Shown piece by piece: positions 1 to 64,000 of a stretch of DNA of 64,000 nt. The stretch is from Polaribacter atrinae (GTDB taxonomy: Bacteria > Bacteroidota > Bacteroidia > Flavobacteriales > Flavobacteriaceae), in contig NZ_CP150660.1 of NCBI RefSeq assembly GCF_038023995.1, positions 3,656,501-3,720,500 of the forward strand, in the 5' to 3' direction. Made by a program: the position numbers and the translations under genes. A model generated the notes under the pieces. The model saw only the letters and a list, made by a program, of their open reading frames with translations, was not told the DNA's origin and did no database searches. Position 1 is the first letter of the stretch; each line of letters begins with the position of its first letter.

Positions 1-324
1 ATAAATTTTTTTTCCAGAAATTTCTTCGAGTTTGTGTTTAGAGCTAGCAATATGCTCTATATTATAATCGGAATGATAATATAGGTGTGACGCTAATTCA
101 TGACCATCTTTTACAATCTTTTTAATTAATTGTGGCCTGCTTTCTGCAAAAAAGGCTGTAGTAAAAAAGGTTGCTTTTATGGAATGTTTCTTTAATATCT
201 CAAGTAAAATTATAAGTCCGTTTGTACCTATTTCTAATTGTTTATCTATACTTATCTCTAAATTATATTCTAGAGGTAAATCAAACTCTTCTAAATCGAA
301 AGTTATTAATATTTTTTTAGTCAT
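1..324 (-). CDS. Polysaccharide deacetylase (NodB-like), partial
   Basis: Translating the minus strand from the ATG at 324 gives an open frame that runs off the left edge, so about 108 N-terminal residues are visible and the C-terminus is missing. It opens MTKKILITFDLEEFD, a NodB-type first motif (TFD), followed by a KATFF strand and a DGHELASHLYYH segment carrying the HxxxH metal-ligand motif of CE4 deacetylases. The family removes N-acetyl or O-acetyl groups from glycans. The ATG shares one base with the TAA stop of the upstream glycosyltransferase, which suggests translational coupling and a shared role in envelope or exopolysaccharide synthesis. The substrate cannot be told from the sequence. 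Confidence 0.75.
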   Translation of the reverse strand, partial: MTKKILITFDLEEFDLPLEYNLEISIDKQLEIGTNGLIILLEILKKHSIKATFFTTAFFAESRPQLIKKIVKDGHELASHLYYHSDYNIEHIASSKHKLEEISGKKIY

Positions 325-1019
325 TAATTATTAAAGTACATTTTGAATAGATTATACAGTTCTTTTTTTAATGTTTTAAAACTAAAATTTGTAAAAACAA
401 TATCTTCTCTTAAAGATATTTTTAAGTTTTGTTTTAAAATTCTTTTAATGAATTCAAATTCAAAAATAAAGCTATTTGTTTTTGTTTCTATAAAATGTAA
501 TTTTCCTTTTTCATTTACACCTTTAAGCCCTGCTTGTGTATCAATGTTTTTAAAGCCAAATAGTATAAAATTTAGAACTCTTAACCCAATGGATATTAAT
601 TTTCTAAATAAAGGAAGTCTTTTGTAATAATTGGATGTTCTTGTACCAATAATTACATCTGCGGTTTTAGTTTTTAAAAGTTCATAAGATTTATATAAGG
701 ATTCTATATTAAAAGGGAAATCCCAGTCTGTATAAATATAGTATGTAGAATTTGCGTTTTTAAAACCTTCTTTAACAGCAAAACCTTTTCCTTTATTATT
801 AATATAAGTTATAAATTCTAAATTTTTATAGTTTTTTTTTAGCGCATCAATTTCTGTTATAAGGTTTTTTGACGAACCATCGTTAACAATAATAGTTTTA
901 AAATCTACATTTTTAAAAACTTCATTTAACTCATCTAATTTAATGTTTAGTAGTTTTTCCCAACCTATTTGTGGGTTATAAATTGGTAATATTATTGTTA
1001 ATTCATTTTTTATGCTCAT
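324..1019 (-). CDS. Glycosyltransferase family 2
   Basis: A 231-residue GT-A fold enzyme with an N-terminal LTIILPIYN strand, a VNDGSS nucleotide-binding motif near residues 45-50 and a D98-W-D100 segment where the family's DxD/DADLQ metal site normally sits. A DTQAGLKG stretch matches the conserved DTQCGxK motif of DPM1/polyprenyl-phosphate glycosyltransferases. There is no C-terminal membrane anchor. It probably moves a sugar to a lipid or glycan acceptor at the cytoplasmic face. The start at 1019 overlaps the end of the GT87-like gene by 17 bp and the stop overlaps the deacetylase start by one base, so the three genes look like one operon. Confidence 0.8.
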   Translation of the reverse strand: MSIKNELTIILPIYNPQIGWEKLLNIKLDELNEVFKNVDFKTIIVNDGSSKNLITEIDALKKNYKNLEFITYINNKGKGFAVKEGFKNANSTYYIYTDWDFPFNIESLYKSYELLKTKTADVIIGTRTSNYYKRLPLFRKLISIGLRVLNFILFGFKNIDTQAGLKGVNEKGKLHFIETKTNSFIFEFEFIKRILKQNLKISLREDIVFTNFSFKTLKKELYNLFKMYFNN

Positions 1020-2196
1020 TATTTGAGATGTTTTTTTTGTGCATCATTGTTTTATATACCATAATTAACCAAGTTATAAAAAAGATGATTATTCCTAAAT
1101 GTAGTTTGCCTAAAATAAATTTAGAAATTGTTACTGGGCAAAAAATGTCTATTGGGAAAATTACTAAAAGGAAAAAATTAATCCATAACAGAATTTTATC
1201 TAGTTTATTTTTTTTAGAAAAAAGATACCAAATTGCATAACCAACCATTGCAATTACATATGTGTGCAATTCAGAACCTACTCCAAACAAAATAGAGTAA
1301 CTCATTAAAACCCCTAAGTATTGTGCTCTTTTTGAGAAATTTTTTATAAAAAGATCTTTTTTAAATAATGAAAAAACAAATAAGGTTAAAAGTATAACTA
1401 GAGAAATTATAGAGCCAATTTGGTTGATATCTGGAAAAAAATCATAGATAGGTCTATAGATGCTATAAAAATCCTGCATTCTTGTGTGTCCAGAAATTGT
1501 ATTCACCCAACTTTCATAATAGGGAATTAATTGGTTAAAATTCAATTTTAATAGCGGTAGTAGAAAAAAAACAATCCCAATTGCAAATCCATAAAGAACT
1601 TTTTTCCAAAATTTCGGATAAAAAATAAGCATTGATAATTGGAAAATTCCATAAACTTTTGTGAAGCCAGATATCAATATTAAAAATACTGCTAAAAAAG
1701 GCTTGTCTTTTTCTAGAGCAGAATAAGAAAACAAAAATATTGCAGCTATTAATGGGTTAAACTGCATTGAAAGTAGTGTTGCAAATAGTAGTAAGCTAGA
1801 AATAAAAAAAATAAATTTTTTATCTTTAAAATTATATTTTTCTGGTAAATTAAATATAGATGTATAGAACATTGTATATGTAAAAAAGTTCCAAAGAAAT
1901 GCACCAATCCAACTAGGGGCAATGGTAAAAGGTGTAAATAAAATTGAAAATAGCGGTAAGTATAAAAAGAGATCTAAAGGTGTTCCTCTTAGGTTTAAAT
2001 GATTCCAATTTGAATATGGATTTACACCATTCCAAAAATCGATAGAACCAAATGAGAATATTTGAAAATTATTATAGGAAAGGTTTAAGACTTCTTTTAA
2101 GGTAATTGCAAATGCAAAAAATGCTCCGAAAAGAAAAATACTTTTAGTTGTATTAAAAGTATTTTTTTTAAAGCTTTCAATTTGTTTCTTTATCAT
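1003..2196 (-). CDS. GT87/DUF2029-like polytopic membrane glycosyltransferase
   Basis: A 397-residue integral membrane protein with roughly ten hydrophobic segments. After the first helix comes a periplasmic-type loop with SIDFWNGVNPYSNWNHLN, matching the D-(x)-YxxG/NPY region where GT87 polyprenyl-phosphate-mannose-dependent enzymes carry their catalytic Asp. That and the topology point to a GT-C enzyme using a lipid-linked sugar donor, perhaps made by the adjacent GT2. Family assignment is from motif memory and no specific sugar can be named. It starts 3 bp after the ABC transporter stop and its 3' end overlaps the next gene, consistent with operon expression. Confidence 0.65.
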   Translation of the reverse strand: MIKKQIESFKKNTFNTTKSIFLFGAFFAFAITLKEVLNLSYNNFQIFSFGSIDFWNGVNPYSNWNHLNLRGTPLDLFLYLPLFSILFTPFTIAPSWIGAFLWNFFTYTMFYTSIFNLPEKYNFKDKKFIFFISSLLLFATLLSMQFNPLIAAIFLFSYSALEKDKPFLAVFLILISGFTKVYGIFQLSMLIFYPKFWKKVLYGFAIGIVFFLLPLLKLNFNQLIPYYESWVNTISGHTRMQDFYSIYRPIYDFFPDINQIGSIISLVILLTLFVFSLFKKDLFIKNFSKRAQYLGVLMSYSILFGVGSELHTYVIAMVGYAIWYLFSKKNKLDKILLWINFFLLVIFPIDIFCPVTISKFILGKLHLGIIIFFITWLIMVYKTMMHKKNISNNEHKK

Positions 2197-2199
2197 TTT

Positions 2200-4029
2200 T
2201 TAAGCTAAACTTTGCATTGTAACTAACTTAAAGTATTCACCTTTTTTAGCAAGTAATTCTTCGTGTTTACCTTGCTCAACAATTTTTCCTTTTTTCATGA
2301 CTACAATTTTATCTGCTTTTTGTATGGTAGACAATCTATGTGCAATTACTAAAGAGGTTCTGTTTTGCATCATCTTTTCTAATGCAACTTGTACCAATTG
2401 TTCAGATTCTGTGTCTAGAGCTGAAGTAGCTTCGTCTAAAACCATTATTGGAGGGTTTTTTAAAACAGCTCTTGCAATAGATAAACGTTGTTTTTGTCCA
2501 CCAGAAAGTGTATTTCCACTATCACCAATATTTGTATTGTATTTTTCTGGTAAATTCTGAATAAACTCATCTGCATTTGCAATGGTTGCAGCTTCTAAAA
2601 TAGCTTCATCTGTTGCTTGTTGTGTACCTAATTTAATATTATTGGCTATTGTATCATTAAATAGAATTGAATCTTGAGAAACAATACCCATTAAATCTCT
2701 TAACGACTTTTTTGTGATGTCTTTAATATTGTTGTCATCAATAAGAATTTCTCCCTTGTTAACGTCATAAAAACGAGTAATTAGGTTGGCTAGGGTAGAC
2801 TTACCACTACCAGATTGACCAACTAAAGCAACCGTTTCACCTTTATTAATCGTTAAAGAAAAGTCTTTTAAAACATATTCATCTTTATATTTAAAAGAGA
2901 TGTTTTTAAACTCTATTTTATTTGTAAAGTCTTGTTTTTTGGTTGCGTTTGGTTTGTCTTTAATGGTGTTTTCTGTATTAAGAACTGTCATAATTCTTTC
3001 TGCAGATGCTTCTCCTTTTTGAATATTATAAAAGGTTGTTGTAATTAATTTTATAGGATTTAAAACAGTATAAAAAAGCACAATGTACCCTAAAAACTGA
3101 CTAGCTTTTAAATTACCTGTATTAGACAAAACTTCTGTACCACCATACCAGAGAATCGCTATAATTGTTGCAGATCCTAAAAATTCACTCATTGGCGACG
3201 CTAATGTTTGCCTATGATAAACACTTGTCATTAATTGCTTAAAATGAAGTGTTGAGTTATTGAATTTTTTTGCGATTACATGTTCTGCATTAAAGCCTTT
3301 AATAATTTTTAAGCCAGTTAATGTTTCTTCAATAAAAGATAAGAAATTACCAGTTTCCTTTTGTGCTTTTGCCGATTTCGATTTTAACTTTTTACTAATA
3401 GATGATATTATAAAACCAGAAACGGGTAATAAAACAAAAACAAACAATGTTAGTTTTAAACTCATGTACAGCATAATTGTTATAGAAATAACAACTGTTA
3501 AAGGTTCTCTAACAATGGTTTGTACAGAACTTATTATAGAATTTTCTACTTCTTGTACATCTCCGGTCATACGAGCTATAATGTCTCCTTTTCTTTTTTC
3601 TGAAAAATAGGCAATAGGGAGTTCTACAATCTTATTGTACAAATTATCTCTTAAATCTTTTACAATTCCTGTTCTTAAAAAAGCAATTGCATAAGAAGCT
3701 AGATATCTAAATAAATTTTTAAAAAAGAATAAAGAGAGCGATAATGTACAAATAAATAAAAGCACATTGATTTCTCCATCATTAATGATTTTTTGAGAAA
3801 TAAAATAGTTGAATTCATTTTCTAAATAACTCCCAATATTTCCAATACCACTATAAACAGGTTTTGAAATAGCTACTCTTTCTTCTCCAAATAAAATCTT
3901 TAAAACAGGAATAAACGCCAATACCGAAAGCACATTAAAAATTGCGTAAAGTATATTAAATAGAATATTTAAAATAGTAAATTTTCGATACTTTTTCTCA
4001 TATTTTAGAATGTCCTTAAAATATCCCAT
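2200..4029 (-). CDS. MsbA-like ABC exporter (fused permease-ATPase)
   Basis: A 609-residue half-transporter. Residues about 20-335 hold a six-helix ABC transmembrane domain and residues about 370-605 hold the nucleotide-binding domain. The Walker A motif is GQSGSGKST at 404-412, the signature LSGGQ at 508-512 and the Walker B MVLDEATSALD near 529-539, followed by an IAHRLST switch histidine. Proteins of this type form homodimers that flip lipids, lipid-linked glycans or peptides across the inner membrane. Its ATG shares a base with the phosphoglucomutase TAA (TAATG). Lying between sugar-phosphate and glycosyltransferase genes, it may export a lipid-linked glycan or lipid A; that is inference. 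Confidence 0.85.
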   Translation of the reverse strand: MGYFKDILKYEKKYRKFTILNILFNILYAIFNVLSVLAFIPVLKILFGEERVAISKPVYSGIGNIGSYLENEFNYFISQKIINDGEINVLLFICTLSLSLFFFKNLFRYLASYAIAFLRTGIVKDLRDNLYNKIVELPIAYFSEKRKGDIIARMTGDVQEVENSIISSVQTIVREPLTVVISITIMLYMSLKLTLFVFVLLPVSGFIISSISKKLKSKSAKAQKETGNFLSFIEETLTGLKIIKGFNAEHVIAKKFNNSTLHFKQLMTSVYHRQTLASPMSEFLGSATIIAILWYGGTEVLSNTGNLKASQFLGYIVLFYTVLNPIKLITTTFYNIQKGEASAERIMTVLNTENTIKDKPNATKKQDFTNKIEFKNISFKYKDEYVLKDFSLTINKGETVALVGQSGSGKSTLANLITRFYDVNKGEILIDDNNIKDITKKSLRDLMGIVSQDSILFNDTIANNIKLGTQQATDEAILEAATIANADEFIQNLPEKYNTNIGDSGNTLSGGQKQRLSIARAVLKNPPIMVLDEATSALDTESEQLVQVALEKMMQNRTSLVIAHRLSTIQKADKIVVMKKGKIVEQGKHEELLAKKGEYFKLVTMQSLA

Positions 4030-5744
4030 TAATTCAATTTCATTTCTTTAATAATTCTTTGAATTTTTGCATCTAAAGCAGCTTCTATAGAAGTAGCGTT
4101 TTCTTTAGTATCTAAAGAGGTGTTCACACTAAAATAGAATTTTATTTTAGGTTCTGTTCCACTTGGTCTCGCCGCAATTCTTGTTCCAGATTCGGTTTGA
4201 TAAATTAAAACATTCGATTTTGGTAAATCAATAGTTGTTACTTCACCAGTAATTAAATTCTTTTTTGTTGATGCATCATAGTCGCATAGCGATTCTACTT
4301 TTTCTCCATCAATTTCAGTTAAAGGATTGTTACGCATGTCGCTTAACATTTGCTGAATTTCTGCTGCACCATCCATTCCTTTTTTTGTAATAGAAATTAA
4401 GTGCTCTTTGTAGTAACTGTTCTTAACATAGATGGCTAATAACTCTTCATAAAAAGAACTTCCGTTTTGTTTTGCATATGCAGCAACTTCACAAGCTAAA
4501 AGGGTTGCTGTAACAGCATCTTTATCTCTTACAAAACCACCAACCATGTAACCAAAACTTTCTTCTCCACCACCAATAAAATCAAGTTCTGGAAAATCTC
4601 TTACCATTTTGGCAATCCATTTAAAACCTGTTAACCCCACTTTGGTATCTACACCATAAGTAGCAGCAACATCATTTACCAATTCTGTAGAAACAATCGT
4701 AGAACCTACAAATTGTTTTCCATTTATTTTACCTTCTTCTTTCCATTTTTTTAATAGAAACTCAGTCATAACAACCATTGTTTGGTTCCCATTCATCAAT
4801 TTCATGTTTCCATCTAAATCTCTAATAGCAACCCCTAATCGATCACAATCTGGATCTGTACCAATAACAATATCAGCTCCAATTTTGTTAGCTAAATCAG
4901 TTGCCATTTTTAAAGCTTCTGGCTCTTCTGGGTTTGGAGATTTTACTGTTGGGAAATCTCCATTAGGTACTCTTTGTTCTTCAACAATATGTACATCTGT
5001 ATACCCTGCTTTTGCCAATGCATCTGGCACAGAAACAATAGATGTTCCGTGTAAAGAGGTAAATACTATTTTTAAATTTTTACGATCTACTTTATCAGAT
5101 AAAGAACCATTTTTTACAGACGCTTCAATAAAAGCATCATCAACATCTTTACAAATAACTTCAATTAAGTTTTCGTTTGCATCAAACTTTATTTCAGAGA
5201 AATCTAAAGCATTTACTTTACCTATAATTCCACCATCATGCGGAGGAACAATTTGTCCACCATCTGCCCAATATACTTTATAACCATTATATTCTGGTGG
5301 GTTATGAGACGCTGTTAATACAATACCAGCATCACAACCTAAATGACGTACTGCAAAAGATAACTCAGGTGTTGCACGTAAATCTTCGAAAAGAAAAACT
5401 TTTATATTATTTGCAGATAAAACATCGGCAACAACTTTAGCAAACTTTTTACTGTTATGTCTACAATCGTAAGCAATTACTACGCTTAATTGTTCTTTTT
5501 TTACGTTTTCTATTAAGTAATTAGATAAACCTTGTGTAGCTCTACCTAACGTATATTTATTAATTCTGTTGGTTCCTGCCCCCATAACTCCACGCATACC
5601 ACCAGTACCAAATTCCATATCTTTATAAAATCTGTCTGCTAAAGCATCCGGATTATTAGAGATTAATTCTTGAATTTCTGTTTGAGTTTCAGCATCAAAA
5701 GTAGCTGTTAACCATTGTTTTGCTTTGTCTAAAATATTATCCAT
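4029..5744 (-). CDS. Phosphoglucomutase/phosphomannomutase (alpha-D-phosphohexomutase)
   Basis: A full-length 571-residue enzyme. The phosphoserine loop is TASHNP with Ser146, the Mg-binding loop is GTDPDCDR (D297, D299, D301), the sugar-binding loop is GGEESFGY and the C-terminal phosphate-binding loop is RPSGTEPK. It interconverts hexose 1-phosphates and 6-phosphates, feeding nucleotide-sugar synthesis for the neighbouring glycosyltransferases. The length and loops fit the PGM2/PgcA-like branch used by Bacteroidota. A -7 box lies at 5776-5783 on the minus strand, so transcription of this gene and the downstream ABC and glycan genes may begin there. Confidence 0.92.
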   Translation of the reverse strand: MDNILDKAKQWLTATFDAETQTEIQELISNNPDALADRFYKDMEFGTGGMRGVMGAGTNRINKYTLGRATQGLSNYLIENVKKEQLSVVIAYDCRHNSKKFAKVVADVLSANNIKVFLFEDLRATPELSFAVRHLGCDAGIVLTASHNPPEYNGYKVYWADGGQIVPPHDGGIIGKVNALDFSEIKFDANENLIEVICKDVDDAFIEASVKNGSLSDKVDRKNLKIVFTSLHGTSIVSVPDALAKAGYTDVHIVEEQRVPNGDFPTVKSPNPEEPEALKMATDLANKIGADIVIGTDPDCDRLGVAIRDLDGNMKLMNGNQTMVVMTEFLLKKWKEEGKINGKQFVGSTIVSTELVNDVAATYGVDTKVGLTGFKWIAKMVRDFPELDFIGGGEESFGYMVGGFVRDKDAVTATLLACEVAAYAKQNGSSFYEELLAIYVKNSYYKEHLISITKKGMDGAAEIQQMLSDMRNNPLTEIDGEKVESLCDYDASTKKNLITGEVTTIDLPKSNVLIYQTESGTRIAARPSGTEPKIKFYFSVNTSLDTKENATSIEAALDAKIQRIIKEMKLN

Positions 5745-5775
5745 TGTATAAAGATTGTATTACTTAATTGATGTA

Positions 5776-5783
5776 CAAATATA
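5776..5783 (-). promoter_or_regulatory. -7 promoter element before phosphoglucomutase
   Basis: The minus strand reads TATATTTG, an exact match to the Bacteroidota consensus TAnnTTTG, about 32 bp upstream of the start at 5744. No clear -33 TTTG was found at the usual 19-21 bp spacing, where the sequence enters the 3' end of the next gene. Confidence 0.5.
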
Positions 5784-5787
5784 CTGT

Positions 5788-6744
5788 TTAGAAATTGAGT
5801 TTTTCTTTAATTGTATAGTGTTTTTCGTTACTTTTTGTTTTTATAATGAGTTCTCCAATAAATCCTGCTAAAAATAATGAAGTTCCTATAACCATAGAAG
5901 TTAAGGCAATATAAAACCAAGGGTTGTCAGTTATTAATATTGTTTTAATCCCATTAAATACTTTGTATAGTTTTATGGCGCCAATATAAAATGCGGATGT
6001 TGTTCCGAATAGAAACATTAAAGTTCCCCAAAGACCAAAAATATGCATAGGTCTTTTTCCGAATTTTGATAAAAAAGAAATGGTAATTAAATCTAAAAAA
6101 CCGTTTACAAAACGATCCATTCCAAACTTAGTTTCTCCGTATTTTCTTGCCTGATGTTGTACTACTTTTTCGCCAATCTTGGTGTATCCTTCGTTCTTAG
6201 CTAAAACAGGAATGTATCTGTGCATTTCTCCGCTTACTTTAACCGATTTTATAACCTCGTTTTTGTATGCTTTTAAGCCGCAATTAAAATCATTCAGTTT
6301 TAATCCTGAAGTTTTTCTAGCGGCAGCGTTAAATAATTTTGAAGGGATGTTTTTGGTAATAACGTTGTCATAACGTTTCTTTTTCCAACCAGAAATAAGA
6401 TCGAAATCTTCTTTAATGATTAAATCGTATAATTCAGGAATTTCGTCTGGATTGTCTTGTAAATCAGCATCCATTGTAATAACAACAGCTCCTAACGCCA
6501 TTTCAAAACCAGCGTCTAAAGCTTGAGATTTTCCATAATTTTTTTGAAATCGAATTCCTTTAACTTCCGTATGTTCTGTTGATAGTTTTTCAATTACACT
6601 CCAAGAATTATCTGTGCTTCCATCATCAATAAATATGATTTCATATAAATAACGATTGGATTGCATAACTTTTGCAATCCAATTGTATAATTCTTGTAAA
6701 GATTCATCTTCGTTAAGAAGTGGTATTACTACCGAAATATCCAT
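5788..6744 (-). CDS. Glycosyltransferase family 2, DPM/ArnC-like with C-terminal membrane anchor
   Basis: A 318-residue protein. The GT-A domain spans residues 1 to about 225, with VVIPLLNEDESL at the N-terminus, D40-D41-GSTD for the nucleotide and a DADLQD metal site at 92-97. Two hydrophobic segments near 236-262 and 275-302 anchor it in the inner membrane. This layout is that of polyprenyl-phosphate glycosyltransferases (GtrB/ArnC/DPM type), which charge undecaprenyl phosphate with a sugar. Such a donor could serve the GT87-like enzyme further down the same strand. It lies 43 bp from the phosphoglucomutase start and 69 bp after the DUF4199 gene. Confidence 0.88.
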   Translation of the reverse strand: MDISVVIPLLNEDESLQELYNWIAKVMQSNRYLYEIIFIDDGSTDNSWSVIEKLSTEHTEVKGIRFQKNYGKSQALDAGFEMALGAVVITMDADLQDNPDEIPELYDLIIKEDFDLISGWKKKRYDNVITKNIPSKLFNAAARKTSGLKLNDFNCGLKAYKNEVIKSVKVSGEMHRYIPVLAKNEGYTKIGEKVVQHQARKYGETKFGMDRFVNGFLDLITISFLSKFGKRPMHIFGLWGTLMFLFGTTSAFYIGAIKLYKVFNGIKTILITDNPWFYIALTSMVIGTSLFLAGFIGELIIKTKSNEKHYTIKEKLNF

Positions 6745-6813
6745 ATTTTTTTATTCAAGATTAAAATTTATAATTCAAAGTAGCGTTTGCACTAAAACCT
6801 TGAGTATAAAATT

Positions 6814-7335
6814 TTAGTATGTTTCTTCTTCTGTTTTTTTCATGATTGCAGAAGCAATTGCAGAAATAATAAAACCTAAAATTGCGGCTCCAATAATTGA
6901 TATAGCAGCTAAAATACCTGGTGATTGAAATTTTTGTCCTATTTCATTTGCAGCTTCAATTTGCTCTTCTGTCATTCCAGAATCTAAATATACTTGATTT
7001 TGAAGTTCCATTGCTTGTTGCATAAAGTCAGGTTCTATATACGTCATAAAAATATATTGATAAATGGCTGTTATTAATGTAGAAAGAATACAAATACCAA
7101 CACCAATTTTGACACCTTGTCCCCAAGAAATGAAGCCTTTATTTAGTTCTTTATATTTTTTTATTCCAAAGACTATTAAAGCAGTTGTCATTGCGATAGA
7201 TATAACTGATATAGACCAATGTGGCTTAAGATGTGCACCCATTGCATAAGTAATAACACTTAATAATATACCAGCACCTGCTAATATGATACCATAATTT
7301 ACAATAATACTTTTACTGTTTGCCTGATCTTCCAT
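6814..7335 (-). CDS. DUF4199 family membrane protein
   Basis: A 173-residue protein with four hydrophobic segments (about residues 11-28, 38-56, 76-98 and 138-165). It carries the FISWGQGVKIG and IYQYIFMTYIEPDFMQQ blocks I associate with DUF4199, a family nearly confined to Bacteroidota. The function is unknown. It often sits next to a glycosyltransferase gene like the one just downstream here, which hints at an envelope role. The start is preceded by a close -7 box, implying a leader of only about 15 nt. Confidence 0.8.
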   Translation of the reverse strand: MEDQANSKSIIVNYGIILAGAGILLSVITYAMGAHLKPHWSISVISIAMTTALIVFGIKKYKELNKGFISWGQGVKIGVGICILSTLITAIYQYIFMTYIEPDFMQQAMELQNQVYLDSGMTEEQIEAANEIGQKFQSPGILAAISIIGAAILGFIISAIASAIMKKTEEETY

Positions 7336-7355
7336 TTTTTTAAAGTTTAGTTATA

Positions 7356-7363
7356 CAAATATA
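7356..7363 (-). promoter_or_regulatory. -7 promoter element before DUF4199 gene
   Basis: The minus strand reads TATATTTG, an exact TAnnTTTG match, 21 bp upstream of the ATG at 7335. No convincing -33 element is visible. Confidence 0.5.
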
Positions 7364-7475
7364 TTGATTTCATTGTTGATAGTTTTTAATTTTTCATAAA
7401 AGTTTGTTTCCTATCACAACAATACATTAGTATTCAGACTGTTGAAAATGTTACATAAAATTTATACTTTTTTTA

Positions 7476-7505
7476 TTGCTAAAATGAAAAAAGCGTGTAA
7501 ATTTG
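7476..7505 (+). promoter_or_regulatory. Promoter of the SRP RNA gene
   Basis: TTG at 7476-7478 (within TATTG), a 19-bp spacer and TAAATTTG at 7498-7505 together match the Bacteroidota two-part promoter (-33 TTTG, -7 TAnnTTTG). The RNA would start about five bases later, at the GGCAAG that begins the terminal stem. Confidence 0.65.
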
Positions 7506-7509
7506 CATC

Positions 7510-7603
7510 GGCAAGTCCTACACAACTAGCTCCCTTTGAATCCTCCAGGGCGGGAACGCAGCAAAGGTATTAGGTTGTAGCAGTGTGATGTAGGTAGCTT
7601 GCC
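7510..7603 (+). ncRNA. ffs: Signal recognition particle RNA (small bacterial 4.5S type)
   Basis: The conserved SRP helix 8 and Ffh-binding core is present: TCCTCCAGG, GCG, a GGAA tetraloop, CGC, then AGCAAAGG. The outer stem pairs GGCAAG (7510-7515) with CTTGCC (7598-7603), and CCTACA further in pairs with TGTAGG. A T-run after 7603 could serve as terminator. The RNA scaffolds Ffh for co-translational membrane targeting; its receptor gene ftsY lies at 19740 in this window. Exact ends are inferred from the pairing. Confidence 0.93.
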
Positions 7604-7762
7604 ATTTTTTATTTATCTCTATGTAATTCTGAATCTCTTCAGAATTTTTCTTTTTTATAGAGGTATTAACTTTCTCCTTTTTAGTTTCCCTCGTTTACTT
7701 TTAAGATATTTGTGGCAACATTTAATTATTAAGTATTTTTAATTTTCAAGCATTTACTATTT

Positions 7763-8566
7763 ATGTCTAAAGTTGTATTAATTACTGGAGCTTCATCCGG
7801 AATAGGAAAATCTATTGCTACGTTTTTATCTGAAAAAGGGTACAAAGTATACGGAACAAGTAGAAACCCTAAAAACACAGAAAACTTTTCTTTTACGTTA
7901 ATTGCTTTAGATGTTTTAAAAGTAGATACCATTAATTCGGCAATCGATCTTATCATTCAAAAAGAAGGGCGATTAGATATTTTGGTAAACAATGCAGGAA
8001 TGGGGATTACAGGTCCTATAGAAGATACACCAACTGATGAAATGCGTGCTGTTTTTAATACCAACCTTTTTGGAGCTATCGATGTAATGAAAGCTGCTTT
8101 ACCGCAAATGCGTAAACAAAATTCTGGACTTATTATAAACGTAACTTCTATTGCAGGTTATATGGGATTGCCTTTTAGGGGATTATATTCTGCTACAAAA
8201 GGAGCTTTAGAGACTATAACAGAAGCGACGAGTATGGAGGTAAAACCATTCGGAATTAAAGTAACATGTGTTGCTCCAGGAGATTTTGCTACCAATATTG
8301 CTGCAGGAAGATATCATACACCTGTTTTTGAAACTTCTGCTTACAAAGAAAATTACCAGGCAAACTTAAATTTGATGGATGCGCACGTAAGTGGAGGGAT
8401 GGATCCTATAGAAATGGCAAATGCTATTTTTAAAATTATAAATACTAAAAATCCTAAGATTCATTATAAAGTAGGTGGCTTTATGGAGAAGTTTTCTATT
8501 GTTTTAAAACGAATTCTGCCAGACAGAATGTATGAGAAAATCTTAATGAATCATTACAAATTATAG
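7763..8566 (+). CDS. SDR family oxidoreductase
   Basis: A 267-residue classical short-chain dehydrogenase. The Rossmann motif TGASSGIG is at residues 8-15, NNAG lies near residue 78, the catalytic Ser is in NVTSIAG and the YSATK active-site Tyr/Lys pair is near residue 151. The extended C-terminus with a VGGFMEKF segment resembles SDRs acting on lipid-like or retinol-like substrates, but the substrate cannot be assigned. A GATATTTG sequence at 7705-7712 is a one-mismatch -7 box. The gene stands alone between the SRP RNA and a repeat-rich spacer. Confidence 0.85.
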   Translation: MSKVVLITGASSGIGKSIATFLSEKGYKVYGTSRNPKNTENFSFTLIALDVLKVDTINSAIDLIIQKEGRLDILVNNAGMGITGPIEDTPTDEMRAVFNTNLFGAIDVMKAALPQMRKQNSGLIINVTSIAGYMGLPFRGLYSATKGALETITEATSMEVKPFGIKVTCVAPGDFATNIAAGRYHTPVFETSAYKENYQANLNLMDAHVSGGMDPIEMANAIFKIINTKNPKIHYKVGGFMEKFSIVLKRILPDRMYEKILMNHYKL

Positions 8567-8645
8567 TTTTAGAAGATTTGTTTTTATGTTTATAAGTAGT
8601 AAAAAAATATTTTTATTTCACTTCTTATACTTACAAGCAAGTAAC

Positions 8646-8653
8646 TATCTTTG
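8646..8653 (+). promoter_or_regulatory. -7 promoter element before fsa
   Basis: TATCTTTG is an exact TAnnTTTG match. Transcription from it would start close to 8658, so the dispersed element at 8653-8816 would form most of the fsa 5' leader. No good -33 box is seen. Confidence 0.4.
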
Positions 8654-8816
8654 CGTTAGGGATTGAAGTGGAAATCCTTTTTATTTTTTAATTGGTGTCA
8701 TTGCGAGGGACGAAGCAATCTGTTAATTAATTATGAGATTGCCGTATAAAGCAGAAAAAGATTTATGAGCAAAGACAAAATAAAAAGATTGCAGCGAAAA
8801 GCCCGCTCGAACGCCC
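8653..8816 (-). repeat. Dispersed flavobacterial element, copy A
   Basis: Read on the minus strand it begins GGGCGTTCGAGCGGGCTTTT, runs through GCTGCAATCTTTTTATTTT, and ends AAAATAAAAAGGATTTCCAC followed by TTCAATCCCTAACGC. The end modules match copies B (9590-9665) and C (19514-19658), and the inner TTTTTATTTT and AAAATAAAAA arms can pair. A second repeat family is nested in its loop (8697-8743). It sits in the putative fsa leader in reverse orientation. Confidence 0.6.
8697..8743 (+). repeat. GTCATTGCGAGG-type palindromic repeat, noncoding copy
   Basis: GTCATTGCGAGGGACGAAGC at 8697-8716 continues as AATCT, and after an AT-rich loop comes GAGATTGCC, which can pair with part of the first arm. 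The same family, with both arms, lies inside menD at 10337-10402. This copy is nested in the central loop of copy A. Confidence 0.6.
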
Positions 8817-8852
8817 AAATAAAACAGAACAATTACAACTAAATATATACAA

Positions 8853-9506
8853 ATGAAATTTTTTATTGATACTGCAAATTTAGAGCAAATTAAAGAAGCG
8901 CAAGCTTTAGGTATTTTAGACGGTGTAACTACAAACCCATCTTTAATGGCTAAAGAAGGAATTACTGGTGAAGCAAACATTATTAACCATTATAAAGAAA
9001 TTTGTAATTTGGTAGAAGGTGATGTTTCTGCAGAAGTAATTTCTACAGATTTTGACGGAATGGTAAAAGAAGGTGAAGCTTTGGCTGCTTTAAATCCGCA
9101 AATTGTGGTAAAATTACCAATGATTAAAGATGGTGTAAAAGCGTGTAAATATTTTTCTTCTAAAGGGATTAAAACAAACGTAACGTTAGTATTTTCTGCA
9201 GGTCAGGCTTTATTGGCAGCTAAAGCAGGAGCAACGTATGTTTCTCCGTTTATTGGTCGTTTAGACGATATTTCTACAGACGGAATGAATTTAATTAAAG
9301 AAATTCGTTTAATCTATGACAATTACGGTTTTGAAACTGAAATTTTAGCAGCTTCTGTGCGTAATACAATGCACATTATTAACTGTGCAAAATTAGGTGC
9401 AGATGTTATGACTGGACCTTTAAGTGCAATTGAAGGTTTGTTAAAACACCCTTTAACAGATAGTGGTTTAGCTACATTTTTAGCAGATTACAAAAAAGGA
9501 AATTAG
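8853..9506 (+). CDS. fsa: Fructose-6-phosphate aldolase / small transaldolase
   Basis: A 217-residue small transaldolase-family protein. It has the N-terminal [10 protein letters not shown] with Asp6, TTNPS, and the Schiff-base lysine K87 in the VVKLPM strand, which corresponds to the catalytic Lys of E. coli FsaA. The later [23 protein letters not shown] segment is typical of the family. Members make or cleave fructose 6-phosphate or act as transaldolase in the pentose phosphate pathway, and sequence alone does not separate the two. The 286-bp gap upstream contains repeats rather than another gene. Confidence 0.9.
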
Positions 9507-9518
9507 AAAATAGTTTTT

Positions 9519-9570
9519 AATTATTAGTGTTTAGTTGTTAGTAATTATTGATAGTTAAACACTAATAATT
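9519..9570 (+). terminator. Long hairpin after fsa, possible terminator
   Basis: AATTATTAGTGTTTA (9519-9533) and TAAACACTAATAATT (9556-9570) form a perfect 15-bp stem with a 22-nt loop, beginning 12 bp after the fsa stop. The downstream side is A-rich on the plus strand, so it may act as an mRNA-protecting hairpin rather than an intrinsic terminator. Confidence 0.45.
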
Positions 9571-9589
9571 TAAAATTTTAAAATAATAA

Positions 9590-9665
9590 GAAGCTATTTC
9601 CTGCTTTACACTTTATCTTTTTGCAGAAAAAGCAAAAAGGATATCGTTTCAATCAGGGCTAAGCT
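9590..9665 (+). repeat. Dispersed flavobacterial element, copy B (short, degenerate)
   Basis: Reads AAGCTATTTCCTGCTTTACA, then CTTTATCTTTTTGC, a short loop, GCAAAAAGGATATCGTTTCA and ATCAGGGCTAAGCTT. The modules align with copies A and C. The hairpin TTTTTGC/GCAAAAA is intact although it differs in sequence from the others. Confidence 0.5.
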
Positions 9666-9764
9666 TATTTATTAGCTATTAACAAAATTAAAAACGGTTT
9701 TTGGTTTTTAGTTTTTTTTAGTTTTAGAACCTCACTAAAAACTAAGAACTGAAAACTAACAACT

Positions 9765-9788
9765 TTTAAATCTTAAAAAAGATTTAAA
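9765..9788 (+). promoter_or_regulatory. Hairpin ending two bases before the menD start codon
   Basis: TTTAAATCTT (9765-9774) and AAGATTTAAA (9779-9788) form a perfect 10-bp stem with a 4-nt loop, leaving only two bases before the ATG at 9791. It would occlude the ribosome landing site if formed, so it may influence menD initiation. Confidence 0.4.
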
Positions 9789-9790
9789 AA

Positions 9791-11479
9791 ATGTATCCAA
9801 AAAAAGAACTCGCACAAATTGTAATTTCAGCATGTAGTCAATTTAATATTGATACCGTTGTTATTTCTCCTGGTTCACGTAATGCTCCTTTAACGGTTGG
9901 TTTTTCTAATCATCCAGAAATAGAAACATTAAGTGTGGTAGACGAGCGTTGTGCTGCTTTTTTTGCTTTGGGTATTGCCCAACAAAGGCAAAGACCAGTT
10001 GCAATTGTTTGTACTTCTGGTTCTGCTTTGTTAAATTATTATCCTGCAATTGCAGAAGCTTTTTATAGCAATATTCCGTTAGTGGTAATTTCAGCAGACA
10101 GACCAAAACATTTAATAGATATTGGAGACGGACAAACGATTCGTCAAGAGAATGTCTTTGAAAATCATATTTTGTTTTCTGCCAATTTAATTGATGAAGT
10201 TGTCAGTTCGAGCGCAGTCGAGAACTCAAAACTTATTTGTGAGGCTTTGCAAATAGCAGTTTCGCAAAAAGGACCTGTGCATATAAATGTTCCGTTTGAT
10301 GAGCCTTTGTATGAAACTGTTTCTACAATTGATACGGTCATTGCGAACAAAGTGAAGCAATCTTTTGATGAGATTACTTCGTCGTTTGCTCCTCGTAATG
10401 ACGATACAGATTATGATGCTTTGTCTAAAATTTGGAATGAAGCCGAAAAGAAAATGATTCTTGTTGGCGTTAATTATCCGGATGAAGAACTACATCAGTT
10501 AATGGATTTTTATGCTGATGATACTTCTGTTTTAATTTTAACGGAAACCACTTCTAATTTGCATCAAAAGAAAGCGATAGATTCTATAGATCAATTAATT
10601 TCTTCTTTAGATAATACTCAGTTTGAGGCTTTAAAACCAGACGTGTTAATCACTTTTGGAGGAATGATTGTTTCTAAAAGAGTAAAACAGTTTTTAAGAA
10701 AATATTCGCCAAAGCATCATTGGAATATTGATAAGAAAAAAGCAATGAACACGTTTTTTTGTTTATCAGAATTTATTCAAATAGAACCGTTAGATTTCTT
10801 TTCGAAATTTAATGGAACAATCGTAAAAAAAGAAAGCAATTATCAGCAAAAATGGTTGCAATTTCGTGATGACAAGCGCGAGAAACATACTGCCTATTTA
10901 TCAAAAACAACACATTCTGATTTTAAAGTTTTTGAGCAAATTATAGAAAGTATACCTACTAATAGTCAATTGCAAATAAGCAACAGTTCTATAATTAGAT
11001 ACGCGCAATTGTTTTCTATAGATAAAACAAACAATATTTATTGTAATAGAGGAACAAGCGGAATTGATGGTAGCACAAGTACGGCTATTGGAGCGGCTTT
11101 TGCAGCTAAAAATCAGACTGTTTTTATAACAGGAGATATTAGTTTTTTTTATGATAGTAATGCGTTGTGGAATATTAATATTCCTAAAAACTTTAGAATT
11201 ATTTTAATTAATAATTCTGGTGGCGGAATTTTTAAAATTATTCCAGGACCAGGAACCACAAACGCTGCCAAATATTTTGAAACTCCGCATTCTTTAACTG
11301 CAGCGCATTTATGTAAAATGTATCATTTCGATTATTTAAAAGCAGATTCAACAGAAACAGTAGCAGCACAATTAAACGGTTTTTATGAAACATCAGAAAA
11401 ACCAAAAATATTAGAAATCTTTACGCCAAGTGAAGAAAATAATTTAATTTTAAAAGAATATTTTAAATATATACAATAA
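9791..11479 (+). CDS. menD: 2-succinyl-5-enolpyruvyl-6-hydroxy-3-cyclohexene-1-carboxylate synthase (MenD)
   Basis: A 562-residue thiamine-diphosphate enzyme of menaquinone synthesis that joins 2-oxoglutarate-derived semialdehyde to isochorismate. Visible hallmarks are ISPGSRNAPLT (residues 25-35), the cofactor-activating Glu52 in VVDERCAAFFALG, and the C-terminal diphosphate/Mg motif GDISFFYDSNAL followed by INNSGGGIF. Two dispersed repeats lie in frame: residues 138-146 (DNA 10202-10227) and residues 183-204 (DNA 10337-10402), the second adding a 22-residue segment rich in polar residues. The stop TAA shares a base with the next gene's ATG. menB is at 14641, beyond the IS element. Confidence 0.93.
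   Translation: MYPKKELAQIVISACSQFNIDTVVISPGSRNAPLTVGFSNHPEIETLSVVDERCAAFFALGIAQQRQRPVAIVCTSGSALLNYYPAIAEAFYSNIPLVVISADRPKHLIDIGDGQTIRQENVFENHILFSANLIDEVVSSSAVENSKLICEALQIAVSQKGPVHINVPFDEPLYETVSTIDTVIANKVKQSFDEITSSFAPRNDDTDYDALSKIWNEAEKKMILVGVNYPDEELHQLMDFYADDTSVLILTETTSNLHQKKAIDSIDQLISSLDNTQFEALKPDVLITFGGMIVSKRVKQFLRKYSPKHHWNIDKKKAMNTFFCLSEFIQIEPLDFFSKFNGTIVKKESNYQQKWLQFRDDKREKHTAYLSKTTHSDFKVFEQIIESIPTNSQLQISNSSIIRYAQLFSIDKTNNIYCNRGTSGIDGSTSTAIGAAFAAKNQTVFITGDISFFYDSNALWNINIPKNFRIILINNSGGGIFKIIPGPGTTNAAKYFETPHSLTAAHLCKMYHFDYLKADSTETVAAQLNGFYETSEKPKILEIFTPSEENNLILKEYFKYIQ
10202..10227 (+). repeat. TCGAGCGCAGTCGA-family repeat inside menD
   Basis: GTCAGTTCGAGCGCAGTCGA followed by GAACTC contains the 14-bp core at 10208-10221, which recurs near 15528, 40938, 46882 and 46920. 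It is translated in menD as residues 138-146 (VSSSAVENS). Confidence 0.7.
10337..10402 (+). repeat. 66-bp palindromic repeat embedded in frame in menD
   Basis: The left arm GTCATTGCGAACAAAGTGAA continues GCAATCT. The right arm has AGATTACTTC and ends CTCCTCGTAATGAC. The arms form an imperfect palindrome of exactly 22 codons (residues 183-204). The left arm matches the noncoding copy at 8697. Confidence 0.7.
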
Positions 11480-11970
11480 TGGATTCACAAGAAGATTTAT
11501 ACGAAGGAGAAGAGCACTTACAAGAAGACGAAAATAATTCGGAAGCGATAGACATGTACCTGAAAGAAGGTGATAAAGTAAACTTAGTCATTGAAACAGA
11601 AACAGGTTTAGGATATACTGTTTTAATTAATGAAGAGTTTGATGGTTTGCTTTTTAGAAGTGAAGTTTTTCAGGAATTAGAAGAAAACATGGAAGTTGTT
11701 GGGTATATAAAACAAATTCGTGAAGATGGGAAAATAGATGTTTCGCTTCGTCCACAAGGTTTTAGAAACGTAATCGATTCTGATGTAGATAAAGTATTAG
11801 CAAAGTTAAAAGATAGTAGAGAAGGTTTTTTATTGCTAACAGATAAAAGTTCGCCAGATTCTATTCGTTTTCATATGAAAATGAGTAAAAAAGCATTTAA
11901 AAAAGCAGTTGGTAATTTGTATAAACAAAAGCTGATTGCAATTAAAGAAGATAGAATAGAGTTAATTTAA
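11479..11970 (+). CDS. S1 RNA-binding protein, CvfB-like C-terminal half
   Basis: A 163-residue protein with an acidic N-terminus, an S1-type OB fold at about residues 29-92 (GDKVNLVIETETGLGYTVLI, then the RPQGFRN block) and a winged-helix-like region at about 100-163 ending MSKKAFKKAVGNLYKQKLI. This resembles the last S1 and winged-helix domains of CvfB (YitL) RNA-binding proteins, but it lacks the extra N-terminal S1 domains of full-length members, so it is about half the usual size. It overlaps menD by one base (TAATG) and is probably co-transcribed. The RNA target is unknown. Confidence 0.75.
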   Translation: MDSQEDLYEGEEHLQEDENNSEAIDMYLKEGDKVNLVIETETGLGYTVLINEEFDGLLFRSEVFQELEENMEVVGYIKQIREDGKIDVSLRPQGFRNVIDSDVDKVLAKLKDSREGFLLLTDKSSPDSIRFHMKMSKKAFKKAVGNLYKQKLIAIKEDRIELI

Positions 11971-12020
11971 AAACTTTATTTTTATAAAAGTAAAAAGTTA
12001 CAGTATAGCAAAGTTTAAAA

Positions 12021-13359
12021 GGCAGTATCTCATAAACTGTGTAAGTTTTAAAATCTCAGGTTAAATATTAATCTGAGATTTTTTTATTCATTAATTTTAA
12101 CTTTTACACACTTATGAAACCAGAAGATTTATTAAACGAAGACTTTTTAAAACAATTCAAGAATGCACCAGAGCTAACATCCTTTTTAGAACAGTTGCAC
12201 AAACGTGGTATTGAGAAGTTACTAGAAGGGGAACTAGATGCCCATTTAGACTACGATAAGCACAAAAAAAGTAAAGCAGCCAACCTTCGAAATGGTTACA
12301 CTAAAAAGAAATTAAAATCCGTTTTAGGAGAAACAGAGATTCAAGTTCCTCGAGACCGTGATAGTTCTTTTAATCCTTTAATTGTAAAGAAAAGAGAAAG
12401 TACAACAGAAGGCATCGAAAATATTATTATATCGCTTTATGCCAAAGGCATGAGTAACAGTGATATTGAAGAACAAATACGTGAGCTGTACGATTTTAAT
12501 ATTTCTACATCCACTATTTCAAGGATTACAGATAAGATTACAGAAGATGTTATTGCTTGGCGGAACAGGCCTTTGGAGGCCACTTACCTAATTGTTTGGA
12601 TGGATGGCATCGTATTTAAAGTTAGGGAAAACTCTAAAGTCATAAACAAGACTATTTATATTGCAGTAGGCCTGAGAACAGATGGCAAAAAGGAAGTCCT
12701 AGGATTATGGTTAGGTAAAAATGAATCTTCAGCCTTTTGGATGAGTGTTTTAACCGATATTAAAGCTCGAGGAACTCAAGATATACTTATCACAGCTACC
12801 GATAATTTAAATGGATTTACGGATACTATTAAAACTATTTTTCCGAAATCAACGACTCAAATTTGTGTTGTGCATCAAATAAGAAATTCGTGTCGTTACG
12901 TGGTCTGGAAGGACAAAAAGGAATTTACTCGTGACATGAAGCAAATCTATACTGCTCCTACAAAAGAAGCTGCCAAAGCTGCTTTAAATGACTTCAAAAC
13001 TAAATGGGATTCTAAATATTCTTACGCCATTAAAAGTTGGGAAAATAATTGGGATGAGCTTACAGTATTCTTTGATTTTCCTATTGAAATAAGAACCATA
13101 ATCTACACCACAAATCTTATAGAAAACCTAAATGGAAAGATACGGAAATACACAAAAAACAAACTCTCGTTTCCAACCGATGAAGCAGTTATGAAATCCG
13201 TGTTTTTAGCTTTGAGAGAAAGCACTAAAAAATGGACCATGCCAATCAGAAATTGGGGAGTGATACTAAATCAATTTTTAGCTATATTTGAAAACAGGAT
13301 TAAGTTATAAATAACCTAACCCTGAAATTTTGAACTTACACACTTTTTAGGATAGTGTC
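12021..13359 (+). mobile_element. Intact IS256-family insertion sequence (1339 bp)
   Basis: The element has imperfect terminal inverted repeats of about 40 bp. The left end begins GGCAGTATCTCATAAACTGT and the right end, reverse-complemented, begins GACACTATCCTAAAAAGTGT; both continue into GTAAGTT and a TCAGG block. It carries one full-length transposase and an 8-bp target duplication. A hairpin AAATCTCAG/CTGAGATTT (12051-12081) followed by T-rich DNA lies just inside the left end and may block read-through into the transposase. The intact state suggests a recent insertion. Confidence 0.93.
12114..13310 (+). CDS. IS256-family transposase
   Basis: A full-length 398-residue mutator-type DDE transposase. 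The likely catalytic residues are D164 in VWMDG, D230 in TATDN and E337 in the family signature [12 protein letters not shown] (334-345). An N-terminal helix-turn-helix region is suggested by [20 protein letters not shown] (114-133). The frame is uninterrupted from ATG to TAA, so the enzyme is probably active. It binds the terminal inverted repeats and moves the element by a copy-out mechanism typical of the family. Confidence 0.95.
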
Positions 13360-13384
13360 GTTTAAAATAGTATTCTTAAACTTT

Positions 13385-13412
13385 GCTAACTGCTAACTGC
13401 TAACTGCTAACT
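13385..13412. repeat. Four tandem copies of a 7-bp unit
   Basis: GCTAACT is repeated four times without change, ending two bases before the minus-strand stop codon at 13415-13417. It is a slipped-strand microsatellite in the 3' flank of the esterase-like gene, next to the right end of the IS. Confidence 0.9.
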
Positions 13413-13414
13413 GA

Positions 13415-14572
13415 TTATCTTCCACCTAGTCTTAAAATATTTTCATAAAACTTATCTGCATTAGGGTCTGCAGGATCCATTTTTCCATAACCAATTTTGT
13501 ATTGTACAATTGCTTTACTAATTTGTTTACCGCTTTCGTAAAATTTACCAATATAATAGTCGCCTAAAGGAGAAGAAGGGTAGAGTTTTAAAATCATTTT
13601 ACCAAAAGGAAGTAACTGATCTCCATTTTCCTTTTCCATAATTATTTTTTCCACAGCAAAAATATCAGTTTCTCTTATTCCTAAACTACTACCAAAAAGG
13701 AATTCGATTTCTAAGTATTTATTTTCTAAATAAGCAATAACATCCGAAGGCGATAAATCTTTGATGTTTTTATCAAACTCTTCTTTAGAAATTGCAGAAT
13801 AAACCTGAAAAACTTGATTTAGTGCTCTAGGAATTGCTTCGCTAATAGCAGATATACTACTAGCGGTGTTGATGGTATCATTTATAATGTTAAAGTTTTT
13901 TAGCTCTAAAGACTTTAAACCTCCTTGTAATTCTCCGATTTTTGTTTGTTTGTCAGTAGAAAATGAAGTAGAATTGTTTATGTATAGGTAAAAAGTATTG
14001 TCTTCTTTCTCATATCTTGGTAAGTTGTACGCTTGTAATTGTTGTCCTATAAAGTCAGAGAAAATAGGATTTATACAGATGTATGAATTAATAAGAGGAA
14101 TTCTTTCGCCTAAAAAAAAGGAAACTAAGTTTGCCGAAGTACCTTCTCCAATAATAGAAATAAAAGGAGAAGTTTTATAGGTGCTTTCTATTTCAAAAAT
14201 AACTTCATCTTTTATAAATTGATAAAATTTCTTGTTATCTGTAGTTAATTCTCCGGTGGTTCTATTAAAATAGGTGTCTTTTTTTCTGGTTTTAGCCATT
14301 TCAATTCCTACTACAATTTGCTTTGGAGCTTTGTCTTTAGCTGCAAATAAAACAGAATTACCTACATACGTATCAAACAAAATCTCACTATCTAAAACAA
14401 CTGCCAAAGGATAGTTTTTATCCTCTTCAGGGTCATAACCTTCTGGTAAATATATTTTTATATCTCTTTTGTCATCTGCATAATCAGAGATAATTGTTTT
14501 TTTTATTATTTTTTGTGCATACCCGCTAAGGCAAATCAACATAAATATTAGGGTGAACGATTTCTTTATCAT
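13415..14572 (-). CDS. Secreted esterase-like alpha/beta-hydrolase fold protein, nucleophile apparently lost
   Basis: A 385-residue protein with a signal peptide (MIKKSFTLIFMLICLSGYAQ). The N-terminal two thirds resemble the esterase D/Fes family (PF00756): DIKIYLPEGYDPEEDKNYPLAVVLDSE, then FYQFIKDEVIFEIESTY. At the expected nucleophile elbow GxSxG the sequence is IIGEGTSA (residues 141-147), with Gly144 where Ser belongs; the next residues are Thr145 and Ser146. The C-terminal part has a TPR-like helical stretch. It is probably periplasmic and may be non-catalytic or may use a shifted serine. It is transcribed divergently from menB. Confidence 0.65.
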   Translation of the reverse strand: MIKKSFTLIFMLICLSGYAQKIIKKTIISDYADDKRDIKIYLPEGYDPEEDKNYPLAVVLDSEILFDTYVGNSVLFAAKDKAPKQIVVGIEMAKTRKKDTYFNRTTGELTTDNKKFYQFIKDEVIFEIESTYKTSPFISIIGEGTSANLVSFFLGERIPLINSYICINPIFSDFIGQQLQAYNLPRYEKEDNTFYLYINNSTSFSTDKQTKIGELQGGLKSLELKNFNIINDTINTASSISAISEAIPRALNQVFQVYSAISKEEFDKNIKDLSPSDVIAYLENKYLEIEFLFGSSLGIRETDIFAVEKIIMEKENGDQLLPFGKMILKLYPSSPLGDYYIGKFYESGKQISKAIVQYKIGYGKMDPADPNADKFYENILRLGGR

Positions 14573-14585
14573 AAATTTGAATCTT

Positions 14586-14593
14586 TATTTTTG
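14586..14593 (+). promoter_or_regulatory. -7 promoter element before menB
   Basis: TATTTTTG exactly matches TAnnTTTG, 47 bp upstream of the menB ATG. Confidence 0.45.
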
Positions 14594-14640
14594 TAACCAA
14601 TTTTTTTGTTCTTCTAAAAGAACGTCCAAAATACAAAATT

Positions 14641-15480
14641 ATGATACAACCCGAGTGGAAAACTGTTAAAGAATACGAAGACATTACCTATAAAAAGTGT
14701 AATGGAGTTGCTAGAATTGCATTTAATAGACCTAATGTTAGAAATGCTTTTAGACCAAAAACAACCAAAGAATTATACGATGCTTTTTACGATGCAGGCG
14801 AAGATGTAAATATTGGCGTTGTGCTACTTTCTGCGGAAGGACCAAGTACAAAAGATGGTGTTTATTCTTTTTGTTCTGGTGGCGATCAAAAAGCACGAGG
14901 ACACCAAGGTTATGTTGGTGACGATGGTTATCACAGATTAAATATTTTAGAAGTACAACGTTTAATCCGATTTATGCCAAAAGCAGTTATTGCTGTGGTT
15001 CCGGGTTGGGCAGTTGGTGGCGGACACAGTTTACATGTTGTTTGCGATTTAACTTTGGCATCTAAAGAACACGCTATTTTTAAACAAACAGATGCAGATG
15101 TAACTTCTTTTGATGGTGGTTATGGTTCTGCATATTTGGCAAAAATGGTTGGACAAAAAAGAGCTCGTGAAATCTTTTTCTTAGGAAGAAATTATTCAGC
15201 ACAAGAAGCTTATGAAATGGGAATGGTAAATGCTGTTATTCCGCATGATGAGTTAGAATTTACTGCTTATGAATGGGCACAAGAAATTTTAGAAAAAAGT
15301 CCGACCTCTATAAAAATGTTAAAATTCGCAATGAACTTAACAGATGACGGAATGGTTGGTCAACAAGTTTTTGCTGGTGAAGCAACAAGACTTGCTTATA
15401 TGACTGAAGAAGCAAAAGAAGGAAGAGATGCTTTTCTTGAAAAGAGAAAACCAAACTTTCCTAAAAAATGGATCCCATAG
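14641..15480 (+). CDS. menB: 1,4-dihydroxy-2-naphthoyl-CoA synthase (MenB)
   Basis: A full-length 279-residue crotonase-superfamily enzyme that cyclises o-succinylbenzoyl-CoA in menaquinone synthesis. It has NRPNVRNAFRPKT, the FCSGGDQKARG oxyanion-hole region, VPGWAVGGGHSLHVVCDLT and the TDADVTSFDGGYGSAYLA segment specific to MenB. The TEEAKEGRDAFLEKRKPNF tail is standard. It lies about 3.2 kb after menD, with an IS element and an opposite-strand gene in between, so the men genes are clustered but not one operon here. Confidence 0.95.
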   Translation: MIQPEWKTVKEYEDITYKKCNGVARIAFNRPNVRNAFRPKTTKELYDAFYDAGEDVNIGVVLLSAEGPSTKDGVYSFCSGGDQKARGHQGYVGDDGYHRLNILEVQRLIRFMPKAVIAVVPGWAVGGGHSLHVVCDLTLASKEHAIFKQTDADVTSFDGGYGSAYLAKMVGQKRAREIFFLGRNYSAQEAYEMGMVNAVIPHDELEFTAYEWAQEILEKSPTSIKMLKFAMNLTDDGMVGQQVFAGEATRLAYMTEEAKEGRDAFLEKRKPNFPKKWIP

Positions 15481-15527
15481 AGAGTTTGTGGTAAGTCATT
15501 TTTAGTAAAGTAGTATGAGTTGTCTGG

Positions 15528-15541
15528 TTGAGCGCAGTCGA
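15528..15541 (+). repeat. TCGAGCGCAGTCGA-family repeat before purU
   Basis: TTGAGCGCAGTCGA differs at one position from the core found in menD. It lies 18 bp before the purU start and creates a spurious in-frame N-terminal extension if an upstream ATG at 15515 is taken as the start. Confidence 0.65.
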
Positions 15542-15559
15542 AACCTAAATAATATAACA

Positions 15560-16429
15560 ATGAAATCACAAGTAGTTTCTTTTTTAATAAAATGTCCAGA
15601 TCAAAAGGGATTAGTAGCAAAGATTACTAGTTTTTTTTATGAGAAAGGATTCAATATTTTAAGTTCTCAACAATATGTAAATTCAATTGAGAATACCTAT
15701 TTTATGAGGGTTCGTTTAAATGCAGAGGGCACTGATATTTCTAAGGAAACATTAGAAAATAATTTTTTGCAGTTGGCAGCACCTTTAAATATAGATTGGT
15801 CTGTAAATTATGGCGATAAAAAACAAAATGTTGCTATTATGGTTTCGCACACAAGTCATAATTTATATGATTTGTTAGAGCGTTCTAAAGAAGGGCGATT
15901 AGATTGTAATGTGAAGATGATTATTAGTAATCATAATAAATTAAGATACATTGCAGACATGTTTAATGTCCCTTTTTATCATTTACCTGTTACAAAAGAG
16001 ACCAAAAAAGACCAAGAAGATCAAATTGTACAATTGTTAGATTCTAATGGAGTAGATTTGGTAATTATGGCAAGGTATATGCAAATTTTATCTGCAGATT
16101 TCATCAATCATTATCCAGAGAAAATTATCAACATTCATCATTCTTTTTTACCCGCTTTTCAAGGAGCTAATCCCTATAAAAAAGCATATGAAAGAGGTGT
16201 AAAATTAATTGGGGCAACAGCACATTATGCTACGGTAGATTTAGATGAAGGACCAATTATTGAGCAAGATGTAAAACCTGTAACGCATGAAAGTACACCA
16301 ACAACTCTAAAAAGGATTGGTGCAGATATAGAGAAATTGGTATTGGCTAGAGCAGTTAAAAACCACTTAAATCATCAAATAATTGTTTCTGGAAATAGAG
16401 CAGTTGTTTTTCCAGAAGCAGGAGAGTAA
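15560..16429 (+). CDS. purU: Formyltetrahydrofolate deformylase (PurU)
   Basis: A 289-residue enzyme hydrolysing 10-formyltetrahydrofolate to formate and THF. It has an N-terminal ACT domain (residues about 5-80, CPDQKGLVAKITSFFYEKGFNI) and a formyltransferase domain from about 90, with the conserved INIHHSFLP (H193) and the VDLDEG aspartate D229. I choose the ATG at 15560: the frame is open back to 15515, but the extra 15 codons are translated from the TCGAGCGCAGTCGA-type repeat and do not resemble PurU N-termini. The product helps balance one-carbon and glycine pools. Confidence 0.93.
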   Translation: MKSQVVSFLIKCPDQKGLVAKITSFFYEKGFNILSSQQYVNSIENTYFMRVRLNAEGTDISKETLENNFLQLAAPLNIDWSVNYGDKKQNVAIMVSHTSHNLYDLLERSKEGRLDCNVKMIISNHNKLRYIADMFNVPFYHLPVTKETKKDQEDQIVQLLDSNGVDLVIMARYMQILSADFINHYPEKIINIHHSFLPAFQGANPYKKAYERGVKLIGATAHYATVDLDEGPIIEQDVKPVTHESTPTTLKRIGADIEKLVLARAVKNHLNHQIIVSGNRAVVFPEAGE

Positions 16430-16524
16430 AAAAAGTAGGCAGTAATTCACTTGCAGTTGGCTGTTTAGAATTAAAATCTACTTTAATTATAATTTTTGAA
16501 TCATTTAATTTTCAACGTATATAA

Positions 16525-17133
16525 ATGAAAATAATCTGTATTGGGCGCAATTACGCAAAACATATCGAAGAATTAGCAAACGAAAGACCAGAAAACCCTG
16601 TTGTTTTTTTAAAGCCGGATTCTGCTATTTTACCAAGAAAAAATCCATTTTTCATACCTCCTTTTTCTAATGATGTTCATTATGAAGTAGAGGTTTTGGT
16701 GAAAATAAATAAAGTTGGTAAACATATTGATGCAAAGTTTGCTCATAAATATTATGATGAAATTGGTTTAGGAATCGATTTTACAGCAAGAGATGTTCAG
16801 GCAAAATGCAAGGAAAAAGGTTTGCCTTGGGAGAAAGCAAAAGCTTTTGACGGAAGTGCTGTTGTAGGAGAATTTTATCCGAAGGAAGAATTTGATTTAG
16901 AGAACTTAAAATTTCAATTGTTTAAGAACAATGAAATTGTTCAGGACGGAAACACAAATGCAATGTTGTGGAAAACGGATGAACTAATTTCTTATGTTTC
17001 TCAATACTTCACCTTAAAAAAAGGAGATATTATTTTTACAGGAACACCAGCAGGAGTTGGTAAAGTTGTAGAGAATGACAATTTAAAAGGAGTTATTGAA
17101 GGAAAAGAAGCTTTTAATATTAGAGTGAAATAG
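16525..17133 (+). CDS. Fumarylacetoacetate hydrolase (FAH) family protein
   Basis: A 202-residue single-domain FAH-fold protein. Metal-ligand acidic residues are expected in the HYEVEVLVKI strand (two Glu) and the GIDFTARDVQ segment (Asp), and the C-terminal FTGTPAGVG motif is present. This size class includes acylpyruvate hydrolases and oxaloacetate decarboxylase-type enzymes; which reaction applies cannot be decided. It starts a run of tightly spaced plus-strand genes (1-bp gap to the next), ending with cinA. Confidence 0.88.
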   Translation: MKIICIGRNYAKHIEELANERPENPVVFLKPDSAILPRKNPFFIPPFSNDVHYEVEVLVKINKVGKHIDAKFAHKYYDEIGLGIDFTARDVQAKCKEKGLPWEKAKAFDGSAVVGEFYPKEEFDLENLKFQLFKNNEIVQDGNTNAMLWKTDELISYVSQYFTLKKGDIIFTGTPAGVGKVVENDNLKGVIEGKEAFNIRVK

Positions 17134-17134
17134 G

Positions 17135-17449
17135 TTGATAAATTTTACAATACAAATAATAGCATCAATATTTGTTGGAATTTGTTTTATGTATTTGGCT
17201 AAAAGGTTTCAAAAAAATAATATCTTTTACTTTTGTATAGGTTTTTTTGTCTCTCTTGCAATCCGAATTATTTATTTACTTATTTATGGTTTTTTTACAG
17301 GTTTTAAACTTCAGCAAGATTTTGAGTCTAATAGAAATTTATCGATCTTATTGAGTGTTATTCTTTCATATTTCCTTTTTGTTTTTTTACGAAAAAGATT
17401 AAAGAATAAAAATTTAGATTATCAAAATATAAATGAAATAGGCGCATAA
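17135..17449 (+). CDS. Small membrane protein of unknown function
   Basis: A 104-residue product with three hydrophobic segments (about residues 4-20, 28-52 and 68-86) and a basic C-terminus. No family recognised. The only plausible start is TTG at 17135, one base after the FAH-family stop; the first in-frame ATG would remove the first helix. Its TAA shares a base with the cinA ATG. The tight packing on both sides argues that it is a real gene of this operon. Confidence 0.65.
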   Translation: MINFTIQIIASIFVGICFMYLAKRFQKNNIFYFCIGFFVSLAIRIIYLLIYGFFTGFKLQQDFESNRNLSILLSVILSYFLFVFLRKRLKNKNLDYQNINEIGA

Positions 17450-18696
17450 TGCAGGCAGAAATTATTACAATAGGAGATGAAATTCTCATCGGACAAATTG
17501 TAGATACCAATTCACAATTTATTGGTCAAGAATTAAATAAAATCGGAGTTTCAGTTTATCAGATAACTTCTATTCAAGATGATAGACAACATATTCTTAA
17601 TGCTTTAAAGGAAGCACAAAAAAGAGTAGATATTGTTATTATTACTGGCGGTTTAGGTCCAACAAAAGATGATATCACTAAAAAAACAATTGCAGAATAT
17701 TTTAATGATCATCAATTAATAGAATATCCAGAAGTAATTGCGCAAATTAAAGAGATGTTTATAAAAGTAAATCATCCTTTTAATGATGTGCAAAGGTATC
17801 AAGCGCAATTGCCATCCAAAGCTACCTTATTAAAGAATGTTTTTGGTACAGCACCCGGAATGTGGTTTTATGAAAACGAGACTGTCTTTGTGTCACTTCC
17901 TGGAGTTCCGTATGAAATGAAAGGTTTAATTACCAATGAGGTATTGCCAAAAATTCAAAAGCAGTTTAAATTACCTTTCATTATTCATAAGACAATTATG
18001 ACCTATGGACAAGGAGAAAGCATGATTGCAGAAAGAATAGAAGATTTCGAAAACAATTTACCAACTTATATTAAGTTAGCGTATTTACCATCATTTGGTA
18101 AAGTTCGATTGCGTTTATCCGCCAAAGGCGCTCACAAAGAAATTTTAGAAAAAGAACTGAATGATAAAGTAGCTGAAATTTATAAACTAATACCAGAAAT
18201 TATTACTGGTTTAGATGATGATAGTTCTTTAGAAAAAAGAGTAGGAGCGTTGTTAAAAAGAAATAATGAAACAATTTCTACTGCAGAAAGCTTAACCGGA
18301 GGTCAAATTGCCGCAAATTTAGTGTCTGTTGCAGGTTCATCGGACTATTATAAAGGTAGTTTTGTAACGTATTCTGCAGAAACAAAAATTAATTTATTAG
18401 GTGTTTCCGCAGAAACGATTGATAAATATAGCGTTGTTAGTAAAGAAGTAGCTTTAGAAATGGCAAGAGGAGTGAAGGCTAAATTACAGACAAATTATGC
18501 AATTGCAGTTACTGGTAATGCAGGACCAAGTGCAGATAATACAGACAAAAGTGTAGGTATTGTGTATATTGCTTTTATATCGGATACTACAGAGTTGGTG
18601 CAAGAATTTAACTTTGGCCAGCCAAGAGAAAAAGTAATTAATAGAACGGTAAGTAAGGCTTTAGAAATAGCAAATAAAGAAATTCTTAAAAAATAA
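17449..18696 (+). CDS. cinA: CinA-family protein, NMN amidohydrolase / competence-damage protein
   Basis: A 415-residue two-domain CinA. The N-terminal molybdopterin-binding-like (COG1058) domain spans residues 1 to about 170, with ITIGDEILIGQIVDTNSQFI and ITGGLGPTKDD. The C-terminal NMN deamidase domain spans about 250-410, with STAESLTGGQIAANLVSVAGSS and the AVTGNAGPS loop. The full-length form recycles pyridine nucleotides (ADP-ribose pyrophosphatase plus NMN deamidase in studied members). It is the last gene before the ribosomal-protein promoter. Confidence 0.93.
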   Translation: MQAEIITIGDEILIGQIVDTNSQFIGQELNKIGVSVYQITSIQDDRQHILNALKEAQKRVDIVIITGGLGPTKDDITKKTIAEYFNDHQLIEYPEVIAQIKEMFIKVNHPFNDVQRYQAQLPSKATLLKNVFGTAPGMWFYENETVFVSLPGVPYEMKGLITNEVLPKIQKQFKLPFIIHKTIMTYGQGESMIAERIEDFENNLPTYIKLAYLPSFGKVRLRLSAKGAHKEILEKELNDKVAEIYKLIPEIITGLDDDSSLEKRVGALLKRNNETISTAESLTGGQIAANLVSVAGSSDYYKGSFVTYSAETKINLLGVSAETIDKYSVVSKEVALEMARGVKAKLQTNYAIAVTGNAGPSADNTDKSVGIVYIAFISDTTELVQEFNFGQPREKVINRTVSKALEIANKEILKK

Positions 18697-18706
18697 TTAA
18701 AATTGT

Positions 18707-18738
18707 TTTGTTCAGAATTAGAATTAAGTGTATATTTG
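18707..18738 (+). promoter_or_regulatory. Promoter of the rpmB-rpmG-DUF4295 operon
   Basis: TTTG at 18707-18710, a 20-bp spacer and TATATTTG at 18731-18738 give a full match to the Bacteroidota consensus, one of the best in the window. The start of rpmB lies about 40 bp further on. Confidence 0.75.
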
Positions 18739-18778
18739 CACCTCGTTTAGAGATAACACTATAAATACTGTCGAAAAG

Positions 18779-19018
18779 ATGTCTAGAGTTTGTGAATTAA
18801 CAGGTAAAAAAGCAATGGTTGGGAACAATGTATCTCATGCTTTAAATAGAACTAAGAGAAAGTTTGACGCTAATCTAATGACCAAGCGTTTTTATATCCC
18901 AGAAGAAGATAAATGGATAACATTAAAAATTTCTGCTTCTGCATTAAAAAATATTAACAAGAAAGGAATTTCTTCAGTTATAAAAGACGCGAGAGCTAAC
19001 GGATTTTTAACTAAATAA
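18779..19018 (+). CDS. rpmB: 50S ribosomal protein L28 (bL28)
   Basis: A 79-residue protein opening MSRVCELTGKKAMVGNNVSH and ending in a lysine-rich tail, a standard bL28. The frame is open upstream to 18728, but that extension would span the -7 promoter box, so the ATG at 18779 is the real start. It heads a three-gene ribosomal operon. Confidence 0.96.
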   Translation: MSRVCELTGKKAMVGNNVSHALNRTKRKFDANLMTKRFYIPEEDKWITLKISASALKNINKKGISSVIKDARANGFLTK

Positions 19019-19047
19019 GCGCTCAAGCGATTTAAAATTTTATACAA

Positions 19048-19230
19048 ATGGCAAAAAAAGGTAACAGAGTTCAGGTAATTTTAGAATGCACAGAGCACAA
19101 AGCTTCTGGTAAAGCAGGTACATCTAGATATATTACAACAAAGAACAAAAAGAACACTCCTGATAGAATGGAAATTAAAAAATTCAATCCTATCTTAAAG
19201 AAAATGACTGTTCACAAAGAAATTAAATAA
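19048..19230 (+). CDS. rpmG: 50S ribosomal protein L33 (bL33)
   Basis: A 60-residue protein with [17 protein letters not shown], the [20 protein letters not shown] core and [10 protein letters not shown] at the end, typical of bL33. The zinc-ribbon cysteines are mostly absent (only Cys14), so this is the C-minus form. It is 29 bp after rpmB and 50 bp before the DUF4295 gene. Confidence 0.96.
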
Positions 19231-19280
19231 TTAAACTATCTAGAACTCAGAATAGAGCACATAGATTAAAAACTTAGACA

Positions 19281-19433
19281 ATGGCAAAGAAAACAGTAGC
19301 ATCGTTACAAACATCTTCAAAAAGATTAAGTAAAGCTATCAAAATGGTAAAATCTCCAAAATCTGGAGCTTATACTTTCGTAGAAAGTATTTTAGATCCT
19401 TCTAAAGTAGATGCTTTTTTAGCAAAAAAGTAG
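19281..19433 (+). CDS. DUF4295 protein, candidate Bacteroidota ribosomal protein bL38
   Basis: A 50-residue, lysine-rich product (MAKKTVASLQTSSKRLSKAI at the start, VDAFLAKK at the end) encoded directly after rpmB and rpmG. DUF4295 is confined to Bacteroidota and regularly holds this position. The Flavobacterium johnsoniae ribosome structure revealed a new large-subunit protein named bL38; I believe it is this family, but I cannot verify the match here. Size, charge and operon position fit a ribosomal protein. A strong terminator follows at 19458. Confidence 0.85.
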   Translation: MAKKTVASLQTSSKRLSKAIKMVKSPKSGAYTFVESILDPSKVDAFLAKK

Positions 19434-19457
19434 TAATTACTACATAAAAATATATAA

Positions 19458-19490
19458 AACTACTTTCTAATTTAGAAGGTAGTTTTTTTT
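19458..19490 (+). terminator. Terminator of the rpmB operon
   Basis: AACTACTTTCTAA pairs with TTAGAAGGTAGTT (one wobble) and is followed by a run of eight T, a classic intrinsic terminator 25 bp after the DUF4295 stop. Confidence 0.85.
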
Positions 19491-19513
19491 GTGTCTTATA
19501 ATTACGTATTTTT

Positions 19514-19658
19514 GGGCGTTTCCTAAAAAGGTCGCGCTTTACATTGTATCTTTTCTTAGACTGTTATGGTTAAGAAAAATTTGTGGTTTTAATGATAATC
19601 TTTAAATTTAAATAATTTATATTTATAAGAAAAGGATGCCATTTCAATCGCTAACGCA
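19514..19658 (+). repeat. Dispersed flavobacterial element, copy C
   Basis: Begins GGGCGTTTCCTAAAAAGGTC, continues GCGCTTTACATTGTATC, has pairing arms TTTTCTTA and TAAGAAAA around a roughly 70-nt AT-rich middle, then AAAGGATGCCATTTCAATCG and CTAACGC. The end modules match copies A and B. It occupies most of the 306-bp gap between the ribosomal operon and ftsY; nothing else is recognised in that gap. Confidence 0.6.
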
Positions 19659-19739
19659 ATCTTTTTTAGTGACAATATGACCAAACCCAACAAATGGCAC
19701 GTTTTTTAACGTATTGCTATTATAGTATAAAAGATAAAA

Positions 19740-20714
19740 ATGAGTTTTTTTAAAAAAATATTTTCAAAAGAAAAAAAAGAAACCTTAGACAAGGGATTAG
19801 AAAAGTCTAAAGAAAGTTTCTTTGGTAAATTAACCAAAGCGGTTGCTGGTAAATCTAAAGTAGATGATGCTGTTTTAGATAATCTAGAAGAAGTACTTGT
19901 AGCATCTGATGTTGGTGTAGGTACAACTCTTAAGATTATTGAGAGAATAGAAGAAAGAGTTGCTAAAGATAAATATGTTGGTACAGATGAACTAAATAGA
20001 ATTCTTAGAGAAGAAATTGCAGGTTTACTTTCTGAAACGAATGTTGGTAACGAAACAGAATTTGTTATTCCAGAAATTCCTAAAGATAAAGACGGTAATA
20101 AAATGCCTTATGTCTTGATGGTTGTTGGTGTAAATGGAGTTGGTAAAACAACCACTATAGGTAAGTTAGCGAGTCAGTTTAAAAAACAAGGATTAAAAGT
20201 TGTTTTAGGTGCAGCAGATACTTTTAGAGCTGCAGCTATAGATCAATTACAGGTTTGGGCAGATAGAACAGATGTACCTATTGTACGTCAAGAAATGGGA
20301 TCAGATCCTGCTTCTGTAGCTTATGATACTTTAAAATCTGCAGTAAATCAAGATGCAGATGTGGTAATTATAGATACCGCTGGTCGTTTACACAATAAGA
20401 TAAATTTAATGAATGAGTTGACCAAGATAAAACGTGTTATGCAAAAAGTGGTAGCAGATTCTCCACATGATGTATTATTAGTTTTAGATGGTTCTACTGG
20501 TCAGAATGCTTTTGAACAAGCAAAGCAATTTACGTTGGCTACAGAAGTTACTTCTTTAGCAGTTACTAAATTAGATGGTACAGCAAAAGGAGGAGTTGTA
20601 ATTGGTATTTCAGATCAATTTAAAATACCTGTAAAATATATTGGAGTAGGAGAAGGTATAAATGATCTACAAGTGTTTAATAAGCATGAATATGTAGATT
20701 CATTTTTTAAATAA
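19740..20714 (+). CDS. ftsY: Signal recognition particle receptor FtsY
   Basis: A 324-residue SRP GTPase. The short charged N-terminus (lysine-rich, residues 1-30) replaces the long acidic A domain of E. coli and is followed by the N domain (about 30-100). The G domain has GVNGVGKTTT (130-139), the insertion-box region around DTFRAAAIDQL, DTAGRLHNK and TKLDGTAKGG. It docks ribosome-SRP complexes, including the RNA encoded at 7510, at the membrane. The placement after rpmB-rpmG-DUF4295 is common in Flavobacteriia. Confidence 0.96.
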   Translation: MSFFKKIFSKEKKETLDKGLEKSKESFFGKLTKAVAGKSKVDDAVLDNLEEVLVASDVGVGTTLKIIERIEERVAKDKYVGTDELNRILREEIAGLLSETNVGNETEFVIPEIPKDKDGNKMPYVLMVVGVNGVGKTTTIGKLASQFKKQGLKVVLGAADTFRAAAIDQLQVWADRTDVPIVRQEMGSDPASVAYDTLKSAVNQDADVVIIDTAGRLHNKINLMNELTKIKRVMQKVVADSPHDVLLVLDGSTGQNAFEQAKQFTLATEVTSLAVTKLDGTAKGGVVIGISDQFKIPVKYIGVGEGINDLQVFNKHEYVDSFFK

Positions 20715-20762
20715 ACCAATCTAATTTTATTTTATAAAAATCTGAAATAAATTTAGATTGAC

Positions 20763-20793
20763 AAAAAAAGCCTCACAATTTGTGAGGCTTTTG
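20763..20793. terminator. Bidirectional terminator between ftsY and cysK
   Basis: A-run, GCCTCACAA, a minimal loop, TTGTGAGGC and T-run serve both converging genes. Confidence 0.85.
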
Positions 20794-20803
20794 TATTAAA
20801 CTA

Positions 20804-21730
20804 CTATATGGGGTATTTTGCTGTAAGCAAACCTTCTACAGATAGGTAACGTTCTCCTGTATCATAATTCATAGTTAATATAACTTCTTCACCTTTTAAG
20901 GTTGCTAACTGTTTTCTAACAGCTGCCAAAGAGGCTCCTGTAGAAATACCTACTAAAATTCCTTCTGTTTTTGCAATGCTTCTAACTTCTGCAAATGCTT
21001 CTTCATTTGTTATTTTAACTGCACCATCAATTATATTTTTATTGAAAGTTTCAGGGAAGAAACCTGGTCCTATTCCTTGTAATTTGTGAGGCCCTGGTTC
21101 TCCGCCAGAAATAATAGAAGATCCTGTAGGTTCTACTGCCAATACTTTTATGCCTGGAAATTTTTCTTTTAAAACTTCTGCCATACCTGTAATATGTCCA
21201 CCAGTTCCAACCCCTGTAATTAAATAATCTAAACCTTCAGGAAAGTCGTTTACTACTTCTTGAGCAGTGGTTTTATGGTGTATTTCTGGATTTGCAGGAT
21301 TTGTAAACTGAGAAGGCATCCACGCATTTTTATTCTCTGCAACCATTTCTTTTGCTTTTGTAATCGTACCTCCTAAACCTAATTCTTTAGGTGTAAGGAC
21401 AAGGTTTGCTCCGTAAGCTTTCATTAAAGCACGTCTTTCTACGGACATAGACTCTGGCATTACCAAGGTAAGTTTTAGGTTTTTTACAGCAGCAACCATT
21501 GCTAAACCAATACCAGTGTTACCAGAGGTTGGTTCTATAATTTCTGTATCTTTATTAATTAAGTTTTTGTTTTCTGCATCTTCAATCATAGCTAATGCAA
21601 TTCTATCCTTAATACTTCCTCCTGGATTTGCTTTTTCTAGTTTCATCCAAACATTTGCATTTGGAAATAATTTAGCTAATCGTACAACGGGTGTGTTACC
21701 GATGCTTTCTAATATATTATTAATTTTCAT
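20804..21730 (-). CDS. cysK: Cysteine synthase A (O-acetylserine sulfhydrylase)
   Basis: A 308-residue PLP enzyme with IGNTPVVRL, the PLP lysine K41 in NPGGSIKDR, the substrate loop [10 protein letters not shown], and a [10 protein letters not shown] phosphate-binding glycine loop. These are CysK features. It makes cysteine from O-acetylserine and sulfide in the cytoplasm. It is a single-gene transcription unit, convergent with ftsY across a shared terminator. Confidence 0.93.
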
Positions 21731-22009
21731 ATAGATTCTATATTTAGTTTGTATTGTTATTTTATAAGAGTAGCTAAGTTAAAAATTTAACTTAAAAGAT
21801 CCTTAGCATAACTCCTAATTTATTGCTAAAAATAGTGAATCACCTTTATAAATCAGGACAAATTATACTTTTACTTTGTTTAGGAGTTAGTTGTTTTTTA
21901 AGAGTGAAAACACGGTAAAATTATGATTAATTTAAACTGACAAGACTTAATAAAAGTTAATACTATTTTTAAGTACAATACAAAACCTATAAGTTTATCA
22001 AAATAAAAA
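21731..22009. other. Non-coding spacer between cysK and an M1 peptidase
   Basis: No gene is seen. It holds a tight inverted repeat AAGTTAAA/TTTAACTT (21776-21793) and a wide one, AACTCCTAA (21810-21818) with TTAGGAGTT (21890-21898). The role is unknown; the cysK promoter must lie at its left end, but no clear -7 box was found. Confidence 0.5.
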
Positions 22010-22034
22010 AGCCTCACAAACGTGAGGCTTTTAG
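22005..22034 (-). terminator. Terminator of the M1 peptidase gene
   Basis: GCCTCAC, short loop, GTGAGGC, flanked by an A-run that reads as a T-run on the minus strand after the 22055 gene. Confidence 0.85.
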
Positions 22035-22054
22035 CATATTCTAAAAAAAATAAA

Positions 22055-24256
22055 TTATTCTTTTACTTTATTTTTAAATTTATCAAATTCATTGGTTACT
22101 TTCTTTGGCCAACTGTTGTTAGAAGTATCTACATCTGCAGTTTCAAAATCTGGATCTACCGTTATGTTTGTTATTTCTTGTGTAGAAGAAAAAACTCTTT
22201 TAACACTTGTATCATTTTTCATCCAAATTTGTGCAGGAAATGTTTGTTTTTCTGTAGTACCATCTTCATATGTTAATCCTACAATTATTGGCATTACCAA
22301 ACCTCCTGGTTTTTCAAATTCTACAGCATAAATATAAGAAGGTACTTCTTTACCTTTAGCGTATGTATCCATTGCTTTTGCATTGGCATCTTCTTTTTTA
22401 TCTGTAATGTATACTAAATCTCCTAAGCCATCAAAATATTGCTTGTATTGCTCTTTTAATTTGTTAACTCTTTCATTAGGTTTGTCTGTTAAGTATAAAG
22501 GTTTTACTTCTTTAATACCTATATCAGTTACATCTGTAGTGTAAAACCAACCTCTCCAAAACCAATCTAAATCCATAGCAGAAGCATCTTCCATTGTTCT
22601 AAAGAAGTCTGAAGGTGTAGGGTGTTTAAACATCCATCTTTGTGAATAGGTTCTAAATGCATGATCAAATAATTCTGGCCCCATAATAGAGGTACGTAAG
22701 ATATATAATGCAGCTGCTGGCTTTGTATATGCGTTAGGTCCAAATTGTTTTACGTAATCTCCTTGAGACATAATAGGAGAGATGCTACTTTGGTCTCCTC
22801 CCATATATCTTGTAATTTCTTTAGCAGGATTTTTTGAAAATAAATCATAATCATAGGTAAACTCAGCTAATATTTCTACAAAAGAGTTTAAGCCTTCATC
22901 CATCCATGTCCATTGTCTTTCATCAGAATTGACAATCATCGGAAAAAAGTTATGCCCTACTTCGTGAACAATTACACCTATCATTCCTTTTTTAGTTCTA
23001 TCAGAATAGGTTCCATCAGGATTTGGACGTCCAAAGTTGAAACAGATCATTGGGTATTCCATTCCTTGTCTTTCTGAGTGTACAGAAATTGCTTTAGAAT
23101 ATGGGTAATCGAATGTTAATTTAGAGTATTCAATTAATGTGTGTGCAACAGCTCTTGTAGAGTGCTCTTCCCATAAAGGGTTTCCTTCTTTAGGATATAA
23201 AGAAACAGCCATTACTGTTTTACCGTTTATATTGGTAGCCATTGCATCCCAAATATATTTTCTAGAGGTTGCAAATGCAAAGTCTCTTACCTTTTCTGCT
23301 TTAAATTTCCATGTTTTTGTATTTGTAGCACGTCCTTTTTCTGCTTCTTCAGCTTCAGCTTGAGTAACAATCATCACTGGGTTATCAAAAGTTTTTCTTG
23401 CTTTTTCCCAACGATTACGTTGTGTCTTCGTTAAAACATTTTTTTCGTTCTGTAACTCACCTGTTGCGTCAACAATGTGATCTGCTGGTACTGTTATGTT
23501 TACTTCGTAATCTCCGAATTCTAAAGCAAATTCACTACGACCCCAGAATTGCATATTTTGCCATCCTTCTACATTGTTATACACTGCTAATCTTGGAAAG
23601 AATTGTGCAATTGTATAGTTGTTGTTGCCGTCAGGAAAAGTTTCTAAACCAGAACGTCCTCCGTCTTTATTGATATCGTTGATTTTATAATTCCATTTAA
23701 TACTAAATTTAAAAGTATCACCAGAAGCCAATGGTTTTGGTAAATTAATACGCATCATTGTGCTGTTTATAAAATGAGATAAAGGTTTACCATCACTTTC
23801 TACTTTCTCAATATTAAAACCAAAACCTTTACCTTCCTTCATAAAATCTTTTTTGAAATTTTCTGGAGTTATAAAAGGAGTTGCACCTGTAGATTGTGTT
23901 AAAGGAGTTTTAGAATCATCTGCTCTCATGTTCTGATCTAACTGTACCCATAAATACTCTAATTGATCTTTAGAGTTGTTGTGGTACGTAATCTTTTCAT
24001 CTCCATAGACTTTGTTGGTGCTTTCGTCTAAACGAATATCCATAACATAATCAACTTTTTGTTGGCTATATTGACTACCTGGTGCCCCAGAAGCAGTATG
24101 TTGGTCATTTGGTGTTGCTAAAACATCTTTTAGTTGTCTAAACTTGTTTTGATCTGTGTGCCCTTGTTGGGCTTTACTTTCTTCTTTTTTTTCTTGTGCA
24201 AAAGTACCTGCAGCAACAAAGAATAAAGAAAGTACGAATAAAGTGAGTTTTTTCAT
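22055..24256 (-). CDS. M1 family metallopeptidase, secreted (copy 1)
   Basis: A 733-residue protein with a signal peptide (MKKLTLFVLSLFFVAAGTFA) and an aminopeptidase-N-like fold. The zinc site is HEVGH (431-435) with the third ligand E454 in WMDEGLNS, exactly 18 residues after the second His. The exopeptidase motif GAMEN is replaced by QGMEYP (398-402), as in Bacteroidota M1 proteins. It is predicted to digest peptides in the periplasm or at the cell surface. The next gene upstream is a close paralog with the same architecture. The N-terminal 50 residues after the signal are charged linker. Confidence 0.9.
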   Translation of the reverse strand: MKKLTLFVLSLFFVAAGTFAQEKKEESKAQQGHTDQNKFRQLKDVLATPNDQHTASGAPGSQYSQQKVDYVMDIRLDESTNKVYGDEKITYHNNSKDQLEYLWVQLDQNMRADDSKTPLTQSTGATPFITPENFKKDFMKEGKGFGFNIEKVESDGKPLSHFINSTMMRINLPKPLASGDTFKFSIKWNYKINDINKDGGRSGLETFPDGNNNYTIAQFFPRLAVYNNVEGWQNMQFWGRSEFALEFGDYEVNITVPADHIVDATGELQNEKNVLTKTQRNRWEKARKTFDNPVMIVTQAEAEEAEKGRATNTKTWKFKAEKVRDFAFATSRKYIWDAMATNINGKTVMAVSLYPKEGNPLWEEHSTRAVAHTLIEYSKLTFDYPYSKAISVHSERQGMEYPMICFNFGRPNPDGTYSDRTKKGMIGVIVHEVGHNFFPMIVNSDERQWTWMDEGLNSFVEILAEFTYDYDLFSKNPAKEITRYMGGDQSSISPIMSQGDYVKQFGPNAYTKPAAALYILRTSIMGPELFDHAFRTYSQRWMFKHPTPSDFFRTMEDASAMDLDWFWRGWFYTTDVTDIGIKEVKPLYLTDKPNERVNKLKEQYKQYFDGLGDLVYITDKKEDANAKAMDTYAKGKEVPSYIYAVEFEKPGGLVMPIIVGLTYEDGTTEKQTFPAQIWMKNDTSVKRVFSSTQEITNITVDPDFETADVDTSNNSWPKKVTNEFDKFKNKVKE

Positions 24257-24342
24257 TTGAGTTATTTGAATTTAAAGTGAGCTAAACTATGAATATTGTT
24301 GGTTATTTGTTAAAAAAAGTTAAAACTTTAACAAATTTTTAT

Positions 24343-24370
24343 AAAAAAAAGCGATATGTTGTCATATCGC
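24343..24370 (-). terminator. Terminator of the upstream M1 peptidase gene
   Basis: GCGATATG (24351-24358) pairs with CATATCGC (24363-24370); eight A at 24343-24350 become a T-run on the minus strand. Confidence 0.85.
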
Positions 24371-24389
24371 TTTAATTATTGAGCTTTTG

Positions 24390-26519
24390 TTATCCTTTTA
24401 TTTTGCTTTTAAATTTGTCGAATTTATTATTACTCTCTTTTGGCCAGCTATTGTTAGTGGTATCTACATCTGCTGTTTCTAAATCTGGATCTATAGTAAT
24501 TTTAGAGATTTCTTTATCAGAAGAAAATACTTTGGTTATTTCTTGATCATTAAGCCTCCAGATTTGAGCAGGATATACTTTTCTCTCCATGCTTCCGTCT
24601 GTATATGTAAATTGTACTATAATTGGCATTACCAATCCACCTGGTTTGTTGTACGTAATTTCGTAATGAAATTTAGAATTTTTGCTTTTTGCACTGCCAA
24701 AACCTAAACCTTCAGTGGTGTCTTCAATAAAATCTACTTGATCATCATTTGCTTTTGTATGGTATTTTTTTACACCTTTAATTCCAATATCTGTTACATC
24801 GGTAGTGTAAAACCAACCTCTCCAAAACCAGTCTAAATCCATAGCAGATGCATCTTCCATAGTTCTAAAAAAATCTGCAGGTGTTGGGTGTTTAAACATC
24901 CATCTTTGAGAATAGGTTTTAAAAGCATGATCAAATAATTCGTGCCCCATAATAGTTTCTCTTAAAATCCATAACGCAGTTGCTGGTTTACCATAGGCAT
25001 TGTTACCAAATTCATAAACGTTATCTCCTTTAGACATAATAGGTGCAATTTTAGATTGATCTCCAGCCATATATTTTACAATATTTTTAGGATACCCTCT
25101 TACAACAGGAAAATCTTTGTCGTATGCTAATTCTGCTAACATTTCCATATAAGAATTTAAACCTTCGTCCATCCAAGTCCATTGTCTTTCATCAGAATTT
25201 ACAATCATCGGAAAAAAGTTATGTCCAACTTCATGTATGGTTACTTTTATCATTCTGTATTTTACTCTGTCAGAATACCCTCCATCAGCTAAATCTGGTC
25301 TACCAGGATTGAAACAAATTTGTGGATATTCCATTCCCATTTGTCCGTCTACAGAAATTGCTTTGTGATACGGATAGTCAAATGTGTATTTAGAATAAGT
25401 TTTTAATGTTTGTGCTACTGCTTTTGTAGAATGGTCTCCGTATAATGGGTTTGCTTCTTTAGAATATAAAGAATGTGCCATTACCGTTTTACCATTAATA
25501 TCTACTGCCATTGCATCCCAAATAAATTTTCTAGAACTTGCAAAAGCATAATCACGTACATTTTTAGCAACAAATTTCCAAGTCTTAGTCTCTTTAGATT
25601 TGCTCTTTTCTATTTTAGTAGCTTCCTTTTGTGTACGAATCACAACAGGCTTGTCAAATGTTTGTTTTGCCTTAGCAAATCTTTTTAATTCTGTTTTTGT
25701 AAAAACATCACTTTCGTTTTGTAAAACACCAGTTGCACCTAACATGTGGTCTTTAGGGGTTGTAATGTTTACGGTAAAATCTCCAAATTCTAAAGCAAAT
25801 TCACTTCTTCCCCAAAACTGATCATTTTGCCAACCTTCTACATTGTCATACACGCACAATCTTGGGTAAAACTGAGCAATTACATAATTGTTATTATCAT
25901 TTTCTGTAAAGTGCTCAAAACCAGATCTACCACCTTGAGTTCTATGGTTGTTGATGTTGTACCACCAGCTAATATTAAAAGAAAAAACTTCTCCAGAAGC
26001 CAACGGTTTTGGTAAATTAATGCGCATCATGGTTTGGTTAATGGTATGCGATAATTTGCTACCATTGGTATTGGTTACACTAGTAACACTAAAGCCACCA
26101 TCAAAAGGTTCTGAGTTATAAGTACTTTCAAACTTACTTTTAGAGATGCTTTTAGTAATTTTACTAGACTGAATATCTGGTGATTTAGAATCTTTAGCTC
26201 TTACATTTTGATCTAATTGTACCCATAAATATGCCAATTCATCTTTAGAGTTGTTATGATACGTAATGGTCTCATTACCTATTATTTTTTCATTTTCATC
26301 ATCTAAAACAATATCCATTACATAATCTACTTTTTGCTGCGTGTAATTTACACCAGGAGCACCAGAAGCAGTTCTTTGACTATTAGGAGTTGCTAATTCA
26401 TCTTTAAGTTGTTTAAATTTATTTTGGTTGGTATGACCTTGTTTTGTTATTTTTTCTTGGGAAAACGTAGTTGTCCCCATAAAAAAAATGCTCAATAAGA
26501 GTAATGTGATTTTTTTCAT
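24390..26519 (-). CDS. M1 family metallopeptidase, secreted (copy 2)
   Basis: A 709-residue paralog of the 22055 product, with a signal peptide ending near residue 20. Zinc ligands are in HEVGH (429-433) and E452; GMEYP stands where GAMEN is expected. Long blocks are shared with copy 1, including KPLASGE/D, FWGRSEFALEFGD and HPTP(A/S)DFFRTMEDASAMDLDW (last in two pieces). Divergence is concentrated around residues 115-155. Each copy has its own terminator, so the tandem pair can be expressed separately. A duplication of an entire gene followed by divergence is the simplest origin. Confidence 0.9.
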   Translation of the reverse strand: MKKITLLLLSIFFMGTTTFSQEKITKQGHTNQNKFKQLKDELATPNSQRTASGAPGVNYTQQKVDYVMDIVLDDENEKIIGNETITYHNNSKDELAYLWVQLDQNVRAKDSKSPDIQSSKITKSISKSKFESTYNSEPFDGGFSVTSVTNTNGSKLSHTINQTMMRINLPKPLASGEVFSFNISWWYNINNHRTQGGRSGFEHFTENDNNNYVIAQFYPRLCVYDNVEGWQNDQFWGRSEFALEFGDFTVNITTPKDHMLGATGVLQNESDVFTKTELKRFAKAKQTFDKPVVIRTQKEATKIEKSKSKETKTWKFVAKNVRDYAFASSRKFIWDAMAVDINGKTVMAHSLYSKEANPLYGDHSTKAVAQTLKTYSKYTFDYPYHKAISVDGQMGMEYPQICFNPGRPDLADGGYSDRVKYRMIKVTIHEVGHNFFPMIVNSDERQWTWMDEGLNSYMEMLAELAYDKDFPVVRGYPKNIVKYMAGDQSKIAPIMSKGDNVYEFGNNAYGKPATALWILRETIMGHELFDHAFKTYSQRWMFKHPTPADFFRTMEDASAMDLDWFWRGWFYTTDVTDIGIKGVKKYHTKANDDQVDFIEDTTEGLGFGSAKSKNSKFHYEITYNKPGGLVMPIIVQFTYTDGSMERKVYPAQIWRLNDQEITKVFSSDKEISKITIDPDLETADVDTTNNSWPKESNNKFDKFKSKIKG

Positions 26520-26580
26520 ATATGCCTGAGTTTAATTTGCCTACAAATTAAGGATTAGTAGGAGAAAAAGTTAAAAAGAG

Positions 26581-27078
26581 TTAAAATTTTAACAAACCTT
26601 TATCATTTTTAGCACTTAACAAGATACTTTTGTGTTTTTTGCCAATTTTAGATTTGATTAAATTTTGTTGTTCTGGAAAGTGCTTTGTTAAAACCTTATT
26701 GATGATTTCTATTTTTTCTAGTTGTTTAATATCTTCTATTTCTAGATAAAAATAAACCAAATCACCATCATATTCTTTACCGATGTAATTAAATGCTCTA
26801 GGAACATCATCAATTTTTAATTGCAGTTTTTCGTTTAGATATTTTATAAAATAAATATCATTGTTTTTTAATTCTTTCTTGGTGGTTAGTTGCAAGTCGA
26901 TATTGTAGTCTTTGTTTATGGCGAGTTCAATATCATCCATAAAGACATTCATGGTTATTTGAACAGCTTGCAATTCGCTTCTATATTCAATTTGAGTTAG
27001 GCTCAGATAATATTTGTGAGTAGAGAAGGAGAGAAGGGGAATTAAAAATAAAAGTAAAATAGTTTTTTTAGTATTCAT
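26581..27078 (-). CDS. DUF6702 family protein, exported
   Basis: A 165-residue protein with a hydrophobic N-terminus (MNTKKTILLLFLIPLLSFS) followed by the family-typical THKYYLSLTQIEYRSELQAVQ. DUF6702 proteins are Bacteroidota-specific and unexplained. The gene lies between M1 peptidases and CarboxypepD_reg-like genes, an arrangement seen repeatedly in flavobacteria. Gaps are 61 bp to the M1 gene and 29 bp to the preceding gene, consistent with one transcript. Confidence 0.78.
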   Translation of the reverse strand: MNTKKTILLLFLIPLLSFSTHKYYLSLTQIEYRSELQAVQITMNVFMDDIELAINKDYNIDLQLTTKKELKNNDIYFIKYLNEKLQLKIDDVPRAFNYIGKEYDGDLVYFYLEIEDIKQLEKIEIINKVLTKHFPEQQNLIKSKIGKKHKSILLSAKNDKGLLKF

Positions 27079-27107
27079 GCTGGATTTAAAACGATTATTT
27101 TGCCAAT

Positions 27108-27902
27108 TTACTCTTTTTTTATGATTTTTAAATATTGCACACTTTCTTTCTGAAATATTTTTATGAGTTCTAAAACCTTTCCTTCTTTATGAAGATCTTC
27201 AATACCTAAAGGGTTGCAGTATTCTAAAAAGTGAAAATAATTGTCTTTTGGAATCTCTAATTCCTCAAAGAAGAATTGTTCTCCAAGTTCTGATAGTATT
27301 TTATCCGGAACTTCTTTTTTTCGGTTTAACTCTTTACGTAATATTAGGTCTTTGTATTTAAAAGGAATTGAAGCGCTGCCGCCGCCACCTCCAAACGAAT
27401 TTGCAACCGTGCTAACAATTGGAGGTTTCATTCTTATGTTCGCATCAATTCTTGTGTCTACTAGTTTAAAATCGACTTTAGAAAAATCTAAGGTTTTTTG
27501 TAACAAAGAATCTTTTCTATCTGTTGGTACTTCTTTTATATCGACTCCTAATCTTCCTATTAAATGATGTTTTTTTAATTCGAATTCATCTAAAACAAAC
27601 GTATTTGTTCCCAATCTAATGGTAATAAATTTATTATTGATAATTTCTTTGCTTATTCTAAGTTTTCTGGTAATGTGCTGTACAGACGAAATTTGTAAAG
27701 AATCTCCTTCTTTAACATAGATTCTAAACAGTCCATCATCCGAAGAAAAAGTACCTTTATTAGTCTTTAGGTTGATGATGTTCACGTTTTTGACAGTACC
27801 TAAAGAGTCTACAACTTTACCAGAAATTAAGGTTTGCCTTTCTTGTGATAAAGTGGTATATGTTATAAAAAACAATAAAAATTGAAGTAAATTTTTTTCC
27901 AT
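27108..27902 (-). CDS. CarboxypepD_reg-like domain protein, exported (paralog 3)
   Basis: A 264-residue protein: signal peptide (about residues 1-20, ending TTLSQE), then a CarboxypepD_reg-like beta-sandwich (ISGKVVDSLGTVKNVNIINL, KGTFSSDDGLFRIYVKEGDS), then an FVLDEFELKKH transition and a C-terminal region of unknown fold with SANSFGGGGGS-like low complexity near residue 168. The N-terminal domain is like the regulatory plug extension of SusC/TonB receptors, but there is no barrel. It shares its whole architecture with the next two genes upstream. Confidence 0.75.
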   Translation of the reverse strand: MEKNLLQFLLFFITYTTLSQERQTLISGKVVDSLGTVKNVNIINLKTNKGTFSSDDGLFRIYVKEGDSLQISSVQHITRKLRISKEIINNKFITIRLGTNTFVLDEFELKKHHLIGRLGVDIKEVPTDRKDSLLQKTLDFSKVDFKLVDTRIDANIRMKPPIVSTVANSFGGGGGSASIPFKYKDLILRKELNRKKEVPDKILSELGEQFFFEELEIPKDNYFHFLEYCNPLGIEDLHKEGKVLELIKIFQKESVQYLKIIKKE

Positions 27903-27913
27903 CCACGCCTGTT

Positions 27914-28726
27914 TTATTCTTCTTTTATGATTTCTAAATAGGGGATACTTTCTTTTTGAAATATTTCTATAAGTTTTAAAACTTTATTTTCGTTATATAT
28001 TTTATCGAGATCTAAATAATCACAATAATCTAAAAAATGATAATACTTTTCCTTAGGGATTTTTAATTTTTCAAAGAAAAAATCTTCACCAAGTTCTAAT
28101 AATATTTTGTTTCCAAATGCTTTTTTACGGTCTAACTTTTCATCAAGTAATCTTGATTTTTCGAATTTTTTAGAAGAAAAAAGTCCACCTATTAGTCCTG
28201 CTGCATCAATTCCTGAATAAGAATTAGCAACCGTATTTACTACTTTAGATTTTGCTATGTCATTTGCATCAATCCTATGGTCTTTTATAGAAAAATCTAC
28301 GTTAGAAAAATCCATGTTACTTTTTAACAACGCAAATTTTTCATCAGTTGGTATGTTTTTAACGTCTACGGCTAACTTACCAACTAAATTATGTCTTTTT
28401 AATTCGAACTCATCTAAAACATAGGTATTGGGTTTTAGAACAACAATAAGTGCTTTATGTGCTATAATTTCTTTGGTAATCTTTATTTTTTGTGTGATGT
28501 GTTGTATCGATGAAACCCTTAAAGTGTCTCCTTTTGAAGCATAGATCTCAAACTTACCTGAATCAGAAGAAAATGTACCTTGATTGGTATTTAGATTGAT
28601 AATATTGGCGTTTTTTACAATGCCAAGAGAATCTAAAACTCTACTAGAAATTAAAGTCCCATTATTTTGAGACAAAGAGGGGAGTGTTATGATAAATAAG
28701 AAAATAGTAAGTAGTTTTTTTTCCAT
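27914..28726 (-). CDS. CarboxypepD_reg-like domain protein, exported (paralog 2)
   Basis: A 270-residue close paralog of the 27108 product. The signal peptide MEKKLLTIFLFIITLPSLSQ is followed by a CarboxypepD_reg-like domain (VLDSLGIVKNANIINLNTNQ, GTFSSDSGKFEIYASKGD), the YVLDEFELKRHNLVGKL block and a C-terminus ending in FQKESIPYLEIIKEE. It sits 11 bp from its neighbour. The pattern SGxFxI-x3-GD-x-L-x-(I/V)SSIQH is shared across the trio. Surface or periplasmic localisation is inferred; the function is unknown. Confidence 0.75.
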   Translation of the reverse strand: MEKKLLTIFLFIITLPSLSQNNGTLISSRVLDSLGIVKNANIINLNTNQGTFSSDSGKFEIYASKGDTLRVSSIQHITQKIKITKEIIAHKALIVVLKPNTYVLDEFELKRHNLVGKLAVDVKNIPTDEKFALLKSNMDFSNVDFSIKDHRIDANDIAKSKVVNTVANSYSGIDAAGLIGGLFSSKKFEKSRLLDEKLDRKKAFGNKILLELGEDFFFEKLKIPKEKYYHFLDYCDYLDLDKIYNENKVLKLIEIFQKESIPYLEIIKEE

Positions 28727-28735
28727 TCAATAAGG

Positions 28736-29518
28736 TTATTGGTTTGTTAAATAAAGTTCTTCCTCAACTATTCGTTTAGGAAATAGTTTACTTTCTCTCA
28801 TTAATAACTGAAGCACATCTAATTTATTTTCTCTCTTAAATACTCGAATGATATTTTTATCAATACAGTCATTTAAAAACTGATTGATATAGATTTTTTC
28901 AATTTTTAAGTCTGTGATAAAAAAGTCATCCGTAAAATAGTCTCTTACTTTTTTAAGTTCCGTATCTTCTAAAGCCATTTCCTTTAGTTGCTTTTCCCTT
29001 TTTGCATTTCCGTTTAATATATTTATTAAATTGTCTAAATTAACAGAGGCTCCAGATTGAAATTTTACGATAGATTTATCTTCCTTTGCTTTTACATTAG
29101 CATAAGGTAAATTTAAGGATGTTGCGTCTACGACGATACCATTATTAGGCAGTATTTCTGGATCTTGGTAAAAAATACTACGTTGTTTCTCTAATACCAT
29201 TTCTTTTAAAACAACTGTTTCTTCTTCTAATGGAATGCTTATTTTTTTAGTTAAAAGCATTTTGTCTGTAATAACAATATGCTTGTCTATATATTTTAAA
29301 TGAGAGTAATATAAAGTATCACCTTTTTTAACTGGTATTTCAAAAAAACCTTTGGTATTGGTAATCGTACCAACACTTGTATTTTGGTTAATGATATGAA
29401 CATCTGGAACAGACAAACTATCTAAAACAGTTTTACCAGTTAGGTTAGTTCTTTTTTCTTGAGCTTCTAAGGATAGAAAACTTATAAAAAAGGCAAGAAA
29501 AGTAATCGCTTTTGACAT
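28736..29518 (-). CDS. CarboxypepD_reg-like domain protein, exported (paralog 1)
   Basis: A 260-residue, more diverged member of the trio. The signal peptide MSKAITFLAFFISFLSLEAQ leads into LTGKTVLDSLSVPDVHIINQ, then GTITNTKGFFEIPVKKGDTL of the CarboxypepD_reg fold, then VVLKEMVLEKQ, and a C-terminal region with VKFQSGASVNLDNLINILNG. It is the first gene of the minus-strand cluster running to the M1 peptidases, divergent from pepE. It may act with the M1 peptidases at the outer membrane, but only proximity supports that. Confidence 0.72.
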   Translation of the reverse strand: MSKAITFLAFFISFLSLEAQEKRTNLTGKTVLDSLSVPDVHIINQNTSVGTITNTKGFFEIPVKKGDTLYYSHLKYIDKHIVITDKMLLTKKISIPLEEETVVLKEMVLEKQRSIFYQDPEILPNNGIVVDATSLNLPYANVKAKEDKSIVKFQSGASVNLDNLINILNGNAKREKQLKEMALEDTELKKVRDYFTDDFFITDLKIEKIYINQFLNDCIDKNIIRVFKRENKLDVLQLLMRESKLFPKRIVEEELYLTNQ

Positions 29519-29599
29519 TATTACAAAGTAAAGAGGTAGGTGTCTTAAAACTCTATTAAGAGAATTGTAAACTTGTGTTAAAAAGAAGGGATAAATTGT

Positions 29600-29607
29600 T
29601 ATTTTTG
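29600..29607 (+). promoter_or_regulatory. -7 promoter element directly before pepE
   Basis: TATTTTTG matches TAnnTTTG and ends only four bases before the pepE ATG at 29612, so the transcript would be leaderless or nearly so. Confidence 0.5.
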
Positions 29608-29611
29608 AAGT

Positions 29612-30313
29612 ATGAAAAAAATGATTATTGCAAGTACATCAACTGTACACGGAAGTAGCTATTTAGAATATTTATTACCCACTTTACAATTACATTTTAA
29701 AGGAGTTAAACAAATTGTATTTATTCCGTATGCAAGACCTAGTGGAATTACTTATGATGGTTATACTGCAATTGTAAAAAAAGCTTTTTCAAATATTAAT
29801 ATCGATGTAAAAGGAATCCATGAGTTTGACAATGCTAAAGAAGCAATTGGGACTTCTGAAGCTATTTTTACTGGAGGAGGAAATACTTTTGAGTTGGTCA
29901 ATCAATTATATAAAAACGATATTTTATCAATTTTAAAAGAAGTAATTGCCAAAGGTACACCTTATCTTGGTACAAGTGCCGGAAGTAACATTTGTGGTGT
30001 AAACATGAAGAATACCAATGATATGCCAATTGTGTATCCACCTAGTTTTACAACTTTAGGTTGTATTCCTTTTAATATAAATGCGCATTATTTAGATCCT
30101 ATTGAAGGTTCTACTCACATGGGAGAAACAAGAGAAACACGTATAAAAGAGTTTCATGTTTTTAATGAAACTGCAGTTTTAGGTCTACGAGAAGGAAGTT
30201 GGTTAGAAGTTAATAATGATGATATCTTTTTAAGAGGTAAATTGACTGCCCGTTTGTTTGAACAAAATAAGCAGCCAATAGAATTAAAAAGTGGGGGATT
30301 AATCAAATTTTAA
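29612..30313 (+). CDS. pepE: Dipeptidase E (S51 family)
   Basis: A 233-residue cytoplasmic peptidase that cleaves Asp-Xaa dipeptides. The nucleophile is the Ser of GTSAGSNI, with an FTGGGNTFELV oxyanion/active-site strand and the conserved NAHYLDP histidine. The size matches E. coli PepE. The gene is monocistronic and converges on the SDR gene with a 3-bp gap, so read-through transcription of the two could overlap. Confidence 0.88.
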   Translation: MKKMIIASTSTVHGSSYLEYLLPTLQLHFKGVKQIVFIPYARPSGITYDGYTAIVKKAFSNINIDVKGIHEFDNAKEAIGTSEAIFTGGGNTFELVNQLYKNDILSILKEVIAKGTPYLGTSAGSNICGVNMKNTNDMPIVYPPSFTTLGCIPFNINAHYLDPIEGSTHMGETRETRIKEFHVFNETAVLGLREGSWLEVNNDDIFLRGKLTARLFEQNKQPIELKSGGLIKF

Positions 30314-30316
30314 ATG

Positions 30317-31051
30317 CTATACCATAGCGTCGTTTGCGCCTATAATCTGACCGGAAATCCATTTAGATTCATCACTCGCTAAAAATAGAGCAACTTTAGC
30401 AATGTCAATTGGTTTTGCCAATCTGTTAAAAGCGTTCATTGCACTTAATTGTTCTATAAATTCAGGAGATTTTCCAGTTAAAAACAATTCTGTTTCAGTT
30501 GGTCCAGGAGCTAATGCGTTTACAGATATTCCTCTGCCAACCTCTTTAGAGAACACACGTGTTATTTGTTCTACAGCAGCTTTTGTTGCAGAATAAATGG
30601 AGTATGTAGGTAACATTAATTTCACTGTACTAGAAGAAATATTAATGATGTTTCCGTTATCAGCAAGTTTACTTTCTGCTTCTTGTAAAGTATTATAGAG
30701 GCCTTTTACATTTACGTTAAAGTGGGTGTCAAAATCTTGTTCTGTAATGTCTTTTAATTTTTTAGAAGTCATAACCCCTGCATTGTTTACAAGAATATCT
30801 ATTTTACCGAAAGTCTCAATGGTTTTGTCAAATAGATGCGTAACTTCTTTTCTTTTACTAATGTCTGCTTTTATTGCTATAGCTTCTCCACCGTTTGTAA
30901 TTATGGTATGAACGGTCTTGTTTGCTTCCTCTTCACTATTAGAATAATTAACAATTACTTTTGCTTTATTTTCTGCAAATAATAAGGCCATCTCTTTTCC
31001 TATTCCTTTAGAAGAACCTGTTATAATAACTACCTTGTTTTTTAGTTTCAT
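30317..31051 (-). CDS. SDR family oxidoreductase, FabG-like
   Basis: A 244-residue classical SDR with TGSSKGIG (residues 11-18), NNAGV, ISSS and YSIYSATKAAVEQ as Ser/Tyr/Lys active-site blocks, and ALAPGPTETELF near the substrate lid. It probably reduces a carbonyl with NAD(P)H. A TetR regulator is encoded 53 bp upstream on the same strand and both promoters carry the same palindromic operator, so this enzyme is likely induced by a ligand of that regulator, possibly its own substrate. Confidence 0.85.
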   Translation of the reverse strand: MKLKNKVVIITGSSKGIGKEMALLFAENKAKVIVNYSNSEEEANKTVHTIITNGGEAIAIKADISKRKEVTHLFDKTIETFGKIDILVNNAGVMTSKKLKDITEQDFDTHFNVNVKGLYNTLQEAESKLADNGNIINISSSTVKLMLPTYSIYSATKAAVEQITRVFSKEVGRGISVNALAPGPTETELFLTGKSPEFIEQLSAMNAFNRLAKPIDIAKVALFLASDESKWISGQIIGANDAMV

Positions 31052-31066
31052 TTTTTAGTTTTTTAA

Positions 31067-31085
31067 TAAAGATACTATGTAGTAT
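31067..31085 (-). promoter_or_regulatory. Promoter and TetR-type operator of the SDR gene
   Basis: ATACTATGTAGTAT at 31072-31085 is a palindrome (ATACTA and TAGTAT around TG). On the minus strand TATCTTTA at 31067-31074 is a one-mismatch -7 box overlapping the operator. A near copy lies before the regulator gene. Confidence 0.6.
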
Positions 31086-31104
31086 GTTTTTGTGTGAAAA
31101 AAAA

Positions 31105-31707
31105 TCATGCTTTTATATGATTGATGTATGTTGATAAACCTAACATAAATTGATCAATAATTTCGTCATTTTCATATAGTTTTCGAATTCCTCGGATGCC
31201 TTCAAAAGAGCTGATTAAATAGATTGCGGTAGATTTATTAGATATAGATTGATTGATAGAATTATCTTTTTTACCTCTTTCTATTAGCTGAATTAAGGCT
31301 GATTTCCATTCTTCAATAATATTTTTTAATGCAATTTGATAGACTTTCTCGGTGTCTCCAAGTTCATTTATAAAATTATTCATTGGGCAACCAGATTGCT
31401 TTTCTTGTATAGGAAAAGATTTAATTCTGTCTATAAAAGTAGATTTTAATATTTCTATTACATTACCCGAATTGTAGAGTGGAGAAATCATTGCATCATA
31501 AACTCTTTGTTGAATTTTTAGTTTAATAACAGCAAGACCTAATTCTTTTTTGTTTTTGTAATGGTGGTAAAAAGCTCCTTTAGTAAGCTGTGTTTTTACC
31601 ATTATTTTATCTACACTAGTTGCTTTAAAACCGTCTTTATAAAATAATTTAAAGGATTCATTAAGAATCAGTTCCTTGGTAAATTCTGACTTTTGTTTCT
31701 GTAACAT
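31105..31707 (-). CDS. TetR/AcrR family transcriptional regulator
   Basis: A 200-residue repressor-type protein. The N-terminal helix-turn-helix is at about residues 12-60, with KATSVDKIMVKTQLTKGAFY then HHYKNKKELGL, the standard TetR recognition helix region. The C-terminal ligand domain contains an SGCPMNNFINEL block typical of the TetR_C subfamily that controls short-chain dehydrogenases. It is likely autoregulated and also represses the SDR gene through the two matching operators. Confidence 0.88.
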   Translation of the reverse strand: MLQKQKSEFTKELILNESFKLFYKDGFKATSVDKIMVKTQLTKGAFYHHYKNKKELGLAVIKLKIQQRVYDAMISPLYNSGNVIEILKSTFIDRIKSFPIQEKQSGCPMNNFINELGDTEKVYQIALKNIIEEWKSALIQLIERGKKDNSINQSISNKSTAIYLISSFEGIRGIRKLYENDEIIDQFMLGLSTYINHIKA

Positions 31708-31711
31708 AAAT

Positions 31712-31740
31712 CAAAGTTAATAAAAAATACCAAGTAGTAT
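31712..31740 (-). promoter_or_regulatory. Promoter and operator of the tetR gene
   Basis: On the minus strand TAACTTTG (31712-31719) is an exact -7 box. ATACCAAGTAGTAT at 31727-31740 has the same half-site layout as the operator at 31072 (ATACyA, two bases, TAGTAT) and shares the following GTTTT. It lies in the promoter spacer, fitting autorepression. Confidence 0.6.
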
Positions 31741-31779
31741 GTTTTATTAACTTTAATTAACACTTAACTTATTTTAATG

Positions 31780-31824
31780 GAAATCAAATATCCTCTAGGT
31801 TGCGCCTAGAGGATATTTGATTTC
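31780..31824. terminator. Perfect 20-bp hairpin downstream of ribB
   Basis: GAAATCAAATATCCTCTAGG (31780-31799), TTGCG loop, CCTAGAGGATATTTGATTTC (31805-31824). It lies 42 bp after the ribB stop on the minus strand. No T-run follows on either strand, so it may be an mRNA end-protecting hairpin or an attenuating element rather than a simple terminator. Confidence 0.55.
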
Positions 31825-31865
31825 AAAATAAAAAATGTTGATTTTTATAATAGGCTATAAGGTTA

Positions 31866-33011
31866 TTAGTACCCTACGTAATCTACAATTTCTAACCCAT
31901 AACCAATCATACCAACACGTTTTGTTTGTTGTGTATTTGTTATTAATTTTAATTGACGGATGTTTAAATCGTGTAATATTTGTGCTCCAATTCCAAAATC
32001 TTTGTTATCCATTTTAATTGCAGGAGCTTTAATATTTCCGTTTTTTTGGTTCTCTTTTAAAACAGCCAATCTGGTTAATAGGTTCTGAGATTGATTTTGT
32101 TGATTTACAAATATAATAGCACCTTTACCTTCGTCATTTATCACCCTAAACATTTGGTCTAGTTTCTTGTCTGCATTGTTTGTTAACGTACCTAAAATAT
32201 CATTATTTACTAAAGTAGAGTTTACTCTTGTTAAAATAGGTTCGTCTTTAGACCAAGAACCTTTTGTTAAGGCAATATGTACTTGGTTGTTGGTAGTTTG
32301 TTGGTATGCTCTTAATCTAAAATCGCCAAATCTTGTTTGTAAATTAAAATCTTCTTTTATTTCAATTAAAGAATCATGCTCCATTCTGTAAGCAACTAAA
32401 TCTTCTATAGAAACAATTTTAATATCAAACTTTTTAGCAACTTCTAATAGTTGAGGTAAACGAGCCATGGTACCATCTTCGTTCATAATCTCAACAATAA
32501 CACCTGCTGGTTGTAACCCTGCTAAACGAGCAAAATCTATAGCAGCTTCTGTATGTCCTGTTCTTCTTAAAACACCACCTTCTTTAGCTATTAGAGGAAA
32601 AACATGTCCTGGTCTTGCTAAGTCAAAAGATTTAGTGTCTTTATCTACCAATGCTTTTATGGTTAAAGCTCTGTCTCCTGCAGAAATACCTGTGGTAACT
32701 CCTTTACCACGTAAATCTACAGAAACAGTAAAAGCTGTTTCCATTGGATCTGTGTTGTTATTAACCATAACGTGTAAGTCTAATTCTTTACAACGTGTTT
32801 CTGTTAATGGAGCACAAATTAAGCCTCTACCATGTGTTGCCATGAAATTAATCATTTCAGGAGTTACTTTTTCTGCTGCAGCTAAAAAATCACCTTCATT
32901 TTCCCTGTTTTCATCATCAACAACAATAATAATTTTACCGTTTCTTATGTCTTCAATTGCTGCTGAAATTGAATTTAATTCTGTACTTTTTTTAGTGTCT
33001 TGAACAGTCAT
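31866..33011 (-). CDS. ribB: 3,4-dihydroxy-2-butanone-4-phosphate synthase with degenerate GTP cyclohydrolase II domain
   Basis: A 381-residue RibBA-type fusion. The N-terminal DHBP synthase domain is intact: VDDENRENEGDF (31-42), HGRGLIC (60-66), RTGHTEAAIDFARLAG. The C-terminal GCH II domain has lost its zinc ligands: the canonical SECLTGD...CDCG region reads NSTLVNND...NNAD, with no cysteine. So it should make the ribulose-derived riboflavin precursor, while GTP hydrolysis must be done by another RibA. It is 6 bp after the LptF/G-family gene and probably ends a six-gene operon. Confidence 0.9.
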   Translation of the reverse strand: MTVQDTKKSTELNSISAAIEDIRNGKIIIVVDDENRENEGDFLAAAEKVTPEMINFMATHGRGLICAPLTETRCKELDLHVMVNNNTDPMETAFTVSVDLRGKGVTTGISAGDRALTIKALVDKDTKSFDLARPGHVFPLIAKEGGVLRRTGHTEAAIDFARLAGLQPAGVIVEIMNEDGTMARLPQLLEVAKKFDIKIVSIEDLVAYRMEHDSLIEIKEDFNLQTRFGDFRLRAYQQTTNNQVHIALTKGSWSKDEPILTRVNSTLVNNDILGTLTNNADKKLDQMFRVINDEGKGAIIFVNQQNQSQNLLTRLAVLKENQKNGNIKAPAIKMDNKDFGIGAQILHDLNIRQLKLITNTQQTKRVGMIGYGLEIVDYVGY

Positions 33012-33017
33012 AATATG

Positions 33018-34481
33018 TTATGCTTCTTTTTTTGAAAATATTTTTTGAAAAAAATTGATAATCGGTTGCGTTATGGCATCCATATTAAAAATCCCTTTGT
33101 CTTTTGTTGCTCTTCTTGTTAAAATAATACCTATTGGAACCATTATAAAAGCAGATACCCAAGAACCTAAAAAGGAGGTTATAGTGCTTTCTTCTGCTAA
33201 ATTTTTACCAAAAGTATTACTAAAAAAGTAGGTTACATATATGGCAATAGCTAAGATCATAGGCAAACCAAAACCACCTTTTCTAATAATTGAACCTAAT
33301 GGTGCTCCAATAAAAAAGAGAATTAAACAAGATAACGAAAATGAAATTCTATTATAATATTCAGTGTCGAAAAAGTTTAAGTTTTTTCTTTTGTATTTAA
33401 TAGATGTTTGGTTGTTTTTTATAGAGCTTAAAGTACGTTCTGTTTTTGTGGTTGCAGAGTTTAGAATATTGATTTTAGATTTTAAATCAAAATTCTCCAA
33501 TACATCAATATCAATGTTTTCAGACTTTAAAGAGTCTGGATACTTGTATAAATCTTTAGCTACCACAGTGGCATATAAGTTCTTAGATTTTAGTAATAAA
33601 GCTTCATCATAACTTGCTTTTAAATCGGGAATTGTATCACCTAATTGATTTAAACTAAGCATCATAAAGTTTTTGGTGTGATCTGTTTTACTTAAATCAC
33701 CATCTCCAGTAACAGAAGACATATCAATGTTAAATTCGTATTCTTTAAAGGTAGCGTTTGATGCCGCCATTTTTTTTCTTTGTAAATTCGTTTTGGCCGT
33801 TTTTACGTGTTCTTGATAGTAATAACCATCATAAAGAATAAAAGTCATATAACGACTTCCTTCTTCAGAGATAATCTTACCTCTTTCTGCGGTAATTACC
33901 TTTTGGTTCCCTTTTCCAGCTGTTAAATCGTAGATTAATACTTTTTTTAATAAACTTACTTCTTTTCCGTTTTTACCTTCTTCGTCAAATTTTTCATCAA
34001 ATTTAATTTGAAAACCAGGTAAATCACTATTAAAACTTCCTGCGACTAATGCAAGTGCTGGTTGTTTCTTTTTTATATTTAAATATAAATTCTTCTGCTT
34101 TAAAACCGCATAAGGATAAATATTGTTTAAAAATAAAAAGTTAATTCCACTAAGAATTAGAGTTAAGTAAACTAAAGGTCTAACCAAACGTTGTAAGGAA
34201 ATACCTGCAGATTTTGCTGCTGCAAATTCGTAGTTTTCACCTAAGGTACCCAATGCCATTATAGAAGATAAAAGAACTCCAATAGGCAATGCTTGTGGTG
34301 TAATAATTAAGGTAGAGTAGTATAAGAATTTTAATATAAAAGGCAAGCTAATTCCTTTACCTGCAATGTTTTCGAAGGTTTGCCATAATACTTGCATCAC
34401 CAAAACAAAAAGCACGATTAGAAATGTAGCTATAAAAGGAACTAAAAAGGTTTTTAGGATGTATCTATCTAAAATTTTCAT
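33018..34481 (-). CDS. LptF/LptG family permease
   Basis: A 487-residue YjgP/YjgQ family protein with six transmembrane helices: three at the N-terminus (about residues 15-35, 58-78, 100-118), a large periplasmic beta-jellyroll-like domain (about 125-370), and three at the C-terminus (about 385-460). It opens MKILDRYILKTFLVPFIATF, a strongly conserved start. With LptB and its partner permease it extracts lipopolysaccharide from the inner membrane for transport to the outer membrane. It lies directly after lolA, pairing LPS and lipoprotein trafficking genes. Confidence 0.9.
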   Translation of the reverse strand: MKILDRYILKTFLVPFIATFLIVLFVLVMQVLWQTFENIAGKGISLPFILKFLYYSTLIITPQALPIGVLLSSIMALGTLGENYEFAAAKSAGISLQRLVRPLVYLTLILSGINFLFLNNIYPYAVLKQKNLYLNIKKKQPALALVAGSFNSDLPGFQIKFDEKFDEEGKNGKEVSLLKKVLIYDLTAGKGNQKVITAERGKIISEEGSRYMTFILYDGYYYQEHVKTAKTNLQRKKMAASNATFKEYEFNIDMSSVTGDGDLSKTDHTKNFMMLSLNQLGDTIPDLKASYDEALLLKSKNLYATVVAKDLYKYPDSLKSENIDIDVLENFDLKSKINILNSATTKTERTLSSIKNNQTSIKYKRKNLNFFDTEYYNRISFSLSCLILFFIGAPLGSIIRKGGFGLPMILAIAIYVTYFFSNTFGKNLAEESTITSFLGSWVSAFIMVPIGIILTRRATKDKGIFNMDAITQPIINFFQKIFSKKEA

Positions 34482-34543
34482 CTAGGCAAAAGTAGTTTCT
34501 TATGATGAAATAAGCTACTAAATTTCTGTTAATTGGAAAATTA

Positions 34544-35200
34544 TTAATCTATTGAGAAGTTTAACTTTTTGTATTTAGCTTCATCAAATGAGAAATGATT
34601 ATTTGGTAAGGTTTGATTGCTTTTAAATTCAGTAATTGTAAAGGTTGTTTTAGAACCATTAGAACCTGTTTGAATTAACTTATAAATATGCTTTGTCTTT
34701 GCATCAATCGCTAATTCTACTTTTACAATATCAGATGCGCTATCTATTGGGCTTAAGGTAACTAATTGTATATTTCTACCTTTTAAGTTTTTTAAATCTC
34801 CCATTTCAAAATTATAACCTTCTTTGTAAAAAGTTAATAATTTAGAAGGATAAATAAAACCGTCATCACCACTCATATCTCCATCTGTAACTGTAATTTC
34901 TTTTTCGTCATTATTAATTACATATAATTTTTTACCATCAAAAATAAATTGATTCCCTAAGTAATTAAGGCTGTATTTTTCTCCGGATAACGTGATTTTC
35001 CCTCTAATTGGTGGCTCATCACCTTCCATTATACCTGCGTCTTCATTACTTAAGGTTTGACTAAAACTTATAGACATATTTTTATAAGCTCCCATTGTTG
35101 TAGAAACTTCATCTAAAAGAGATTTTGCTTTTTCTGCATTTTGTGAAAAAGTGATCGTTGTTAAAAATAAACTTAAAAATAAAATTGTTATTTTTTTCAT
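34544..35200 (-). CDS. LolA-like outer-membrane lipoprotein carrier
   Basis: A 218-residue periplasmic protein with a signal peptide (MKKITILFLSLFLTTITFSQ) and a LolA-type half-barrel. It should shuttle lipoproteins from LolCDE to the outer membrane. I place the start at 35200; the frame continues six codons upstream to 35218, but those codons come from a TTGTCATCTCGA repeat-like sequence and would precede the signal peptide. It is 37 bp after ftsK and 62 bp before the LptF/G-family gene. Confidence 0.85.
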   Translation of the reverse strand: MKKITILFLSLFLTTITFSQNAEKAKSLLDEVSTTMGAYKNMSISFSQTLSNEDAGIMEGDEPPIRGKITLSGEKYSLNYLGNQFIFDGKKLYVINNDEKEITVTDGDMSGDDGFIYPSKLLTFYKEGYNFEMGDLKNLKGRNIQLVTLSPIDSASDIVKVELAIDAKTKHIYKLIQTGSNGSKTTFTITEFKSNQTLPNNHFSFDEAKYKKLNFSID

Positions 35201-35237
35201 AATTATAATTCTTGTCATCTCGATTTCTGTAGAGATA

Positions 35238-37715
35238 CTATTGGTTTTTTTCGTTTTCTAATAATTGTTCTAGGGCTATAAAATCTGGAACTAAAACTTG
35301 TCTTGCTTTACTACCTTCAAAACCACCAACAATACCAGCAGCTTCTAACTGATCTATTAATCTACCAGCTCTATTATAACCTAATTTTAATTTTCTTTGC
35401 AATAGAGATGCAGATCCTTGTTGTGCTGTAACAATAATTTCTGCAGCATCTTTAAAGAGTTTGTCTCTATCGGAAATATCTATATCAAGACTCGTGCCAC
35501 TCTCATCATCTACATACTCTGGTAATTGATATGCTTCTGCATAGGCTTTTTGAGAACCAATAAAATCTGTAATTTTTTCTACTTCTGGTGTGTCTACAAA
35601 GGCACATTGTATTCTGCTAAGGTTGTTACCTGCAGTGTACAATAAATCTCCACGTCCTATTAATTGATCTGCACCACCAGCATCTAATATCGTTCTAGAG
35701 TCAATTTTAGAAGTAACTCTAAAAGCAATTCTTGCAGGGAAATTGGCTTTAATAATACCGGTAATAACGTTTACAGAAGGTCTTTGTGTTGCTACAATTA
35801 AGTGAATACCAATAGCTCTTGCAAGTTGTGCTAAACGTGCAATTGGTGTTTCTACTTCTTTACCAGCAGTCATAATTAAATCTGCAAATTCATCAATAAC
35901 CAAAACAATATAAGGTAAAAATTGATGTCCCTCATTAGGGTTTAATTTACGTTGTTTAAACTTAACATTGTATTCTTTAATATTACGTACCATTGCTGCT
36001 TTTAGCAAGTCGTAACGATTATCCATTTCTATACACAACGAGTTTAAAGTATGCACCACTTTTGTAGTATCCGTAATAATTGCTTCTTCTACATCTGGTA
36101 ATTTTGCTAAATAATGACGCTCTATTTTGTTAAACAAAGTAAGTTCTACTTTCTTTGGATCTACTAAAATAAACTTTACTTCTGCAGGATGTTTTTTATA
36201 TAAAAGTGATGTCAATACCGCATTTAAACCAACAGACTTTCCTTGACCCGTTGCACCTGCCATTAATAAGTGAGGCATTTTAGCTAAATCTACCACAAAA
36301 GTTTCATTAGAAATGGTTTTACCTAAAGCAATAGGTAATTCCATTGTAGATTCTTGGAATTTCTTCGAAGAAATTACAGAATGCATAGAAACAATGGTCG
36401 ATTTTTTATTAGGTACCTCTATACCAATAGTTCCTTTACCAGGGATAGGAGCAATAATTCTAATTCCTAATGCAGATAAAGAAAGGGCAATATCATCTTC
36501 TAAATTTTTAATTTTAGAAATTCTAATTCCGGCTTCTGGTACAATCTCATACAAAGTAATTGTTGGACCTACAGTTGCTTTTATTTCTGCAATACCAATT
36601 TTGTAGTTCTTTAAGGTTTCTACAATTCGGTCTTTATTTGCTTCTAATTCTTCTGGATCTATAGAAATAGATTCATTATATTGTTTTAAAAGATTAAAAG
36701 TTGGGAACTTAAAATTCCCTAATTCTAGAGTAGGATCGAACTCACCAAAATCTTTTACCAATTGATTGGATAAGTTTTCTGTAGAATGTTCTTCTTCTCG
36801 ACCGATGGCAACATCAATCTCAACTTCCATTTCTACTTCTTGCTCTTCTTCTTTAGGTATTTCTGTTTTTAATACAGGTCCCGACGTTTTATCAACATTT
36901 AAAGATATTTCTTCTTTTTTAGCAGTTACATCAGAATATTTAGAAATCGTTGGTTGTTGTTTTTCTAATGATAATTCTACTACAGATTTTTCTTTTTGAT
37001 CTGTTTTTAAAGGTACTGTTTCTATTTTTTCTGTGGTTTTATCAGGTGGTGTAACTATTTCTTGTGCTGTTTTGCTTAGAACTTGTTCTTCTGCTTTTCT
37101 AGCTTCTCTTTCTTCTCTTTTTATTTTTAAGGTTTCTATGTGTTTATCAAAAGTAACTTTATAACGTAAAACTAAATAAGCAATTAAAAAGAACGTTAAA
37201 AGTATTACTAAGCCAGTTTTACCAATAAAGGCCTGTAAAAATTCATTAATTTCAAAACCGACAACGCCAGATAGTAATGCATATTTGTTATATACAAATC
37301 CTAAAGATATAGAAATCCAGATCATGGCTAATAGAGACCAGTTCCAAGAAATTATTAGTGAAGAGAATTTCTTTTTAAAAAGGATGTACCAACCTGTTAA
37401 TAGTATTTGATACGCTAGTATAAATGCCGCTATACCAACTCCTGTATAAATAAAAAAGTGACTTAAATTAGCGCCAATTTTCCCTAATAAATTTTTACTT
37501 CTAACCGTTTTATCTGCAAATTCTGTAAGTATGCTTTGATCTTCTTGCCAATTAAAGAAAAACGAAATAAAGGCAATACAAAGAAAAGCAGAAAATAAAA
37601 TTAAGAAAGATCCTAAAATTGTCTTTGCCTGTCTTGTTTTTAAATATGCAAAAATACTCGGTTTCTTATCCGAAGAATTTAAGGGCGTTTTTGTACTTGT
37701 TCTTCTCTTGGCCAT
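35238..37715 (-). CDS. ftsK: DNA translocase FtsK
   Basis: An 825-residue septal DNA pump. Four membrane helices lie at about residues 32-55, 83-110, 125-145 and 166-184, followed by a charged linker (about 190-330) and the RecA-like motor. Walker A is GATGQGKSV (487-495) and Walker B is IVLVIDEFADL. The C-terminal gamma winged helix (about 750-815, LLQRKLKLGYNRAGRLIDQL) reads KOPS sites and activates XerD at dif. It uses ATP to resolve chromosome termini during division. Confidence 0.95.
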   Translation of the reverse strand: MAKRRTSTKTPLNSSDKKPSIFAYLKTRQAKTILGSFLILFSAFLCIAFISFFFNWQEDQSILTEFADKTVRSKNLLGKIGANLSHFFIYTGVGIAAFILAYQILLTGWYILFKKKFSSLIISWNWSLLAMIWISISLGFVYNKYALLSGVVGFEINEFLQAFIGKTGLVILLTFFLIAYLVLRYKVTFDKHIETLKIKREEREARKAEEQVLSKTAQEIVTPPDKTTEKIETVPLKTDQKEKSVVELSLEKQQPTISKYSDVTAKKEEISLNVDKTSGPVLKTEIPKEEEQEVEMEVEIDVAIGREEEHSTENLSNQLVKDFGEFDPTLELGNFKFPTFNLLKQYNESISIDPEELEANKDRIVETLKNYKIGIAEIKATVGPTITLYEIVPEAGIRISKIKNLEDDIALSLSALGIRIIAPIPGKGTIGIEVPNKKSTIVSMHSVISSKKFQESTMELPIALGKTISNETFVVDLAKMPHLLMAGATGQGKSVGLNAVLTSLLYKKHPAEVKFILVDPKKVELTLFNKIERHYLAKLPDVEEAIITDTTKVVHTLNSLCIEMDNRYDLLKAAMVRNIKEYNVKFKQRKLNPNEGHQFLPYIVLVIDEFADLIMTAGKEVETPIARLAQLARAIGIHLIVATQRPSVNVITGIIKANFPARIAFRVTSKIDSRTILDAGGADQLIGRGDLLYTAGNNLSRIQCAFVDTPEVEKITDFIGSQKAYAEAYQLPEYVDDESGTSLDIDISDRDKLFKDAAEIIVTAQQGSASLLQRKLKLGYNRAGRLIDQLEAAGIVGGFEGSKARQVLVPDFIALEQLLENEKNQ

Positions 37716-37758
37716 TAATAATTTTTGGTCGTTTTTAGCAGTAAATATAAAAATTCAC

Positions 37759-38139
37759 CTAAAATAATAAAGCTATTTTAGGGATGTATATAAAACCTGC
37801 AATAATTAATGAAGTAAAAGCTGCAAAACTTGGTGCGCCTGCAGCTATATCTTTAATAAAACCTATTTTCTTGTGATATTCTGGATGTACAAAATCTGCT
37901 ATTTTTTCTATAGCTGTGTTTAGAGCTTCTGCCACTAAAACGAGGCCAATAACTATAAACTGAAACATCCATTCTATATTAGAAATATTAAAATAAAAAC
38001 CTAAAATAGTAGCAAGTACAGCAATAAAAAGTTGTGCTTTTATACTGTCTTCCGTAGTCATTAAAAGCCACATACCTCTTAGTGCAAACTTAAAACTACG
38101 AAGTCTTCCTCTTAAAAAGCTATCATTAGGATTCTTCAT
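37759..38139 (-). CDS. dgkA: Diacylglycerol kinase / undecaprenol kinase family (DgkA-like)
   Basis: A 126-residue membrane protein with three hydrophobic helices and the family signature EALNTAIEKIADFV then KDIAAGAPSFA, which supply the ATP-Mg and catalytic residues. Family members phosphorylate diacylglycerol or undecaprenol; the sequence cannot decide which. It is 3 bp after tpx and 43 bp before ftsK in the same direction. Confidence 0.9.
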   Translation of the reverse strand: MKNPNDSFLRGRLRSFKFALRGMWLLMTTEDSIKAQLFIAVLATILGFYFNISNIEWMFQFIVIGLVLVAEALNTAIEKIADFVHPEYHKKIGFIKDIAAGAPSFAAFTSLIIAGFIYIPKIALLF

Positions 38140-38142
38140 AAA

Positions 38143-38640
38143 TTAAATAGCGTTTAAAGCAGCTGTATAATTAGGTTCGTCAACAATTTCAGACACTTGT
38201 TCTGTATAAATAATATCTCCGTTTTCATCGATAATAACAATAGATCTAGAGTGTAAATGTGCTAAAGGACCATCTGCAATTTCTAATTCGTAAGATTTTC
38301 CGAAGTTACCATCAGCAAAATCAGATAACATTACTACATTATCAATACCTTCTGCACCACAAAAACGAGCTTGCGCAAATGGTAAATCTTTAGAAATACA
38401 TAAAACAACTGTGTTTTCTAAATCTGCAGCTTTTTTGTTAAATTCTCTAACAGAAGTAGCACAAGTACCTGTATCTACACTTGGAAAAATATTTAAAATT
38501 ACTTTTTTACCAGAAAAATCTGATAAACTTTTTTGAGATAAATCTACCGCAGTTAGTTTAAAATCAGCAGCTTTTGTTCCTGTTTTAGGTAAGTTACCTA
38601 TTGTATTTATTGCGTTTCCTTTTAATGTGATATTTGCCAT
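38143..38640 (-). CDS. tpx: Thiol peroxidase (Tpx)
   Basis: A 165-residue atypical 2-Cys peroxiredoxin. The peroxidatic Cys60 is in SVDTGTCATSVREFN and the resolving Cys94 in ARFCGAEG, the Tpx spacing. It reduces hydrogen peroxide and alkyl hydroperoxides with thioredoxin. It heads the minus-strand group through ribB, with a -7 box at 38663-38670. Confidence 0.95.
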   Translation of the reverse strand: MANITLKGNAINTIGNLPKTGTKAADFKLTAVDLSQKSLSDFSGKKVILNIFPSVDTGTCATSVREFNKKAADLENTVVLCISKDLPFAQARFCGAEGIDNVVMLSDFADGNFGKSYELEIADGPLAHLHSRSIVIIDENGDIIYTEQVSEIVDEPNYTAALNAI

Positions 38641-38662
38641 TTTAGTATGTTTTTTAGAACTT

Positions 38663-38670
38663 CAAAAGTA
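38663..38670 (-). promoter_or_regulatory. -7 promoter element before tpx
   Basis: The minus strand reads TACTTTTG, an exact TAnnTTTG match, 22 bp upstream of the ATG at 38640. It probably drives tpx-dgkA-ftsK and perhaps the whole group to ribB. Confidence 0.5.
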
Positions 38671-38800
38671 ATGATAATTAAATTATTTATGGAAATATTC
38701 TGGTGATTCATTTTAGTTTTAAATTTATTTTAAAACCGTATGTCAATAAATCTCGTAGATATGTTGAACACAAATTATTATTAATTTTAAATATCAAATT

Positions 38801-39370
38801 ATGAAAACCTTAAATTTTTTTAAAGTAACAGTTTTAATGCTTAGTTTAGTAATTAGTCAAAATTTTAGTGCGCAAGAAAAAACAAAAATGGTGGGTGGTG
38901 CCGAAATGTATCCTTCTAAAAATATTGTAGAAAATGCAGTAAACTCTAAAGACCATACTACGTTAGTAGCAGCCGTAAAAGCAGCAGAATTAGTAGACGT
39001 ATTAACTAGTGAAGGACCTTTTACTGTCTTTGCGCCAACAAATAAAGGGTTTGATATGTTACCAGAAGGTACAGTGAGCACCTTATTTATGGCAGAAAAT
39101 AAAACGAAATTACAAACAATTTTAAAATACCATGTTGTTGCAGGTAATTGGAATGCAAAAGAAATTGTTACATTAATTAAAAAAGGAAATGGTAAAGCTG
39201 TTATTGAAACAGTAAGCGGAGGAATCATTACTGCTTGGATGAAAGGAAAAAATGTTTATATTTCTGATGAAAACGGAGGTAAAGCAAAAGTTACTATTGC
39301 AGATGTTAATCAATCTAACGGAGTTATTCATGTTATAGATGCTGTTTTATTACCGAAACCAGCAATGTAG
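38801..39370 (+). CDS. Fasciclin (FAS1) domain protein, exported
   Basis: A 189-residue protein with a signal peptide (about residues 1-24, ending NFSAQEK) and one FAS1 domain from about 45 to 185. Both family blocks are present: H1 as GPFTVFAPTNKGFDMLP and the YH motif as LKYHVVAGN, with the C-terminal VIHVIDAVLLP. FAS1 proteins mediate adhesion or surface binding. It stands alone, convergent with nothing, and is followed by two palindromic signals. Confidence 0.9.
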   Translation: MKTLNFFKVTVLMLSLVISQNFSAQEKTKMVGGAEMYPSKNIVENAVNSKDHTTLVAAVKAAELVDVLTSEGPFTVFAPTNKGFDMLPEGTVSTLFMAENKTKLQTILKYHVVAGNWNAKEIVTLIKKGNGKAVIETVSGGIITAWMKGKNVYISDENGGKAKVTIADVNQSNGVIHVIDAVLLPKPAM

Positions 39371-39422
39371 AAAAACGATCGTTTTTAGTATTAAAAATCC
39401 ACTTTTAGAAAAGTGGATTTTT
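39371..39422 (+). terminator. Palindrome and terminator after the fasciclin gene
   Basis: A perfect 16-bp palindrome AAAAACGATCGTTTTT (39371-39386) follows the stop at once. Then AAAATCCACTTTT, a 3-nt loop and AAAGTGGATTTTTT form an intrinsic terminator at about 39392-39422. Confidence 0.8.
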
Positions 39423-39471
39423 TGTGTTTTTATTTTATAGAATAGCGACTATTTATTCTAATAACAAGTTG

Positions 39472-39479
39472 TATTTTTG
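39472..39479 (+). promoter_or_regulatory. -7 promoter element before the MATE gene
   Basis: TATTTTTG matches TAnnTTTG. Its last bases include a TTG that is in frame with the coding region, which argues against starting translation there and favours the GTG at 39504. Confidence 0.55.
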
Positions 39480-39503
39480 CACTCCGTAAAAAGAACAATA
39501 GAC

Positions 39504-40880
39504 GTGAATATTTCTCAATATACATCAGAATTTAAATACAATTGGAAACTTGCAGCACCAGTAATGTTAGGTATGCTAGGGCATACATTTGTAAGTTTTA
39601 TAGATAATATTATGGTTGGCCAAATGGGGACAGCAGAGTTAGCTGCAGTTTCTTTGGGAAATAGTTTTATGTTTATAGCCATGTCTATAGGTATCGGTTT
39701 CTCTACGGCTATTACACCTTTAATTGCAGAGGCAGATTCATCAGATAATTTAAAACAAGCAAGAGCTACTTATAAAAGTGGCTTGTTTTTATGTACAACA
39801 TTAGGTATCATATTATTTTCTGGAGTTTATTTTTCAAAACCTTTAATGTATTTAATGAAACAGCCAAAAGAGGTGGTAGAATTGGCAATTCCGTATTTAG
39901 ATTTGGTGGCTTTTTCTTTAATTCCTTTGGTTATATTTCAAGCAATAAAGCAATTTAGTGATGGTATGTCTATGACAAAATATCCTATGTATGCAGCTCT
40001 AATTGCAAATGTTATAAATATTGTTTTAAACTATTTATTGATTTTTGGGAAATTTGGTTTTCCAGAAATGGGAATTATTGGTGCTGCTTATGGTACATTA
40101 ATTTCTAGAATTATAATGGTTATTTATTTGTGGTTATTACTTCGTTATAAAGAAAGATCTGCACAAATAGTAAGAAATATAAAATTCTTTGTTTTAGATG
40201 TTTTAACCATAAAAAAAATCGTCAATTTAGGTTCTTTAAGTGCGATGCAAATGCTTTTTGAAGTCGCTATTTTTACAGCAGCAGTTTGGTTAAGTGGTTT
40301 GTTGGGAAAAAATCCTCAGGCGGCAAATCAAATAGCATTAAACTTATCTTCTATGACATTTATGGTTGCAACAGGTTTAAGCGTTGCTGCTATGATTAGA
40401 GTTGGGAACCAAAAAGGATTACAAAATTATAAAGAATTGCGTAGAATTGCTTTTTCTATCTTTTTATTAGGCGTATTGTTGGCAATGTTCTTTGCATTAC
40501 TATTCTTTGTTTTTCACAAAAGTTTACCAATGATTTACGTAGATTTAAACGATACTGCAAATTATATAGACAATATGGAGGTGGTTTCCATTGCTTCAAA
40601 ATTATTATTAGCAGCAGCGTTTTTTCAAATATCAGATAGTATACAGGTTGTTTTTTTAGGAGCTTTACGTGGTTTACAGGATGTTAAGATTCCTACAATT
40701 CTTACTTTTATTTCTTATTGGGTTATTGGTTTTCCGGTTTCTTACTATTTAGGAAGTGAAGAAATGTATGGTAGTTTTGGTATTTGGCTAGGTTTATTAG
40801 CAGGTTTAACTACAGCTTCTATCTTATTATTTATAAGATTTAATTCGTTAACTTTAAAGTTGATAAAAGAGAAAAAATAA
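39504..40880 (+). CDS. MATE family multidrug/Na+ efflux transporter
   Basis: A 458-residue, twelve-helix transporter of the NorM/DinF type. It has the early LAAPVMLGMLGHTFVSFIDN and IMVGQMGTAELAAVSLG blocks and two homologous six-helix halves. It exports cationic compounds in exchange for Na+ or H+. I choose GTG at 39504; the frame also opens with TTG at 39477, but that lies within the -7 promoter box. No regulator lies nearby. Confidence 0.88.
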   Translation: MNISQYTSEFKYNWKLAAPVMLGMLGHTFVSFIDNIMVGQMGTAELAAVSLGNSFMFIAMSIGIGFSTAITPLIAEADSSDNLKQARATYKSGLFLCTTLGIILFSGVYFSKPLMYLMKQPKEVVELAIPYLDLVAFSLIPLVIFQAIKQFSDGMSMTKYPMYAALIANVINIVLNYLLIFGKFGFPEMGIIGAAYGTLISRIIMVIYLWLLLRYKERSAQIVRNIKFFVLDVLTIKKIVNLGSLSAMQMLFEVAIFTAAVWLSGLLGKNPQAANQIALNLSSMTFMVATGLSVAAMIRVGNQKGLQNYKELRRIAFSIFLLGVLLAMFFALLFFVFHKSLPMIYVDLNDTANYIDNMEVVSIASKLLLAAAFFQISDSIQVVFLGALRGLQDVKIPTILTFISYWVIGFPVSYYLGSEEMYGSFGIWLGLLAGLTTASILLFIRFNSLTLKLIKEKK

Positions 40881-40886
40881 TAGTGT

Positions 40887-40951
40887 CCTCTCGAGTGCAG
40901 ACGAGAGGGTATTTATATATAAAGTTTAAATAAATTATCGACTGCGCTCGA
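40887..40951. repeat. Pair of TCGACTGCGCTCGA-related repeats
   Basis: CCTCTCG/CGAGAGG around AGTGCAGA (40887-40908) forms a hairpin after the MATE stop and may be a decayed copy. A complete 14-bp core TCGACTGCGCTCGA lies at 40938-40951, shortly before the next gene's start at 40972. Confidence 0.65.
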
Positions 40952-40971
40952 ACATACTTAAAACGATAACA

Positions 40972-41196
40972 ATGACTTTACCTAAATTTTTATTAGCAGA
41001 TAATAGTAAGTTTCCTGAAGATATTTTTGTGTTACATACAGAATTTCCTCGTTTTTTAATTAATTTAAAAGATGATGAAGTAGAATGGTTTGAAGATTTA
41101 ACAGGAGAGAGTGAAGAGGATATTGCAACAGAATTAGCAGATTTAATGGATAAAGCTGGTGCTTTTTATGATGATGAAATGAAGGAATTCGATTAA
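40972..41196 (+). CDS. Conserved small acidic protein of unknown function
   Basis: A 74-residue acidic protein opening MTLPKFLLADNSKFPEDIFV and ending DDEMKEFD, with about a quarter Asp/Glu and no signal or membrane segment. Similar short proteins are, from memory, common in Bacteroidota and unexplained. Start and stop are clear, and the repeat at 40938 lies in its leader. Confidence 0.7.
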   Translation: MTLPKFLLADNSKFPEDIFVLHTEFPRFLINLKDDEVEWFEDLTGESEEDIATELADLMDKAGAFYDDEMKEFD

Positions 41197-41564
41197 GGTT
41201 CTTTAACTTGTTCTTCGTTTTTATTTATAATAAAACACTTAAAACGATCATTCAACCTTATCAATAGAATATTTATAAATAACGCTTAAAAAAGGAAAGT
41301 TAATTTCTGTTTTTTAAGCGTTTTTTTATGCCACTAAAAGTTATTTTAAATCTCTTTAATTATTCTTTTTTAGCTGTTCTAATGTTAAAAAAATGAACTT
41401 TTTTTCTATAATAAAGATCAAAAATAATTTCACGAAATAAGTTGTTGGAAATCATGTTGTTTATGCCGTGAATAGAAATAAAAATAACATATTTTAACAT
41501 GTTCTCGCCTTTAAAAAGAGCCTAATTTTTAGTATTTTTATGCCCATAATTAAAACAAGATAAA
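41197..41564. other. Non-coding spacer with terminator before the S46 peptidase
   Basis: A terminator lies at 41281-41327: AACGCTTAAAAAA, a loop, TTTTTTAAGCG and T-run. The rest is AT-rich with no gene seen. No exact -7 box was found just upstream of 41565, only TTAGTATTTTTA near 41529. Confidence 0.6.
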
Positions 41565-43715
41565 ATGAAAAAAATACTGATTACATTTATTGTATTTATA
41601 ATGTCACTTCCGTCTGCAATGGCAAATGAAGGGATGTGGTTTTTAATGCATATAGAACGATTAAATCATCGTGATATGCAAAAAATGGGGTTACAATTAA
41701 CTCCCGAAGAAATTTACAGTGTTAACAATCAAAGTTTAAAAGATGCAATAGTGCAATTTAATGGAGGTTGTACAGCAAGTATCGTTTCAGAAAGTGGATT
41801 GGTGTTAACAAACCATCATTGTGGATACAATGCGATTGCAGAATTATCTACAGCAGAACAAAATCACTTAAAAAATGGTTTTTGGGCAGGTTCTAAAGAA
41901 GAGGAATTGAAGCCAGAAAGCTTATATGTTCGCTTTTTTGTAAGAATGGATGATGTTTCTAAACGTATTTTATCATTAGTAAATGATAAAATGAGTGAAA
42001 AAGAACGTGAGGCAATCATCAATAGAGAAATTGCTAAGATTGAAAAAGAAAATAACGAAGGTGGAAAATACACGGTTTCTGTTCGTTCTTTTTATGAAGG
42101 AAATGAATTTTACTACTTTGTTTATGAGGATTATAAAGATGTTCGTTTAGTAGGTACGCCTCCAGAAAATGTTGGTAAATATGGTGGAGATACAGATAAC
42201 TGGGAATGGCCAAGACATACTGGTGATTTTTCTTTATTTAGAGTTTATGCTGATGAAAATGGAGCACCAGCAGAATATTCAACAGCTAATGTGCCTTTAA
42301 AAGCAAAATATCATTTACCTGTTAATATTGATGGAGTAAAAGAAAATGATTTTGCAATGATTTTAGGATATCCTGGTAGAACTAACCGTTGGATGCCTGC
42401 ACAAGGAGTAGAGCAAAACGTAAAATACGCATATCCTGCTTGGGTAGAAGGTTCTAAGTTAAGTATGGATGTTATGAGAAAATACATGGATGCAGACGAG
42501 TCTGTGAATCTAATGTATGCATCTGCTTACGCCGGTATTGCCAATTATTGGAAAAATAGAGGTGGAATGATTACTGCTTTAACAGAACATAAAACTGTAG
42601 AAAAGAAGAGTAAAGTAGAGGCGAAGTTTGCCAAATGGGCTAAGAAAAAAGACAATAAAGAAGTCTACGGAAAAGTTATTGAGAACATCAATAATTATTA
42701 TAGTTTAACCAATGAAAAAACAAAACAAACCAACTACTTATTGGGGATGTTGCGTTCTAGTAAATTTGCTGTTTTATCATACAGAATTGGTGGCGCTTTA
42801 AAGCAATATACAGCTGCAAATGAAGCAGAGCGTGCAAATATGTTACCAAGATTACAAGCGCTTATAGAGAGTTCTTATAAAGATTTCTACTTGCCTTTAG
42901 AGGAAGAGGTTTTTGCAAAACAATTAGGTTTGTTAGCATCTAAATCTAATTATTCATTGCCAGAATTGGTAGCAGAAGTAGGTGGGAAAAACGATAATGA
43001 TTTTTCTGCGTATGTAAAAGCTATTTTTAAGTTGAGTATGTTTACTTCTAAAGAGGGAGTAGAAGCTTATTTACAATACCCAGATGAAGCGATCTTAAAT
43101 AGTGATCCTTTATTACAATTATCTAATCAGTTATTAGATAAATATAGAGAGAGTCCAGAGAGTTTAGTGCAACCAGAAAATGATTTTAAAGCATCATTTA
43201 GATTGTTAGTAAAAGGATTGCGTGAGTCAGGATTGAGTGATATTCAGTATCCTGATGCAAACTCTACATTAAGATTGTCTTACGGTAAAGTAAGAGCTTT
43301 GCCTGCGGATAAGAGAAACGATGCGAATGAAAATAATTATACTACTTTTCAGGGGATGATTAAAAAGTACAAACCAAACGATCCTGAGTTTGATTTAGAC
43401 CAAAGCATGTTAGATATTTACGAAAAGAAAGATTACGGACGTTACGCAAATGAGCGTGGTCAATTGCCTGTAAACTTTTTAACGGATAACGATATTACAG
43501 GTGGTAATTCTGGTTCTCCTGTTGTAAATGGAAAAGGTGAATTAATTGGTTTGGCTTTTGATGGAAACATTGAAGCAATGGCTGGTGATGTTATTTTCGA
43601 CTCAAACTTACAAAGAACTATTAATGTTGATGTTAGATATGTACTTTGGTTGATAGACAAATACTCAAACGCAAAACATATTGTAGACGAGTTGACTATT
43701 ATTAGTAAAAAATAG
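41565..43715 (+). CDS. S46 family dipeptidyl peptidase, DPP7-type by key residue
   Basis: A 716-residue secreted serine exopeptidase with a signal peptide (about residues 1-20). The catalytic triad is His85 (LTNHHCGY), Asp221 (PRHTGDFS) and Ser649 (GGNSGSPV), with a helical cap domain between. In DPP11, Arg673 lies 18 residues after the catalytic Ser and sets acidic P1 preference; here that position is Gly667, as in DPP7, so hydrophobic P1 preference is expected. It releases dipeptides from extracellular peptides. A strong terminator follows. Confidence 0.9.
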   Translation: MKKILITFIVFIMSLPSAMANEGMWFLMHIERLNHRDMQKMGLQLTPEEIYSVNNQSLKDAIVQFNGGCTASIVSESGLVLTNHHCGYNAIAELSTAEQNHLKNGFWAGSKEEELKPESLYVRFFVRMDDVSKRILSLVNDKMSEKEREAIINREIAKIEKENNEGGKYTVSVRSFYEGNEFYYFVYEDYKDVRLVGTPPENVGKYGGDTDNWEWPRHTGDFSLFRVYADENGAPAEYSTANVPLKAKYHLPVNIDGVKENDFAMILGYPGRTNRWMPAQGVEQNVKYAYPAWVEGSKLSMDVMRKYMDADESVNLMYASAYAGIANYWKNRGGMITALTEHKTVEKKSKVEAKFAKWAKKKDNKEVYGKVIENINNYYSLTNEKTKQTNYLLGMLRSSKFAVLSYRIGGALKQYTAANEAERANMLPRLQALIESSYKDFYLPLEEEVFAKQLGLLASKSNYSLPELVAEVGGKNDNDFSAYVKAIFKLSMFTSKEGVEAYLQYPDEAILNSDPLLQLSNQLLDKYRESPESLVQPENDFKASFRLLVKGLRESGLSDIQYPDANSTLRLSYGKVRALPADKRNDANENNYTTFQGMIKKYKPNDPEFDLDQSMLDIYEKKDYGRYANERGQLPVNFLTDNDITGGNSGSPVVNGKGELIGLAFDGNIEAMAGDVIFDSNLQRTINVDVRYVLWLIDKYSNAKHIVDELTIISKK

Positions 43716-43742
43716 TAAAGTCTATTTGTAGATTTTATAGTA

Positions 43743-43778
43743 ATAAAAAAGCTCTCTGGTTTCAGAGAGCTTTTTTGT
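43743..43778 (+). terminator. Terminator of the S46 peptidase gene
   Basis: A-run, GCTCTCTG (43751-43758), 4-nt loop, CAGAGAGC (43763-43770) and T-run. Confidence 0.88.
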
Positions 43779-43925
43779 TTTAGGAATGGAAGTTTGTGAG
43801 TGGGGTTTGCTTAGGTTTTTGTGTATTGAAAGTTGCGGTTTTGTGAACGAGGAATTTCCGAAGGAAATTCAGATGTAACAAAAGTGCACTAAACTTTGAT
43901 TAAGCACTAAATTACGCATTATTTT

Positions 43926-43943
43926 TATACGGTGTTGTAACAC
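43926..43943. repeat. Left boundary of cassette-like unit 1
   Basis: TATACGGTGTTGTAACAC. Its last ten bases GTTGTAACAC are the exact inverse of GTGTTACAAC at the right end of the unit (44586-44595). The coding stop lies 3 bp inside. A small hairpin GAATTTCC/GGAAATTC (43852-43870) lies further left. Confidence 0.65.
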
Positions 43944-43946
43944 GTT

Positions 43947-44582
43947 TTAATTCCATTTTTTTTCTTTAATTAACTTTCCTTTTTTGTTCCATTCTTTCCA
44001 TACTCCAATTGGAATTCCATTTATAAAATTTCTCTCACTTTTTTTCTGACCATTTTCGTACCATTCAGTCCAAATCCCACTTTCAATTCCATTTTGAAGT
44101 TTTCCTTTAAGTTTCAATTGACCGTTTTTATACTTTTTCTCAATTATTTCTATTTCTTTTACAGGTTCAATTTTCTTATTTATTTTTCTATAAAATTCAT
44201 TTTCACTAAAAAGATTTTCAGGATCTGTTAATATTAATTCCGAAATTGTAAGTTTTAGTATCTTATATTTCCTCCAACTCATTGTTAATATACTATCTTT
44301 CAAATTGAATTTTACTCTTGACTTATCACCAAATTGTATGATGTCCAGATTTCCTTTTTTACCAAATTGTAAAATAATATCGGCTTCTTTTTTTTCGGTT
44401 TCTTTACTTTTTTTTCCTGAATTAATTGGTTCAGTTATTGGAGTCAGTTGTTCTCTTTCTTTTTGTTGCTTTTTAGTTTCATATGATTCCCAAGTTCCGT
44501 GCAATTGTTCAACTTTCAATTGGGCATAAATATTTTTAAATGATATTGCAAGGATTAATAATAATAAAAGCTCTTTTTTCAT
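43947..44582 (-). CDS. Exported protein with C-terminal MORN-2 (YwqK-like) repeats
   Basis: A 211-residue protein with a signal peptide (MKKELLLLLILAISFKNIYA). Residues about 25-125 resemble a small beta-rich lipocalin-like domain (HGTWESYETKKQ, ADIILQFGKKGNLDIIQFGD). The C-terminus has two MORN-2 repeats: YKNGQLKLKGKLQNGIESGI then WTEWYENGQKKSERNF and GIPIGVWKEW. MORN-2 proteins are often named YwqK-family antitoxins, but no toxin is seen here. The gene fills unit 1: boundary repeats lie 3 bp beyond both its start and its stop, an unusually tight fit. Confidence 0.7.
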   Translation of the reverse strand: MKKELLLLLILAISFKNIYAQLKVEQLHGTWESYETKKQQKEREQLTPITEPINSGKKSKETEKKEADIILQFGKKGNLDIIQFGDKSRVKFNLKDSILTMSWRKYKILKLTISELILTDPENLFSENEFYRKINKKIEPVKEIEIIEKKYKNGQLKLKGKLQNGIESGIWTEWYENGQKKSERNFINGIPIGVWKEWNKKGKLIKEKKWN

Positions 44583-44585
44583 AAT

Positions 44586-44723
44586 GTGTTACAACGTTTA
44601 TGTGTATGAGTTGTGGCGTGTGCCGTCACGGACAATTCCAAACGATCAACTGCCTGTGGAAAATCCGCAGGATTTTCCAAGTAGGCACAGACACAGCCAT
44701 AACTTATACACGGTGTTGTGCGC
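44586..44723. repeat. Palindromic spacer joining cassette-like units 1 and 2
   Basis: It starts GTGTTACAAC (end of unit 1) and ends GTTGTGCGC (start of unit 2). Inside, GTGTATGAGTTGTGGC (44602-44617) pairs with GCCATAACTTATACAC (44696-44711) at 14 of 16 positions, and a central perfect hairpin TGGAAAATCC/GGATTTTCCA has a 3-nt loop (44657-44679). The stop codon of the unit 2 UPF0158 gene lies in the right arm. Confidence 0.7.
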
Positions 44724-45150
44724 TGGCTTTTCCTCGGTTTAATTGCGTTTCTACTATTTTTTCTAATTCGTTTTGTTTAAAGTCAAACCAGTTTTGTCTA
44801 TAATCTGAATTGTCAATTGTATTCTTAAAATTCTGAAATGGTTTTTTCCGTTCCAAGATAATTTCCAATTCTGCTTGAAATTGTTCGTTCGCAATTTGGG
44901 TAATAAAACGTTCCATAATCTTAAAAGACTCAAAACTCTCTAAAACCTCGATTTTTATAAAATCCGCTTTGTTTTTCTTTACTTTTTTCAATTCCATTCC
45001 AAAAGATTCACGAAATTCATCTTCATCAAACATTTCCCCAAAATTCGGAATTGTTATTAATTCGTTCGTTTTAGGATTGTAATAGCAGTCGTTTCCGCAA
45101 TCTAATTCCTGCGCAATTTCTTTAATTATATTTTGTCTTGAATTATCCAT
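44704..45150 (-). CDS. UPF0158 family protein
   Basis: A 148-residue cytoplasmic protein matching UPF0158 (PF03682) by its SFKIMERFITQIANEQFQ block and the terminal KKPFQNFKNTIDNSDYRQNW motif, then FDFKQNELEKIV. The function is unknown. The last seven residues (ASAQHRV) and the stop are encoded by the boundary repeat at 44704-44727, so the C-terminal tail is supplied by the cassette junction. It overlaps the DUF3024-like gene by 8 bp and follows it on the minus strand. Confidence 0.78.
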   Translation of the reverse strand: MDNSRQNIIKEIAQELDCGNDCYYNPKTNELITIPNFGEMFDEDEFRESFGMELKKVKKNKADFIKIEVLESFESFKIMERFITQIANEQFQAELEIILERKKPFQNFKNTIDNSDYRQNWFDFKQNELEKIVETQLNRGKASAQHRV

Positions 45151-45487
45151 AAAAACAACCGTGTTTATCTTCTTTGATAATATCGATAATGTTATCTAAA
45201 TGAGTTGATTTTGGAAATGGTTCATAAAGTTCCCATTTTCCGCTTGCACGCATCCAATATAAATTCCATTCTTGTCTTGATTTATAAAACCTGATTTTCG
45301 CAAATTCGATATGTTGAATTTCTTTTGGATTATTCCAAACAGGACGAATTTCATAAAGTACAATTACTTTTCCGTCATAAGAATATCCGAAATCAAGTTG
45401 TGCACGAATTTCTTGATTTTCCGGACGTAATGAACTCACGTAATTTTTTATAGTCGCTTCGTTTATATCAATTGTAATGTTTTTCAT
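45143..45487 (-). CDS. DUF3024-like protein
   Basis: A 114-residue protein resembling DUF3024 (PF11225): IRPVWNNPKEIQHIEFAKIR then FYKSRQEWNLYWMRASGKWELYEP. No signal or membrane segment. The function is unknown; members of the family are often found in mobile or integron-like contexts. It is the first gene of unit 2, with the right boundary repeat 24 bp upstream of its start, and overlaps the UPF0158 gene. Confidence 0.72.
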   Translation of the reverse strand: MKNITIDINEATIKNYVSSLRPENQEIRAQLDFGYSYDGKVIVLYEIRPVWNNPKEIQHIEFAKIRFYKSRQEWNLYWMRASGKWELYEPFPKSTHLDNIIDIIKEDKHGCFYG

Positions 45488-45510
45488 TAAGTCTCAATTT
45501 TTTTCAGCTT

Positions 45511-45532
45511 GCGCACAACTTCTTTGTATGAT
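45511..45532. repeat. Right boundary of cassette-like unit 2
   Basis: GCGCACAAC (45511-45519) is the exact inverse of GTTGTGCGC at 44715-44723 and is followed by TTCTTTGTATGA, which aligns with the GTTTATGTGTATGA after the unit 1 boundary at 44595. Confidence 0.6.
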
Positions 45533-45861
45533 AACTTTAATTACGTATATCCACTATTTAAAAAGGGATATACATAGTAATATCTTTAATTTTTTAGAAA
45601 AATTCTTTCATAGCAAATGGGAAGAATTTGGTGGTATAAATTTACAATAAATAACAAGTGTATGCTGTTTAAATGTTTAAACATTTGTTTCAACTTATTA
45701 ACAAAAGTTTATATGACAGCAGCTTGTGAAAAAACGAGTTTCAGAAATTTCTTTTAAGATTCTTTATTAGTAAGTATTACTTGTTTTAGAGTTTCAGAAA
45801 TCATTTTAAAAGTCAATAGGTATTAGAGAAGCATATCATAGGATAAATACTTTTTACATGC
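45533..45861. other. Non-coding spacer right of the cassette-like island
   Basis: No gene is recognised. It holds a hairpin GTATATCC/GGATATAC (45545-45573) and a perfect 16-bp palindrome AAATGTTTAAACATTT (45671-45686). Short direct echoes of GAGTTTCAGAAAT occur at about 45738 and 45791. Confidence 0.5.
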
Positions 45862-45891
45862 AAAAAGCTCCCTGAAATCAGAGAGCTTTTT
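45862..45891 (-). terminator. Terminator of the cyclophilin-FKBP gene
   Basis: AAAAAGCTC and GAGCTTTTT enclose CTGA/TCAG pairing with one mismatch; on the minus strand it ends in a T-run, 32 bp after the stop at 45923. Confidence 0.85.
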
Positions 45892-45922
45892 GTAATTATA
45901 TAGCTTGTAAAGAATGTTATTC

Positions 45923-46855
45923 TTATTTTACATCCATTAATTCTACATCAAAAATAAGTGTTGCATCTGGTGGAATTACTCCTCCTGCACCAGCAGAACC
46001 ATACGCTAAATTAGATGGAATTACAAAACGAGCTTTGTCACCCACTTGTAATAATTGAATTCCTTCATCCCAACCAGAAATAACCTGACCTACACCAACA
46101 TTAAAATCGATTGGTTCTTTTCTCTTGTAAGAAGAATCGAATACAGTACCGTCTAATAATTGACCTTTATAGTGTACAGAAACTCCAGCTCCTTTTGTAG
46201 CTTTCTTTCCTGTTCCTTTTTGTAAAATTTGGTAACGTAAACCACTTGCAGTTTCATCATAACCAGCAGCAACTGTATCTAACAATGCTTTTTGTTTAGC
46301 TTTTTCTTCTGCTTCACGCTTTTCTCTAGATCCTTCAAAAGTTCTAAAAGCTTCAACAGCATTAAAAGCTTCTGCTTCTGCACCAACTTTAATAATTTCT
46401 ACAGTTGTTATTTCATCTCCTTGAGCAATTGCATCAACAACATCTTGTCCTTCTATTACAGAACCAAAAACAGTATGCTTACCGTCTAACCATGGAGTAG
46501 GTACGTGGGTAATATAAAACTGACTTCCGTTTGTTGCTGGACCAGAATTAGCCATCGCTAATTTTCCTGGAGCATCATGTTTTAAATCTGGGTGAAATTC
46601 ATCATCAAATTTATAACCTGGGTTACCAGTTCCTGTTCCTAGAGGACAACCACCTTGTACCATAAATTCTGGAATTACTCTGTGGAATTTTAATCCATCA
46701 TAATAAGGAGTTCCTTGCTCTTTTACAGCGTTTTCTAAATTTCCTTCTGTTAAAGCAACAAAATTACCAACAGTTCCAGGAGCTTTTTCGTGTTCTAATT
46801 GTACTAAAATCTCACCTTTTGGAGTGGTGAATTTTGCATAAATTCCGTTATTCAT
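45923..46855 (-). CDS. Dual peptidyl-prolyl isomerase: cyclophilin-FKBP fusion
   Basis: A 310-residue cytoplasmic protein joining two unrelated prolyl isomerase folds. The cyclophilin domain spans about residues 1-155, with FHRVIPEFMVQGG, ATNGSQFYIT and LDGKHTVFG. An alpha-helical acidic/basic linker (about 165-205) leads to an FKBP domain (about 215-310), with VSVHYKGQLLDGTVFDSSY and IPSNLAYGSAGAGGVIPPDA. I place the start at 46855; 18 codons upstream are open but translate the TCGAGCGCAGTCGA repeat. Dual-family immunophilins are known from a few flavobacteria and protists. Confidence 0.92.
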   Translation of the reverse strand: MNNGIYAKFTTPKGEILVQLEHEKAPGTVGNFVALTEGNLENAVKEQGTPYYDGLKFHRVIPEFMVQGGCPLGTGTGNPGYKFDDEFHPDLKHDAPGKLAMANSGPATNGSQFYITHVPTPWLDGKHTVFGSVIEGQDVVDAIAQGDEITTVEIIKVGAEAEAFNAVEAFRTFEGSREKREAEEKAKQKALLDTVAAGYDETASGLRYQILQKGTGKKATKGAGVSVHYKGQLLDGTVFDSSYKRKEPIDFNVGVGQVISGWDEGIQLLQVGDKARFVIPSNLAYGSAGAGGVIPPDATLIFDVELMDVK

Positions 46856-46881
46856 AATCTTTAATTTACTTTTTTGTTTTC

Positions 46882-46999
46882 TCGAGCGCAGTCGAGAGGT
46901 TTTATTCATTTATTAGTCCTCGACTGCGCTCGAACTGACATTAATTCTAATCTTGAAATGCATCAAGATTTTATTGTTATGATTCTGAAACAAGTTCAG
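46882..46999. repeat. Cluster of palindromic repeats between PPIase and barrel-like gene
   Basis: Two inverted copies of the 14-bp core lie at 46882-46895 (TCGAGCGCAGTCGA) and 46920-46933 (TCGACTGCGCTCGA). They are followed by a hairpin ATCTTGA/TCAAGAT (46950-46969) and a CTGAAACAAGTTCAG palindrome (46985-46999). Together they fill the intergenic gap. Confidence 0.7.
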
Positions 47000-47005
47000 G
47001 ATACA

Positions 47006-48598
47006 TTATTTTTTAGCATTTAAAATTGATAAACCATAAGTAAAACCAATATTTAAATTTGTTGAGTTTACGTTACCATTAGGAGACCACATTTGTCCGC
47101 CCGAAGCTGTAAACGAAAAGTTGTCGTTTAAATGATAATTAATACCTACGGTTGGTCTTACTAAAACACCTTCGCCAGAATCTACACCACCGCCACCTGC
47201 AACACCTGCTGCAGCTTCTACAAATAATGAAAAATTGTCATTTAAAAATTTATTTGATTTTATTCCCAATCCAAAAATTCCATGAGCATAACCACCTGCA
47301 CCACCTAAATAAGCAAAAGAAGCTTCTCCGGCTATATAAAAACGATGGTTTAGGTCGTAATTAATTTTTAATGCTATTAACTCTAAATCATGTTCTTTGT
47401 ATTGTCTATCAAGAATGGCAACATCAAAATAAGTTTGATTTTGCACACCAATTTGTATTCCTTGGGTATTTATATATTTAATTTTTTCTGCTGCGTAAGG
47501 ATCTTTTATTCCGCCACTTAAACCATGATATTTTAAACTAAAACCGGCTGTATATGCTTCAAAAGTACCACTAACAGATTTATGATAACCACCATGAAGA
47601 CCTAATCCAAAATTTTTGGTAATTTTTACATCTGCACCCACACTTGGGTACATGGTTAAACCACCTTCAGGAAAAATTCTACCTCCTGCAGCACCAATTC
47701 CTGCTTTTGCAAAAAAGTTTACATATTCTGTTTCTATAAAGTTTTTACCAATACCGAAAAAAACATCCATAAAACCAGCTCTTAAACCACCATACATGGC
47801 ATCTACATGTGCGTAAACAAAGGTGTTTTTATTTAAATAACGTTGGTACTCAAAACCTAAAAGACTTAATGTTTGGGTAATTGGAGTGGTATTATTAAAG
47901 TTTCCAAAACCATCGTTTCTTGAAGATCCTATTGGAAAAAGATAATCAAAAGTAATTTGTTGTACACTTTTTACAGCAGGCTTCCTCCAAACTTCATCTT
48001 TGGTTTCATTGTTAACTGTAAAAGATTTTTGAGCATGTTTGTAAGATGTAGTTCTTAACGAGGTTGGTATTTCTACAAAAAAGGAAATATTATCTCCTTT
48101 TTGAATTCCGGTAAAAAAGTTTACATACCCATATTGCAAACCAAATGCATATCCGTTATTTTTATATTGTAAACCTACATTTGGGTAGATAATTCCACCA
48201 CCATCAACTAAGCTTCTAAAACCACCACCGCCTCCTATGTGCACGTTGGCATCGAAATACAAGTTTTTATAAAGTTGGGTATTTACCCCTAAATTTACTC
48301 CTAAAGTAAACAAACCACCTTGATCTCCATAAACTGCTCCGTGAAAACCCGCACCTGTATATAACCAATCATTTAAAGGAAAATTATAATTTAATCCAAA
48401 TAAACCCATTCTTGGTTGAAGTGTGTAGGTACTACCATCTCCATAATTGTATGTATTATTTGGTTGGTCTATTAAAATATAATTTAAACGAATTGAATTG
48501 TGTAATTCTTTTGGTTTAAAATCTGATAAATTATAAGTCTGTGAAACTCCGTTAAAACTGAGAATTGTTAGCAGTAAAAAAAGTAATTTCTTCATCAT
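47006..48598 (-). CDS. Exported glycine-rich protein with three internal beta-barrel-like repeats
   Basis: A 530-residue protein with a signal peptide (about residues 1-19, ending NGVSQ). It has alternating hydrophobic beta-strands, aromatic strand ends and glycine turns suggestive of an outer-membrane beta-barrel. Three internal modules can be aligned on a GxxGGxx...GG...(Y/R)PxVGxx(Y/V) motif at about residues 121-145, 301-324 and 464-488, each preceded by a tyrosine-rich strand pair. No family recognised. It starts just 2 bp after the prfC stop, so the two may be co-transcribed. Confidence 0.6.
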   Translation of the reverse strand: MMKKLLFLLLTILSFNGVSQTYNLSDFKPKELHNSIRLNYILIDQPNNTYNYGDGSTYTLQPRMGLFGLNYNFPLNDWLYTGAGFHGAVYGDQGGLFTLGVNLGVNTQLYKNLYFDANVHIGGGGGFRSLVDGGGIIYPNVGLQYKNNGYAFGLQYGYVNFFTGIQKGDNISFFVEIPTSLRTTSYKHAQKSFTVNNETKDEVWRKPAVKSVQQITFDYLFPIGSSRNDGFGNFNNTTPITQTLSLLGFEYQRYLNKNTFVYAHVDAMYGGLRAGFMDVFFGIGKNFIETEYVNFFAKAGIGAAGGRIFPEGGLTMYPSVGADVKITKNFGLGLHGGYHKSVSGTFEAYTAGFSLKYHGLSGGIKDPYAAEKIKYINTQGIQIGVQNQTYFDVAILDRQYKEHDLELIALKINYDLNHRFYIAGEASFAYLGGAGGYAHGIFGLGIKSNKFLNDNFSLFVEAAAGVAGGGGVDSGEGVLVRPTVGINYHLNDNFSFTASGGQMWSPNGNVNSTNLNIGFTYGLSILNAKK

Positions 48599-48600
48599 AA

Positions 48601-50193
48601 TTATTTTTTAAATTCACTTGTAAAATGCAATTTAACCGTTGGGTATTTACTTTGTGTCATTTGTATTGTAAACTCAGAATCTGCTAAAAATACCAACTGA
48701 CCTTGTTTGTCTTTTGCTAAATAACGCTGTTTAACACGTTTAAATTCTTTAAATTCATCGTTTTTGATATCTTCTGGCTCTACCCAACATGCTTTGTGAA
48801 CACTTAAGTTTTCGTAAGAACATTTTGCACCATATTCATGCTCTAGTCTATATTGAATTACCTCGTATTGTAATGCACCAACAGTTCCAATAACTTTACG
48901 ACCGTTCATGTCTAACGTAAATAGCTGCGCTACACCTTCATCCATTAATTGATCTAAACCTTTATATAATTGTTTAGATTTCATTGGGTCTGCGTTATTT
49001 ACGTAACGGAAATGTTCTGGAGAAAAACTAGGAATTCCCTTAAAATTCAACTCTTCTCCTTCTGTTAAAGTATCTCCAATCTTAAAGTTTCCGGTGTCAT
49101 GAATTCCTACAATATCTCCAGGAAAAGATTCATCTACTATTTCTTTTTTCTCTGCAAAAAATGCATTCGGACTAGAAAATTTTACTTTTTTACCATTTCT
49201 AACATGTAGATAAGGGGAGTTTCTTTTAAAAGTACCCGATACAATTTTAATAAACGCCAAACGATCTCTGTGCTTAGGATCCATGTTTGCATGGATTTTA
49301 AATACAAAACCAGTCATTTTTTTCTCTTTAGAATCTACTAAACGCTCTTCTGCTTTTTTAGGTTGTGGAGCAGGAGCAATGTTAATAAATGCGTCTAATA
49401 ATTCTTTTACACCAAAATTATTTAAAGCAGAACCAAAAAATACAGGTTGGAGCGAACCGCTCAGGTATTCTTCTCTTTCAAAATCGGGGTAAACCTCGCT
49501 TATCAATTCTATTTCCTCACGTAAAGTATCGGCAGCTTTTTTACCAACGATAGTATCTAGTTCTGGGTTTGATAAATCATCAAACTCAACACCTTCAGAA
49601 ATAGAAGTTTTATTATCACCAGAAAAAAGATTTAATTTCTTTTCCCAAATATTATAGATTCCTTTAAAATCATATCCCATTCCTATAGGGAAACTCATTG
49701 GGGTAACAGTTAAACCTAATTTTTGCTCAACTTCGTCTAGCAAATCAAAGGCATCTTTTCCTTCTCTATCCAACTTGTTGATAAAAACCAACATCGGAAT
49801 TTTTCTCATTCTACAAACTTCAACCAATTTCTCAGTTTGAGGCTCCACACCTTTTGCAACATCAATTACTACAATAACACTATCTACAGCAGTTAAAGTT
49901 CTAAAAGTATCTTCTGCAAAATCTTTGTGACCAGGAGTATCTAAAATGTTTATTTTTTTATCTTGATAAATGAAAGCTAAGACAGAGGTAGCAACAGAAA
50001 TACCACGCTGACGCTCAATCTCCATAAAATCGGAAGTTGCTCCCTTTTTTATCTTATTATTTTTTACAGCACCTGCTTCTTGTATTGCACCACCAAATAG
50101 TAACAATTTTTCTGTTAAAGTTGTTTTACCAGCATCCGGGTGCGATATAATTCCAAAGGTTCTTCTACGTGCTATTTCTTCTAAAAATGTCAT
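48601..50193 (-). CDS. prfC: Peptide chain release factor 3
   Basis: A 530-residue translational GTPase with SHPDAGKTTLTEKLL (P-loop at 18-25), GISVATSV switch I region, DTPGHKDF switch II and NKLDRE specificity motif, plus RF3 C-terminal domains. It recycles RF1/RF2 after termination. The KKGATSDFMEIERQRGISV segment is characteristic of RF3 rather than EF-G. A 206-bp upstream gap has no other gene. Confidence 0.95.
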   Translation of the reverse strand: MTFLEEIARRRTFGIISHPDAGKTTLTEKLLLFGGAIQEAGAVKNNKIKKGATSDFMEIERQRGISVATSVLAFIYQDKKINILDTPGHKDFAEDTFRTLTAVDSVIVVIDVAKGVEPQTEKLVEVCRMRKIPMLVFINKLDREGKDAFDLLDEVEQKLGLTVTPMSFPIGMGYDFKGIYNIWEKKLNLFSGDNKTSISEGVEFDDLSNPELDTIVGKKAADTLREEIELISEVYPDFEREEYLSGSLQPVFFGSALNNFGVKELLDAFINIAPAPQPKKAEERLVDSKEKKMTGFVFKIHANMDPKHRDRLAFIKIVSGTFKRNSPYLHVRNGKKVKFSSPNAFFAEKKEIVDESFPGDIVGIHDTGNFKIGDTLTEGEELNFKGIPSFSPEHFRYVNNADPMKSKQLYKGLDQLMDEGVAQLFTLDMNGRKVIGTVGALQYEVIQYRLEHEYGAKCSYENLSVHKACWVEPEDIKNDEFKEFKRVKQRYLAKDKQGQLVFLADSEFTIQMTQSKYPTVKLHFTSEFKK

Positions 50194-50399
50194 CTACAAA
50201 ATTTGAGGTGCAAAGATAGGTTTTATATACGATATTTTATAGTGAATTTAAAGGACTAAAAACGGAAGGATTTGATACTGTTTTTAACCATTTTAACGGG
50301 TTCATATTTTAATACAAATAGTTGATAAATTTTTGTTTTAAAAAGGATGTTGCTTATGTAAGTTGTGAGTTTGCTTTTTTTAGTGTGAAAAGGGTTGAA

Positions 50400-51080
50400 T
50401 TATTCTATAATTTCGATGTGCATTTTTACATCATCAATAGGCCATTCATCTTCACCAACCTTAACTTTAGACATTTTTGTCATGGTATCAAAACCAGAAA
50501 TAACTTCACCAAAAACAGTATGCTCATTATCTAAATGATGTGCGCCATTTTTTTTCTGAACAATATAAAATTCAAAAGGACTTGATAATTTATTAGGATT
50601 GTTATCCCATTGTCTGGCTGAAGCCAATGCACCGTATGTATGTTTTCTGTTATTTCTAAATTCTGGTTTTAATAAATAATTCCCATATTTTCTTCGTTCT
50701 CTCTGCGTGTACATTTCATCAGAATTACCACCTTGAAGTACAAAGTTTTTAGCAATTCTATAAAAAACAGTGGTGTTAAAATATTTTATTTTAGTTAAGA
50801 AGATAAAATTAGCTCTATGTATTGGCACATCTTCAAATAAACGCAATTTTATTTTACCAAAATCGGTAGTAATCTCTACAATGGTTTCTGGGTTTTGTTT
50901 GCCAAATTCAGTTAAAAAAGCTTCTGTATTGTGGCTATTTAAGCTATCCCAAGCTTTCACAACTTTTTCTTCTGCCTTATTTTTATGGATCGATTTTTTT
51001 TGAACAGATTTGTTTTCATCTTTACATTGATAAAATGCAATTATGGCGATTATAAAAAAGGCTTTTAAGAAAAGTTTCAT
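50400..51080 (-). CDS. Cyclophilin-type peptidyl-prolyl isomerase, probable lipoprotein
   Basis: A 226-residue protein. The N-terminus MKLFLKAFFIIAIIAFYQCK looks like a lipoprotein signal with Cys19 as the lipidated residue, followed by a lysine-rich linker. The cyclophilin domain (about 65-226) has VFYRIAKNFVLQGG, NKLSSPFEFYIV and HTVFGEVISG. It likely folds proteins in the periplasm, complementing the cytoplasmic cyclophilin-FKBP fusion at 45923. Confidence 0.88.
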   Translation of the reverse strand: MKLFLKAFFIIAIIAFYQCKDENKSVQKKSIHKNKAEEKVVKAWDSLNSHNTEAFLTEFGKQNPETIVEITTDFGKIKLRLFEDVPIHRANFIFLTKIKYFNTTVFYRIAKNFVLQGGNSDEMYTQRERRKYGNYLLKPEFRNNRKHTYGALASARQWDNNPNKLSSPFEFYIVQKKNGAHHLDNEHTVFGEVISGFDTMTKMSKVKVGEDEWPIDDVKMHIEIIE

Positions 51081-51189
51081 GAAAGAAATTGGATGTTAAT
51101 AATTACAAATATATGTTATCATAATAAAAGAATAGAAAACTCTGATGGCTTTTGTAATTATTTTATGATTTAATACTCATTGATTTTCT

Positions 51190-51197
51190 TATTTTTG
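51190..51197 (+). promoter_or_regulatory. -7 promoter element directly before idi
   Basis: TATTTTTG exactly matches TAnnTTTG and ends five bases before the ATG at 51203, so the idi transcript would be leaderless or nearly so. Confidence 0.5.
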
Positions 51198-51202
51198 CTA
51201 AT

Positions 51203-51721
51203 ATGGAAGAACAAGTAGTTTTAGTTGATGAAAAAGACAACCCAATTGGGTTGATGGCAAAAATGGAAGCACACGAAAAAGCTTTATTGCATAGAGCTTT
51301 CTCGGTATTCGTTTTTAATGACAAAGGAGAATTAATGTTGCAACAAAGAGCTGCGCATAAATATCATTCACCTTTATTATGGACAAATACCTGTTGTTCT
51401 CATCAAAGAGATGGAGAAACAAACTTAGAAGCAGGTAAAAGAAGATTAATGGAAGAAATGGGGTTTGTTACGGAGATAAAGGAAGTTTTTTCGTTTATGT
51501 ACAAAGCACCTTTTGATAATGGCTTAACAGAGCATGAGTTCGATCATGTTATGGTTGGGTATTATAATGATGCTCCAAAAATAAATAAGGAAGAAGTAGA
51601 AGCTTATAAATGGATGACTTTACTAGATGTTAAAAAAGACATAGAAAACAATCCTACAGAATATACAGAGTGGTTTAAAATTATATTTGACAAATCTTTT
51701 GAAAAATTAACAAATGCCTAA
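51203..51721 (+). CDS. idi: Isopentenyl-diphosphate delta-isomerase, type I
   Basis: A 172-residue Nudix-fold enzyme interconverting IPP and DMAPP for isoprenoids such as menaquinone side chains and undecaprenol. The active-site Cys65 is in TNTCCSHQ, and the Nudix box reads GETNLEAGKRRLMEEMG. The metal-binding His residues of the LLHRAFSVFVF segment are present. It overlaps queD by 8 bp, forming the head of a plus-strand operon of up to five genes. Confidence 0.94.
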   Translation: MEEQVVLVDEKDNPIGLMAKMEAHEKALLHRAFSVFVFNDKGELMLQQRAAHKYHSPLLWTNTCCSHQRDGETNLEAGKRRLMEEMGFVTEIKEVFSFMYKAPFDNGLTEHEFDHVMVGYYNDAPKINKEEVEAYKWMTLLDVKKDIENNPTEYTEWFKIIFDKSFEKLTNA

Positions 51722-52127
51722 AGTAAAAGTTTATAGAAGAGCTCATTTTAATGCGGCACACAGACTATTTAATTCAGATTGGTCTGACGAGAAAAATGCA
51801 GCAGTATTTGGTAAATGTAGCAACCCAAATTATCATGGTCATAATTACGAAATGATTGTGGCTTTGTTTGGTGAAGTAGATCCTGTTACCGGTTTTGTGT
51901 ATGATTTAGGCCTATTAAGAGAATTGATTAAAGAAGAAATAGAAGATCCTTTTGATCATAAAAACCTAAATATTGAAGTTGCAGAATTTAAAAACTTAAA
52001 TCCAACTGCAGAAAACATCTCAATAATTATTTACAATAAATTAAGACCTCACATACCAGCACATTTAGAAATAGAAGTGACTTTATACGAAACACGAAGA
52101 AATTTTGTGCGTTATTCTGGAGAGTAA
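51714..52127 (+). CDS. queD: 6-carboxytetrahydropterin synthase / PTPS family (QueD)
   Basis: A 137-residue T-fold enzyme. The zinc ligands are His16 (NAAHRL), His41 and His43 (YHGHNY), the catalytic Cys35 is in GKCSNP, and DHKNLN and LYETRRN match the family. It most likely converts 7,8-dihydroneopterin triphosphate to 6-carboxytetrahydropterin in queuosine (7-deazaguanine) synthesis. It overlaps idi and lies 32 bp before kdsB. Confidence 0.9.
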   Translation: MPKVKVYRRAHFNAAHRLFNSDWSDEKNAAVFGKCSNPNYHGHNYEMIVALFGEVDPVTGFVYDLGLLRELIKEEIEDPFDHKNLNIEVAEFKNLNPTAENISIIIYNKLRPHIPAHLEIEVTLYETRRNFVRYSGE

Positions 52128-52159
52128 TCATTTTTACAAGTACCTATTAAATATATTTT

Positions 52160-52891
52160 ATGAAAATAATTGCCATGATTCCTGCACGTTATAGTGCATC
52201 TCGTTTTCCAGGAAAGTTAATGAAAGATTTAGGAGGGAAACCTGTAATTTTAAGAACGTATGAAGCAGCTTTGCACACCAATTTATTTGATGATGTTTAT
52301 ATTGTTACAGATTCTGATGTTATTTTTAAAACGATAGAAAAAGCAGGCGGAAAAGCAATTATGAGTACAAAAGAACACGAATGTGGTTCTGATAGAATTG
52401 CTGAAGCTGTAGAACATATAGAAGCAGATATTGTAATTAATGTACAAGGAGATGAACCTTTTATAGATGCAGTTTCACTTTCTAAATTAATTGATGTTTT
52501 TAAAAAAGACGATAAAAAAGAAATAGATTTAGCTTCTTTAAAAGTACAAATCACTAATAAAGAAGATATAGAAAACCCTAATAATGTTAAGGTAATTACA
52601 GATGTAGATAATTTAGCAATTTACTTTTCTAGAAGTGTAATTCCTTTTCATAGAGATAAAGATATTACTGTTAAGTATTACAAACACAAAGGTGTGTATG
52701 CGTTTAGAAAACAAGCTTTAATAGATTTCTACAATACACCAATGACACCTTTAGAAGCAGCAGAGAAAATAGAAGCCATTAGATACCAAGAAATTGGTAA
52801 AAAAATTAAAATGGTAGAAACAGATGTAGAAGCTGTTGGTATAGATACTCCAGAAGATTTAGAAAAAGCAATTCAATTTTTAAAGGCATAA
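52160..52891 (+). CDS. kdsB: 3-deoxy-manno-octulosonate cytidylyltransferase
   Basis: A 243-residue enzyme activating KDO as CMP-KDO for lipopolysaccharide inner core synthesis. It has [20 protein letters not shown] at the start, [17 protein letters not shown] and the YAFRK segment. It confirms an LPS-type outer membrane, consistent with the LptF/G-family gene at 33018. It is 3 bp before the HAD hydrolase gene. Confidence 0.95.
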
Positions 52892-52894
52892 ATT

Positions 52895-53596
52895 ATGACT
52901 AAAATAAGTAAAAACATAAAGGTAATTGCTTTTGATGCTGATGATACTTTATGGGTAAACGAAACTTATTTTAGAGATGCAGAACATCAGTTTGCAAAAC
53001 TACTAGCAAAGTACGAAACCGAAAATAAAATAGACCAAGAGCTTTTTAAAAAAGAAATTAAAAACTTAAAATTGTATGGTTATGGCGTTAAAGGTTTTGT
53101 TTTGTCTATGGTAGAATGTGCCTTAGAGCTGTCTAATTATCAAGTAAATCAAAAGACAATTGCTGCAATTCTAGAAATAGGTAAAGAAATGATAGAAAAA
53201 CCTATAGAATTGCTAGATGGAGTAGAAGAGGTGTTGCAATCGTTACAAGGAAAGTACAAGTTAATTGTTGCTACCAAAGGAGATTTATTAGATCAAGAAA
53301 GAAAACTAGAAAAATCTAACCTGTTAAAATATTTTCATCACATAGAAGTGATGAGCGATAAGAAAGTTAAAGATTACAAGAAATTAATAAAACATTTAGA
53401 TATTGCACCATCAGAGTTTTTAATGATTGGTAATTCATTAAAATCAGATGTGCTACCATTAATAAACTTAGGAGCATCTGCAATTCACGTTCCGTTTCAT
53501 ACCACTTGGGTACATGAAGAGGTTAGTGATGAAGAGAAGTCTGATTCAGATTATAAAACAGTTCCTAAAATTAAAGACATTGTTGGTTTTTTATGA
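52895..53596 (+). CDS. HAD family hydrolase
   Basis: A 233-residue haloacid-dehalogenase-type phosphatase. Motif I is FDADDTLW with Asp14 and Asp16, motif II lies in KLIVATKGD, the Lys is in SDKKVKDYKKL and motif III reads MIGNSLKSDVLP. The alpha-helical cap is of the C1 type. The position after kdsB invites the thought of a KDO-8-phosphate phosphatase (KdsC), but KdsC is shorter and capless, so that is not supported. The next gene starts within its stop (4-bp overlap). Confidence 0.82.
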   Translation: MTKISKNIKVIAFDADDTLWVNETYFRDAEHQFAKLLAKYETENKIDQELFKKEIKNLKLYGYGVKGFVLSMVECALELSNYQVNQKTIAAILEIGKEMIEKPIELLDGVEEVLQSLQGKYKLIVATKGDLLDQERKLEKSNLLKYFHHIEVMSDKKVKDYKKLIKHLDIAPSEFLMIGNSLKSDVLPLINLGASAIHVPFHTTWVHEEVSDEEKSDSDYKTVPKIKDIVGFL

Positions 53597-54219
53597 AATA
53601 TTTAGATGTAGATACCTGGAATAGAAAGCAACATTATCAGCATTTTTTAAGTTTACAAGATCCGTTTTTTGGCGTTACTGTTAATGTAGATGTTACTACT
53701 ATTTATAAAAAATCTAAAGCAGAAAATATATCTTTTTTTGCAATGTATTTACATGCTTGCTTAATAGCGATAAATAAAATAGAAAATTTTAAATATAGAA
53801 TTAAAGAAGATAAAGTTTTAATCTGTGATGCCATACATGCTTCGGCAACAATTGCTAGAAAAGATCATACTTTTGGTTTTTCTTTTATTTCCTTTTCTGA
53901 AGACTTTAATGAGTTTAATAAGAATTATTTAAAAGAAAAAGAACGAATTTTAAATTCTACAGATTTATTTCCACCAATAAATTCAGATAGTTGTATATAT
54001 TGCTCCGCTTTACCTTGGTTTACCTTTACAAGTCAAAAAGAACCCGTTTCTGGAGTTAAAAATGAAAGTATACCTAAGTTGTCATTTGGTAAAATTTATG
54101 CAGAAAGTGATAAAATAATGATGCCTGTAGCTATTTCTGCAAACCATGCTTTAGTAGATGGATATCATATTGGTTTATTTTTTGAAGAATATCAGAAACA
54201 ATTAGATAAAAACACCTAA
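53593..54219 (+). CDS. Chloramphenicol-acetyltransferase-like protein (CAT family)
   Basis: A 208-residue trimer-type acetyltransferase. The catalytic HxxxDG motif is HALVDG with His185 and Asp189, and the N-terminus MKYLDVDTWNRKQHYQHFLS and DPFFGVTVNVDVT segment align with CAT. Chromosomal copies in flavobacteria are common and need not confer drug resistance; the natural acceptor is unknown. It overlaps the HAD gene by ATGA, so the two are translationally coupled. Confidence 0.82.
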   Translation: MKYLDVDTWNRKQHYQHFLSLQDPFFGVTVNVDVTTIYKKSKAENISFFAMYLHACLIAINKIENFKYRIKEDKVLICDAIHASATIARKDHTFGFSFISFSEDFNEFNKNYLKEKERILNSTDLFPPINSDSCIYCSALPWFTFTSQKEPVSGVKNESIPKLSFGKIYAESDKIMMPVAISANHALVDGYHIGLFFEEYQKQLDKNT

Positions 54220-54224
54220 CTTTG
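54217..54224 (+). promoter_or_regulatory. -7 promoter element before the 86-residue protein gene
   Basis: TAACTTTG matches TAnnTTTG, spans the CAT-like gene's stop codon and lies 23 bp before the next ATG at 54248. Confidence 0.45.
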
Positions 54225-54247
54225 CAAAATTAAATTTTAAATAAGTT

Positions 54248-54508
54248 ATGGCAAGTATAAAAAACTTAAAAAAAGATATCAATTACGTTTTAGGTGATGT
54301 TATCGAATATGCATTAGATGTTTCAATCTTAAAAAATGCACCAGAAAAAGGAGAAGCAATTATTGATGAAGCGATCGAAACTTTTGATACTTTAGTTTCT
54401 AAAGTTAACAACAGTAAAGTAGAGAACAAGAAAGCTCACTTTAAAGCAATTAATTTAGAGTTAGAAGAAAAAGCTAAAGGTTTGGTAGAGAAGATTAATA
54501 CTTTATAA
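54248..54508 (+). CDS. Conserved small alpha-helical protein, unknown function
   Basis: An 86-residue, mostly helical acidic protein (KKDINYVLGDVIEYALDV, IIDEAIETFDTLVSKVNNSK) with no signal or membrane segment. From memory, near-identical short proteins occur throughout Flavobacteriaceae, always unannotated. It has its own -7 box at 54217 and a clear terminator at 54538, so it looks like a monocistronic gene. Confidence 0.72.
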   Translation: MASIKNLKKDINYVLGDVIEYALDVSILKNAPEKGEAIIDEAIETFDTLVSKVNNSKVENKKAHFKAINLELEEKAKGLVEKINTL

Positions 54509-54537
54509 TCTTAACAAATTTTTAAGCATAATTTAAG

Positions 54538-54568
54538 ACCATCATTTATACAATGATGGTTTTTTTTG
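54538..54568 (+). terminator. Terminator after the 86-residue protein gene
   Basis: ACCATCATT (54538-54546), a 5-nt loop and AATGATGGT (54552-54560), followed by T-run. Confidence 0.88.
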
Positions 54569-54569
54569 T

Positions 54570-54577
54570 TATTTTTG
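54570..54577 (+). promoter_or_regulatory. -7 promoter element before the 64-residue protein gene
   Basis: TATTTTTG, exact TAnnTTTG, just after the preceding terminator and 61 bp before the ATG at 54639. Confidence 0.45.
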
Positions 54578-54638
54578 GTACAAGCATACTATAACGATTT
54601 AGTAGGCGTTCTATTATTGTATAATTTAATTATTAAAA

Positions 54639-54833
54639 ATGGCTAGAGCAATGTTTGAGTACACTAAAACGGTACTAAAAAAGGTGAGTTTTAATTCAGA
54701 TTTGTTTTGTAAAGAACTAGAAAAGGCCTTAAGTCGATTGTTACCTTATGAAATAGATGAGCTAACAATTTGGTTAAAGCAGTTTACTTCTAATAAACCA
54801 GAATTATATTCTTGTATGGCATTAATTAAGTAA
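54639..54833 (+). CDS. Conserved small protein, unknown function
   Basis: A 64-residue basic-to-neutral helical protein (MARAMFEYTKTVLKKVSFNS, then LFCKELEKALSRLLPYEIDE). From memory it belongs to an unannotated family widespread in Flavobacteriia with the same MARAMFEYTKTVL start. It has no signal peptide, its own -7 box and a shared terminator, so it is a separately expressed gene. Confidence 0.72.
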   Translation: MARAMFEYTKTVLKKVSFNSDLFCKELEKALSRLLPYEIDELTIWLKQFTSNKPELYSCMALIK

Positions 54834-54843
54834 CAAAAAAAAA

Positions 54844-54868
54844 GGAAGCATTTAGCTTCCTTTTTTTT
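54844..54868. terminator. Bidirectional terminator
   Basis: A-run, GGAAGC, ATTTA, GCTTCC, T-run between the converging 64-residue protein gene and the ECF cluster. Confidence 0.85.
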
Positions 54869-54870
54869 GT

Positions 54871-55329
54871 TTAATTTTTAGAATCTGATTTCCTATGCTT
54901 GTATTTACTCATTAGTTTTCTGCCAAACTCCATTTCTGCTAATTGTAGTTTAACAATCTTTTTATAAGAAATTACTTTTTTTACGTTATTTATAAAATCA
55001 TTTTGAGATTCATAAATTTTTTGATCTGTGTCTAGTTTTAAAGCGATTAATTTTTCTGCTTCTTTTTCAGAAACCGAGTTAATATCTCCTTCTATCATAG
55101 CTCTTTTAATTTCCGACCTTAGTATGTTTCTTAAGCTATACTGTTCTTTACTATAGGTGTTGTAAATAGGCCAAAATTTTTCAGCTTCGCTAGGAGATAA
55201 ATTTAATTGTTCTGTTAAATAAGAGATTTTTAAAGCCTTAATCTTTTCTTTACTTCCTTGTTTATCTTGAGCAGACAAGGTAAGAGTACAAAAAAGGGTA
55301 ATGCAAATAATAGTGATAATTTTTTTCAT
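54871..55329 (-). CDS. Periplasmic sensor-like protein of an ECF sigma cluster (Spy/CpxP-like)
   Basis: A 152-residue protein with a signal peptide (MKKIITIICITLFCTLTLSA) and an all-helical mature part with LTEQLNLSPSEAEKFWPIYN, a pattern recalling the LTxxQ motif and helical hairpin of Spy/CpxP-type chaperone sensors. Flavobacterial homologs are often called sensors of ECF-type sigma factors. It is the third gene of sigma / anti-sigma-like / sensor, all on the minus strand within 33 bp gaps, and may detect envelope damage. Confidence 0.7.
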   Translation of the reverse strand: MKKIITIICITLFCTLTLSAQDKQGSKEKIKALKISYLTEQLNLSPSEAEKFWPIYNTYSKEQYSLRNILRSEIKRAMIEGDINSVSEKEAEKLIALKLDTDQKIYESQNDFINNVKKVISYKKIVKLQLAEMEFGRKLMSKYKHRKSDSKN

Positions 55330-55339
55330 ATTCTTAATT

Positions 55340-55879
55340 TTAGTTTATTTCATTTAAAAATGAAGTGTTGTCTATAGAGTTCATGTAGTCTTCAATATTT
55401 TCATCCTCTAAAGATGAAAAATAAAAGTCACTTTCTTCTAAAACATCATTTTCTAATACAATTGCAATATCATTGGTATGTAATGTGGTAGAATTTAACC
55501 AGAACTCTATATCATCATCAGAAAGAGAGTCTATGGTAAGTTCTTCTGTTTTGTTAAAAACAAAAGAATTTAATCCAATAAATAAAATAATTGAAGCAGC
55601 AGCAGCAATAGGAATCATTTTTAAAACTCTTTCTTTAAAAGAAATAACTTTTGTTTCTTTTTTTGGTGATGAAACTTTAGCTAAAATTTCATTTTCTAAA
55701 TCATTAAAGTAATTATCTGGTGCTGTAAAACCATTTTCGTTTATAATATTTTCTTCTGCTAATTTTGTTTCAATAGCATTTTCAATTGTATCAAAATAGT
55801 TTTTAGGAAGAGAAAAACTAGTTTCCTTTCCTAATATTGAGTTTAAATACTCTTCGCTATTTTTAATCTTGTTTTCCAT
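55340..55879 (-). CDS. Membrane anti-sigma-factor-like protein
   Basis: A 179-residue single-pass protein. The cytoplasmic N-terminus (about 1-88) has two repeats of a FxxPxNYFDxxExxIxxK type (SLPKNYFDTIENAIETK, TAPDNYFNDLENEILAK), followed by a membrane helix at about 90-108 and an acidic periplasmic C-terminus. Position directly after the ECF sigma gene and its topology argue for an anti-sigma role, though no zinc-binding HxxxCxxC motif is present, so it would be an atypical one. Confidence 0.65.
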   Translation of the reverse strand: MENKIKNSEEYLNSILGKETSFSLPKNYFDTIENAIETKLAEENIINENGFTAPDNYFNDLENEILAKVSSPKKETKVISFKERVLKMIPIAAAASIILFIGLNSFVFNKTEELTIDSLSDDDIEFWLNSTTLHTNDIAIVLENDVLEESDFYFSSLEDENIEDYMNSIDNTSFLNEIN

Positions 55880-55912
55880 GATACTCTTTAGACCTTTGAT
55901 TTGTAAAAAGGT

Positions 55913-56461
55913 TTAATTTGTTTCTTTTTTTATATAAAGTTCAATTTTCTTAACTGCTTGAAAATAAGAGGCTTTTAAGGCTCCTACAGATGTTTCTAAA
56001 ATTTCAGACATTTCATCATATTTTATTTCATCAAAATATTTCATGTTAAAAACAAGTTGTTGCTTTTGCGGTAACGTTGCAATTGCTTTTTGTAAAATAA
56101 CTTGAATTTCATCACCAGTAAAAAAATCATCACTCGCTAGAGTGGTTGCTAATTCTTGTTGGTAGTCAGAAATATCTAAACTTCTTTTTTTGGCTCTTTT
56201 GTTGATAAAAGTGATAGATTCATTCGTTGCAATTCTGTACATCCAAGAAAATAGTTTACTCTCTTGGTTAAATTTGTCTATATTTTTAAAAACCTTAATA
56301 AAGGTGTTTTGTAAAACATCATCTGCATCATCATGAGAAATCACAATTTTACGTATATGCCAATACAAGCGTTCTTTATAGAGAGTTATCAGTTCTCTAA
56401 ACGCTTTGTCTTTAGTCTGAACACTTTTTAGTTGTTCTATTAAAAGAGTTTCATCTATCAA
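55913..56461 (-). CDS. ECF-type RNA polymerase sigma factor
   Basis: A 182-residue sigma-70 family protein with region 2 (about 20-90, DDADDVLQNTFIKVFKNI and LFSWMYRIATNE) and region 4 (about 120-175, LPQKQQLVFNMKYFDEIKYDEMSEIL) and no regions 1 or 3. It should be released by an envelope signal and transcribe a small stress regulon, probably including its own operon. It is followed by anti-sigma-like and sensor-like genes. Confidence 0.9.
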   Translation of the reverse strand: MIDETLLIEQLKSVQTKDKAFRELITLYKERLYWHIRKIVISHDDADDVLQNTFIKVFKNIDKFNQESKLFSWMYRIATNESITFINKRAKKRSLDISDYQQELATTLASDDFFTGDEIQVILQKAIATLPQKQQLVFNMKYFDEIKYDEMSEILETSVGALKASYFQAVKKIELYIKKETN

Positions 56462-56512
56462 CTATAATCGTTTATAAAGTTTAGACTAAAAGAATATTAA
56501 AAGGTTTAATTT

Positions 56513-57961
56513 TTATTTTCTTACTCTTGTTCTAGAGTAGCCAAAAAGTCTCTTTTGTTTTATTGTATCAGAAATTCCTTCTGGTAACATGTCTTCCCAA
56601 CCTTTTTCTCCGTTTAAAATCATTTTTAAGATAGTACGAGAAAAAATATCTAGGATATCTTTGTCAAAATCATCAATATTAACAAGCTTTCCGTTGTTTT
56701 TAAAGAACTTGTATAGTTCTTTCATTCTAGGGTGAACCTGTAAGTTTTCTATAGTAATATATTCGTCAGATTCAGTGTCATGATAAGGGTATGTGTATAC
56801 CTTTAAGTCTCTGTAAAATAATTTACCAAAAGCTTCTAGAATTCCTCCACTTAAATTACGGTAATATTTTTCTTCAAAAAGTTCAATAAGGTTTTGACCT
56901 CCCATGGTTAACCCCATTCTTTCTTTGGTGAATTCACTAAAATATTCTACCAATTTAAAGTACTGTTGAAAGCTAGTAATCATTACATTTTGCCCTAGAG
57001 AGCAAAGTAGTTCTGCTCTGTCTAAGAAATCTCTTTCGTTAATTTTACCCTCTGAAGTAAGGTTGCTTAAGGTAATCTCAAAGATAACTTGAGTTTTACT
57101 TTCTTCAACTTTCTTTTCGGCCAAAAACATTTTTTTAGACTTTTCATACATGTCCATATTTACCTTAGTAACAGGTCTAAAACTTCCACGTAAAGCTAAA
57201 ATGTTTTTCTTATATAAAACTTGTGCTGGTAATAAGTTATTTCCGTCTGGGCCAAACATAACGGCATTTGTCATTCCGTTTTTAAGTAATTGTAAACTCA
57301 TTAAACGATTGTCTACATACATAAAACGTGGACCAGCAAAATTAATCATATCAATTTCTAACTGGTCATTACTTAAATTATCATAAAAAGATTTTACTAA
57401 ATCTTTAGGATTATCATTTAAATAGAAGGCACCATAAATTAAATTTACACCTAAAATACCTAAGGTTTCTTGCTGTAAACGGGCATCGGTTTCTTTAAAA
57501 CGTAAGTGTAAAACAATTTCATTATAGCCTTCTAAAGGGTCTAATTGAAAACGGATACCTACCCAACCATGACCTTTAAATTGCTTTGCAAAATCTATAG
57601 TAGTTACGGTATTTGCGTAACTAAAAAATAATTTATCTGGATGTTTTTGTCTGCTTAATCGATCTTCCATTAAATCGATTTCGTGACCTAACATTTTTTT
57701 TAAACGTGGCTGCGTTACATAACGATTGTCTTGTTCCATGCCATAAATAGCATCAGAGAAATCTTTATCATAAGCACTCATTGCTTTTGCTATTGTACCA
57801 GAAGCAGCTCCAGATCTAAAAAAGTTACGAGCAGTTTCTTGACCTGCACCAATTTCTGCAAAAGTTCCGTAAATATCTCTATTTAAATTAATTCGTAGCG
57901 CTTTGCTTTTAATAGTAGGAACACTACTAATTTCTTGATCTCCTTTTAAAGAAATTGCCAT
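56513..57961 (-). CDS. Large conserved Bacteroidota protein of unknown function
   Basis: A 482-residue cytoplasmic protein with the conserved block INLNRDIYGTFAEIGAGQET followed by ARNFFRSGAASGTIAKAMSAYD. I recall this family as widespread and misnamed in databases (for example as a nicotinate-nucleotide adenylyltransferase), but I see no nucleotidyltransferase motif such as GxFxPxHxGH. There is no signal or membrane segment. It is transcribed alone, convergent with nothing close, and lies 52 bp before the sigma factor gene on the same strand. The function is unknown. Confidence 0.65.
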   Translation of the reverse strand: MAISLKGDQEISSVPTIKSKALRINLNRDIYGTFAEIGAGQETARNFFRSGAASGTIAKAMSAYDKDFSDAIYGMEQDNRYVTQPRLKKMLGHEIDLMEDRLSRQKHPDKLFFSYANTVTTIDFAKQFKGHGWVGIRFQLDPLEGYNEIVLHLRFKETDARLQQETLGILGVNLIYGAFYLNDNPKDLVKSFYDNLSNDQLEIDMINFAGPRFMYVDNRLMSLQLLKNGMTNAVMFGPDGNNLLPAQVLYKKNILALRGSFRPVTKVNMDMYEKSKKMFLAEKKVEESKTQVIFEITLSNLTSEGKINERDFLDRAELLCSLGQNVMITSFQQYFKLVEYFSEFTKERMGLTMGGQNLIELFEEKYYRNLSGGILEAFGKLFYRDLKVYTYPYHDTESDEYITIENLQVHPRMKELYKFFKNNGKLVNIDDFDKDILDIFSRTILKMILNGEKGWEDMLPEGISDTIKQKRLFGYSRTRVRK

Positions 57962-58025
57962 ATAATGCTATTTTAAGATTGAAACAAATGTACTAAAATA
58001 GACTGCTATGAGTCAATTTTTATGT

Positions 58026-58033
58026 TATTTTTG
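58026..58033 (+). promoter_or_regulatory. -7 promoter element directly before the MBL gene
   Basis: TATTTTTG matches TAnnTTTG and ends five bases before the ATG at 58039, predicting a leaderless or near-leaderless message. Confidence 0.5.
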
Positions 58034-58038
58034 TTGGA

Positions 58039-58821
58039 ATGAACTTTACTAAGAAACAACTGAATATTACTTTTTTAGGAACAGGTACTTCACAAGGAAT
58101 TCCTATGATTGCAAGTAACGACCCTGTGTGCTTGTCTAAAAACTTAAAAGACAAACGTTTGAGGTCTTCTATTTTAATCTCTTGGGACGATGTTTCTTAC
58201 ACCGTAGATTGTGGGTTAGACTTTAGGCAGCAAATGTTAAGAGAGAATGTTCAGTCTTTAAATGGAGTATTTTTTACACACGAACATGCAGATCATATAG
58301 GTGGTTTAGATGATTTAAGAGCGTTTTGTTATCAAATAGGGGAGATGCCCATTTATTTATTAGAAAGAACTTTACTTAGTTTAGAAAAAAGGTTTGATTA
58401 TATTTTTAGTGTAGAAAACAGGTACCCTGGTGCGCCTAGTGTATTACCAAAATTAGTGCATAAAACTAGTTTTAATGTAGCAGGGTTAAAGGTTACACCT
58501 ATAGAGGTTCTTCATGGAAAATTACCCATTATAGCCTATAGGTTTGGAGACTTTGCTTATTTAACAGATGTTAAAACTGTTTCTGATGAAGAAAAATTGA
58601 AGCTTAAAGATTTAGATGTTTTAGTTATAAATGCATTAAGAATAGAAGCGCATCCTACGCATTTTAACTTACAAGAAGCATTAAATTTTATTGCAGAAAT
58701 AAAACCTAAAAAAGCCTATCTCACACATATTAGTCATAAACTTGGATTTCATGATGAGGTTTCTAAAATATTGCCTAAAAATGTGTTTTTGGCCTATGAT
58801 GGTTTAAAAATAACGGTTTAA
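58039..58821 (+). CDS. MBL-fold metal-dependent hydrolase (PhnP-like)
   Basis: A 260-residue metallo-beta-lactamase-fold enzyme. The metal motif HxHxDH is HEHADH (81-86) in FFTHEHADHIGG, with VDCGLDFRQQM upstream and LTHISHKLGFHDEV near the C-terminus supplying later ligands. The GTGTSQGIPMIAS start resembles PhnP-type phosphodiesterases. Substrate not determined. Confidence 0.85.
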   Translation: MNFTKKQLNITFLGTGTSQGIPMIASNDPVCLSKNLKDKRLRSSILISWDDVSYTVDCGLDFRQQMLRENVQSLNGVFFTHEHADHIGGLDDLRAFCYQIGEMPIYLLERTLLSLEKRFDYIFSVENRYPGAPSVLPKLVHKTSFNVAGLKVTPIEVLHGKLPIIAYRFGDFAYLTDVKTVSDEEKLKLKDLDVLVINALRIEAHPTHFNLQEALNFIAEIKPKKAYLTHISHKLGFHDEVSKILPKNVFLAYDGLKITV

Positions 58822-58845
58822 GATTATATTACCTCTTTTTTAATG

Positions 58846-58853
58846 TATATTTG
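58846..58853 (+). promoter_or_regulatory. -7 promoter element of the GTPase/kinase module
   Basis: TATATTTG, exact TAnnTTTG, 72 bp before the first gene at 58926; no good -33 element seen. Confidence 0.45.
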
Positions 58854-58925
58854 TTAGGAGTGCCTAATTTTTAACACTTAATTAAGAATAAAACAATTAG
58901 TTACAGTAATCAACTTTTAGTATAA

Positions 58926-59279
58926 ATGGAAAAAAATTCAGAAAATAAACAGCCTGTTGTTGAAAATCATAAAATAGATGATAGAATTGCAGCAGTAAGA
59001 GACTTGATTTTTGGAGAAAACATGCAGCAATACAGTACTGAGTTTGCAGATGTTTACGACCAAATTAAAACACTTAAAGATCAAACAAATAAAAATCTAT
59101 CTGAGTCAGTTACAAATCTTGAAAATAAATTAGCAGATTTAGAAAGTTTAATGGAGCACAAGTTTCAAGACTTAAATGACGATTTAGATAAAAGATTAGC
59201 CGATTTAGATGATGAAAAAGCAGACAGAAAAAAACTAGGTAAAGCTTTAGAGAAAATTGCATTGATGTTGCAAGAATAG
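58926..59279 (+). CDS. Coiled-coil protein, first gene of the GTPase/kinase module
   Basis: A 117-residue soluble acidic protein. Residues about 45-115 are heptad-rich and should form a coiled coil (NLSESVTNLENKLADLESLM onward). Residues 20-50 (IAAVRDLIFGENMQQYSTEF then DVYDQIKTLKDQ) resemble residues 14-36 of the next protein (ELLRDLLLADDREKFDSLSE), so the two share a short N-terminal module. The stop is followed at once by the next ATG (TAGATG). It may be an adaptor; the role is unknown. Confidence 0.7.
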   Translation: MEKNSENKQPVVENHKIDDRIAAVRDLIFGENMQQYSTEFADVYDQIKTLKDQTNKNLSESVTNLENKLADLESLMEHKFQDLNDDLDKRLADLDDEKADRKKLGKALEKIALMLQE

Positions 59280-60089
59280 ATGAAAAAAATGCCTGCAGAT
59301 AACAATAAAGACAATCGTTTTGAGTTGCTCAGAGACCTTTTATTAGCTGATGATAGAGAAAAGTTTGATTCTCTTAGTGAAGAAATTATTCTTCGAGAAA
59401 AACTGTCTAAAAGAGTAGCACCTCTTGTAGATGAGAAAATTACGGACTTACGTAATAATTTTTCAAGAGATTTTGGAGATACCATTACAGAAACTATAAA
59501 AGTTCAAATTAGAGACTCTCAAGATGAAGTTGTAGAAGCCTTGTACCCAATTATGGGTAAAATGGTTAAGAAATTTATTGTTGCAGAAATTACTAAGTTG
59601 TCTGATAGTATTAATAAAACTATAAAAGAAAAATTCTCCATTCAACAAATTCTTAAAAGATTTTTTAAAGGGAAAAGAAATGATGCTGGCATTGTTTTAG
59701 AAGGAGTTTTTGAATTTGTTATAGAAGAAGTTTTTATAATAGAAAAAGAATCTGGTTTACTTTCTGGAAACTATTCTAGAGGAAGTGTTGTTGATAAAGA
59801 TATGATTTCTGGCATGTTAACTGCTATTAAATCTTTTGCTGAAGATGCTTTTTCTAAAGAAGGACAAGATTTAGAAAATATAAAGTTCGAAACTTTTCAG
59901 CTTTCTATAAAAAACTTTAAAACTATTTATATTGCAATTGCAACTTCTGGTGTTATCACAGAAGAGCATACAGAAGAATTGTCTGACAGCATAAATAACT
60001 TAGCCGAAATTATTTTAAGAGATCGAACTTATTTATCGGATGAAGAGCGTTTAAATAAGTTGATTTTTAAGGAAATAATCGAAGCCTAA
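59280..60089 (+). CDS. Protein with longin/roadblock-like sensory region, second gene of the module
   Basis: A 269-residue soluble protein. After the short RDLLL module comes a helical region (about 40-130), then VLEGVFEFVIEEVFIIEKES followed by GLLSGNYSRG and DMISGMLTAIKSFAEDAFSK (about 138-205). That pattern recalls roadblock/longin-like domains, which in MglB and eukaryotes regulate Ras-like GTPases, and the N-terminal region of some OmpA-family proteins. The match is by eye and needs a profile comparison. No signal, membrane or OmpA domain is present. The GTPase gene follows after 17 bp. Confidence 0.65.
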   Translation: MKKMPADNNKDNRFELLRDLLLADDREKFDSLSEEIILREKLSKRVAPLVDEKITDLRNNFSRDFGDTITETIKVQIRDSQDEVVEALYPIMGKMVKKFIVAEITKLSDSINKTIKEKFSIQQILKRFFKGKRNDAGIVLEGVFEFVIEEVFIIEKESGLLSGNYSRGSVVDKDMISGMLTAIKSFAEDAFSKEGQDLENIKFETFQLSIKNFKTIYIAIATSGVITEEHTEELSDSINNLAEIILRDRTYLSDEERLNKLIFKEIIEA

Positions 60090-60106
60090 ATAATTATTCA
60101 TAATTT

Positions 60107-60592
60107 ATGATTGCAAAGAAAGTACTGCTCGTTGGTAATTTTGGTGTTGGTAAAACATCATTAATTAGACGATTTGTTTTAAATGAATTTTCTGAAGATT
60201 ACATTAGTACTATTGGTGTTAGAGTGAGTAAAAAAGTAGTGGAATATAAAAATGAAACTATTAAATTGATGATTTGGGATGTTGCTGGTACAAGCGGAAA
60301 TGAAAAAATACCGAAAGCTTATTTTTTAGGTTCTAGTGCGGCAATGTTTGTGTTTGATGTAAGTAGAGAAGAAACGTATTTAACCATAGCCGAGAATCTA
60401 AATATAGTTAAAGAACTGTCTGGTTTGCAAAATATAACTGTGGTTGGTAATAAAAAAGATTTGCTTTCTGCAGAAGAATTAGAAAATGTAATACAAAAAG
60501 TTTCTGTGAATATAGATTTAATTACCAGTGCCAAAGAAGATGAAAATGTAGAAGATGCTTTTATGAAATTAACCACGCTAGCCTTAAAATAA
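60107..60592 (+). CDS. Ras/Rab-like small GTPase
   Basis: A 161-residue stand-alone GTPase. G1 is GNFGVGKTS (10-18), G2 is likely Thr35 in YISTIGV, G3 is WDVAG (57-61), G4 is NKKD (115-118) and G5 is TSAK (140-143). The overall order WDxAG, NKxD, SAK is Rab/Ras-like rather than Era- or SRP-like. The residue after WDVAG is Thr62 instead of the catalytic Gln of Ras, followed by SGNEK, so intrinsic hydrolysis may be slow and dependent on a partner. The C-terminus has no lipidation signal. It starts 17 bp after the longin-like gene and ends 5 bp before the kinase gene. Confidence 0.85.
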   Translation: MIAKKVLLVGNFGVGKTSLIRRFVLNEFSEDYISTIGVRVSKKVVEYKNETIKLMIWDVAGTSGNEKIPKAYFLGSSAAMFVFDVSREETYLTIAENLNIVKELSGLQNITVVGNKKDLLSAEELENVIQKVSVNIDLITSAKEDENVEDAFMKLTTLALK

Positions 60593-60597
60593 TAGTA

Positions 60598-62157
60598 TTG
60601 ATACCTGCAAAAATAGATGATGTTTTTATACAATTGACTACTGATTATTCGGGAGTTATTACAAACATTATTGCTGGTAAATTTGCCAAATCTTCATTTA
60701 TACCTAAAGAATCTATCTACGATTCTTGTCCTTTTTTAGAAGGTACTTTAGATGCTTTACCTTTAAATGAGCCTTTTCTTTTAGAAGGGATGATTATTTT
60801 TTCTGAAGAAGATGAATACAACATAGATTTAGAACTTTTTAAAAACGATGTTTCCATTAGTGTTTTAATACATAATAGAAGCAGTGTTTACAAATATGTA
60901 AGTGAGCTAAATCAAAATAGAAATGATATTTTTTTCATAAAAAGAGAACTTGCAGAAAAAAACATTGAATTAGATAAATTACGAAAAATTGCAGACAAAG
61001 CGAATGAAGAAAAGTCTCGTTTTTTAGCAATGATGAGTCATGAAATTAGAAACCCATTGAATTCGATTCTTGGATATTCAGAAATGATTTCATCAGAAAA
61101 ATTGAATAAAAAAGTAGCTGTATACATTAAAAACTTATCATCTGCAGGGAAGAATTTAAAAGTTATTGTAGATGATATTTTAGATTTGTCGCGTATTGAA
61201 GCTGGTAAATTAGTTTTAGTTCATGAAGAAATTTCTATTCTAGAAATTATTAAGAATTGCAAAAACGATTTTCAGCATATCCATACAAATAAAAATGTGG
61301 ATCTTGTTTTTTCAACTTCAGAAAAATTACCAGAAATTGTTTTAGGTGATGTAGTAAGAATTCAACAAATACTATCAAATTTAATTGGTAATGCAATTAA
61401 GTTTACTAATAAAGGAAAAGTTGTAACAAGTGCAAAAATAACTGTTGAAACAGAAAGTAAGGTTGTTTTAATTTTTGAAGTTACAGATTCTGGTAGAGGA
61501 ATGAATGCTTCTCAGTGTTTAAAAGTCTTTGAAGAGTATCAGCAAAATGAATTAAATGACCAATATGTACATGGTGGTGCAGGTTTGGGGTTAGCTATTG
61601 TAAAACGTTTGGTAAAAGCCATGAACGGTAGTATTTCTGTAAAAAGTGAATTGAATAAAGGGACTTCTTTTTTTGTGGAAATTCCTTTTGAAAAAAGAAT
61701 AAAATTTAAAAAGAGTCCGGTAACACCAATAGTCGCTAAAAATAAAAATATACCTTTAAAAGGTATAAATATTTTAGTTGCTGATGATGATATCATGAAT
61801 CAAACAATAGTTGCGCATATTTTAAAAAAAGAAAAAGTAAATTTAACCATTGTAAGTGATGGTTTAGAGGCACTTTCTAAGATTGAAAAAGAAGTTTTTG
61901 ATGTTGTTTTATTAGATATTAACATGCCTAATATGACAGGTGAAGAATTGATGCGAAAGAAAGCTATTATTGCTAAGGTCAATGATAAAACTCCTTTTTT
62001 AGCATTAACCGCCAATACCACTACAGAAGATATAGAAAGATATTCTAACCTAGGTTTTTCTGGAGTTATTTCTAAACCTTATACGATTGTTGATTTTATT
62101 GATAAAATTAGAAATGTTCTTATCAATCAACATTTACCAAACAATAGAACTCTTTAA
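60598..62157 (+). CDS. Hybrid sensor histidine kinase with receiver domain
   Basis: A 519-residue soluble protein. An N-terminal PAS-like or unknown sensory region (about 1-105) and a coiled coil (about 108-142) lead to the HisKA dimerisation domain with phospho-acceptor His148 (SHEIRNPL). The ATPase has an N box (NLIGNAIKFT, 261-270), G1 (DSGRGM, 297-302) and G2 (GGAGLGL, 326-332). The C-terminal receiver has phospho-acceptor Asp440, Thr471 and Lys493. There is no membrane segment, so the input is cytoplasmic, plausibly the adjacent GTPase. No ATG is available; TTG at 60598 is the likely start, 5 bp after the GTPase stop. Confidence 0.88.
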   Translation: MIPAKIDDVFIQLTTDYSGVITNIIAGKFAKSSFIPKESIYDSCPFLEGTLDALPLNEPFLLEGMIIFSEEDEYNIDLELFKNDVSISVLIHNRSSVYKYVSELNQNRNDIFFIKRELAEKNIELDKLRKIADKANEEKSRFLAMMSHEIRNPLNSILGYSEMISSEKLNKKVAVYIKNLSSAGKNLKVIVDDILDLSRIEAGKLVLVHEEISILEIIKNCKNDFQHIHTNKNVDLVFSTSEKLPEIVLGDVVRIQQILSNLIGNAIKFTNKGKVVTSAKITVETESKVVLIFEVTDSGRGMNASQCLKVFEEYQQNELNDQYVHGGAGLGLAIVKRLVKAMNGSISVKSELNKGTSFFVEIPFEKRIKFKKSPVTPIVAKNKNIPLKGINILVADDDIMNQTIVAHILKKEKVNLTIVSDGLEALSKIEKEVFDVVLLDINMPNMTGEELMRKKAIIAKVNDKTPFLALTANTTTEDIERYSNLGFSGVISKPYTIVDFIDKIRNVLINQHLPNNRTL

Positions 62158-62187
62158 GATCTTAGTGTAAGTTAATATTTATTACAC

Positions 62188-64000
62188 TTAATCTCTATCT
62201 AGAAAATCTTGAAAAGCATCTTGAGAAATTGATTTTCCTAAAGAGTCTAATTCTAGAGCTTCTGTACCTTCTTCTAAAATTGGTTTTTTACTAACATGAT
62301 CAAATAGATACAGTCCGTTTTTACTAAGTGTACCAAATCCTTTGTTAAAGATATAATGTGCGTATTGTTTATCGGAAGTATTAAAGATGTTTTTACTAAA
62401 TTTAAATTCAGAATTATCGCCTTTTAATAAATCTAGTAAGGTGTAAGATAAGTCTATTTGACTGGCAATATTATCTATTTCAATTCCTTTTTTATTTAAA
62501 GCACCACCTAACCATAACATAGGTATTTGAAACTTTATTGGAGCATTAAAAGCACCTTTGTGTTCAGGAGTACGGTGGCCATGATCTGCAATAATAACGA
62601 TTAGGGTGTTGTTGTACCAAGGTTGCTGTTTTGCAAATTGAATAAATTTTCCAATTGTTTTATCTGTGTAAGCATGTGCACTTCTAAATTTATTTTCTTC
62701 GGTGTCTTTACCAAATTCATAAGTATCAGGAAACTCGTAAGGCTCGTGACTTGTAAGTGTTAAAGCGATTTTAAAAAATGGTTCGTTTTGTTTTTTAGAC
62801 AAGTCGTCTGCTAAACGTTTCATAAATACGTGATCGTGCGCTCCCCATTTAGAATTCCAATCTTTTACATCAAAATCGTTTCCATCTACAAATTCAGTAA
62901 TGCCTGAATTTCGTAAATAGGTATTCATGTTTCCAAAGTTTAAATCACCGCCATAATAAAAAGAAGTATTGTAGCCTAAATCCATCATTTTTTTAGGTAA
63001 CATTGGTAGGTTTCTAGTTTTATTTGGCATTTTCATAACGCTCTGCGATGGTTGTGGGTAGTATCCACTTAAAATAGCAGGAATCCCTTTGTCTGTTCTG
63101 TCTCCGTTAGCATAAAAGTTGGTAAATAAAATTCCTTCTTTAGAGAGTTTGTTTAGGTTTTCTGTTACGTTAGGTTCACCTCCTAAAGAACCTACTACTT
63201 TTGCAGTTAAACTTTCCCATATAATAAAGATTACATTGGGTTTTGTAGTATTTAAAATACTATCGGTATCTGCTTTTAAAAGTTGAGACCTTCTTTTGTT
63301 AATGGTGCTTTTTGCTATTTCAGTATCAAAAAATTTATAAGGATTTTTACCGTTAGGTTTGTGTGTAAGTGCGTTAGAAAAGTTCCAAGCATAATTTATA
63401 GATGAATGGTTTGCAAACATTTTATTAGAAAAATAAACATTACTTTGGTTAACAGGTATGGTTTGTAAACCGCCTCGTACAGGTATAATTAAGGCTGCTG
63501 TTATTAAGAAAAAAAGAACAGCTTGTAACCAGAAACCTTTTTCTACTTTGGTTATTTTTTTTGATATAATTCTGTTGAACCATTTTATAAAGACGAAAGA
63601 AGTAATCAGCCAAAAAAGAGTTCCGCTTACCTTTTGGAAAGTAGAAACAGAAGCAATCATAATTTCTGGAGTATTTAAATACTTTAACAAAGAGGCGTCT
63701 AAACGCGTTCCCCAAGATTGATATAGGCTTGCATCAATAATTAGTAATAAACTTAAAATTACAATCATTATTGCTGAATACCACTTTATGATTCTTCCAA
63801 TTTTTTTAGCGTCGATAAAAACAGTTAAAATGATAATTAAAAACGGAGTAAAACATAAATAGGCGGTAAAAGAACTGTCTAACCGTAAACCGTAAAGAAA
63901 TGTTTTTAGCGTAGTTAAAAAGTCTAATTCCCTTGTTTTATCAATATAAAAAAGAAGAAAAAATAATCTTGCAAACGCAAAATATCCAATCCATAATAGA
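62188..64000 (-). CDS. LTA synthase family sulfatase-fold membrane enzyme, partial
   Basis: The minus-strand frame stays open from the stop at 62188 to the right edge, giving at least 603 residues with the N-terminus missing. Several membrane helices precede a soluble alkaline-phosphatase-superfamily domain. PNVIFIIWESLTAK supplies the metal-binding Glu, NGDRTDKGIPAILSG the Thr nucleophile, LTLTSHEPY a His ligand and IIADHGHR the Asp-His pair, all as in LtaS. In Gram-negative Bacteroidota such enzymes probably transfer phosphoglycerol or a related group to an envelope glycan; the acceptor is unknown. It converges on the kinase gene across a weak AGTGTAA/TTACACT hairpin (62164-62188). Confidence 0.88.
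   Translation of the reverse strand, partial: LLWIGYFAFARLFFLLFYIDKTRELDFLTTLKTFLYGLRLDSSFTAYLCFTPFLIIILTVFIDAKKIGRIIKWYSAIMIVILSLLLIIDASLYQSWGTRLDASLLKYLNTPEIMIASVSTFQKVSGTLFWLITSFVFIKWFNRIISKKITKVEKGFWLQAVLFFLITAALIIPVRGGLQTIPVNQSNVYFSNKMFANHSSINYAWNFSNALTHKPNGKNPYKFFDTEIAKSTINKRRSQLLKADTDSILNTTKPNVIFIIWESLTAKVVGSLGGEPNVTENLNKLSKEGILFTNFYANGDRTDKGIPAILSGYYPQPSQSVMKMPNKTRNLPMLPKKMMDLGYNTSFYYGGDLNFGNMNTYLRNSGITEFVDGNDFDVKDWNSKWGAHDHVFMKRLADDLSKKQNEPFFKIALTLTSHEPYEFPDTYEFGKDTEENKFRSAHAYTDKTIGKFIQFAKQQPWYNNTLIVIIADHGHRTPEHKGAFNAPIKFQIPMLWLGGALNKKGIEIDNIASQIDLSYTLLDLLKGDNSEFKFSKNIFNTSDKQYAHYIFNKGFGTLSKNGLYLFDHVSKKPILEEGTEALELDSLGKSISQDAFQDFLDRD

Follow-up and report, generated by a model that had tools for sequence, protein, structure and literature searches.

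A two-cassette locus of Polaribacter atrinae and its place in a probable integron-like gene-capture system of the Flavobacteriaceae

Two gene units between the S46 peptidase and isomerase loci

The window is a stretch of 64,000 nucleotides of the Polaribacter atrinae genome (contig NZ_CP150660.1, positions 3,656,501–3,720,500). On its minus strand two units are found between the gene for an S46 peptidase (41565–43715) and that for a peptidyl-prolyl isomerase (45923–46909). Their features are shown in Table 1. A preliminary description, made from the letters of the window, had proposed border repeats that match within a unit and differ between units, and this is confirmed at the positions given: on the plus strand, GTTGTAACAC (43934–43943) pairs with GTGTTACAAC (44586–44595), and GTTGTGCGC (44715–44723) with GCGCACAAC (45511–45519). 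The layout of the units stands, with the reading direction corrected, i.e. genes and units are both on the minus strand. The self-complementary tags also stand, with a different extent: GTT plus seven nucleotides, then a position that is almost never Watson-Crick, then further pairs. In cassette B, GTT and all seven nucleotides are matched, position 8 is A.C on the top strand and two pairs lie beyond; in cassette A, GTT and six nucleotides are matched, position 7 is a mismatch, position 8 is again A.C (top strand), and three more pairs follow.

Table 1. Features of the two cassettes in the window. A slash marks the border before GTT.
Feature	Position	Strand	Description
Host flank of insertion point	45520..45560	-	..AAAGTTATCATACAAAGAA/GTT; near-identical in sister genome G049, which has different cassettes
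Cassette A	44596..45519	-	opens GTTGTGCGC (45511-45519); DUF3024 and UPF0158-like genes; closes GCGCACAAC (44715-44723), then attC-like site
Opening tag, cassette A	45509..45519	-	GTT and GTGCGC paired with closing tag; then GCT paired
DUF3024 gene, 114 aa	45143..45487	-	Pfam PF11225, E 4.7e-32
UPF0158-like gene, 148 aa	44704..45150	-	Pfam PF03682, E 4.1e-7
attC-like site between cassettes, complete	44593..44717	-	model R1, 78.4 bits, E 3.3e-11
Cassette B	43814..44595	-	opens GTTGTAACAC (44586-44595); MORN_2-type gene; closes GTGTTACAAC (43934-43943), then attC-like site; end approximate, near 43813/43814
MORN_2-type gene, 211 aa	43947..44582	-	Pfam PF07661, E 2.5e-6, 27.5 bits (below cut-off of 29.6)
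Terminal attC-like site, stem decayed	43812..43936	-	model R1, 65.0 bits, E 4.3e-9; several non-standard pairs

The outer flanks noted earlier as shared by both units form the opposite ends of a single site of 125 nt. A covariance model (termed R1), for which 26 diverse copies from other parts of the genome were used, matches this site twice in the window. The site between the cassettes has its bottom strand on the plus strand of the window; it shows the full stem of the model with zero non-standard pairs and G.T at both fixed positions (see below), and its calculated folding energy (DNA parameters) is −27.8 kcal/mol for the bottom strand and −24.4 kcal/mol for the top strand. The terminal site adjoins host DNA (..TTTGCTTA). 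The cargo had been named as MORN-2, DUF3024-like and UPF0158, in agreement with the Pfam matches, that to PF07661 being below cut-off. The MORN_2-type gene fits its unit as described, with a gap of 3 bp to the tag on either side. It had also been remarked that the window has no integrase, and the 18 matches to the integron-integrase profile in the genome all lie outside it.

The locus was compared in sister genomes. In G049 the S46 flank is 95% identical and the same host sequences are present on both sides (..TTATCATATATAGAA/GTT, where the flank matching 45520–45560 begins at position 2521 of locus L156, and TTTGCTTA), with other cassettes between them; attC-like sites are at positions 747–873 and 1731–1855 of L156, with one more closer to the isomerase gene. 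In G052 the isomerase and S46 genes are 9.5 kb apart and three sites are present. The locus is not fixed, and because G049 and G052 carry different contents it is a place of cassette exchange. An empty locus was not found: G049 and G052 are occupied, and G054 has other genes downstream of the isomerase gene. A side observation concerns a 6.7-kb stretch between two attC-like sites in G052 (L157 3631–10302), which has four co-directed genes. Two of these we take to be GTPase-like, and another to have a nucleoside-phosphorylase-like end; the stretch is possibly a defence system that has moved as a cassette.

Arrays, private tags and the 125-nt hairpin site

A search for border pairs in the genome and its relatives, suggested with the first description, shows that the two units are not isolated. 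A 14-base piece of the site, with up to 2 mismatches, is found 83 times in forward and 32 times in reverse orientation in the 4,010,129-bp genome, and the reversed pattern 8 and 8 times. The R1 model matches at least 150 sites in the genome (a floor, as 150 candidates were scored and all matched), and further sites are found across the genus and family. Of the sites in this genome, 112 are in a big array on the plus strand at about 1.063–1.234 Mb (~170 kb) and 25 in a second array on the minus strand at about 3.811–3.853 Mb. The remainder are in small clusters, the pair in the window being one.

The arrays have a regular composition. The median unit length is 781 bp (101 units of 3.5 kb or less); 16 of these 101 units have no open reading frame of 40 aa, and in 83 of the 85 that do the longest one is on the array strand, with a median gap of 13 bp from stop codon to AAC. 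Seventy-three cassette open reading frames of the big array match 52 Pfam families (E 0.001). Those repeated among the 25 families listed are UPF0158 (three times) and DUF6933, HTH_3 and DUF6985 (twice each). Some cassette open reading frames match defence-related models, e.g. ThsB, methyltransferases, DpdB and PD-Lambda-2.

Duplicated cassettes show where the units begin and end. In 45 homologous cassette pairs the identity drops at GTT on the 3′ side. Ten pairs (nine identical, one 99.8%) were inspected base by base, out of eleven at 99.8% or more, the eleventh (61/67) being implied by 13/61 and 13/67. All ten diverge 0–3 bases past the downstream GTT. Upstream, the point of divergence is no more than 11 bases from GTT in eight pairs; the other two have 19 and 25 bases in common, these stretches being the conserved site end. 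Cassettes 10, 11, 12 and 13 of the big array reappear as 66, 68, 65 and 67, and cassette A of the window displays 78% identity over 865 bp to three big-array copies, from GTT onward. The unit structure, its boundaries and the re-ordering of cassettes are thus features of the sequences themselves.

The arrays could also be proposed to have arisen without a site-specific enzyme, by ordinary homologous recombination and by duplication between the repeats, given that the sites resemble each other and that duplicates exist. Exchange within a 125-nt repeat, however, would not set the breakpoints at GTT or keep the tags matched, and the junctions are sharp, with the same junction type present in a phage and in a sister species. 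This origin is extremely improbable.

Matching of the tags was examined in 193 units between consecutive sites, 105 from the big array of this genome (112 sites, with 4 odd ones and those lacking an end dropped) and 88 from other loci of the genus, where sites of ~185 nt were left out; units of 150–7000 bp were counted. The 7 nt after GTT served as the tag, and the 7 nt that precede AAC in the following site were reverse-complemented for comparison with it. All seven positions agree in 112 units and six of seven in 53, for a total of 165 of 193. The complementarity of variable bases within a unit, which the preliminary description had put forward for checking elsewhere, is therefore general. 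It is not due to chance, since the same agreement is seen in only 15 of 193 units in a same-site control and in a mean of 9.3 (maximum 24) in 2000 rounds of permutation. An earlier parse of the big array had given 67 pairs at 7/7 and 41 at 6/7 out of 138 (same-site control 2 and 7), some of the 138 deriving from mis-parsed sites. The rule is broken in 28 of the 193 units. In the 165 that keep it, pairing is seen at positions 1–6 in 97–100%, at position 7 in 76% and at positions 9–10 in 88–90%, and position 8 has G.T on the bottom strand in 86% and a Watson-Crick pair in 1%. With the window locus also not fixed in sister genomes, the proposal of a cassette system with self-complementary tags is supported.

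The 125-nt site itself has a conserved fold. RNAalifold, applied to the bottom strands of 26 sites, gives a 17-pair stem, in 12 pairs of which one or more of the sequences have both partners replaced, a covariation that is evident in the alignment, and a central spacer predicted to be unpaired. G.T occupies two inner stem positions in 25 and 24 of the 26 sites, and T.G is found beside the spacer in 22; on the top strand the wobble positions read as A.C mismatches. An extrahelical base is not present in the consensus of the 26 sites, where the lone skipped column is occupied in a single row. Folding was calculated for 116 of 139 parsed sites, those of length 120–130. The bottom strand is predicted to be the more stable in 116/116 (mean −16.8 vs −13.7 kcal/mol, DNA parameters), while in a control with random pieces of units this is so in 36 of 131. 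No Rfam family matched one of ten array stretches (L022) at gathering thresholds. The big array also has a second, longer class of sites with similar ends (181–189 nt, about 188).

Many of these properties are those of integrons (IntI/attI/attC), including sedentary chromosomal ones as in Vibrio cholerae: long arrays of short cassettes, one hairpin site per cassette, a bottom strand that folds better, and an AAC/GTT core with G after AAC. Unlike attC, the flavobacterial sites have variable private tags past GTT in place of the R box GTTRRRY (GTTRRRY in 18 of 215 sites, RYYYAAC in 21 of 215), and they display fixed G.T wobbles with a consensus that lacks an extrahelical base. In canonical attC the choice of strand is mainly set by the extrahelical base, according to an excerpt of PMC2727003. 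The two cassettes of the window resemble CALIN elements (attC clusters without an integrase) in having no nearby recombinase, and differ from these in two respects: the canonical R-box consensus is missing from most flavobacterial sites, and the recombinase that goes with them is of a different type.

The linked recombinase and the attI-like motif

The array at 3.811–3.853 Mb starts 96 bp after the stop codon of a gene for a 374-aa tyrosine recombinase (L035 9044–10168), and its first cassette opens TATATAAACAA/GTTGGCAACA. Twenty-two recombinase loci of the genus were examined (20 plus L035 and L036). In 16 of the 22 an attC-like site is found within 3 kb downstream of the recombinase, and in L101 the first site is at 6.5 kb. 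Five loci have no site: two are at contig ends, two have broken or partial genes and one is an orphan. The linkage of gene and array is thus seen directly. A motif, ATATAA(A)C-N2/GTT, is found within about 170 bp past the recombinase stop codon in 18 of 22 loci; this attI-like motif is the putative insertion point. As in integrons, the insertion point adjoins a tyrosine recombinase gene, the cassettes are re-ordered, and clusters without an integrase are found elsewhere in the genome.

The big array has an attI-like start (L020 11660–11702) and no intact neighboring gene for a recombinase of the XerA-like family. A recombinase of the matching subtype, an orphan, is at 2.777 Mb (L036 12080–13303), 1.7 Mb away, and no attC-like site was found near it. 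The array and its matching recombinase seem to have been separated from each other. Just upstream of the big array (L020 8596–11268), two broken tyrosine-recombinase genes and, by eye, a tRNA-end look-alike were seen, perhaps the remnant of an unrelated integrated element.

The best profile match of the recombinase is NF040815 (XerA-like), with 201.8 and 214.3 bits, below the cut-off of 220. The spacing from the GLR motif to HxLRH is 85 residues in 19/19 recombinases, vs 129 in 11 of 12 IntI and 92 in 8 of 9 Xer proteins (those measurable); the recombinase therefore lacks the IntI-specific catalytic insertion. It also differs from IntI in having an extra N-terminal domain of ~75 residues, for which only weak HARP/XPB-like matches were obtained, tied with the translation factor aIF1. 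In a tree the 19 recombinases, 12 IntI and 9 Xer proteins form separate groups, the recombinase group with support of only 81/44 and a long-branch warning. The protein is distinguished from XerA and archaeal Xer (NF040815; PDB 4a8e, 5hxy) by its cassette-array role, by the N-terminal domain and by its score below the family cut-off. As a separate observation, several Acinetobacter plasmids encode a recombinase 57.5% identical to residues 161–373 of the Polaribacter one.

Two other enzymes may be considered in light of these data. That the cassettes are ordinary attC cassettes left by a canonical IntI, now absent or acting from elsewhere, with the XerA-like linkage incidental, is unlikely. The bottom-strand hairpin and the cassette layout do match, AACG follows the R′ box as it is said to do in most attC in the part of the literature consulted, and one of the attC predicted in the Polaribacter phage P12002L was recombined by class 1 IntI1, as given in an excerpt of PMC9892861. 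On the other hand, TIGR02249 (IntI) has 18 matches in this genome and none exceeds its cut-off of 265 bits, the two closest proteins reaching 189.6 and 205; an IntI acting in trans was rejected on the same count. In a sample of 296 genomes of the phylum 84 have an IntI over cut-off, and among the 89 matching genomes the lone Flavobacteriaceae row is below it. The rarity of canonical R boxes, the consensus stem without an extrahelical base, and the link of the arrays to the XerA-like recombinase in 16 of 22 loci also argue against this explanation.

The second candidate is the housekeeping pair XerC/XerD, acting as on pdif sites. The pdif modules of Acinetobacter plasmids are moved by XerC/XerD, and dif-like sites are 28 bp. 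Like these, the units described here place genes as modules between short recombination sites; their borders are tyrosine-recombinase-like, and XerC/D-like genes are present in this genome. The borders differ, however, in length and form, being 125-nt hairpins with a 3-nt shared core, and it is a different recombinase family that is linked to the arrays, with XerC/D separate from it in the tree. Movement by XerC/XerD is very improbable.

The neighborhood of the XerA-like recombinase was inspected as well. In L035 (9044–15207; genome positions 3,854,044–3,860,207) an S24-peptidase repressor gene is divergent from genes for DinB-type and DnaE-type polymerases, with the recombinase gene last. This is an apparent SOS-type operon. 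The same type of operon is present in L101 of G016, with a recombinase of the other subtype. SOS control as a general rule was rejected, the operon adjoining the recombinase in only these 2 of 22 loci. A dinB homologue is found in 155 of 299 family genomes, and by eye no further dinB-recombinase neighbors are present among the positions listed in the family survey, the nearest pair being about 12 kb apart (G246). The link to an SOS operon is thus local only.

Proposed mechanism, distribution and meaning

The locus in the window goes beyond the first description: it is the flavobacterial equivalent of integron cassettes. Its sites are attC-like hairpins, and an attI-like site and a recombinase are present at another place in the genome. 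The window very probably holds a side branch, two cassettes long, of an integron-like system for gene capture in the Flavobacteriaceae, with a XerA-like recombinase acting at GTT. To judge from its sequences, the system would work like an integron but lacks the defining features of IntI and attC that were examined.

The following steps are proposed. A cassette consists of its gene or genes and a single attC-like site of 125 nt. Once a cassette is excised as a circle, its own two tags, opening and closing, would flank that site. The bottom strand of this single-stranded DNA may fold into a private tag stem (GTT plus seven, the fixed G.T wobble and a few more pairs), an unpaired spacer and the 17-bp L stem with its G.T wobbles. 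The recombinase would bind on both sides of the spacer, to the R stem and to the L stem, and at GTT a single strand would be exchanged with a double-stranded attI. The target would be the attI-like site just past the gene of the recombinase itself, or secondary sites such as ..AGAA/GTT in the window. The fixed G.T wobbles could take the place of the extrahelical base in the choice of strand. As the tags are private, two unrelated tags meet at a site within an array and its R stem is poor, whereas that of the excised circle is complete. Insertion would thereby be favored relative to excision, which could account for arrays of such length.

A more far-reaching and tentative possibility would make the system a second integron that was built independently, with a XerA-like recombinase, a junction-binding HARP/XPB-like domain in place of the IntI insertion, a strand read by wobbles and a tag valve. 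The valve would be one-way: the fully paired tag stem of the circle would insert well, the mixed-tag site in the array would be crippled for excision, and arrays would be ratcheted up to a hundred or more cassettes.

The distribution is wide. Sites are found in all 24 genus members sampled and in 3 of 15 genomes from other families of the order (up to 91 candidate sites scored per genome; up to 11 in the family survey). Among 299 Flavobacteriaceae genomes, sites are present in 199 of 236 genera and the recombinase (threshold E 1e-50) in 150 of 236. Both are found in 175 genomes, the recombinase only in 14, sites only in 67 and neither in 43 (Fisher p 4.5e-11; as the genomes are related, this is not a count of independent events). 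The 67 genomes with sites only are as expected of integrase-less clusters, yet leave room for another enzyme.

Viral genomes carry such sites as well. Phage P12002L (virulent) has one R1 site, at 14.5 kb (14503–14624), in a unit with matching tags (L103 14503–15197), and seven viral contigs have sites. In an excerpt of PMC9892861, attC sites are predicted in this phage, IntI1 is reported to have recombined one of them, and the predicted cluster is said to hold methyltransferase genes. Methyltransferase genes are annotated in the phage at 29–32 and 38 kb; the site used with IntI1 was therefore probably another than that at 14.5 kb.

Several plasmids were also read. The recombinase and TATAAACAA/GTT are present on a Chryseobacterium plasmid (another family; L167 7971–16666), together with four attC-like sites, which are weaker; one gene between sites is MORN-like by eye. 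A mobilizable Flagellimonas plasmid, which also has erm(F) and a xerA-type recombinase gene, has a dihydrofolate-reductase-family gene between two attC-like sites, the second weak (L168 5920–6753). A 131-kb plasmid of Tenacibaculum finnmarkense has four attC-like sites in the stretch read (L166 9755–18766).

No account of a flavobacterial cassette system was found in the open-licence papers searched. For the Bacteroidota, an excerpt of a 2022 IntegronFinder survey lists integrases that lack cassettes and a single complete integron, that of Salinibacter, with integrase-less clusters uncounted (PMC9024848), and a passage of a review includes the phylum among those with integrons (PMC8618304).

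The system offers a natural comparison for what an integron needs, as it does without, or has substitutes for, the additional domain, the extrahelical bases and the conserved R boxes. Whether wobble pairs choose the strand, and whether mismatched tags make arrays grow, can be tested directly. Such sites reach phage, viral contigs and plasmids too. For the Flavobacteriaceae, a family-scale gene-capture system is added, found in 242 of 299 genomes by site and in 189 by recombinase.
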